A stretch of DNA of 32,319 nucleotides, taken from Candidatus Cloacimonadota bacterium. Lineage in GTDB: Bacteria > Cloacimonadota > Cloacimonadia > Cloacimonadales > Cloacimonadaceae. Positions within the stretch are counted from its first letter, which is position 1; the number at the start of each line of letters is the position of its first letter. Below are positions 1 through 32,319 of the stretch, piece by piece. A model generated the notes under the pieces. The model saw only the letters and a list, made by a program, of their open reading frames with translations. It did not search any database and was not told where the DNA came from. The translations under genes and the position numbers were made by a program. The stretch lies in the NCBI GenBank assembly GCA_027318475.1, contig DAHVPC010000014.1, forward strand, positions 1 through 32,319. Reading direction: 5' to 3'.

Positions 1-697
1 AATCCTGATAGATGGGTGATTCAGAGCCAAAATTGAGGTTGGATCTGCCGATGGCGGAAACCACGCCCAAGGTCACGGTCCTATCGAGTCCTGAGTCTCC
101 GAACGGATTGCCGATGGCGATCGCCCAATCGCCGATCTCGAGGTCCGCGGAATCGCCCAGCGGGGCAATGGTGATCTTTTCGTTCTCTTTGAGGGTAATC
201 TTGATCACGCCGAGGTCGGTATTGGGATCCAGGCCCACGAGCGTCGCGGTGTAATTCACCTTGTCTGCCAGGGTGACGGTGATCGTTCCGTCCTTGCCTT
301 TGTCCACCACGTGGTTGTTGGTCATGATGAAGGCTTCGCGGGTTTGGGGATTGTACTCATAGATGAAACCGCTGCCCATGGAGGTTACGGGACGCTGCTG
401 CTGTTGGGGCTGCTGCGGAAAGAACTGGCGGAACCAGGGATCGTCGAAGAAGGGATTGCGGTTGTTTTGGATCGTGACCTTCGCCTCGACCTTGATCTGC
501 ACCACGGCTTCCCGGACCTGGCGCACAACCTTGACCACGGGATTCGGTTCGCCGCTTTTGATCAGCAAGGTTTGGGGATCTGAGTAGTCGGACTCGGCCG
601 CAAACTTGTGCAGGCCGCCAGGTTGGGTCTGCGCCACGGCGCAGGACATCAGGCCAAAGACCACGGCCAGGGGTAGAAAGCGTTTCCATAGAGTCAT
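1..697 (-). CDS. htrA: HtrA/DegP-family periplasmic serine protease, N-terminal part (cut by window edge)
   Basis: The first 232 codons are visible and the frame stays open to base 1, so the gene continues outside the window. The ATG at 697-695 follows an AGGAGA ribosome site. Residues 1-22 form a signal peptide; the 'LMSC' could be a loose lipobox, or cleavage may follow AVA. The trypsin-like fold is clear: TNNHVVD carries the catalytic His (about H129), TDLGVIK the Asp (about D161), and GNPFG follows. The window ends at 'SPIYQD', just before the place where HtrA proteins have the GNSGG catalytic Ser, so Ser and PDZ domains cannot be seen. A Q-rich loop (QQPQQQQ) lies between the first strands, as in the LA loop of DegP. 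Expected role: envelope protein quality control. It is divergent from recG. Confidence 0.9.
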   Translation of the reverse strand, partial: MTLWKRFLPLAVVFGLMSCAVAQTQPGGLHKFAAESDYSDPQTLLIKSGEPNPVVKVVRQVREAVVQIKVEAKVTIQNNRNPFFDDPWFRQFFPQQPQQQQRPVTSMGSGFIYEYNPQTREAFIMTNNHVVDKGKDGTITVTLADKVNYTATLVGLDPNTDLGVIKITLKENEKITIAPLGDSADLEIGDWAIAIGNPFGDSGLDRTVTLGVVSAIGRSNLNFGSESPIYQD

Positions 698-716
698 GTG
701 TTTCTCCTATTTCTGC

Positions 717-733
717 AGGATGCCGGGCATCCT
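717..733. other. 17-bp palindrome in the htrA 5' leader
   Basis: AGGATGCC and GGCATCCT flank a single G, about 20 bp upstream of the htrA start codon. It could be an operator dyad or a leader hairpin. The arms are perfect but no regulator is known. No sigma-70-like promoter is convincing on the minus strand here. The rest of 698-916 shows no gene or recognisable RNA. Confidence 0.35.
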
Positions 734-916
734 TTCAATTTGAGTATGTTAAAGACAAAAAAGATTTACATAGATGAACTACGCAGGCTGTCGGAGACCC
801 AAAAAATCCAGCCTGGCCTGGCAGTCAAGTAAAAATTACCCCGCTCCACACTGGACCGGTTCAAGAGGAAATACCAGGCGTTGCAGCGCTTCCTGCGTAT
901 TTTTTTGCCGCGGATA

Positions 917-944
917 TTGACAGAATTGCCGGCATTGGTAATCT
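917..944 (+). promoter_or_regulatory. Putative recG promoter giving a leaderless transcript
   Basis: TTGACA (917-922) is followed by a 16-bp spacer and TAATCT (939-944), which keeps the T1, A2 and T6 positions of a -10 box. The recG ATG at 951 lies 7 bp after the -10, so transcription would start at or next to the start codon. No Shine-Dalgarno sequence is visible before the ATG. The assignment is by eye and the -10 is only a partial match. Confidence 0.4.
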
Positions 945-950
945 GTCCCG

Positions 951-3050
951 ATGGATAACACGCAGCCACAGACTCGCACCGGGCCTCACACCGAGGTTAA
1001 ATACCTCAAGGGTGTGGGCGAACAGCGCGCGCGTCTGTTGAAGAACCTGGGCATCAGCACCATCCTTGACCTCATGGAGTTTTTTCCGCGGGATTACCTG
1101 GCCCGCAAACTTAATCCGTCCATCAAGGAATTACGCCCGGAAGACTATGTAGCCTTCACCACGATGATCAGTTGGGTGGACGAACGGCGCACCCACGGCG
1201 GTAAAAAACTGCTCAACGTGGGCGTCAGCGACGGCAAGGCGACCCTGGTTTGCGCCTGGTTCAACTATCCAACTGCCTACGCGACTTTGTTCAAGCCAGG
1301 ATCTTTGCTCTGGGTGAGCGGCCAGCTTTCCGAGTATAATGGCCAACTGCAGCTGATGCATCCGGAATTCGAACTCGTGGAAGACGACGCGGATGACGAC
1401 TTCTGGAAGAAGCGCGAATTCATGCCCATCTACAGCCTGTCCGGCAACCTGACCCAGAAATTCATACGCCGGACCGTCTATGCCGCATTCGCGCTCTGCG
1501 CCGGGCAAATCGAGGAAAATCTGCCGACCGGGCTGCTGGAAAAATATCAGTTCCCGGCCCGGAAAGTCGCCTTGCAAAAGATGCATTTCACCATCAATCC
1601 AGCTGAGATACCGGCATTGAAGCAGCGTTTCGTGTATGAGGAGTTCTTCTATTCCCAGCTCCTCTGGGCCAGGCACAAACACTATCATGGCGAAAGCGTG
1701 CAGGGCATCCACTTCGCCAATAAGCGCGACTTGACCACGCAGCTGTACGCCCAACTTCCCTTCAAACTGACCGCGCCGCAGAAACGCGTGCTGCGCGAGA
1801 TCTTTGCCGACATGTGCTCTCCCCGCCAGATGTCGCGCTTGCTGCAAGGCGACGTTGGCTCGGGCAAGACGATCGTGACTCTGTTCGCGCTTCTGCTGGC
1901 GGTGGAAAACGGCTACCAGGCGGCGTTGATGGCGCCCACGGAACTATTGGCCGACCAGCATTACGCCAATATCAGCAAGTTGCTGGCGAATTTGCCCGTG
2001 CAAGTGGTGCTGCTCAAGGGAGGAAACTACAGGGGAAAAACCCAGGTCAAAGAGGATATCAGCACAGGCTCCGCCGACATCATCATCGGCACGCATGCCC
2101 TCTTGCAAAGCGATATCGAGTTCGACCGGCTGGGTTGCGTCGCCGTTGACGAACAGCACCGTTTCGGAGTGCTGCAGCGCGCCACTCTGGCCAGGAAAGA
2201 CAAGCATCCCGACCTCCTCTACCTGAGTGCCACGCCCATCCCCCGTTCCCTGTCGCTCACGGTTTTTGGCGATCTGGAGGTGAGCGTTATCGACGAACTT
2301 CCCCCCAACCGCAAACCCGTACAGACCCTGGTCCGCTCCAACCAAAAGATCGACCTGGTCTATCGCGAAGTGGCCAGGGAATTGGTTTCCGGCAGCCAGG
2401 TATACATAGTTTGCCCGCTGATCGAGGAATCCGACAAGGTCGATCTTCTGGATGCGCAGCGCATGCATGAATATGTCTCCACCAAAGTCTTTCCGCAGTA
2501 TTCCTGCGTCCTGTTGCACGGACGGATGCCCGCCCGGGAAAAGGACGCCATCATGCTGCGCTTCAAAGCCGGCGAGATCCGCATCCTGGTTTCCACCACG
2601 GTAATCGAGGTGGGTTTGGATATTCCCAACGCCTCGGTGATGATTGTGGAACACGCTGAACGCTTCGGCCTGGCCCAATTGCACCAGTTACGCGGGCGGG
2701 TTGGACGCGGCGGACAGCAGGCCTGGTGCTATTTGATCGAGCATTTCCCCGTGGGCAAGATCGCCCGGGAACGGCTCAACACATTGGTGCGCACCACCGA
2801 CGGCTTCCTCATCGCGGAAAAAGACCTCGAACTGCGCGGTCCTGGCGAGTTTTTCGGCACTGAACAATCCGGCTTGCCCCAGTTCCGTTTCGCCAATCTG
2901 GTGGGTGACCAAGCTGTCTTGAATCAAGCCCGCGGCGACGCCCTCGCCATCATCGGAACTGATCCGGATTTAACGGCTCCGGAGAGCGCTTTGGTAAAAA
3001 AAGTATACTTCCGCCAATACACTGATAAGGAAAAACTTATCCTATACTAA
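951..3050 (+). CDS. recG: ATP-dependent DNA helicase RecG
   Basis: 699 aa, close to the 693 aa of E. coli RecG. RecG is a cytosolic double-strand DNA translocase that remodels stalled replication forks and Holliday junctions. An N-terminal 'YLKGVGEQRA' helix-hairpin region leads to the wedge OB domain (about residues 65-145). Walker A GDVGSGKT is at 300-307, the DEQH box at 400-403, motif III SATP at 426-429, and motif VI QLRGRVGR at 579-586. The C-terminal 'LRGPGEFFGTEQSG' element is typical of the family. The start is fixed by an in-frame TAA at 939-941, only 12 bp upstream, and no other nearby start gives the full N-terminus. There is no visible ribosome site. The gene stands alone, 80 bp ahead of the subtilase. 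Confidence 0.97.
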   Translation: MDNTQPQTRTGPHTEVKYLKGVGEQRARLLKNLGISTILDLMEFFPRDYLARKLNPSIKELRPEDYVAFTTMISWVDERRTHGGKKLLNVGVSDGKATLVCAWFNYPTAYATLFKPGSLLWVSGQLSEYNGQLQLMHPEFELVEDDADDDFWKKREFMPIYSLSGNLTQKFIRRTVYAAFALCAGQIEENLPTGLLEKYQFPARKVALQKMHFTINPAEIPALKQRFVYEEFFYSQLLWARHKHYHGESVQGIHFANKRDLTTQLYAQLPFKLTAPQKRVLREIFADMCSPRQMSRLLQGDVGSGKTIVTLFALLLAVENGYQAALMAPTELLADQHYANISKLLANLPVQVVLLKGGNYRGKTQVKEDISTGSADIIIGTHALLQSDIEFDRLGCVAVDEQHRFGVLQRATLARKDKHPDLLYLSATPIPRSLSLTVFGDLEVSVIDELPPNRKPVQTLVRSNQKIDLVYREVARELVSGSQVYIVCPLIEESDKVDLLDAQRMHEYVSTKVFPQYSCVLLHGRMPAREKDAIMLRFKAGEIRILVSTTVIEVGLDIPNASVMIVEHAERFGLAQLHQLRGRVGRGGQQAWCYLIEHFPVGKIARERLNTLVRTTDGFLIAEKDLELRGPGEFFGTEQSGLPQFRFANLVGDQAVLNQARGDALAIIGTDPDLTAPESALVKKVYFRQYTDKEKLILY

Positions 3051-3130
3051 TGTCCACTCGGACGGGAAAAAGAATTGACTAAATCCGCCCTCTGGTTTTG
3101 TGGGGAAAAAACGTCTCATTTGAGGTACCC

Positions 3131-6100
3131 ATGAAAAAGCTGATCATCATCGTCGCGCTTCTCATAGCGATCGGAGCTATGTCCGCGATAAAATTCGACC
3201 CGGACTTGTTTGTCTCCCGGTCCATCATCGTCTGTTTCACAAAAACAGCGGTGGGCAATGACACCGGTAAGATAGATTACATCCTGCGCAATGGCGCTGT
3301 GCATACAGGCCTGCCCTCGTTCGACCGCCTGGCCACCCAATACGGCATCGTCGAACTGCAGCAGATGCATGCCGACCTGAAAGATCCCACCTGGAACGAC
3401 AACGGCCTCTATCTGCAAAACACCTACAGGCTCATCCTGAAATCCGATGATCAGATCGACAGCGCTGTGGAAGCGCTGGCCAAAGATACAAACCTGGTCT
3501 ATGCCGAACTGGAAGGCATCGTGCGCAGCAAGTTCGTGCCCAACGATCCCATGGTTACGCAACAATACACACACGCCAGAATCCAGAGCTACGACGCCTG
3601 GGATTACATTCAGGGCTCGTTTGACGTCAAGGTCGCCATCACCGATTCCGGCGTGAAATGGAACCATCCCGACCTGCGGGCCAATATCTGGGTCAATCCC
3701 AACGAATCGCCCGGCATGACCATCAATTGGGACGCCGGCACGATCTCTGGCGGCAACGGCATCGACGACGACGGCGGCACCTATGGCAAGATTGATGACC
3801 TGGTGGGCTGGGACTTTTACAACAACGACAACAACCCGATCCAAACCTATGTCGCCAACGACCACGGCACGCATGTGGCCGGATGCGCTGGCGCCGTGGG
3901 CAATAACGCCATCGGAGTCGTGGGCACTTCCCCCATCGTCTCTATCATTTCCTGCAAAGGCGCTTCCAACACCGCTCCCTCCACCGGTATCTCCTACGCC
4001 TACGAGCAAGTCAGATACGCCGCCGAACTTGGCGCGCAGATCGTCAATTGCAGTTGGGGCAGCACCGGAACAGGCGCTTACCCCAATTCCATCGTGAACT
4101 ACGCCACCACCATGGGGGCCTTGGTCGTGGCAGCCGCCGGCAACGAAAACACCGAGCACACCGCCAGTTATCAAGATTACCCCGCCGACTGCACCAACGC
4201 CCTGTGTGTGGCTTCCACCGGCCAGAACGACGTCAAATCCAGTTTCTCCGATTATGGCGCCGCCATCGATATTTGCGCCCCGGGCGAAGGCATCCTTTCC
4301 ACGATCATAGCCAGCAACGGTTATGACGCCTATGACGGCACTTCCATGGCGTCACCGGTTGCTGCCGGAGTGGCTGCGATGGTGAAAGCCCTGCATCCTG
4401 AACTTACTCCCTCCCAATTGATGCAACGCTTGATGGCCACCGCGGACTATATTTACGACGCGAATCCCAACTATGTGGACAAGCTCGGCGCCGGTAGGAT
4501 CAACGCTTTCACCGCCACGATGTATGACAAGATCCCCAACATCACCATCGACGACAAGATGGTGGAAGAGTTTTCCGGAGACGGCGACGGCGTTCCCAAT
4601 CCCGGCGACGTGATCCGCCTCAGGGTCTCTCTGAACAATTATCTGGATCCATTCACAGGCCTGGCCTGGCTCACCGCCACCAACCTCCAGGCCAATCTCA
4701 CCTGCTCCTATCCCGGCGTCACCATTATCGACGGCACCGCCAGCTACGGCAACCTGGGACCCGGCAGCACGATGTGGAACAACAACCAGCCTTTCAAATT
4801 CCAAACCGTGTCCACCCTGCCCTCCGAACCGATTCCTTTTGAACTGGTCCTGACGGCCAACGCAGGCGCGGCCTTCCCCTACAACAAAACCATCCCCTTC
4901 ACCGTAAGCCTTTCCCTCATCCAATCAGGCTGGCCCTACAACGTTGGCGGCGCTTCGACCTGCAGCCCCATCATCGTGAACCTCGACGCCGATCCAGCCA
5001 GAGAGATCGTATTCGGCGACCAGACCGGCGCCATCCATGCCCTGAAAGCCGATGGCGAGACAGAACTGCCGGGATTCCCGATCCAGGCAGGCAGCGCGGT
5101 CATCGGCTCCATCTCCATGGCGGATGTGAACGGCGACGGCCTGCAGGAATTCGCAGTAAGTTTGCAGAACAACAACATCGTGCTGTTCAACCAGGCGGGA
5201 ACTGTCCTCTGGACCATGCCAGCCCCGGGAACCCTGCGCACCAGCCCGATCATCGCCTCGCTGGGCATGAACTCCCAACGCCAGATCATCACCGCCACCC
5301 AGACCGGCAACCTGATCGTGCTCAATCCCGATAACACCGCGTATCCGAACTTCCCCACCAATGTGGGCGGAGCGGTGTTGGGACCCCCTGCGGTCGCGGA
5401 TCTGAACGGGGACGGCGTCCATGAGATCATCGTGGCAACCTTGAACGGCAACCTGACCGCCTTCAACAGCGCCACCGGACAAAGCGCGGCGGGCTTCCCC
5501 GTAGCCATGGCTGGCGGCTCCCAAAACCCCATTACCATTGCCAACCTGGATGCCGATCCTCAGCCCGAGATCATCGTCACCACCAGCACTTCAGGACATA
5601 TTCTGGCTTACAATCACGACGGTTCCGTGTTTTTCCAGAAGAACGTGGGCGGCCAGATCAAATCCGGCGCGGTGGTCGCGGACGTCAATAACGACGGCAC
5701 CAAAGAGATCATCGTCACCGGCGCCACAGGCTATCTGTACATCATGAACCTGATCGGCAACGACCTTCCCAATACCCCGATAAACGTCAACCAGGCTGTG
5801 GATTGCACGCCCACGATCGCCCGTTTCGATGGCGACAACTACGCCGGGATAATCTTCGGCGACACCAATGGCCGGCTGCACAGCGTCCGCGCCGATGGCA
5901 CCGAGTCGCCCAACTTCCCCATCATCATGGGCGGAAACATCAAGGTTTCGGCAGCCTTGGGCGACGTCGACCTGGACGGCGATTTTGACATCGTGATCCC
6001 CAATGACGCCAGCTTCTACGTCGTGGACATCAAACGCCCCGCCCAATCCATCGAATGGCCCTGCTACATGGCCACCTACAACCGCGGCGGCAATATCTAC

Positions 6101-6415
6101 CAAGCCACTCCGAACCAGGACGAAAGCGTGCCTGAAGCTGCGACGGCCCTGCTGGGCAACTATCCCAATCCCTTCAATCCCAGCACCATGATCAACTTCG
6201 AGATTGCCACGCCTGGCGCAGTCAGCATCGAGATCTTCAATCAGAAAGGCCAGCTGGTAAAAATCCTGGTGAACTCCGATCTGCCCGCCGGAAAACACCA
6301 TGTGGAATGGAACGGCAAGGACGACTCGGGCTCCAGCGTCAGCAGCGGAGTCTATTTCTACCGCATGCGCAGTGGAAAATACTCCTCCACCCGTAAAATG
6401 GTGATGATGAAATAG
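3131..6415 (+). CDS. Secreted subtilisin-like protease with FG-GAP-like propeller and type IX sorting tail
   Basis: 1094 aa from the ATG at 3131 (GAGG at 3122-3125); an earlier in-frame ATG at 3098 would bury the signal peptide. Residues 1-19 are the signal peptide, 20-140 an inhibitor-like propeptide, and about 150-460 the S8 peptidase. The catalytic triad is intact: D172 (AITDSGV), H245 (NDHGTHVAG) and S405 (DGTSMASPVA), with oxyanion N338 in AAAGN. A beta-sandwich (about 465-610) is followed by eight 'DxNxDGxxEIIV'-type repeats, which suggests a beta-propeller with calcium-binding-like loops. Residues 1010-1094 form the 'NYPNPFNPST ... SGVYFYRMRSG' tail, the C-terminal signal of type IX secretion or an FlgD-like Ig fold. 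Probably an exported protease that digests extracellular protein; monocistronic with its own terminator. Confidence 0.93.
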   Translation: MKKLIIIVALLIAIGAMSAIKFDPDLFVSRSIIVCFTKTAVGNDTGKIDYILRNGAVHTGLPSFDRLATQYGIVELQQMHADLKDPTWNDNGLYLQNTYRLILKSDDQIDSAVEALAKDTNLVYAELEGIVRSKFVPNDPMVTQQYTHARIQSYDAWDYIQGSFDVKVAITDSGVKWNHPDLRANIWVNPNESPGMTINWDAGTISGGNGIDDDGGTYGKIDDLVGWDFYNNDNNPIQTYVANDHGTHVAGCAGAVGNNAIGVVGTSPIVSIISCKGASNTAPSTGISYAYEQVRYAAELGAQIVNCSWGSTGTGAYPNSIVNYATTMGALVVAAAGNENTEHTASYQDYPADCTNALCVASTGQNDVKSSFSDYGAAIDICAPGEGILSTIIASNGYDAYDGTSMASPVAAGVAAMVKALHPELTPSQLMQRLMATADYIYDANPNYVDKLGAGRINAFTATMYDKIPNITIDDKMVEEFSGDGDGVPNPGDVIRLRVSLNNYLDPFTGLAWLTATNLQANLTCSYPGVTIIDGTASYGNLGPGSTMWNNNQPFKFQTVSTLPSEPIPFELVLTANAGAAFPYNKTIPFTVSLSLIQSGWPYNVGGASTCSPIIVNLDADPAREIVFGDQTGAIHALKADGETELPGFPIQAGSAVIGSISMADVNGDGLQEFAVSLQNNNIVLFNQAGTVLWTMPAPGTLRTSPIIASLGMNSQRQIITATQTGNLIVLNPDNTAYPNFPTNVGGAVLGPPAVADLNGDGVHEIIVATLNGNLTAFNSATGQSAAGFPVAMAGGSQNPITIANLDADPQPEIIVTTSTSGHILAYNHDGSVFFQKNVGGQIKSGAVVADVNNDGTKEIIVTGATGYLYIMNLIGNDLPNTPINVNQAVDCTPTIARFDGDNYAGIIFGDTNGRLHSVRADGTESPNFPIIMGGNIKVSAALGDVDLDGDFDIVIPNDASFYVVDIKRPAQSIEWPCYMATYNRGGNIYQATPNQDESVPEAATALLGNYPNPFNPSTMINFEIATPGAVSIEIFNQKGQLVKILVNSDLPAGKHHVEWNGKDDSGSSVSSGVYFYRMRSGKYSSTRKMVMMK

Positions 6416-6434
6416 TATCCAAGCACATATATGG

Positions 6435-6463
6435 AAAGCCCGGATCGCTCCGGGCTTTTTTTT
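6435..6463 (+). terminator. Rho-independent terminator after the subtilase
   Basis: A perfect 10-bp stem, AAAGCCCGGA (6435-6444) with TCCGGGCTTT (6449-6458), has a TCGC tetraloop and runs into eight T residues (6456-6463). It lies 20 bp after the stop codon. On the other strand only three Ts follow the stem, so it could act weakly for the opposing GAPDH transcript. Confidence 0.92.
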
Positions 6464-6750
6464 GCGCATGAAAGTTGGGTTCACTAGTAATGAGCGCGCA
6501 TCTACAGCGCAATGGCCACGGGAGCGAGGCTTTATCTCGCGGTGATTAGTGTTGGCTCTCCTTCAGAACCATTTATATCTAGTGATGGAAATTCGCCCAA
6601 TACACCCCGAATGAAGTAAGGAGTGTATTGAGCGAGCTTTCCCAGAGAAGTAAAGCCTGCGGCGACAGCAAGAAGCCAAAGCCGCGCCTCGCTCTTCCCT
6701 GATTCACTATCCAACCGGGATGCGACTGCCCGGAAGGTGTCTGTTCCTGC
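6464..6750. other. Intergenic stretch with inverted-repeat ends, possible small repeat element
   Basis: No convincing gene. GAGCGAGGC (6522-6530) recurs inverted as GCCTCGCTC (6686-6694), enclosing about 170 bp. Inside the left end, GCGAG and CTCGC (6524-6540) can form a small hairpin. A 60-codon minus-strand frame fills most of the interval, with no ribosome site and no recognisable domain. The arrangement is compatible with a small non-autonomous element, but nine paired bases are weak evidence. Confidence 0.25.
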
Positions 6751-8004
6751 TCAGGGCGTGTTCGCCTCGATATAGTTCACCAGACGTGAAAGGCAGTTGG
6801 TGTAGGAACCGAGTTCGTTGTCGTACCAGCCGAAGATCTTGGCATGGGTAACGGGCATGGTGACCTCGCGGTCGGCCTTCACGCCAAGTTCGTCCAGGGT
6901 TTTGGCGGGCACCGGAATGAAGCTGGTGCGGGTATGCGTTTCGTGGGCTTCAACGGTGGCGGCGGCCATGGTTCCGATGAGGTCTGCGGAGACGTTCTGC
7001 CGTTCGGAATAGACCAGCAGACCTTTTTGCGGTCCTTCCGCCGCTTGTTTATAGATCTGGTTCAGCAAGCGTCGGTTGACCAAAGGCTGGCCCAGTTCGT
7101 TGAGTTGGGTGTGGAAGGTGACGTTGAGGTTGATCAGGGATACCGTGGAGGTGGGAATGCGCACGGAATCGGCCATGAAGCCCACCGACTTGATCTGTGG
7201 CAGGACGAGTTCGAGCGCTTTGGTGACGCCTGTGGTGGAGAGAATGATGTTGTTCAGCACGCTGCGGGATTTGCGCAGATCGGTGGCGCCCGCCTTGGGC
7301 ACGGAATCCAGGATGCTCTGGGTGTTGGTGGCGGCGTGGATGGTGCTCATGGACGCGGTCATGATGTTGGCGGTTTCCTGGTTTTCCAGCAGGGGCTTGA
7401 CCAGATGGGCCAGACCGGTTGTGGTGCAGCTGGCCGCGGAGATCACGTGATGCTCGGCAGGTTTGTAATTCAGATGGTTGATCCCATAGATCATGGTGAG
7501 CGCGTCCGGACAGCTGCCCACTCCCGCGGTTTTGCTTTTAAAGGGCGCGGAACAGACAACCTTCAGCGCTCCGGCTTCCAAATGGCCGCGCAGACAAGGC
7601 TTGCCCTGTTCCGGGCTGAGATTGGGGTCCACGAAATTTCCGGTGCAATCGACCACGATCCGCACGCCTTCGTTGAGCCAGTTGATGTCTTTGGGATCGC
7701 GGGCAGTCCGGAGTATTTTGACGGGGATGCCCTCAATGGCCAATACCGGTTTATCGGGATCCAGCACCTGGATATCGGCCTGACGTCCCACCATGCCGAA
7801 GAGGAATTTGTGGATGCTGCCGTAGGTGGAATCGGTCTCGATCAGTTGGAGCAGGTCATCCAGGTTTTTTCCGATGTCACGTCCGCAATTGACGATGATC
7901 CCATCGAAATGGCGGAGGTGGATCTGGTTCCAGAGCAGCAACTTGCCGATCCGGCCCAGTCCGTTGATCCCGAGCAATTTCTTGTTTCTCATGTCGAGGT
8001 TCAT
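6751..8004 (-). CDS. gap: Glyceraldehyde-3-phosphate dehydrogenase, long form
   Basis: 417 aa, longer than the usual 330-340. It oxidises glyceraldehyde-3-phosphate to 1,3-bisphosphoglycerate with NAD(P)+, or the reverse in gluconeogenesis. The Rossmann motif GINGLGRIG is at 12-20. The catalytic Cys is C193 in 'SAASCTTTGLAH' (classic SCTTN, here SCTTT) and the catalytic His is H223 in 'TIHAATN'. 'STTGVTKA', 'VRIPTSTVSLIN' and the C-terminal 'WYDNELGSYTN' are standard family blocks. Extra length lies mainly in the NAD domain. The ATG at 8004 follows AAGGAG; M5 is a possible alternative. It starts 37 bp after the stop of the PPDK-like gene on the same strand, so the two are probably co-transcribed. 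Cofactor preference cannot be read with confidence. Confidence 0.93.
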   Translation of the reverse strand: MNLDMRNKKLLGINGLGRIGKLLLWNQIHLRHFDGIIVNCGRDIGKNLDDLLQLIETDSTYGSIHKFLFGMVGRQADIQVLDPDKPVLAIEGIPVKILRTARDPKDINWLNEGVRIVVDCTGNFVDPNLSPEQGKPCLRGHLEAGALKVVCSAPFKSKTAGVGSCPDALTMIYGINHLNYKPAEHHVISAASCTTTGLAHLVKPLLENQETANIMTASMSTIHAATNTQSILDSVPKAGATDLRKSRSVLNNIILSTTGVTKALELVLPQIKSVGFMADSVRIPTSTVSLINLNVTFHTQLNELGQPLVNRRLLNQIYKQAAEGPQKGLLVYSERQNVSADLIGTMAAATVEAHETHTRTSFIPVPAKTLDELGVKADREVTMPVTHAKIFGWYDNELGSYTNCLSRLVNYIEANTP

Positions 8005-8041
8005 GTGTGACTCCTTGTCTCTATGTTTTTGTTGTGTATTA

Positions 8042-11000
8042 TCAGCTGCGAATGACTTCCACGGGATAATGCCCCAGATAGATGGCGCCGCTGCTGGCGT
8101 CGATGGCGATGCGGTCGCCGGGCTGCAGGACCTTATCGCCGATCCGGCAAACGTTGTCGTTTTCCAGCACCTTCAATTGGCGGCAGTTGACGATCCCCAC
8201 CAGACCCAGGCGAATGGCCGTAACGGAGGCGTGAGAAGTCACTCCGCCCCGCGATGTGAGCAAACCCTGGCAGTCGAACAGCAGTTCCATATCCTCGGGC
8301 ACGGTGTCCGGCCGCACCAGAATGAGCGGCAGACCGCTGTCTTTCAGGGCTTCGATATCCTGCCTGGATATGGCGATCAGGCCATTGATCACGCCTTTGC
8401 CGATGCCGATGCCGTTGCCCAGGAGTCTCAGGTCGCGCTTGGGAACGTTGAACACCGTGTAGGCGCTGGCTTTCGTGATCACCTGGTTGCGGGTCTGAAG
8501 AACGTAAAGTTGGTCACGGGTGGGGCCTTCGAAGGTAAATTCCATCTCTTGATGGGGATATCCGCGTTCGTCTATGAGCTGGCGCACCAAGCTCAGCAGT
8601 CGGGTGTAGATCTGGGGAAAATCCTTTTCCAGAGAGAGTTCCACCGGCTGCCTGGCCTGCTTGCGTTCCTGCTCGGAGATCGGCAGGGTGTGCACCAGGC
8701 CGGCCACGACGTCTTCGCCCTGGCTGCACAGCGTGAAATCTCCATTGAGCGTGATGCCGGGCGCCTTGCTCCAGGGCGCATGGGTGAACAGCACTCCGGT
8801 GCCGGAATCCAGGCTGATGTTACCCAGCACCATCTTCTGGATGGTGACCGCCGTGCCCCAATCGTCCGCGATCTGCAGTTTTTGGCGGTAAAGCCTGGCC
8901 CGGTCCGTGTTCCAGGAATCCAAAACGTGCTCCACGGCTTGCTTCACCTGCAGGAAAACGTCCTGTTCGAACTTCACTTTGTGCCTGGCCAGCACTTGTT
9001 TGTAGGCTTCGGACATTTCGCGCATCTGCTCATCGCTGAACTGGGTCTTGAGTTTCACCTTATGCCTGCGCTTGAAATCGATCATCACGGCGTCAAATTC
9101 GTCGCGGTCGATCCCGTAAGCCATGCCCCAGCTCTGGATCAGGCGGCGGTAGCAGTCCCAGGCTGTCCAGCCGTAATTGGGCCTGGCGCTGAGTTTGAGA
9201 GTGACCTCATCGTTGAGGCCGATATTGAGGAAAGTGCTCATCGCCCCGGGCAGGCTCATCGGAGCGCCAGAGCGCACGGAAAAGAGCAGCGGAGCCTCCG
9301 GGTCGCCGTATCTGAGGCCGGTCTGGTTTTCCAGCCGGGAGATGTTGTATTTCAGCATTACATCCATTTCGCGCTCGATCCCGGGATGGGAACGCACGAT
9401 CTGGCTGTAGCGGTGCAATTCGGTGGTGATCACGAAACCCGGCGGAATGGGAAACTCGTACTGGCGCATCTTTTTCAGGAAATAGGCCTTGGAGCCCAGC
9501 AGCACCTGGTTGTCCAGGCGGCCAAAGTTCGTCTGCAAAGGGATGAACATCAGATCGGGATCGTAGCTCATCACGCGGCTGATCTCGGCGGAACCGAAGA
9601 TCCGCTTCATGGAATCCAGCGCTGCCAGGATCTGGGCGATAAAGTTGTCCATCGGCTGCACCAGGAAGGAAGAGGCCAGCAGCTTGCGGAAGAACTCTTC
9701 GGCGAACATCTGCTGGGCAGTCTGGCGTTTGTATTTGCCGGCGATGCCTTTGACTGGCGCGTGGCTGAGTTCCTGCTCGTAAAAGCGATAGAAGTACTCG
9801 TTGATCAGTTCGGTGATGCTGTCCTTGATCTGCTTGAAGAGGTCCAGATACTGGTCCAGTGAGAGGTTGACGATCCTTTGGGCGGATTTGAGCATATCCA
9901 CGGCGCTGCTGAAAGCCTCGCTGGTAAGGCCTTCGCGGGTGAGTCCCAGTTCAAAAAGTTCCAGGATGCGGATGATGCGCTTGAGCGTCTTGGCTGTGAT
10001 GTAATCCAGGTTAAGTTGTTTTACATTCTGCTCCACAAGGCGTTCCACCAGGTTTTCCAGCCGGAAGATCATGCCCATCGCTTCCAGCTTGGGCTCCCGG
10101 TACTGGCCATACATGGAGGGGATGCCAGCCGCGATGTGCCTTTTATAGTAGATGTTTTCCCAAGCCTGGCTGGGATTGGGATCCAGGATCACCTGATTCA
10201 GCCTGCCGATATAGTCCAGCATCTGGCGGATGCTGCTGTCGTAATCCTTGCGGACGAGGCTCTGCCTCAAGCGGAGCTGTTCCTTGGCGTCAAACCAGTT
10301 GAAGCGTGCGAGGAACTTGACGATGTCGTAGGGATCGAGCTGATACTTGTCCAGCAGCAAATAGTAGATGCGGATCAGCAGTTCCAGGCGGCGCAGCGCG
10401 AAATCGCCTTTCCGGACCTGTTTGAACAGCGGCGCCACCTCCTGCCAGGATCTCCCCAGCAGGACGTCCACTCCCGAGTCATGTTCGCGGAAGAACTTCT
10501 TCACCGCTTTCTGTTGGGTTTTGGCACGCTCGTCCGGAACCTGGATAAACAGCTCCACATCCTCGGGCAGCATTCCTTTCAAATGGCTGGGATCGAGGTC
10601 CATCCAGTAATTGAGGATCTGGCGCATCAGAATGATGTGGGTGTTGTTGCTTTCGGTATGCACCTGCTTGCGCACAAAATGGATGAGGCGGTCCTTGCGG
10701 GAACTCATTTCGTCGATCTCGGTGCTCAGATCCCGGATTTCGCCCTCGGCGCCGATCTCATGGTAGAAGACTGGGAAGAGCCGCAGCAGCTGTTTCACCT
10801 GCACATAGAGCGGCTTGAGATCGCTGTTCAGGAACTGGGAAACGTCCTTCTGGAACAGGTCGGTATCCGAAATGAAGATTCCGCTCTGCGTGAGGTTGAT
10901 GATCAGCGCCGCCAGCAGATCCTTGCAGAAGATGGGATTCCGGCTGATCAATTCCAGCCAGGCCCGGATGTTTTTGATGTGGTTTTTGTTGGCCACGATC

Positions 11001-12109
11001 TGCCAGTCCTGGTTGATCTTGATCTCACCGGGCGAAATGAAGCCCAGGTCGATGATCTTGCGCAGGCAGCGCCTGCCAAGTTCGGGTTCGGGAGAGTCTA
11101 AAACCGCCCTGCCAATGGTGAGTACGCAGTCCAGCACTATGCTGCTGTGTTGCTCGCGGAATTCGGCGAGGTTATCGAATATGCTGTCGATCAAGGTGTT
11201 GATCTCTTTAGCGGAAAGCGAGGTGTGCAGGTCGGCCAGTAAGCGGTTCAGATCCCACAGCAGGTGGTCGGAAAGCGCGTTCATGGCGGGCAAACTCAGC
11301 AAGTAGAAGAGGTAATGGATCTTCTCCGGGAGTTTCGGGAATGAGGCCAGCAGATCGCGATACCTGGCCGCGATATCGCTGAAGGATGGGATATCGGCAA
11401 AGTCCTGGACCCTGGCGACCGGCTTGAGCCGCTTGAGTACGTCCGCGAAAAACCGGCTGCCCACCGCTTTTTCCAGCTGCGCATTGTCCAGGCTGATCAA
11501 GCCGGCGAATTTGTCTTGCCAGTCGGTGATCGATGTTTGAGAAGACCATAGTTTGACGGAATCCTCATACACCGATTTTAGCAGTTGGACGGCATCCTCC
11601 TGTCTGTCCAGGCGCTCAGACAACCGTGCCAGGGTCTTGAAACACAATCCCGACGAGGCGATGAACAGAGCCGGATCCTGGGCGTGCCACTCCTCCAAAA
11701 CGTCTAGAGCCTTTTCCAATATGGAGGCGGGAACTTTCTGCTGTTCCGCCAGGGCGGCCACGAATCCCAGATATTCGTTCAAAGTCCGCTGCAGCGTGGC
11801 TGGTTCCTCAGCCCGGGCGAATATGTTTCCAAAAATGCCGATGACCTGTACCAGAGCCTGGACGCTGTCCTCCAACTGCACATAGAACCAGAGGTCTCCA
11901 ATGATGCTCTGCCGCATCAGATCCAAGGCTGAATCCAGATTCGCGAAAGGATGGTGGAGTTCTTCCAGGAATAGCTTCGTGCGCTGCTGGATGCCGTAGT
12001 AATTGGCGCTACGTTCCAGCAGCCACAAGCTCTCCGGCGACAGCACTATCTGCTTGACCTGCGTCTGGGCAAGGTTGTCCGTGAGCGCTTGGGATTTGAT
12101 TGTATCCAA
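8042..12109 (-). CDS. Large PPDK-like phosphotransferase without the PEP/pyruvate barrel
   Basis: 1355 aa from a TTG start (12109-12107) preceded by GAGGA; no suitable ATG is nearby. Residues 1 to about 860 are mostly helical and match nothing I recognise; 'HIAAGIPSMYGQY' near 658-670 looks conserved. Residues 869-1210 are the ATP-grasp domain of pyruvate,phosphate dikinase: 'LLGSKAYFL', 'FSVRSGAPMSLPGAM' (R946), 'DWGTAVTIQKMVLGN', 'DSGTGVLFTHAP', 'QGEDVVAGL' and 'EMEFTFE...LYVLQTRN'. Residues about 1230-1355 are the phosphohistidine swivel domain, with H1293 in 'SRGGVTSHASV'. The protein ends there: the C-terminal TIM barrel that binds PEP/pyruvate is absent. It could phosphorylate another acceptor, as rifampin phosphotransferase does with a similar domain set, or work with a separate barrel. 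Followed directly by GAPDH. Confidence 0.85.
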   Translation of the reverse strand: MDTIKSQALTDNLAQTQVKQIVLSPESLWLLERSANYYGIQQRTKLFLEELHHPFANLDSALDLMRQSIIGDLWFYVQLEDSVQALVQVIGIFGNIFARAEEPATLQRTLNEYLGFVAALAEQQKVPASILEKALDVLEEWHAQDPALFIASSGLCFKTLARLSERLDRQEDAVQLLKSVYEDSVKLWSSQTSITDWQDKFAGLISLDNAQLEKAVGSRFFADVLKRLKPVARVQDFADIPSFSDIAARYRDLLASFPKLPEKIHYLFYLLSLPAMNALSDHLLWDLNRLLADLHTSLSAKEINTLIDSIFDNLAEFREQHSSIVLDCVLTIGRAVLDSPEPELGRRCLRKIIDLGFISPGEIKINQDWQIVANKNHIKNIRAWLELISRNPIFCKDLLAALIINLTQSGIFISDTDLFQKDVSQFLNSDLKPLYVQVKQLLRLFPVFYHEIGAEGEIRDLSTEIDEMSSRKDRLIHFVRKQVHTESNNTHIILMRQILNYWMDLDPSHLKGMLPEDVELFIQVPDERAKTQQKAVKKFFREHDSGVDVLLGRSWQEVAPLFKQVRKGDFALRRLELLIRIYYLLLDKYQLDPYDIVKFLARFNWFDAKEQLRLRQSLVRKDYDSSIRQMLDYIGRLNQVILDPNPSQAWENIYYKRHIAAGIPSMYGQYREPKLEAMGMIFRLENLVERLVEQNVKQLNLDYITAKTLKRIIRILELFELGLTREGLTSEAFSSAVDMLKSAQRIVNLSLDQYLDLFKQIKDSITELINEYFYRFYEQELSHAPVKGIAGKYKRQTAQQMFAEEFFRKLLASSFLVQPMDNFIAQILAALDSMKRIFGSAEISRVMSYDPDLMFIPLQTNFGRLDNQVLLGSKAYFLKKMRQYEFPIPPGFVITTELHRYSQIVRSHPGIEREMDVMLKYNISRLENQTGLRYGDPEAPLLFSVRSGAPMSLPGAMSTFLNIGLNDEVTLKLSARPNYGWTAWDCYRRLIQSWGMAYGIDRDEFDAVMIDFKRRHKVKLKTQFSDEQMREMSEAYKQVLARHKVKFEQDVFLQVKQAVEHVLDSWNTDRARLYRQKLQIADDWGTAVTIQKMVLGNISLDSGTGVLFTHAPWSKAPGITLNGDFTLCSQGEDVVAGLVHTLPISEQERKQARQPVELSLEKDFPQIYTRLLSLVRQLIDERGYPHQEMEFTFEGPTRDQLYVLQTRNQVITKASAYTVFNVPKRDLRLLGNGIGIGKGVINGLIAISRQDIEALKDSGLPLILVRPDTVPEDMELLFDCQGLLTSRGGVTSHASVTAIRLGLVGIVNCRQLKVLENDNVCRIGDKVLQPGDRIAIDASSGAIYLGHYPVEVIRS

Positions 12110-12422
12110 TTTATCCTCAGTGTGTTATAGTAACATGGAGATTCCCGGGAGCCGCTCAAAACCGGGTTGATTGCCAATATTATCCGGCTTCCCCGGCTCC
12201 ACCTGCTAGATTTGAGACGCGTGGTTAAATGTCAAGCCCCATTTTTGGAATGTTTCAGAATCGTCAAAACCAGGCGAACTTCTCCATGTGGTATGGGTGC
12301 GGCCGGTGGCCCTTTGCCGCTCCTCTGGCGGGTCTCCCCAGCCCCGGCACTGTGTTACCCTCCAGCACCGCCTGTTTTTTTTACCAGCCTTATCGCAGGC
12401 GCTGCGCCCAAAGTGTTATATT
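12110..12422. other. Intergenic stretch with a GC-rich, structure-prone block
   Basis: No gene seen. On the minus strand TTGACA (12235-12230) lies upstream of the PPDK-like gene, but no good -10 follows. The block 12295-12369 is GC-rich; its ends GGTGC (12296-12300) and GCACC (12365-12369) pair, and smaller hairpins such as GGCC-GGT-GGCC lie inside. A run of eight T residues (12375-12382) follows on the plus strand. I tested it by eye against SRP RNA, tmRNA, RNase P, 6S and common riboswitches and found no conserved core. Confidence 0.25.
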
Positions 12423-12449
12423 AAAACCCCGGACTCTTAGGGTCCGGGG
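12423..12449 (-). terminator. Intrinsic terminator of the beta-helix/three-repeat operon
   Basis: Read on the minus strand, CCCCGGAC and GTCCGGGG pair perfectly over 8 bp (12427-12434 and 12442-12449) with a 7-nt loop, followed by TTTTAA. It lies about 50 bp after the stop codon of the three-repeat protein. The T tract is short, so efficiency is uncertain. Confidence 0.75.
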
Positions 12450-12500
12450 CGTTGATTTCTTGGGAAAAGCGGACTGGCAGTTAGCTCAACGTCCTCTAAA

Positions 12501-13454
12501 TCATGGTTCCATATAGGTTGAAGTAACGCGGTAAAAGCGTTTGGGATCGGCTGGAAGAGGTGCCGTCCAATCGTTGGGTCCGAAAGCGCCGCTGGTATCC
12601 AGAACATAGGGAGCATCTGGATCGGGTGCGGAATAGACCAGGTAACTGTCGATCGTATAGAGGTCTTCCCAAGTGATAAAGAGGCTTCCGTCCACAAAGT
12701 TGATGGTCAGATGGGCGGGCACGCCGTCGGAGAATAAGGCGGAGGCTGGCATTCCCCAAACGCCGTCGCTGTTTCTGGCTCTGATGTATAACTTGTGGTT
12801 GCCGTGCTCGATCTGGCCAAGGGTCAGGGGAAAACTGATGTTGAGGTTGGTAGATGGAGCAACGCTTATCTGCGTTCCATTGCCGAAGCCGGGATCGCTG
12901 TCCAGCCAGTATTCCAAGCGCGTGATCTGCTTGTAGGGCAGGGCTGGCGACGCCAGGATGGGAATATAGAAGCTGGTGCTTTGGGGCATGGCCCATTTGC
13001 CAGCAGAGTTCTTCGCCCGGACGTAGAGCCTGTGAAAACCGGGACTGAGGCTCGCGGTAGAGATCAGCTGGTTAACATCCACAGGAACGCGGCCAAAGAT
13101 CTGGGTTCCGTTACCAGGGCCGGGATCGGCATCGAAGAAGTACTCGATCCTGGCCACGTTGCCATAAGGAGCCTGTGCAGGTGGCGTGGGCAGAGGGATG
13201 TAGAAAGAAGTAGACTGGGGCATGCCCCACTGTCCAGAGCCATTTCTGGCGCGCACGTAGATCCTGTGGAATCCGGGGCTGAGGCTTGAGGAGGAGATCA
13301 ACTGCTCTATGTCCACCAGGTTGCGGCTATAGATCAGGGTTCCGTTCCCCCAGCCTGGATCGGCATCGAAGAAGTACTCCAACCGGTCCACTGTGCCCGC
13401 CATCACCACCTGGATCAGGATAACGAAGGCGATGCAGGTTAGCAGGGATTTCAT
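12501..13454 (-). CDS. Secreted protein with three 'EYFFDADPGxGNGT' repeats
   Basis: 317 aa from the ATG at 13454, chosen because it follows GGAGGGAGGAAAG and starts a signal peptide (residues 1-19); the frame is open further upstream but without signal. Three tandem units (about 23-87, 102-165, 179-241) each begin with 'R(L/I)EY(F/W)(F/L)D(A/S)DPGxGNGT' and end with 'H(R/K)(I/L)Y(V/I)RA(R/K)N..G.W.MP', suggesting three similar beta-sandwich modules. Residues 247-317 look like a fibronectin-III-type module ending in 'FYRVTSTY'. No C-terminal sorting tail is seen. It starts 20 bp after the beta-helix gene and is surely its operon partner. Likely surface or adhesive role; function unknown. Confidence 0.85.
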   Translation of the reverse strand: MKSLLTCIAFVILIQVVMAGTVDRLEYFFDADPGWGNGTLIYSRNLVDIEQLISSSSLSPGFHRIYVRARNGSGQWGMPQSTSFYIPLPTPPAQAPYGNVARIEYFFDADPGPGNGTQIFGRVPVDVNQLISTASLSPGFHRLYVRAKNSAGKWAMPQSTSFYIPILASPALPYKQITRLEYWLDSDPGFGNGTQISVAPSTNLNISFPLTLGQIEHGNHKLYIRARNSDGVWGMPASALFSDGVPAHLTINFVDGSLFITWEDLYTIDSYLVYSAPDPDAPYVLDTSGAFGPNDWTAPLPADPKRFYRVTSTYMEP

Positions 13455-13474
13455 CTCTTTCCTCCCTCCAAAGC

Positions 13475-14515
13475 TCAATTGCCGCACTGAGCTTGGATGT
13501 GGAGATTGAGTTGGCCGGCTTGGTTGACGATGGCGGGGCAATCGAAATCGGTGATGTTGGCCAGGAAGGTCAGATACCAGAGGTCGTCGAAGGGCGAGGT
13601 TCCGCCGTAGATGCCGATGTCCACACCGCTCTGCCCGGCTCCGCTGGCCAAAGAACCGGTGATCAGGTGGTAATTGCCGCCATTCACATCCACCATCACG
13701 TTGGCCAGGTTCACTCCCTGCAGATTGGAGGGATCGGTCACGTTCGCGGAGGTCCCTTCCCAGATGTTGTAAAGATAGGTGAAATTGGCAGGGATGTTGC
13801 TGATGGCCTCAAAGATGGAATTGGTGAAGACCAGGTTGGCTGTGGAAGTGTTTCCTGTTGCCAGATATTGCGTGCCGGTGCCGCGGTTAACGAACAGGCA
13901 GTGGTTGAAGGAGGCATTGGTGTAGTTTCCTCCGCAATAAACATGGTAGCTGTTGCCATAGAAAATGGAGTTGAACAAGATTATCGCCGCCAACGGTTGC
14001 AGATAAACCTTGTAGGTATCACAGTCGAAGAAGCAGCTGGTGAATACATTGTCGCTGGTCTGGGTAGTACCGTCCCCGACGTATACAGTGCTTTTGAAGT
14101 TGCAATCTGTGAAAGTGTGTCCACTGCGGGTAAGCGAGACCGAACTGGCAAAACGGCAATTGGACACCTGAACCGGATAGGTGTAACTGCTGGAACCGCA
14201 ATCCAGGCCGATGAACCTGGCACCAGTTCCTCCTACGGCGTTCACATACGGAGTGAATTTCGTTGTGATCAGGCTGGGATTGGCCGGATCGAAGCCGGCT
14301 CCCACAATTGTGATGTTCTTCGCGATGTACTGGCTGCCGTAGTCGACCAGTGAAGGGTACAGGTAGATGGTGTCGCCGTTTGCGGCGGCGTTGTAGGCGC
14401 TGTACCAGTTGTTATACTGGCCGATGGAGGGTGTGTTGATATCTACTGTGCGGATAACTGCGGGTAGTGAGGTTATTGCGATGAGCGCAATAATCAAGAT
14501 AACTAAGTGCTTCAT
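13475..14515 (-). CDS. Secreted right-handed beta-helix protein
   Basis: 346 aa from the ATG at 14515, preceded by AAAGGAGA; an upstream in-frame ATG at 14791 would place 92 odd residues before the signal peptide and run through the riboswitch region. Residues 1-19 are the signal peptide. 'ANGDTIYLYPSLVDYGSQYIAKN' opens the typical repetitive parallel beta-helix ladder, with regular 'F.NCxF' and 'FNHCLFVNR'-like rungs. The C-terminal 'GVDIGIYGGTSPF' is a common ending of such choice-of-anchor-Q-like proteins, followed by a short beta-domain ending '...QAQCGN'. No catalytic carbohydrate-lyase signature is seen, so an adhesive or structural role is as likely as polysaccharide binding. First gene of a two-gene operon. 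Confidence 0.85.
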   Translation of the reverse strand: MKHLVILIIALIAITSLPAVIRTVDINTPSIGQYNNWYSAYNAAANGDTIYLYPSLVDYGSQYIAKNITIVGAGFDPANPSLITTKFTPYVNAVGGTGARFIGLDCGSSSYTYPVQVSNCRFASSVSLTRSGHTFTDCNFKSTVYVGDGTTQTSDNVFTSCFFDCDTYKVYLQPLAAIILFNSIFYGNSYHVYCGGNYTNASFNHCLFVNRGTGTQYLATGNTSTANLVFTNSIFEAISNIPANFTYLYNIWEGTSANVTDPSNLQGVNLANVMVDVNGGNYHLITGSLASGAGQSGVDIGIYGGTSPFDDLWYLTFLANITDFDCPAIVNQAGQLNLHIQAQCGN

Positions 14516-14593
14516 GGGCGTCTCCTTTAACCTTGTTTTTGTAGTTAGGCTCGCAAACAACCGCTCTGCTGCAAGTGTTTTGATCTCAACAAC

Positions 14594-14634
14594 TCCTGTC
14601 AAGGTTTTTCTCCCCATTTTGGTACTTGACAGGA
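14594..14634. promoter_or_regulatory. Inverted repeat carrying divergent TTGACA boxes
   Basis: TCCTGTCAAG (14594-14603) and CTTGACAGGA (14625-14634) form a perfect 10-bp inverted repeat with 21 bp between. Each arm contains a -35-like TTGACA, one pointing to the beta-helix gene and one to the riboswitch. The -10 boxes expected 17 bp further (AACACT on the minus strand, AAAAAG on the plus) are poor. It may be a divergent promoter pair, a shared operator, or both. Confidence 0.4.
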
Positions 14635-14666
14635 TGCCCAGAACGGAGAAAAAGGCTCCAGAATAG

Positions 14667-14908
14667 ATGGTGCTACTTTCAGGTAAAAGGGAATCCCGTC
14701 GCGGACAGAGTCCGCCACTGTGCTGAGTGCGGACAGAGTCCGCCACAAGATAGTGTGAAGCGGGAGCGGTATCCGCCACTGTATGCAGCAATCAGGCCGG
14801 TCCAGTCACTGCCGATAAAGTGGGAAGGCTGGACCAGAAAACGCCGCTGCGAGCCAGGAAACCTGCCACCGATTCCGGACGAGTCATACGGATCATGTGA
14901 CTTGCCGG
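14667..14908 (+). promoter_or_regulatory. Cobalamin riboswitch with a palindromic insertion in P4
   Basis: The 3' B12 box GAGCCAGGAAACCTGCC (14851-14867) is near perfect, and CACTGCC...GTGGGAAGGC (14807-14829) is the conserved P6/J6-3 region. The 5' core AAAAGGGAA (14685-14693) leads into P4, TCCCG (14694-14698) with CGGGA (14761-14765), with conserved GTGTGAA at 14753-14759. ATCCGCCACTGT (14771-14782) is the P5 3' core. GGTG/CACC (14669-14672, 14867-14870) closes P1. A P13 hairpin (14875-14886 with 14898-14908) presents CGGAT (14889-14893), complementary to ATCCG (14771-14775) of L5: the canonical L5-L13 kissing loop. GTTCATC (14916-14922) can mask GGTGAAC (14942-14948) beside the ribosome site, so translational control is likely. 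It drives the propeller gene at 14953. Confidence 0.9.
14699..14752 (+). repeat. Palindromic repeat inserted inside the riboswitch P4
   Basis: GCGGACAGAGTCCGCCAC occurs twice with a 28-bp period (14701-14718 and 14729-14746). The two copies fold as one long hairpin: GCGGAC (14701-14706) with GTCCGC (14738-14743), a symmetric AGA/AGA internal loop, then GTCCG-C-CACT with AGTG-CGGAC (one bulged C) around a GTGCTG loop. The block lies between TCCCG and the conserved GTGTGAA; without it the P4 region matches the usual cobalamin aptamer. Confidence 0.75.
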
Positions 14909-14952
14909 GCCAGTAGTTCATCCCCGTTCAATATGGAATAAGGTGAACAACA

Positions 14953-16197
14953 ATGACGAACTCTCGCCGGCTTCTGCTGACGGCCGTGCTGCTGTTTTGC
15001 AAGATCGCGGCTGCCCTCGCTGCGGAAATCCTTGTGGTCAATTCAGCCTCACGCACGCTTTCGCGCCTCGACACTATTGAGGGAACAACCGACAATTCCT
15101 TTGCCCAATTGGGTTTGACACCCAATCTGATTGACCTTGACGAGGAGTATATCTACGTCGTTTGTTCCGGCGATAACGCCATCCAGGTGCTCGACCGCGT
15201 CACAGGAGCGCAAGTCCGCTATCTGCCTGTGGCCGCTTCCTGCAATCCCTACGACGTCTTGAAGGTGGGTGATTTCCTCTATGTGAGCGGCCTGTTCACC
15301 GACAAGGTGTACAAGATCAGCCTGCAGAGCAACTCCGTGGTGGCCACGCTTGAAGTCGGTACAGCGCCGGAAGGCCTGGCCACGGATGGAGCATATCTTT
15401 TTGTTTGCAATACGGGCGGCTACAGCAACAACTACGCGGGCTCATCCGTCAGCGTGATCGACTTGGATTCCTTTTCTGTGTCGGCAACAGTTCCTGTCTG
15501 GACAAACCCGCAGTACGCGGTCTTCCGGAACGGATTTCTGCATGTATCCTGCACCGGCAACTGGATGGATGTGGCGGGAAAGGTGGACGTGATAGACATC
15601 GCCACGCTGGAAAGAGTCCAGAGGCTGGATATCGGCGGACATCCGGGCAATTTGTGGATCAGCCCTTCCGGAACAGCCTATGTCAGCGAGGCCCTGGATA
15701 CGGGGCTCTATAGCTACAATGCCGCCAGCTACGTGGTCTATCATGGCTCCGCCAATCCTCTTCCCTACTCCGCGTCCATGCTGCATGGCAATGCCGGGAT
15801 CTTCGCGCTGCTGGAACAAAACTGGGTTTCCAACTCGATCGTGCGAACCTACCAAAGCGACTGGAGCCCTCTTCAGACTTTCACCGTCGGCCTGTCCGCA
15901 ACCGATATAGCGGTCACTGAGCAGCAAACTCCCGTTTATGAGGATCTGATCCAAACGCATTCTCCGGTCCTGTATCCCAATCCCCTGCCTCGCTCTACGC
16001 CGTTGAAAGTGCTGACTGCAGAAGCCGGCAGGACGGAATTGCGATTGTACAACCTGCGCGGACAACTGATACAGAACCACACGCTTCAGCCCGGTTCACA
16101 GGATATCATCCCGGCTGAACTGCCAGCAGGTGTGTATCTCTACAGCATCATCCAGGCAGGCAAAGCTCAGAGCGGCAAACTCCTGCTCCTGGACTGA
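14953..16197 (+). CDS. Secreted YncE-type beta-propeller under B12 control, BtuG-like candidate
   Basis: 414 aa. The ATG at 14953 follows AAGGTG (14940-14944 region). Residues 1-24 are a signal peptide (ALAA). Residues 26 to about 335 carry repeated blades such as 'EYIYVVCSGDNAIQVLDRVTG', 'FLYVSGLFTDKVYKI', 'GSSVSVIDLDSFSV' and 'GKVDVIDIATLERV', enough for about seven blades. Residues 339-414 ('VLYPNPLPRST ... LPAGVYLYSI') are a type IX secretion sorting tail. The cobalamin riboswitch immediately upstream shows that expression follows B12 demand. Bacteroides BtuG is a surface beta-propeller that binds cobalamin for the TonB transporter BtuB, so a capture role is a fair inference. Sequence-level homology to BtuG is not shown here, and no btuB is in the window. 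Confidence 0.82.
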   Translation: MTNSRRLLLTAVLLFCKIAAALAAEILVVNSASRTLSRLDTIEGTTDNSFAQLGLTPNLIDLDEEYIYVVCSGDNAIQVLDRVTGAQVRYLPVAASCNPYDVLKVGDFLYVSGLFTDKVYKISLQSNSVVATLEVGTAPEGLATDGAYLFVCNTGGYSNNYAGSSVSVIDLDSFSVSATVPVWTNPQYAVFRNGFLHVSCTGNWMDVAGKVDVIDIATLERVQRLDIGGHPGNLWISPSGTAYVSEALDTGLYSYNAASYVVYHGSANPLPYSASMLHGNAGIFALLEQNWVSNSIVRTYQSDWSPLQTFTVGLSATDIAVTEQQTPVYEDLIQTHSPVLYPNPLPRSTPLKVLTAEAGRTELRLYNLRGQLIQNHTLQPGSQDIIPAELPAGVYLYSIIQAGKAQSGKLLLLD

Positions 16198-16213
16198 AAC
16201 GGATAGATTTTCC

Positions 16214-16245
16214 TTGACTTCATAGCCCAGGCTCTAAATTATAAC
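16214..16245 (+). promoter_or_regulatory. Putative promoter of the acyl-CoA dehydrogenase operon
   Basis: TTGACT (16214-16219) lies upstream of the AT-rich AATTATAAC (16237-16245). A 17-bp spacer gives AATTAT; the better TATAAC (16240-16245) would need 20 bp. The start codon follows about 40 bp later with AAGGAG. By-eye match only. Confidence 0.4.
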
Positions 16246-16283
16246 TTTTCCGATAGTTAATCTAGTTTTCAAGGAGTTATCAT

Positions 16284-17429
16284 ATGAACTACTTCCTCAC
16301 CGACGACCAGCTGGAAATGCAGGAAATCGCGCGCAGGATCGCCGTGGAAAAGATCAGGCCCCTTTCCGAGAAGTATGACGAAGAGGGGACTTTCCCCTGG
16401 GATATAGTGGAGATCATGCGGCAGAGCGACCTGTTTGCCATCCTCATCCCCGAAGAATACGGCGGCATCAGCGGCAAGGTCGCTGACCTGGCCATTGTAA
16501 CCGAAGAACTCTGCGCCGTCGATATGGGCATCTCGCTGGCCTTTGGCGTTACCGGCCTGGGAATGTATCCTATCCTCATCGCCGGCAGCGAAGAACAGAA
16601 GCAGAAGTATCTCTCACAGATAGCCAGCGGCGAGCGTTTGGCAGCCTTTGGCCTCACCGAAGCAGGCGCCGGCAGCGATGTTGGCGCGATGGCCACCACA
16701 GCCCGCAAAGAAGGCGGCCACTACGTGCTTAACGGTACCAAACAGTGGATATCCAACGGCGGCGAAGCTGAGATCTACACGGTCTTCGCCATGACCGATC
16801 CCGAAAAGGGAGCCCGTGGCTGTTCGGCCTTTATCGTGGAGAAAGGCACTCCTGGCTTCAATTTTGGCAAGAAAGAAAACAAGATGGGCATCCGCGCCAA
16901 TTCCACCCGCGAACTGGTCTTCGAGGATTGCGCCGTTCCAGCCGAAAACCTGTTGGGACGCGAAGGCACGGGATTCATAACCGCCATGAAGGTCTTCGAT
17001 AAATCCCGGCCCATGGTTGGAGCCCAGGCTGTTGGCGTAGCGAGGGGCGCTTTTGAGGTTGCGATCAAGTATTCCAAGGAACGCCAGCAGTTCGGCAAAC
17101 CGATCTCTTCGTTCCAGGCGGTGCAATTCATGCTGGCGGACATGGCCACGCAGATTGAAGCCGCCAGGGCTTTGGTGATGCAGACAGCCAGGATGATCGA
17201 CAACGGCGACAAAAACTATTCCAAGGAATCGGCGATGTGCAAATACTTCGCTTCGGACGTGGCGATGCAGGTGACCACCGATGCCGTCCAGATCCTGGGC
17301 GGATACGGCTACATGAAGGAATACCCGGTGGAAAAGATGATGCGCGACGCCAAGATCCTCCAGATCTACGAGGGAACGAACCAGATCCAGCGCGGGATCG
17401 TGGCTGCCAATCTGCTCAAGGAATTCTAA
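16284..17429 (+). CDS. Acyl-CoA dehydrogenase (short-chain/butyryl type)
   Basis: 381 aa, the usual length. An FAD enzyme that makes the alpha,beta double bond of acyl-CoA, or reduces crotonyl-CoA when coupled to an electron-transfer flavoprotein in fermenters. The all-alpha N-domain is followed by the FAD/substrate signature 'AFGLTEAGAGSD' (121-132) and 'KQWISNGG' (153-160). The C-domain has 'YSKERQQFGKPISSFQAVQ' and 'QILGGYGYMKEYPVEKMMRD'. The catalytic base is E363 in 'IYEGTNQIQRG'. The ATG at 16284 follows AAGGAG. No etfAB lies nearby. First gene of a four-gene plus-strand run. Substrate chain length cannot be fixed from sequence; the butyryl-CoA/short-chain subfamily is the best fit. Confidence 0.93.
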   Translation: MNYFLTDDQLEMQEIARRIAVEKIRPLSEKYDEEGTFPWDIVEIMRQSDLFAILIPEEYGGISGKVADLAIVTEELCAVDMGISLAFGVTGLGMYPILIAGSEEQKQKYLSQIASGERLAAFGLTEAGAGSDVGAMATTARKEGGHYVLNGTKQWISNGGEAEIYTVFAMTDPEKGARGCSAFIVEKGTPGFNFGKKENKMGIRANSTRELVFEDCAVPAENLLGREGTGFITAMKVFDKSRPMVGAQAVGVARGAFEVAIKYSKERQQFGKPISSFQAVQFMLADMATQIEAARALVMQTARMIDNGDKNYSKESAMCKYFASDVAMQVTTDAVQILGGYGYMKEYPVEKMMRDAKILQIYEGTNQIQRGIVAANLLKEF

Positions 17430-17436
17430 GCCCAAG

Positions 17437-17772
17437 ATGCACGCTTGGATCAAGGATTTCCCCGCGGCGATCACAGTCTGCGACCGGGATGGCATCATCC
17501 TGGAGATGAACGCCAAAGCTTGCGCGACTTTCGCTTCAGAAGGAGGAGCAGCGCTGATCGGCACCAGCCTTTTCGCCTGCCATAATCCCCATTCCGTGGC
17601 CGCGATCAAGGAAATGCTGGCCACTGGCGGGAAAAACGTCTATACCATCGAAAAGCGGGGCGTGAAGAAACTCATCTACCAGCATCCCTGGTATCAGGAC
17701 GGCCAGATTGCCGGATTGGTGGAGATCTCGCTGGAAATCCCGGAAACCATGGCGCACCATGTCCGTTCCTGA
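17437..17772 (+). CDS. Single-domain PAS protein
   Basis: 111 aa, essentially one PAS fold with no output domain. 'FPAAITVCDRDGIILEMNAKACATF' is a classic PAS start, and 'YTIEKRGVKKLIYQHPWYQDGQIAGLVEISLEIP' gives the closing strands. It begins 7 bp after the acyl-CoA dehydrogenase stop with only a weak ribosome site inside the preceding gene (AAGG near 17419), so translation is probably coupled. Its last 14 bp overlap queH. Such stand-alone PAS proteins occur in anaerobes; ligand and partner are unknown. A redox or small-molecule sensor acting in trans is possible but not shown. Confidence 0.8.
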   Translation: MHAWIKDFPAAITVCDRDGIILEMNAKACATFASEGGAALIGTSLFACHNPHSVAAIKEMLATGGKNVYTIEKRGVKKLIYQHPWYQDGQIAGLVEISLEIPETMAHHVRS

Positions 17773-18307
17773 ACATCTGTTATTGCATACCTGCTGCGCG
17801 CCTTGCCTGATCGCGCCCTACCGTCAATTGAAGCAGGAAGGGATCCGGCTCAGCGCTATGTGGTTCAATCCCAACATCCATCCCGTCACGGAATACCGAT
17901 CGCGGCTGGAATCCCTGCAATCTTTCGCGCAGACAGAGGGCTTTACCTTGCTGCTGCGCGACGAATACGGCCTGCGGGATTTTGTACGCGCCGTTGCTGA
18001 TGATGTGGATGGCCGCTGCGCGTATTGCTACAAGGTGCGTCTGGAAGCAGCGGTCCATGCCGCACAGGAGCAGGGCTGCGACGCTTTCTCCACTACGCTC
18101 CTGTACAGTAAGTACCAAAAGCACGACTTGATCAAAGAAATCGGCGAAGATCTCGCCCGTAAACACGGTATCGCCTTTTTCTACCGCGACTGGCGTCCGC
18201 TCTGGCAGGATGGGATCCGGCTCTCCAAAGAGGAGGGGATGTACCGCCAGAAATACTGCGGCTGCATCTTCAGCGAGGAAGAGCGTTATCTGGGAGCCAA
18301 ATCATGA
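17759..18307 (+). CDS. queH: Epoxyqueuosine reductase QueH
   Basis: 182 aa. QueH reduces epoxyqueuosine to queuosine in tRNA, the last step of Q synthesis, replacing the unrelated QueG. Conserved family features are present: 'HTCCAPC' near the start (C12, C13, C16), 'NPNIHP' (38-42), 'RCAYCYKVRLE' (C87, C90), 'TTLLYSKYQKHD', and 'QKYCGCIFSEE' (C167, C169). These cysteines supply the iron-sulfur cluster and redox pair. The start at 17759 was chosen because it begins just before the CCAPC block; an upstream in-frame ATG at 17708 lies inside the PAS gene. It overlaps the PAS gene by 14 bp and shares ATGA with the next gene. Confidence 0.93.
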   Translation: MSVPEHLLLHTCCAPCLIAPYRQLKQEGIRLSAMWFNPNIHPVTEYRSRLESLQSFAQTEGFTLLLRDEYGLRDFVRAVADDVDGRCAYCYKVRLEAAVHAAQEQGCDAFSTTLLYSKYQKHDLIKEIGEDLARKHGIAFFYRDWRPLWQDGIRLSKEEGMYRQKYCGCIFSEEERYLGAKS

Positions 18308-19221
18308 GCAGATACAAAGAGATCGACCTGTTCCAGATCCAGGTCAAATCAATAAAGGAACGGGCCAGCAAGGTGGGCATTGAGTCATTTGCCAGAGCGA
18401 GTGACGGGCTAATGCAGAGCATCCCGGATATCGCTAAAGGCGCGGATTTCAAGGAATTCATCCAGCTCTGCCGGACCGCCATCCAGAGCCGCAAAGCTTT
18501 GATCATCGGGCTGGGCGGGCATGTGGTCAAATGCGGCCTGGCCTCGCTGCTGATCAAACTAATGGAGTCCGGAGCCGTGAGTTGCCTGGCCATCAATGGC
18601 TCTGTGGCGATCCACGATTACGAGTTCGCGATGGAGGGCAAAAGCTCAGAAGATGTAAGCGCCGGGTTGGCAGACGGCTCCTTCGGCATGGTTTTCGAGA
18701 CGACCTACGGGATCAATTCCGTGATCACCCAAGCCAGCGACGCCGAACTGGGTTACGGCGAAGCCTTGGGCAAGCACCTCCTGGAGAACGCGCCCCACTC
18801 AGAAATTTCACTGCTGGCGATGGCCTACAAACACAATATCCCGGTTACCGCGCATATAGCGCTGGGAACCGATATCACGCATCAAACGCCCTGTGCGGAC
18901 GGCAGCGCGATCGGCGATTGCAGTCTGCGGGATTTCCGGATATTCTGCGAGCAGGTCAAAGAACTGAACAACGGCGGAGTGTATATCAATCTCGGCTCCG
19001 CGGTGCTATTGCCGGAAGTGTTTTTAAAAGCCCTGACCGTTGCCCGGAACGTTTATGGCCAGGTGCAGGACTTCACAACTGCCGTGTTTGACATGAACAC
19101 GCATTACCGCTGCCTGGAAAACGTGGTGCGGCGGCCTGTGGAGAATGGCGGCAAGGGGTTTTACTTCATCGGGCAGCATGAGATCATGATCCCGCTGCTG
19201 GTGCAGGAAATACTGGGCTAA
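18304..19221 (+). CDS. Conserved uncharacterised protein, possible deoxyhypusine-synthase-like fold
   Basis: 305 aa, starting at an ATGA overlap with queH. No signal peptide or membrane segment, so probably cytosolic. The most conserved-looking stretch is 'LIIGLGGHVVKCGLASLLIKLMESGAVSCLAINGSVAIHD', then 'YEFAMEGKSSEDV' and 'GLADGSFGM'. Later come 'IPVTAHIALGTDITHQTPCADGSAIG' and 'GVYINLGSAVLLPEVFLKAL'. The spacing of 'G(A)...GL...LM..G......NG(A)...HD' parallels the NAD-binding core of deoxyhypusine synthase, but the lysine region is not recognisable, so homology is only suggested. I know this pattern from other uncharacterised bacterial proteins. Overlap with queH implies co-expression, not necessarily shared function. 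Confidence 0.75.
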   Translation: MSRYKEIDLFQIQVKSIKERASKVGIESFARASDGLMQSIPDIAKGADFKEFIQLCRTAIQSRKALIIGLGGHVVKCGLASLLIKLMESGAVSCLAINGSVAIHDYEFAMEGKSSEDVSAGLADGSFGMVFETTYGINSVITQASDAELGYGEALGKHLLENAPHSEISLLAMAYKHNIPVTAHIALGTDITHQTPCADGSAIGDCSLRDFRIFCEQVKELNNGGVYINLGSAVLLPEVFLKALTVARNVYGQVQDFTTAVFDMNTHYRCLENVVRRPVENGGKGFYFIGQHEIMIPLLVQEILG

Positions 19222-19334
19222 GGCTCTCTATCGTATTATTTTATCTATAGCATCAGATTAGCGGATAGGATACTGGTTTTAAAAAAAGCGGGGGCTGAAC
19301 ACGTAGGGAACTGCAGGCAGAACAAGAAGGCTGC

Positions 19335-22300
19335 ATGAGAACACTGGCTCTGGCTATCATCCTTCTGGCGCTGTCCGGTTTATGCCACGGCGGTACATTG
19401 GTACTGAACGAGGCGGATAGCTGCGTTCGCTGCACCCAAAAAAATCCTGCCTATTTGAGTATCGAGATCAATATCGGAGCCCTGTTCACCGATTCCGAGG
19501 GCAGGATAGCGCTCCCTCCCCAGATCGGTTCATACGCCAGATACGACAAACTACTTCCCCGACTCACATTCAACGTGGCATTGCCCGAAAGCGGCGAATT
19601 CAGCGCGCGTACTAGTTTGCACGCGGTTCCCACCGATATCGCGAACGCGGATTCCCAGCAGTTCAACCCGGAATTGGTGACGCTCAGCAAACCCTATTGG
19701 CTGCGCGATATCCGGGGCATGGAAGTGTCGCTATGTCCATTCACAATGCAGGACGGCAAACTCGCGGTTATGGATCAGGTGCGTATCGACCTCATCCAGA
19801 CGCCAGCTCCAGCCACAGCAGGCGCAATTGTGCCAACCCGGAAACTCAATCCCTATTTCCTCGATATCTACAAACAGCACTTCATCAACTTCGCATATAG
19901 ATATGCAGACTTGGCGGAATACGGTTCCATGGCCGTTATCTGCCCCGCCCCAAGCTACGATCCGCAGATCCTCCAGTTTGCCGATTTGATCCAACCCTGG
20001 GTGGATTGGAAAAACCAGAAAGGCATCCCCACAACGGTTTACAACACAAGCGTGACCGGCTCCAGCTATCCCGAAATCAAGGGCTTCATCCAGAATCTCT
20101 ATGATCATGACCCCAATCTGACTTTCGTCCAATTGGTGGGGGACTTCGCCCAATTGCCCTGCCTGGTAACGACCATGTCCGGAAACACCGGCGGCATGGA
20201 TGCCTTCTACACATTATTGGAGGGTGACGACTATTATCCGGACATCTTTGTGGGCAGGTTTTCCGCCGAAACCGCCGCGGACCTTTACACCCAGATCAAG
20301 CGCAGCCTCGAGTATGAAAAGAATCCCAGCTCCGGAGCCTGGCTGAACCGCGCTGCCGGTGTTTGCTCCGACAATCCGCCAATTCCTGGCGACGACGATG
20401 AACACAACTGGGATCATCTGGACAACATCCGCGCCCAGCTTCTGGATTACGGCTACACCCAGGTCGACAGGATCTACGCCAATGAAGGCGCTACTTTGCA
20501 GGATCTGGTTGACATCCTCAATGAAGGCAGATCCCTGGTCAATTATTGCGGGGAGGGTTACACCACACACTGGGTCAATCCGCCCTTCTCCGTTTCCGAT
20601 GCCGCCAACCTCACCAACACCGGCATGCTGCCCTTTATTCACGTAGTATCTTGTTGGACGGGCCAATTCTACAACGGCACCTGTCTTTCCGAAGCGTTGC
20701 TGCGCAGCCGCGACGCCACAGCTGAAGAGGCGCGCGGAGCCATAGCTGTTTACGCCGCGGCTCCGGAACAGGGCATTGCCCCGCCGATGGAAGCGCAGGA
20801 CCATGCCCTGGAACTATTGATAAATGGAACTAAAAACACCATCGGCGGCCTGTGCTACAATGGTTCCTGCAGCATGATCGACGAGTATGGGGAACTGGGC
20901 GGGATTTACAATTTCCTGGCCTGGAACCTCTTTGGCGACGCCTCGCTGGTCCTCAGAACCAAGCAGCCAGAGGAAATCGCTGCCATTCTGCCTGCCGAAT
21001 TGCCTCCAAACTACGCGAACTTGGACATCGATGCGGGCGCGCCGGACATTCTGGTGGCGCTCTCCCAAGATAACGTTCCTGTCACAAGCGGGTTTTCCGG
21101 CGAGGATGGGATCGCGCATCTGAATCTATCGGATCTTCCCCAGCCCGGAGACAGCTTCCTGCTCACCTTAAGCGGCTTCAACCGCAGGCCCATTCAGCGC
21201 CAGCTTAATTGCTACGGCTACGGCGATCACGCTGTTTTGGATCTGACCTTGCTGCCCAGCGGCCAGTTCATCGAACCGGAAATTGAGATCTTCAAAACAG
21301 TCCGGATAATCAACAGAGGCACTGTCGCGGCTGCCAACGTCATCGTCCAATTGTGGCCCAGCGATCCCAGCGAAAACCTGACACCCATGACCGGTTTGGT
21401 TAATCTGGGCCAGATCCTGCCGGGCCAACAAAAGGAGGGAACCCTCTCCTACAAGGTCAACAAAGGCACCCAGGATATGTCAACCGTGCATTACACCATC
21501 GCGGTTGGCAATGACGGCCAGAGCTACGCATTTTCCGACCTTATGCACGCCCCCTTGATCGTCCTCGAAAGCCTGCACAGATCGCCCCAGCCCAACTGGA
21601 TAAACCCCGGCGACAGCTTTGACCTGACCTATAAGATCAGAAACTCTGGCAGCGCTGTATTGAGAGACCTGGGCGGCGTATTGGAATCGTGTTCAGACCC
21701 TCTTTTGGTCACTGAGCAGGATAACCGCCAGCTGACGCTCGCGCCAAACTGCGCCGATTCTCTCACGTTTCGCCTGGCAGTATCACCCGGCTGCCCCACA
21801 CTTAACAGCGTAACCACGGCATTGCATCTGGACGCGCTGAACTCCCTTGGCTACTACCAGCATAACTGGCTGGTGGCCACGCCAGAGAAGACGATGGAGA
21901 GTTTTGAATCGCGCGATCTGCAGGCTTTCCCCTGGCTCTATCAATCCAGCCACTGGACTTTCGATACCAGCGGAATCGATGGAAACTGCTGCCTGCGATC
22001 CCAAGCTGTGGGAGCGGATTCCATCTCTCTGCAGCTGAGTTTCATAGCGCTGCAAGCAGGGGAAATCGAGTTCTTCTACAATGTTTCTCGAAACGCCTCC
22101 AGTAACGATATCTGGACTTTCCGGCTGAACCAGGATGAAATCTCTGAACTGACGGAAGTCAACTGGTGGAGCATGAAACGTGTCTACTGCCATACCGGGC
22201 AAAACACGGTCAACTGGGTGGGCAGACGCGATCCTGCCAACGGAATCTGGACCAGCAACCTGATGCTGGACGCCATCCAATTTTCGGCCAAAACAGTGTT

Positions 22301-23321
22301 TGACAATGCCCAATTGGTGCCAGATCTGGATGCGTTAGAGATAATCCTGGCCCCTGGTGAGATCCGCCAGATTCCGCTGCGTTTATCATCACTGGATGGC
22401 AAATACATCCACTACGACGCGGTGTCTCAAATCCCATCGGATATGGAACTCCGTTCGGAAGGGCCGCGCATTACCTGCAATAAAAGTATGTTTGAGGCCG
22501 GAACTGCCGAGCTGTTCATCTTTTCCCTCCACAACGCCGTCCCCAACAACTCTCTGATAAATGTCAATATCGAGTTGCCCGATGGGATTCTGGCAACTTC
22601 CGCGTCCCCCTTTGCCCTGCCTGGACAAGCCTCGCTGCCTTTCGTTGGCGGCTTGGGCAGTTTTTCTGAGCTGGATTGGCACAGTGATACGGGAAGCATG
22701 GCCGACAGCCTGCGTTCCGGCGTCCGGATGTCCTTCGACAGCGGGACGCCAAGCGTGATCCTGCCTTACAACATCGAATCCCTTGATCCCTCCGGCCAGG
22801 TCGTCCATTCTTACGGAGAACTCGAGCTGAACAACGCTTCCACTTCGCTTGAATGCTTGGCTATCATAGTTGGAGAGGGTGAATTGCAGGACGAGGAAAC
22901 AGCTGAATTGCTGCTTACGGCCAATCAAAACCTGATGCGTTCCGCTCAGGAATCCTATACCCTGAGTATCTACTACAACGGCTCGCGCAACCTGTCCATT
23001 CCTGTCAGGATCGTTTACGATGAAAATCCTCCCGGCTTCTACGACACCCCGCGCCTGATAAATTATCCCAATCCGGCCAAGGTTTCCACAGTTTTCGCCT
23101 ATTCAGTTATCGAGGACGGCTTGACCACACTGACTATCTACAACATACGCGGACAGAAGGTGAAAACCCTTGTGGACGCCGACCTGGACAAAGGGTATTT
23201 CAGAAGCACCTGGCAACTGGATGACGACCGGGGCGAACAAGTGGCAAGCGGCATCTATTTTTGCCGGCTCAGGACCGCATCGGGACAAACCAAGGTTCTG
23301 CGCTGCGCCGTTATTAGATAA
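19335..23321 (+). CDS. Secreted gingipain-like C25 family protein, catalytic His position altered
   Basis: 1328 aa. The ATG at 19335 follows AAGAAGG. Residues 1-19 are a signal peptide and about 25-190 a propeptide-like domain. The C25-type peptidase region spans about 195-560: 'FVQLVGDFAQLPC', 'DDYYPDIFVGRFSAET' and catalytic-type Cys C440 in 'IHVVSCWTGQFYNGTCLSEALLR'. At the catalytic His position gingipains read 'NYTGHG', whereas this protein reads 'NYCGEG', with E407; a second His (H412) is four residues on. Activity is therefore doubtful. Then follow Ig/CARDB-like modules, a concanavalin-like region (about 850-990), and a type IX sorting tail (1243-1328, 'NYPNPAKVST ... SGIYFCRLR'). Monocistronic. 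Confidence 0.88.
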   Translation: MRTLALAIILLALSGLCHGGTLVLNEADSCVRCTQKNPAYLSIEINIGALFTDSEGRIALPPQIGSYARYDKLLPRLTFNVALPESGEFSARTSLHAVPTDIANADSQQFNPELVTLSKPYWLRDIRGMEVSLCPFTMQDGKLAVMDQVRIDLIQTPAPATAGAIVPTRKLNPYFLDIYKQHFINFAYRYADLAEYGSMAVICPAPSYDPQILQFADLIQPWVDWKNQKGIPTTVYNTSVTGSSYPEIKGFIQNLYDHDPNLTFVQLVGDFAQLPCLVTTMSGNTGGMDAFYTLLEGDDYYPDIFVGRFSAETAADLYTQIKRSLEYEKNPSSGAWLNRAAGVCSDNPPIPGDDDEHNWDHLDNIRAQLLDYGYTQVDRIYANEGATLQDLVDILNEGRSLVNYCGEGYTTHWVNPPFSVSDAANLTNTGMLPFIHVVSCWTGQFYNGTCLSEALLRSRDATAEEARGAIAVYAAAPEQGIAPPMEAQDHALELLINGTKNTIGGLCYNGSCSMIDEYGELGGIYNFLAWNLFGDASLVLRTKQPEEIAAILPAELPPNYANLDIDAGAPDILVALSQDNVPVTSGFSGEDGIAHLNLSDLPQPGDSFLLTLSGFNRRPIQRQLNCYGYGDHAVLDLTLLPSGQFIEPEIEIFKTVRIINRGTVAAANVIVQLWPSDPSENLTPMTGLVNLGQILPGQQKEGTLSYKVNKGTQDMSTVHYTIAVGNDGQSYAFSDLMHAPLIVLESLHRSPQPNWINPGDSFDLTYKIRNSGSAVLRDLGGVLESCSDPLLVTEQDNRQLTLAPNCADSLTFRLAVSPGCPTLNSVTTALHLDALNSLGYYQHNWLVATPEKTMESFESRDLQAFPWLYQSSHWTFDTSGIDGNCCLRSQAVGADSISLQLSFIALQAGEIEFFYNVSRNASSNDIWTFRLNQDEISELTEVNWWSMKRVYCHTGQNTVNWVGRRDPANGIWTSNLMLDAIQFSAKTVFDNAQLVPDLDALEIILAPGEIRQIPLRLSSLDGKYIHYDAVSQIPSDMELRSEGPRITCNKSMFEAGTAELFIFSLHNAVPNNSLINVNIELPDGILATSASPFALPGQASLPFVGGLGSFSELDWHSDTGSMADSLRSGVRMSFDSGTPSVILPYNIESLDPSGQVVHSYGELELNNASTSLECLAIIVGEGELQDEETAELLLTANQNLMRSAQESYTLSIYYNGSRNLSIPVRIVYDENPPGFYDTPRLINYPNPAKVSTVFAYSVIEDGLTTLTIYNIRGQKVKTLVDADLDKGYFRSTWQLDDDRGEQVASGIYFCRLRTASGQTKVLRCAVIR

Positions 23322-23554
23322 GGTCGCATCCGCCCTTTTATAAACAGCCCCAAGACGCCTCCCTGCGTGTTCTCTCAAAGCCCATTGAGAGCTTGGCGCA
23401 AAACAGGACAGCCCAATAATTCCGGATTTTTGGCACTACCTGTGACTAAACTACATTTGGCGTGATACTTGACCATGACATCCGAACCTTAATCGCCGTA
23501 GCCCGATATAGCCATGTTTATCAGGAACATGCCATTTTGCTTCCGTAAGCAGGC

Positions 23555-23633
23555 GTCAATCACTTGTCAATCACTAGTCAATCACTTCTCAATTGTTGAC
23601 GCTTGATTGACTAGTGATTGACAAGTGATTGAC
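23555..23633. repeat. Perfect 30-bp inverted repeat built from 11-bp units
   Basis: Arms 23555-23584 and 23604-23633 are exact reverse complements with a 19-bp spacer. The left arm consists of GTCAATCACTT, GTCAATCACTA and GTCAATCA; the right arm mirrors it as AGTGATTGAC units. The 11-bp phase continues unbroken through the centre. A related copy lies at 32165-32244. It sits between convergent genes, so a bidirectional termination or mRNA-end role is possible. Confidence 0.9.
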
Positions 23634-23735
23634 TGTAGTCCGCGGGGGCGCACCCAAAAATCGTCCTTGAGTTGGGAGGCTAAAGTCAACTAAGGTCCTC
23701 TTGGGTTGAGGTATAGGAATGTATTATGGCATAGG

Positions 23736-23784
23736 GTAGGATTCCGATCCTACTATCAGCTGTGTAGCATTGGAATGCTACACA
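23736..23784. repeat. Two related 18-bp palindromes
   Basis: GTAGGATTCCGATCCTAC (23736-23753) and GTAGCATTGGAATGCTAC (23764-23781) share the template GTAGnATtnnnATnCTAC. The second extends to an 11-bp stem (23761-23784). They lie just after the ZIP stop codon. No T run follows on the minus strand, so they are not classic terminators. Confidence 0.7.
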
Positions 23785-23794
23785 ACAGGAGCTT

Positions 23795-24589
23795 TCAGCC
23801 CAGCGCCACGTCCAGAAACATCATCACGGCGAAGCCCAGCATCACACCCAGGATCGCCAGATGCGCGTACTTGCCCCTTTGCGATTCCGGGATCACATCC
23901 TCCGCCACCACATAGATCATCGCCCCGGCGGCAAAAGCCAGCGCGTAGGGCATCAAGGGGCGCGCCACCAGCACCATGCCCGCTCCCAGCAAACCGCCCA
24001 GCGGTTCCACCATCCCGGAAAACTGGCCCCAGAAGAAGCTCTTGCCCCGAGACATGCCTTCCCTTCTCAGCGGAATAGAAACGGCAGCACCTTCAGGCAG
24101 GTTCTGGATTCCAATTCCCAGCGTCAAGGCCAGCGCAGCCGCCAGCGTGGCAGATTCGAGCCCGGCAGCGACGGCTCCGAAGGCCACTCCCACCGCCAGA
24201 CCTTCCGGGAAATTGTGCAGCGTGACCGCCAGAAAGAACAGGGTGGATTTGCCCCAGGGGGTTTTGAGGCCCCCCCGTTCCGTGATCTCGTGCCCGACAT
24301 GCAGATGCGGTAAAAGCAGGTCGATCCTGCGCAGGAACAGGCCTCCGGTTAGGAAGCCGATCACCGCCGGCAGGGGATTTCCCTCGCTCATGGCAATGGC
24401 GGGATTGAGGAGCGACCAGAAACTGGCGGCGATCATCACTCCCGCGGCAAAACCCAGCATCGTGTCCAGAGCCCAGGGTTTGATCGATTTGAAAAACAAC
24501 ACGAAACTGGAGCCCAAGGCGGTCATGAACCAGGTGAACAGCGTGCCCAGCAAGGCAAGCAGGACAGGGCTCGGATTCGTTTCCAACAT
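23795..24589 (-). CDS. ZIP family metal transporter (ZupT-like)
   Basis: 264 aa, a polytopic inner-membrane protein with about eight hydrophobic segments. ZIP proteins import Zn2+ or other divalent metals into the cytosol. The two signature metal-site helices are present: 'HNFPEG' (125-130) in helix 4 and 'QNLPEG' (162-167) in helix 5. A short His-containing loop, 'LPHLHVGHEITERGG' (93-107), sits in the usual variable cytoplasmic loop. Start at 24589: no ribosome site of its own, but it begins 1 bp after the stop of the 65-aa gene, so translation is probably coupled. Metal specificity cannot be read. Confidence 0.92.
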   Translation of the reverse strand: MLETNPSPVLLALLGTLFTWFMTALGSSFVLFFKSIKPWALDTMLGFAAGVMIAASFWSLLNPAIAMSEGNPLPAVIGFLTGGLFLRRIDLLLPHLHVGHEITERGGLKTPWGKSTLFFLAVTLHNFPEGLAVGVAFGAVAAGLESATLAAALALTLGIGIQNLPEGAAVSIPLRREGMSRGKSFFWGQFSGMVEPLGGLLGAGMVLVARPLMPYALAFAAGAMIYVVAEDVIPESQRGKYAHLAILGVMLGFAVMMFLDVALG

Positions 24590-24590
24590 G

Positions 24591-24788
24591 TCAGGAATAG
24601 AAGGCTTCGATGGCGTCCAGCATCATTTGGGTGGCGGCTGTGGTATCATCCACAGAAAGCGTGCGCTTGTCGCCGTTGTCGAAGGTGACCACCACGTTGC
24701 CCAAGGCTTTGGAGATTTCGCGGATCTTGGGTATCACGATGTAGGTCTTGCCCAAATGTTCGTCATCGTAGGTGAATATCGCTTTCAT
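24591..24788 (-). CDS. Small uncharacterised protein coupled to the ZIP transporter
   Basis: 65 aa, with a clean AAGGAG before the ATG at 24788. Predicted as a compact alpha/beta protein: 'KAIFTYDDEHLGKTYIVIPKI', a basic helix, 'NVVVTFDNGDKRTLSV', then a C-terminal helix. No cysteines, one histidine, no signal peptide. I do not recognise the family. Its stop codon is 1 bp from the ZIP start. A 210-bp gap separates it from the upstream PPOX gene, so the pair may have its own promoter; no clear promoter or RNA is seen in that gap. Confidence 0.75.
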   Translation of the reverse strand: MKAIFTYDDEHLGKTYIVIPKIREISKALGNVVVTFDNGDKRTLSVDDTTAATQMMLDAIEAFYS

Positions 24789-24998
24789 TATTGCTCCTTA
24801 TGGTTCCTGATTCCTTGCCGGATAGGGCTTCCGGCGCCTTCATCAGCATGAGTTTTGCACATGGCCGGCACACCGGATTCACGATCTGAATCCCAAAGTA
24901 GAAGATCTGCCGCTACTGAATCGCACTGCATCAACAACAGCCAGTCCGCATCAAACCGTACTCCATTCTCTGTGCTGCGATGACTACAGAGGACCTGA

Positions 24999-25442
24999 TC
25001 AATAGCGCTTGAGGCTGCAGGTCTGGCTGTAACGTTCGCCGGGGCGGAGATATTCGGCAGCTTCGAGGTCGAATTCGATGAGGGTATAGTCCCGGTCGTC
25101 GGAACCGCTGAAATACTCGTCGAAAAAGAAGCAGCGCCCGGAGGCTTCTGCTCTGAGCGCCGCATTGTTCACGATCGTGGCGATGCCGGACAAGCGGATG
25201 TAGCCGGTGTGCCCTTCCTCTTGCAAGGGCACGCAGACCTCCACCCACTTGTTATTGGCGATCTGGGCGACTTTGGCGTCTCCCGTGAAAGTGGCGAAGA
25301 AATAGCGCTCCTCATGCATGAACAGCACCACAGGGCGGACCCGCGGTTGTTTTTTATCCACCGTGGCCAGATAGACATACTGGTTTTGCCTGATCCAGGC
25401 CATGATCTCCTGCTGCAGTGCGGATTCGGAGACGCGGGCCAT
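24999..25442 (-). CDS. Pyridoxamine 5'-phosphate oxidase family (FMN-binding split barrel) protein
   Basis: 147 aa. 'MAWIRQNQYVYLATVDKKQPRVRPVVLFMHEERYFFATFTGDAKVAQIANN' is the typical start of the split-barrel flavin-binding fold, followed by 'VEVCVPLQEEGHTGYIRLSGIATIV'. Single-domain members of this family bind FMN, F420 or heme; the ligand here is not determinable, and a true PLP-synthesis PdxH is unlikely given the short length. The ATG at 25442 follows AAGGAAG and lies 11 bp after the cyclophilin stop. Cytosolic. Another FMN link in the same gene run is ribH, but that is only an association. Confidence 0.85.
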   Translation of the reverse strand: MARVSESALQQEIMAWIRQNQYVYLATVDKKQPRVRPVVLFMHEERYFFATFTGDAKVAQIANNKWVEVCVPLQEEGHTGYIRLSGIATIVNNAALRAEASGRCFFFDEYFSGSDDRDYTLIEFDLEAAEYLRPGERYSQTCSLKRY

Positions 25443-25453
25443 GAGGAACTTCC

Positions 25454-26311
25454 TTATTCGGGGAAGGTGATGGAATCGATGAAGGCCTGGTTTTCCAGGT
25501 TGGGATTGTCAGCCTTGTCGCGGGGAAGTTTTTCGATCTTGTGGACCACATCCATCCCGGAGACGACCTTGCCAAACACCGTGTGCATCCCGTCCAGATG
25601 AGGCGTTCCGGGTTTGCGGGTCACGATGAAGAACTGCGAGCCGTTGGTATTCGGTCCGCTATTGGCCATGCAGATGTAGGAATAGAGCACGGGGCTGTTC
25701 AGGATCTTGCGATAAAGCGGGTCGCGGAGTCCGGTGCGGCTTTGGTAGAAATCCACCGTGTGTCCCATGACCGGATCCAGGGTCTGGGTTTCCTGCACTT
25801 TTTGCACGATCTCGAAGATCTCTGCCTGGGGCGATTGCCCGGATTGCATGTAAGGAACGAGGATCTTGGTCCAGATGACGCTTGCCGCTTCTTCGTCGCT
25901 GACCATGCCGGTGATCTGTTCACCCGCCCTGTAGCATTCGTCTTCGAAGCGATAGCCGGGGCCGCCCTGTCCGTCGTTGGAGCGGTCGCTGTCCTTGGTG
26001 TTGGGATCGCCGCCCTGGATCATGAAATCGGGGATGACCCTGTGAAAGTAGGTGCGGTTGTAAAACCCTTCGGTGCCCAGCTTGACGAAGTTGGCGACGG
26101 TCTTGGGCGCCATGTCCGGCCAGAGTTCCAGCTCGATGTTGCCGTAGGTTGTGGCCATTACGGCTTTGACCACTTTCGGTGCGGTTTCCATATCCTCTCC
26201 CTTGGTTCCAGGTTCCTGTTTTTCCGCGGCGTTGGCCTGGCAATTCAGCAGCATGAAGCTGAGCAGCAGCGCCAGCGCGGTCAGAGTGATCCTTGGTAGT
26301 GTGTGTTGCAT
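25454..26311 (-). CDS. Exported cyclophilin-type peptidyl-prolyl isomerase with a large insertion
   Basis: 285 aa. The ATG at 26311 follows AAGGAG. N-terminal export signal; 'MLLNC' (20-24) resembles a lipobox but with Asn before Cys, so lipoprotein status is uncertain. Cyclophilin core: 'TTYGNIELELWPDMAPKTVANF' (54-75), 'YFHRVIPDFMIQGGDP' (88-103; catalytic-type R91), 'ICMANSGPNTNGSQFFI' (213-229) and 'HLDGMHTVFGKVVSGMDVV'. Between 'YRFEDECY' and 'YICMA' lies about 80 extra residues (128-211), mostly helical, where ordinary cyclophilins have about 10. Likely periplasmic or envelope protein folding. It starts 3 bp after the LpxH-like gene. Confidence 0.92.
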   Translation of the reverse strand: MQHTLPRITLTALALLLSFMLLNCQANAAEKQEPGTKGEDMETAPKVVKAVMATTYGNIELELWPDMAPKTVANFVKLGTEGFYNRTYFHRVIPDFMIQGGDPNTKDSDRSNDGQGGPGYRFEDECYRAGEQITGMVSDEEAASVIWTKILVPYMQSGQSPQAEIFEIVQKVQETQTLDPVMGHTVDFYQSRTGLRDPLYRKILNSPVLYSYICMANSGPNTNGSQFFIVTRKPGTPHLDGMHTVFGKVVSGMDVVHKIEKLPRDKADNPNLENQAFIDSITFPE

Positions 26312-26314
26312 TGG

Positions 26315-27055
26315 TTACTCCTTGTTTTTATAATAATGCAGAGCGATCGCTCCGTCGATGATTTCCACGTATGTGTGGTTCTGCAGCCAGTCACCGCTGT
26401 TCACGTAGTAGCCCCCCTCCAGCTGGTTCACCTGGGGTTTGTGGCTGTGTCCCATGCACACGACGTCGTATTTGTTCTGGCGAATCCGGGTTTGGGCATA
26501 CTGGATCAGACCGGTGGATTTCTTGGTCTGGAGTTGGCTGGAAATCTTGCGCAGCCTGCTGGAACGGGACATTTTCCTGCCCAAGGACAAGGCCAGGTCC
26601 GGATGCAGCAGGTTGAACAACCAGCGGATGCCTGTCAGCCGGATGAAACTGCGGAAAAGTTTATAGCGGAGGTCGTTGACGGTGTGCAGATCGCCGTGCG
26701 TGAAGAGGATCCTGTGGCCGTCGGCCTCCAAAGCGAACTGGTCCGGCTGGACTTCGATTCCCAGATATTGGGTAAGAAAGCCCTTGAACCAAAAGTCGTG
26801 GTTTCCGCCGATCAAAACCAGTCTGCAGCCCTGTTCACCGAGCACTGCCAGTCTGTGCAGAAGCGGGAAATATTGCTTGACTATAGTGTATTTCCATTCG
26901 AACCAGAGGTCGAAGATATCGCCGTTGAGCACCAGCAAATCGTATTTTCCGGCCGCGCTGCGTAAAAAATCCAGCGCCAGTTCGGCGTTCTGCCTGTCCT
27001 CTGCGGTGTCTTGCGCGTATTTGAAATGCAGGTCGGAGATCACGCAGATGCGCAC
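26315..27055 (-). CDS. LpxH-like metallophosphoesterase
   Basis: 246 aa from a GTG (27055-27053) with AGAGG five bases upstream; the longer in-frame ATG at 27115 would overlap DUF4159 by 59 bp and put 20 unlikely residues before the first strand. Calcineurin-like motifs are complete: 'SDLH' (D8, H10), 'NGDIFDLW' (D46), 'GGNHDFW' (N85, H86), 'THGD' (H120) and 'GHSH' (H203, H205). The pattern and length match UDP-2,3-diacylglucosamine diphosphatases (LpxH family), which cleave UDP-diacylglucosamine in lipid A synthesis. A different phosphoesterase function is possible because no other lpx gene is nearby. Start follows the DUF4159 stop by 1 bp. Confidence 0.85.
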   Translation of the reverse strand: MRICVISDLHFKYAQDTAEDRQNAELALDFLRSAAGKYDLLVLNGDIFDLWFEWKYTIVKQYFPLLHRLAVLGEQGCRLVLIGGNHDFWFKGFLTQYLGIEVQPDQFALEADGHRILFTHGDLHTVNDLRYKLFRSFIRLTGIRWLFNLLHPDLALSLGRKMSRSSRLRKISSQLQTKKSTGLIQYAQTRIRQNKYDVVCMGHSHKPQVNQLEGGYYVNSGDWLQNHTYVEIIDGAIALHYYKNKE

Positions 27056-27056
27056 G

Positions 27057-27731
27057 TCAGCCTCTGGAAAGCAGATAGTAAATGATGTTGCAGCCGAAAC
27101 GCAGAGCCGCGTCACGCACTTCAGGGGGATCGTCGTGCGTGGAGGGGTCCGCCCAGCCGTCGCTGATGTTGCTTTCGTAGGTGTAGAGGCACATCAGGCG
27201 GCCGTTGTCGTCAAACATGCCAAAGGCTTGGGGCGGTTTTTCGTCGTGCTTGTGGATCTTGGGCAGTCCGGAGGAAAAGTCGTAAAAACAGGTGAAGAGA
27301 GGGAAAGTGGCATCCAGTTCCAGCAGTTCATATTCTGGGAAAACCCGTTTGATCTCACGGCGGAAAGACTCGTCCATGCCATAGTCGTCGTCCGCGTATA
27401 GAAAGCCGCCGCGCAGCATCCAGGCGCGCAGGTTTTCAATTTCCCGGTCCTCCCAACGGATGTTGCCGTGCCCGGTCAGATACACGAAGGGGTACTCGAA
27501 CAGTTTGGCATCGTTGGATTTGACGACGCTCTGATCGAGCGGAAAACCGGTATTCAGCACGGAATTGGCGTGGCGCGCCAGGTTAGGCAATACTTCCGGA
27601 TCGTTGTACCAGTCTCCCCCGCCGTCATATTGCAGACGGGCCAAGCCTGTCCGGGAAACGGTACCGGTGACGGCTGCCAGACTTGAGCCGAGGAGCAGCA
27701 AAGCGCACAGGAATAAAAGGGTTCTCGGCAT
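27057..27731 (-). CDS. DUF4159 family exported protein
   Basis: 224 aa with a signal peptide (1-19, ending SLAA). 'LARLQYDGGGDWYNDPEVLPNLARHAN' and 'YPFVYLTGHGNIRWEDREIENLRAWMLRGGFLYADDDYGM' are the hallmark of DUF4159, a domain with a glutamine-amidotransferase-like/flavodoxin-like fold, usually at the C-terminus of larger membrane proteins or stand-alone in the periplasm. Function is unknown. The start codon overlaps the stop of the upstream PP2C-like gene (TGATG), implying translational coupling. In other bacteria DUF4159 genes sit with MoxR/DUF58/VWA clusters; here none is seen. Confidence 0.88.
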   Translation of the reverse strand: MPRTLLFLCALLLLGSSLAAVTGTVSRTGLARLQYDGGGDWYNDPEVLPNLARHANSVLNTGFPLDQSVVKSNDAKLFEYPFVYLTGHGNIRWEDREIENLRAWMLRGGFLYADDDYGMDESFRREIKRVFPEYELLELDATFPLFTCFYDFSSGLPKIHKHDEKPPQAFGMFDDNGRLMCLYTYESNISDGWADPSTHDDPPEVRDAALRFGCNIIYYLLSRG

Positions 27732-29110
27732 CAGTTCACTATCTTGAGTTGCACGCAGAGCAGGGCATCGCCCACGGCAGCGTAAAAACAGAAGCCCAGG
27801 TCGTCGTATTGGGAGAGGAATGTCAACCGGTCTGGCAACTGCAAAGAGCTAAGTACAGTGCCGTTCTGGCTGTCCAGGACGCTGATCTGGTTGGCGCCGG
27901 GCACTACCATGATGCTGCGGTCTATGCGTTTGTCATCGTCCGGTGTGATCTCCAGGGGGCATGTTTGGGCAGGCCTGGCGGGATTGGGTTCCAAGGACTG
28001 CCGCCAAATCTCCTTACCTGAAAAATCCAGGCCTGACACGGCTCCGGATTGCAGGCTGGCGACCAGGCTGGACTGGGTTTTCTGGAGAGTCACAGCCAAT
28101 TCGGGAAAAATCTTCACCCACTGCTTGGCCTGGTTTTTCTTGCTATAAGCGGCCACGGTGCCACCCTGGGCCAGGTAAACGTTTTCCAGGTCGAACACAG
28201 GGCACGAAGTAACGGCGGAAGACAGGTCCATGCTCCATTTGATCTCCAACTCGATATCACGCGCCTGAGCGTTCAGCACCTTGACGATGTTTTCGTTCAC
28301 ATCCTTTTTCACTTCCTGCAGCGGGCCTGCGGAAACTTCCCTGCGCGCCCTGTGGAACCACACATCCAGAATGCGGTTGCCGTAGGTCATATACAGGATT
28401 GCCAGCAGCGTGGCCAGGATCAAAATAAAAGAACTGATCTGCAGTTTGGAAAACTTGCGGGAATGCGTCTTGGTAAGTTGGGGCATGTTTTTCAAGATCA
28501 TCCACAACGCTTTATCGGAAGCGCTGTAGGACTCGATCAGGGGAAGCAGGCTGGCGTTCTCCGTCCCGCTGTCTAGCACTTTGCCGGCGATCTGGCCGGA
28601 AAGGATGATCAGGCTTTCGTTTTCCGCCAACCGCAAATGCAAGGGCCGGACCCGGATATCGTCTTCGGAGAGGCCGAACAGGTTGAGGTCTTTGAGAGTC
28701 TGGATCTGGTAGTTTTTCCAGTTCTTGCCCACGCAATCCAGTTTCTTGCCCCGTGTAAGTGCGCAAAATATCCTGCCGAACTGGATCAGGTAGATCTCGC
28801 AGTCGTAGATCACGGCAAAGAACAGCGAAAGCCCTTTTTCGCGCAGGCCGGTCTTGAGCAGGCGGGCGTGCAGTTTCCAATGGAAATCCGCGAAAAAGCC
28901 CTTCAGCCAATTTTCGATCTCCATCTTGCTCACAGCCAGCACGCCGGAATTCATGATCTCCAGCTTGATTTCGGCCTGGATCTCTTCCAGTTCGTGGCTT
29001 TTTTCCTCGTGCGCGGTGCACAGCAGCCAACCGTAGCGGCCGTCTTTGGAGGCCTGGTAATCGCAGATGCTGGAGGGAAACTGGGCGAATTTGCTAAGTA
29101 TCGTGATCAT
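27731..29110 (-). CDS. Membrane protein: PP2C-like N-domain, one TM helix, PQQ-like repeats
   Basis: 459 aa. The ATG at 29110 is 1 bp after the radical SAM stop. Residues 1-200 resemble a degenerate PPM/PP2C phosphatase fold ('ASKDGRYGWLLCTAHEE', 'LSLFFAVIYDCEIYLIQFGRIFCALTRG', 'LIILSGQIAGKVLDSG') but lack the metal-binding Asp motifs DGxGG and DN. A single hydrophobic segment (225-244) would place this domain in the cytoplasm. Residues 290-459 contain strand repeats such as 'VYLAQGGTVAAYSKKNQAKQWVKIFPE' and 'ISVLDSQNGTVLSSLQLPD', like PQQ/WD-type propeller blades, presumably periplasmic. This suggests a signalling or scaffold protein crossing the inner membrane. The family is not one I can name. 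Confidence 0.75.
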   Translation of the reverse strand: MITILSKFAQFPSSICDYQASKDGRYGWLLCTAHEEKSHELEEIQAEIKLEIMNSGVLAVSKMEIENWLKGFFADFHWKLHARLLKTGLREKGLSLFFAVIYDCEIYLIQFGRIFCALTRGKKLDCVGKNWKNYQIQTLKDLNLFGLSEDDIRVRPLHLRLAENESLIILSGQIAGKVLDSGTENASLLPLIESYSASDKALWMILKNMPQLTKTHSRKFSKLQISSFILILATLLAILYMTYGNRILDVWFHRARREVSAGPLQEVKKDVNENIVKVLNAQARDIELEIKWSMDLSSAVTSCPVFDLENVYLAQGGTVAAYSKKNQAKQWVKIFPELAVTLQKTQSSLVASLQSGAVSGLDFSGKEIWRQSLEPNPARPAQTCPLEITPDDDKRIDRSIMVVPGANQISVLDSQNGTVLSSLQLPDRLTFLSQYDDLGFCFYAAVGDALLCVQLKIVN

Positions 29111-29111
29111 C

Positions 29112-30194
29112 TTACTTCCACCATTTTACCTGGCTGCGCCAGAATACCCGCAATAAAGTCGGCAGATCCATCAGCATGTTGGTGTAGGCAGCGTTTGCCA
29201 GAGGGCACCAGCACTTCTTCTTGTGGATCTGGCGGCGTTCCAGTTCGACTTCAGGCTGGAACCACAGCTTGCGGAAATTGTAGCCGCCCTGGCGCAGATT
29301 GCCCAGGCCGCGCGCTTTGATGCAGCAACACCAGAGGTCTCCATCAGGTGAGATCTGCACGGAAGCCACTCCGGAATAGCAAGGCAGGACCTGTCTTTCG
29401 TCGCGCAGAATGCGCTTAACAAAGTTGTAATACTCGATGCGGAAGGCCATGGTAATCTTGTTCATGCCAGTGTATTTCTCATTCTTGATGCGATGGATCA
29501 AATAGTCGATGGCCGATTTGTAGGCCACCAGGCTCGGCGTGATCTTGGCTCCTACGGTATCCAGTTCCACGCGTTCCTCGGCGATTTCCGTGATGTAACT
29601 ATCAGGTTTGAGGCGCAGCAATTCGTTGGCGATACTGGGAAAACTTTCCACATTGAATTGCGAGATCACGGTGTGGATGCCGACGGCCAGATTGGGCAGA
29701 TTGAGCGCTTTGAGGCGGTTGAAGGTGGCGAGGGCTTTGGCGTAGTTGCCTGGCACTTTACGGATCTCGTCGTGCTGTGCCTCGATCCCGTCCAGGGAAA
29801 CGTTGATGATGATCTGCGCCTTGGGACAGGCTTTGGCGATCGCGGCGGTGTATTCGACGATGGCGCTGGTCAACAGTCCGTTGGTGGGAATGTTGATGAT
29901 GTGCGGCTTGGAGACGGAATAGATCTTTTCCACGATCTGCACCAAATCCCGGCGCAAAAAAGGTTCGCCCCCGCTGAAGGTGATCCAGTAGGGCGCTTTG
30001 CCGATGCCCTTGAAGGTCTTCGCGTATTCTTCCACCGTGAAATCGCGCGCCTTTTTTTTCCAGATATTGCAGGTGCTGCAGCGCGAATTGCAGGTGTAGA
30101 GCAGGCTGACGGTGTAATTGATCGGCAGGAGCCGCGGAAATCCGATGTGCTTCATCAGCCAGAAACCAGCCATCCTAAACATTAAACTAAACAT
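29112..30194 (-). CDS. Radical SAM protein with SPASM-like C-terminal cysteines
   Basis: 360 aa. The radical SAM cluster motif is 'TCNSRCSTCNIW' (C35, C39, C42), followed by 'TFSGGEPFLRRDLV' and 'INIPTNGLL', which bind SAM. 'INVSLDGIEAQHDEIR' is the usual strand 5 region. The C-terminal part has 'PCYSGVASVQISPDGDLWCCC' and 'KKKCWCPLAN', consistent with an auxiliary iron-sulfur cluster of the SPASM/twitch type. Reaction unknown. Start at 30194 with a weak GAAGAAAG site; M5, M8 or M14 are alternatives. It lies 14 bp after the glycosyltransferase, and in such company radical SAM proteins often modify sugars, lipids or peptides of the envelope. Confidence 0.9.
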   Translation of the reverse strand: MFSLMFRMAGFWLMKHIGFPRLLPINYTVSLLYTCNSRCSTCNIWKKKARDFTVEEYAKTFKGIGKAPYWITFSGGEPFLRRDLVQIVEKIYSVSKPHIINIPTNGLLTSAIVEYTAAIAKACPKAQIIINVSLDGIEAQHDEIRKVPGNYAKALATFNRLKALNLPNLAVGIHTVISQFNVESFPSIANELLRLKPDSYITEIAEERVELDTVGAKITPSLVAYKSAIDYLIHRIKNEKYTGMNKITMAFRIEYYNFVKRILRDERQVLPCYSGVASVQISPDGDLWCCCIKARGLGNLRQGGYNFRKLWFQPEVELERRQIHKKKCWCPLANAAYTNMLMDLPTLLRVFWRSQVKWWK

Positions 30195-30208
30195 CTTTCT
30201 TCATACCC

Positions 30209-31114
30209 TTATCCCTTCGGACTCTTGGCTGAATGAGCGATATCCCAGGCAAAAGGGTTCTTGCCCCGGATATAAAAATCGTAGCTGCCGAGCAGCCGGC
30301 AAAACAGCTCCAGTCCCATCACTCCAGCTATTTTAAAACATGACCGGGGGTTTTCCCGCAGCTCCGCGCCCAGGATCTTGAGCAAGATGCCGCTTTCCTG
30401 GGAAACCACCTTGTAGCCTTGCTTGCGCTGCAGCCACAGATGCCCGTTCTGGATCCTGCGGCGTTGCTTGACAAAGTCCTTGATCTTGCTGGGGCCCCGG
30501 TTAAAAATGATGGCTTGGGGGATATAGCGCAGCTGGAAACCCTTTCCCCGCACGATTGCTTCGATGCTGGCCTCGTCTACGGCGGAATCGGCCGGGATGC
30601 TCTCCATCAATTTGCGGAAGGCGATCATTTCACCCAATTTCGGCGAGATCAGCGCCATCCTGTGATGCAAGCGCCAGAGCAGATGGACGGCGTAGCCCAT
30701 GCAGGTGGATTCGTCGTTGAACGGCACGGGTTTTCCGCCGGTGGCACCTATCTTCGGGTCATCGAACGCCGATACCAGCAGCTCGATCGTGTCCTCAGCC
30801 GGCACCACGTCTCCGGAAATCACCACCAGGATATCGGAAACCGCCTCGGCCAGAAACAGGTTGATCGCCGAGGATTTGCCTTCTCGCCTGGCTTGACGGA
30901 TCAACCGCACCTGCGGATACTTGCTCGCGAAATCCGTCACTAGTTCGTCCGTGCGGTCGGTGCTGGCGCTGGAGACAACGATGATTTCCGCGACGCGCGC
31001 CCGTTTTAGCCGCTGTCCGATCAAGGCTTCGAGCAGTTTGACGATGTTGCCCGCTTCATTGTAGGCAAACACGCCAAGCGAGCAGCTTATCTCCGGTTTC
31101 CGCGGTTCGTCCAT
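30209..31114 (-). CDS. Family 2 glycosyltransferase
   Basis: 301 aa from the ATG at 31114, 1 bp after the nusB stop with AAGGATT as ribosome site; a longer in-frame start at 31240 lies inside nusB and adds 42 non-conserved residues. GT-A fold motifs are visible: 'SLGVFAYNEAGNI' (12-24), 'IIVVSSASTDRT' (44-55), 'ILVVISGDVVP' (95-105, D102 as the DxD-type metal site), 'VDEASIEAIVRGKGFQLRYIP' (179-199, acceptor base region) and 'KQRRRIQNGH' (216-225, QxxRW-like). No membrane segments are evident, so it acts at the cytoplasmic face. Donor and acceptor unknown; probably lipid-linked saccharide or lipopolysaccharide work, given the neighbours. Confidence 0.9.
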   Translation of the reverse strand: MDEPRKPEISCSLGVFAYNEAGNIVKLLEALIGQRLKRARVAEIIVVSSASTDRTDELVTDFASKYPQVRLIRQARREGKSSAINLFLAEAVSDILVVISGDVVPAEDTIELLVSAFDDPKIGATGGKPVPFNDESTCMGYAVHLLWRLHHRMALISPKLGEMIAFRKLMESIPADSAVDEASIEAIVRGKGFQLRYIPQAIIFNRGPSKIKDFVKQRRRIQNGHLWLQRKQGYKVVSQESGILLKILGAELRENPRSCFKIAGVMGLELFCRLLGSYDFYIRGKNPFAWDIAHSAKSPKG

Positions 31115-31115
31115 G

Positions 31116-31586
31116 TTAATCCTTGCCGCCAGCGATACGTTCTCTATCCTGCAGTTCCTTGTGCACGGCGTCCAGAATGCCGTTGATGAAGCGGCCGCTG
31201 CTCTCGCTGCAGTATTTCTTGGAAATCTCGATGGCCTCATTGATCACCACAGCAGGCGGAGTGTCTGTGTACACCAGTTCATAGACAGCCACGCGCAACA
31301 CATTCCTGTCCAGGCACGCGATCTGCGCTGAACTCCAGTTCTGGCTGTGCTTTTCGATCTCGGAGTTGATGTCGTTTTGGTTGATGATCACGTTCTTGAT
31401 CAGGTCGTCCGCGAAATCGAGCACTGGAGCGGAATTGTCGCCGTTCAAAACCTCGCCTAGTTCACGCAGGATATCCGGGTACTGATTCAGCATCTCATAC
31501 TCCGAAAACTCCGGATCGATCACGGCGAAATCCAGCGCGTAAAGCGCCTGGGCCGCCAGTTCGCGGGCTTTACGCCTTTGGCCCAC
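31116..31586 (-). CDS. nusB: Transcription antitermination factor NusB
   Basis: 156 aa, all-helical, the normal size. NusB binds boxA RNA with NusE(S10) in rRNA antitermination complexes. Start is GTG (31586-31584) with GGAG upstream; the reading '[18 protein letters not shown]' begins at the family's usual N-terminus. Conserved blocks are '[16 protein letters not shown]' (4-19) and '[51 protein letters not shown]' near the C-terminus, with the typical FINGILD motif. It overlaps ribH by 17 bp, the widespread ribH-nusB order. Confidence 0.95.
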
Positions 31587-32046
31587 GCAGCTCCGCCATC
31601 AGGTTCAACATTTCCAGAGCGGCAGTCGCGGCGGAGAATCCTTTGTTTCCGGATTTCACACCCGCCCGTTCCAATGCCTGTTCCAGCGTGTCCGTGGTGA
31701 GGACGCCGAAGATCACCGGCTTGGCGCTGTTCAGAGCCACTTGGGCCACGCCCTTGCTCACTTCCGCGGCCACATATTCGAAATGCGGAGTGCCGCCCCG
31801 GATCACCGCTCCCAAACAGATCACGGCATCGAAGTTCTTGTTCTTTGCCGCTTCCTGGGCTATCTGTGGAATCTCAAACGCCCCCGGCACCCACAACACC
31901 GTGATGTCTGTGTCAGGCACGTCGTGCCGCAACAGGCAATCAATCGCGCCATCCATAAGTTTACGGCTGATCAGTTCGTTGAATCTGCTCACTACGAGCG
32001 CGAACTTAAAGCCTTTGGATACCAGGCTACCTTCTATAACTTTCAT
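31570..32046 (-). CDS. ribH: 6,7-dimethyl-8-ribityllumazine synthase
   Basis: 158 aa, standard length. RibH joins 5-amino-6-ribitylaminouracil with dihydroxybutanone phosphate in riboflavin synthesis; family members form pentamers or icosahedra. Seen: 'RFNE' (21-24), 'VPGAFEIP' (53-60), and '[16 protein letters not shown]' (77-92) with the catalytic His H88. The ATG at 32046 follows AAAGGAG. No FMN riboswitch is visible upstream. First gene of the long minus-strand run. Confidence 0.96.
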
Positions 32047-32164
32047 TGTTCTGCTCCTTTATGCAAGGATTTTTCCTTAGATAACCAATTTAATAAAGCC
32101 CATGTTTCTTTCAAGGAAAATCTTTGCATCCCACCGATACTGGCCTTCGCTCCCGCCTCTAGCC

Positions 32165-32244
32165 GTCCATCACTTGTCCATCAAGCCTTAATCAAGCGTT
32201 AATAATTGAGAAGTGATTGACTAGTGATTAAGAAGTGATTAAGG
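32165..32244. repeat. Second copy of the 11-bp-phased palindromic element
   Basis: Units in strict 11-bp register: GTCCATCACTT, GTCCATCAAGC, CTTAATCAAGC, GTTAATAATTG, AGAAGTGATTG, ACTAGTGATTA, AGAAGTGATTA, then AGG. The left half is related to TCAATCACTT units and the right half to AGTGATTGA units of the element at 23555-23633. The arms are more diverged; GCCTTAATCA (32185-32194) and TGATTAAGGC (32236-32245) still pair. It lies about 120 bp upstream of ribH. The rest of 32047-32319 holds no gene that I can support. Confidence 0.8.
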
Positions 32245-32319
32245 CTAATCCCCCGGGGCGAGCAAGAAAACCTGGTGTTCCCTCAAACTTGCGTAATCAG
32301 CCGGGTTTTACTTCAGCTT

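Follow-up and report, generated by a model that had tools for sequence, protein, structure and literature searches.

Which protein does a cobalamin riboswitch control in a bacterium of the anaerobic and little-known phylum Cloacimonadota, and does that protein serve the capture of vitamin B12? The question is raised by a 32,319-nt stretch of DNA (the window), in which a riboswitch lies upstream of an open reading frame of 414 amino acids. From the letters of the window alone, an initial annotation had proposed that the product is a BtuG-like B12 capture protein, exported by means of a type IX secretion system (T9SS) tail. The locus was examined here together with its counterparts in a survey set of 80 genomes, comprising the source genome (2.34 Mb in 251 contigs, approximately 89% complete) and 79 relatives.

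The riboswitch leader

The elements of the leader are the following, all on the forward (+) strand.

14626..14631, +: TTGACA, probable -35 promoter element, similarly spaced 5' of the riboswitch in 13 of 13 aligned relatives
14651..14884, +: cobalamin riboswitch aptamer RF00174 (Rfam cmscan, 64.5 bits, cut-off 31.5, E 6e-14)
14700..14754, +: aptamer insertion of ~55 nt, within a peripheral hairpin loop; not present in aligned relatives
14771..14775, +: L5 loop ATCCG, complementary to 14889-14893, its L13 kissing partner
14851..14867, +: B12 box GAGCCAGGAAACCTGCC, read from the sequence within the RF00174 match
14882..14902, +: P13 hairpin with the L13 loop CGGAT at 14889-14893 (covariation, minimum-energy fold)
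14916..14922, +: anti-Shine-Dalgarno element GTTCATC, pairing with GGTGAAC at 14942-14948 in the minimum-energy fold
14940..14948, +: Shine-Dalgarno region AAGGTGAAC, conserved in relatives, shortly 5' of the ATG

The cmscan match covers the full length of the model (positions 1-189) above the gathering cut-off and ends 68 nt before the start of the 414-aa frame. It is the single Rfam match in the window and the sole cobalamin riboswitch in the source genome. With a score twice the threshold it bears out the riboswitch that the initial annotation had proposed, and the B12 box and the L5 and L13 loops lie where that annotation had put them; the match begins 16 nt before the start given there. 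A chance match is ruled out by the score and by the recurrence of the riboswitch in 68 of the 80 genomes.

Conservation of the leader extends beyond the aptamer. More specifically, the leaders of 13 relatives all keep the upstream TTGACA, which is probably a -35 element, as well as the aptamer, the P13 hairpin and AAGGTGAAC or a near variant; the GTTCATC element is retained in most of them. Across 24 leaders, 91% of cells are paired in P13, with two-sided changes at five of its six pairs, and 82% in the GTTCATC/GGTGAAC helix, compared with 37-47% in slid controls of the whole leader structure. The observed covariation score was reached by no shuffle, the shuffles being of a kind that ignores relatedness. 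The two loops also co-vary across relatives (AACCG/CGGTT, ATCCG/CGGAT, CTCCG/CGGAG or CGGGG); of the leaders in which both loops are readable, six contain a mismatch. The minimum-energy fold contains both the P13 and the Shine-Dalgarno/anti-Shine-Dalgarno hairpins, and its overall stability is ordinary (z -1.3). The leader would thus look like a translational off-switch, with a presumed direction of control and dependence on the ligand.

The insertion holds two palindromic 18-nt copies of GCGGACAGAGTCCGCCAC (14701-14718 and 14729-14746), which resemble the adjacent P5 element (GCGG..CCGCCACTGT). A dispersed repeat is ruled out, as the sequence has no other occurrence in the source genome, and Tandem Repeats Finder detected no array in the insert. 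Because the insertion is confined to this one genome among those aligned, it is probably a local duplication.

Linkage of the propeller gene to B12 uptake genes

Orthologues of the protein, a beta-propeller, are present in 71 of the 80 genomes. Most (57 of 71) share a strand with a cobalamin riboswitch and lie 3' of it, and none lies on its wrong side; 37 of the 71 start less than 200 nt from the riboswitch, and a further 20 are found 2-9 kb downstream on the same strand. The 14 orthologues that have no linked riboswitch include some at contig ends and five that form a subclade of genus g10 (locus L078; genomes G021, G026, G031, G037 and G046), and in these five genomes, all of which keep the propeller, no cobalamin riboswitch was detected.

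Five further families of the order have the propeller as the last gene of a riboswitch operon that also holds btuD-btuB and, usually, btuF-btuC. The order is riboswitch-btuF-btuC-isc-btuD-btuB-propeller, with the propeller last, in families f7-f10 and riboswitch-btuD-btuB-propeller in family f2; in family f6, btuB and the propeller adjoin at a contig end and riboswitch-btuF-btuC is on another contig. Within the family of the source genome the locus takes the form of riboswitch-propeller alone or of riboswitch-btuB-propeller (L104), and in two loci (L072, L073) of riboswitch-btuB-riboswitch-propeller, where two riboswitches approximately 2.5 kb apart precede one gene each. A divergent iscR-nifS-nifU group of iron-sulphur genes was also observed within the operon for B12 uptake throughout the order (L083-L086, L090-L092, L095-L097, L105).

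The neighbouring genes were identified from Pfam and NCBIfam, mostly with scores below the NCBIfam equivalog cut-offs, and their btu names therefore rest on best match and context. Among curated families, the TonB-dependent receptor fits the vitamin B12 receptor best, and a profile built from 13 such receptors retrieved BtuB in all ten of its best PDB matches, with Bacteroides BtuB2, BtuB3 and BtuB1 first. These matches bear on whether the system handles cobalamin itself or a related molecule, such as cobinamide, another corrinoid or heme. Against heme/iron families the ABC components reach similar scores, and BtuG2 is known to bind cobinamide as well; however, the riboswitch is of the cobalamin class, the top matches of the receptor profile are B12 transporters only, and the permease has BtuC models among its best matches, so that a different ligand is the least probable of the readings considered here.

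In the source genome, btuD-btuB is located on contig C221, where nifS still adjoins it (L123), and btuF-btuC on contig C217. No riboswitch was detected above either pair, and in this genome the propeller is thus the only gene that a known cobalamin switch precedes. The expectation that BtuB genes would be found under the same type of riboswitch therefore held for the relatives but not for the source genome, whose btuB and btuC are present without one. A use for the vitamin would be provided by a methylmalonyl-CoA mutase pair, which is B12-dependent; the activation domain of the B12-dependent methionine synthase MetH was not found in this genome. Whether B12 synthesis might explain the riboswitch was assessed through CbiC and CobS, neither of which was found in the approximately 89% of the genome that is available.

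A scan of genome contigs across a wider collection returned two Cloacimonadota orthologues and two weak matches in Gemmatimonadota; spread of the protein beyond Cloacimonadota is therefore not demonstrated. Cobalamin riboswitches were also seen in other settings among the relatives. One lies directly 5' of an NRDD-type anaerobic ribonucleotide reductase gene with an ATP cone in the same genus (L099:1-1176), possibly reflecting a B12-controlled choice of isozyme, and another, in family f11, precedes a gene for a fused beta-alpha succinate-CoA ligase (L087:6520-9698).

Elsewhere in the window, the propeller gene is followed by genes for an acyl-CoA dehydrogenase and QueH (16284-18307), as it is in several genomes of the genus. 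The 86-nt gap after the propeller contains a TTGACT, which suggests that the dehydrogenase may have its own promoter. The window also encodes a subtilase with an FG-GAP propeller and a T9SS-type tail (3098-6415) and a C25 (gingipain-type) peptidase whose T9SS-type tail scores below the Pfam cut-off (19335-23321).

Fold, conserved face and predicted export of the propeller

The gene and the parts of its product are as follows.

14953..16197, +: gene for a 414-aa secreted BtuG-like propeller protein with a T9SS tail (Pfam/NCBIfam, AlphaFold, Foldseek, profile)
14953..15024, +: signal peptide, approximately residues 1-24 (...AAALAA/EIL), with no lipobox (sequence)
15025..15930, +: seven-bladed propeller, approximately residues 25-326 (DSSP of the AlphaFold model)
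15970..16194, +: T9SS type A sorting domain, residues 340-414 (TIGR04183, 38.1 bits, cut-off 23)

This architecture of signal peptide, YNCE-type propeller and sorting tail is the one that the initial annotation had assigned to the frame. By Pfam, a YNCE propeller match lies marginally above its cut-off and Por_Secre_tail is matched at the C-terminus. The propeller families of NCBIfam match at a sub-threshold level only, and the YncE equivalog NF052280 scores 12.8 bits against a cut-off of 400. The AlphaFold model (mean pLDDT 93) consists of seven blades closed by N-terminal strands, the blades being assigned by eye from DSSP, and a C-terminal beta domain.

A search of the PDB with this model by Foldseek is revealing of the closest folds. 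Ranks 2 to 17 are all BtuG structures, which superpose at 2.9-3.7 A with TM scores of 0.74-0.80 by target, except for 8blw_B, a chain with an additional domain, for which the value is 11 A. The likeness to BtuG that had been suspected from the sequence is in this way upheld by structure. The first rank by E-value belongs to an archaeal tandem YVTN surface-layer propeller (1l0q), but this superposes at 16.6 A, and ranks 18 onward superpose poorly. A second orthologue, taken from a complete btuFCDB operon, again placed BtuG at ranks 2 to 17, mostly at 2.9-3.8 A. Supporting the same relationship, a profile of 48 orthologues matched BtuG1 chains with an E-value of 5e-22, versus 3e-6 for Escherichia coli YncE. 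The single-sequence match to BtuG (E 3e-6) is weaker than the BlastP limit of 1e-10 that has been used to define BtuG (PMC6143338).

Alternatively, the protein could be a generic surface propeller of the YVTN/YncE type that has another ligand or role and has come under the riboswitch by chance gene order. This would agree with the archaeal surface-layer protein being the best single hit by sequence as well as by E-value and with the sub-threshold NCBIfam matches. Against it, YncE and every other seven-bladed propeller rank below the BtuG structures, and the association with the riboswitch recurs in most families of the order in both direct and operonic arrangements. Such a coincidence is accordingly very improbable, though a little less so than a different ligand.

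Loops on the B-C and D-A face of the propeller show higher conservation than those on the other side (Mann-Whitney P = 6e-4). Among the conserved residues are N30, N58, N75, P99, P139, Y161, N185, W204 and W291, of which the aromatics W204, Y161 and W291 are on the conserved loop face. In BtuG2 the aromatics of the pocket are Trp194, Trp272 and Tyr316, and a loop, Asn54-Thr64, has been reported to hold the ligand. In the profile alignment the stretch N30-S-A-S-R-T-L-S of the window protein aligns with the N-terminal blade loop of BtuG1, which by our reading would be the same loop as Asn54-Thr64. Mapping of the BtuG2 pocket residues by sequence gave blade-shifted registers, in which the tryptophans are without clear positional equivalents. 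This latter result, and likewise a Tyr316 with no clear counterpart, would be compatible with a propeller that acts as a surface partner of BtuB in B12 uptake, either as a lid or as a stabiliser, and has no high-affinity cobalamin binding of its own, for which the same operon linkage and riboswitch would be predicted. However, the conservation of the loop face is of the kind expected for a ligand site and the close fold matches are BtuG structures, and a partner of this sort is unlikely, if the most plausible of the alternatives.

The predicted route of export differs from that of BtuG, a lipoprotein that bears a lipobox and an export signal (PMC6143338). No lipobox is present in the window protein, and just 2 of the 48 orthologues show a lipobox-like pattern; all 48, on the other hand, match the T9SS type A sorting domain. 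Because the defining lipoprotein anchor was looked for and is lacking, the protein is called BtuG-like and not BtuG. A SprA_N match (51.7 bits, cut-off 27) in a 2154-aa frame of the source genome points to a SprA-like T9SS translocon and agrees with the published statement that the T9SS may occur in Cloacimonadota (PMC11285876). From these signals the propeller would be displayed at the surface through the T9SS. Type A tails are generally cleaved, after which the cargo is attached or released. This, together with the want of a lipid anchor, leaves room for a propeller that is secreted and released as a diffusible cobalamin binder, its ligand being taken up later, instead of a tethered lid; the btuB-propeller gene order in other families nevertheless suggests a one-to-one partner, and release is an improbable outcome, to much the same degree as a partner without binding or very slightly more so.

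Proposed function and comparison with known systems

Taken together, the independent lines of regulation, operon context, fold and physiology support the BtuG-like capture reading with which the analysis began, in which cobalamin binding is a prediction. The protein is probably a BtuG-type cobalamin-capture lid for BtuB that is exported by the T9SS and repressed by B12 at translation; we infer that it binds cobalamin, makes contact with BtuB and sits at the cell surface, as well as the sense in which it is regulated and its fate as a tethered or released protein. The locus would then be a B12-repressed gene for a surface capture protein. At high intracellular levels cobalamin would bind the leader RNA, P13 and the kissing contact between L5 and L13 would form, and the anti-Shine-Dalgarno helix would block translation of the propeller. 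When cobalamin is scarce the propeller would be made, cross the inner membrane by its signal peptide and pass the outer membrane by the T9SS via its C-terminal domain. At the surface, its conserved face would bind corrinoids and pass them on to BtuB, the TonB-dependent receptor, in the manner of Bacteroides BtuG, for import by BtuF and BtuCD and use by methylmalonyl-CoA mutase.

BtuG has been reported as exclusive to Bacteroidetes (PMC6143338), and no paper found in the library searched describes a BtuG-type protein or B12-riboswitch loci in Cloacimonadota. On balance, though with less assurance than for the function of the protein itself, we favour a lineage-wide, T9SS-exported and possibly diffusible BtuG-type capture outside Bacteroidota, such that capture by a surface propeller would predate the gut Bacteroides or extend beyond them, with its export re-routed. 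If true, assisted B12 capture would be a wider strategy of FCB bacteria, with a lid that can be delivered by another route, and a testable function would be gained for a protein whose annotation otherwise stops at a YncE-like propeller and a sorting domain. Members of Cloacimonadota are frequently found in anoxic sediments and anaerobic digesters, habitats in which the organisms of a community exchange corrinoids, and a secreted high-affinity binder would affect that exchange.

The riboswitch shares its B12 box, L5-L13 pair and P13 with other members of RF00174 and differs from them by the insertion of about 55 nt in the peripheral loop, which is not seen in aligned relatives. Among proteins, DUF4465 (BtuJ) and BtuH are likewise additional surface B12 binders in riboswitch loci but belong to other protein families; no domain of the DUF4465 or BtuH type was found in the window protein by Pfam or NCBIfam. 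DUF4465 was shown beyond Bacteroides in 2026 (PMC13398666). The YncE and YVTN surface-layer propellers (1l0q, 3vgz) have the propeller repeat sequence in common with the window protein, which 1l0q superposes on poorly over its whole length. The closest comparison is with BtuG1, BtuG2 and BtuG3 of Bacteroides thetaiotaomicron (8bmy, 8ptd, 8okv, 3dsm), with which the seven-bladed fold is shared at approximately 3 A and at 12-18% identity. BtuG is characterised by femtomolar cobalamin binding and by the formation of a complex with BtuB. Both BtuG and the window protein carry an export signal and a conserved loop face, and BtuG stands beside btuB in cobalamin-riboswitch loci, as the propeller does in the relatives studied here. 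In contrast, BtuG comes from Bacteroidetes, sits with btuB and has a lipobox cysteine and a lipoprotein export signal, whereas the window propeller comes from a phylum outside Bacteroidetes, is the only riboswitch gene of its genome, apart from btuB, and combines a Sec signal peptide with a T9SS C-terminal domain.
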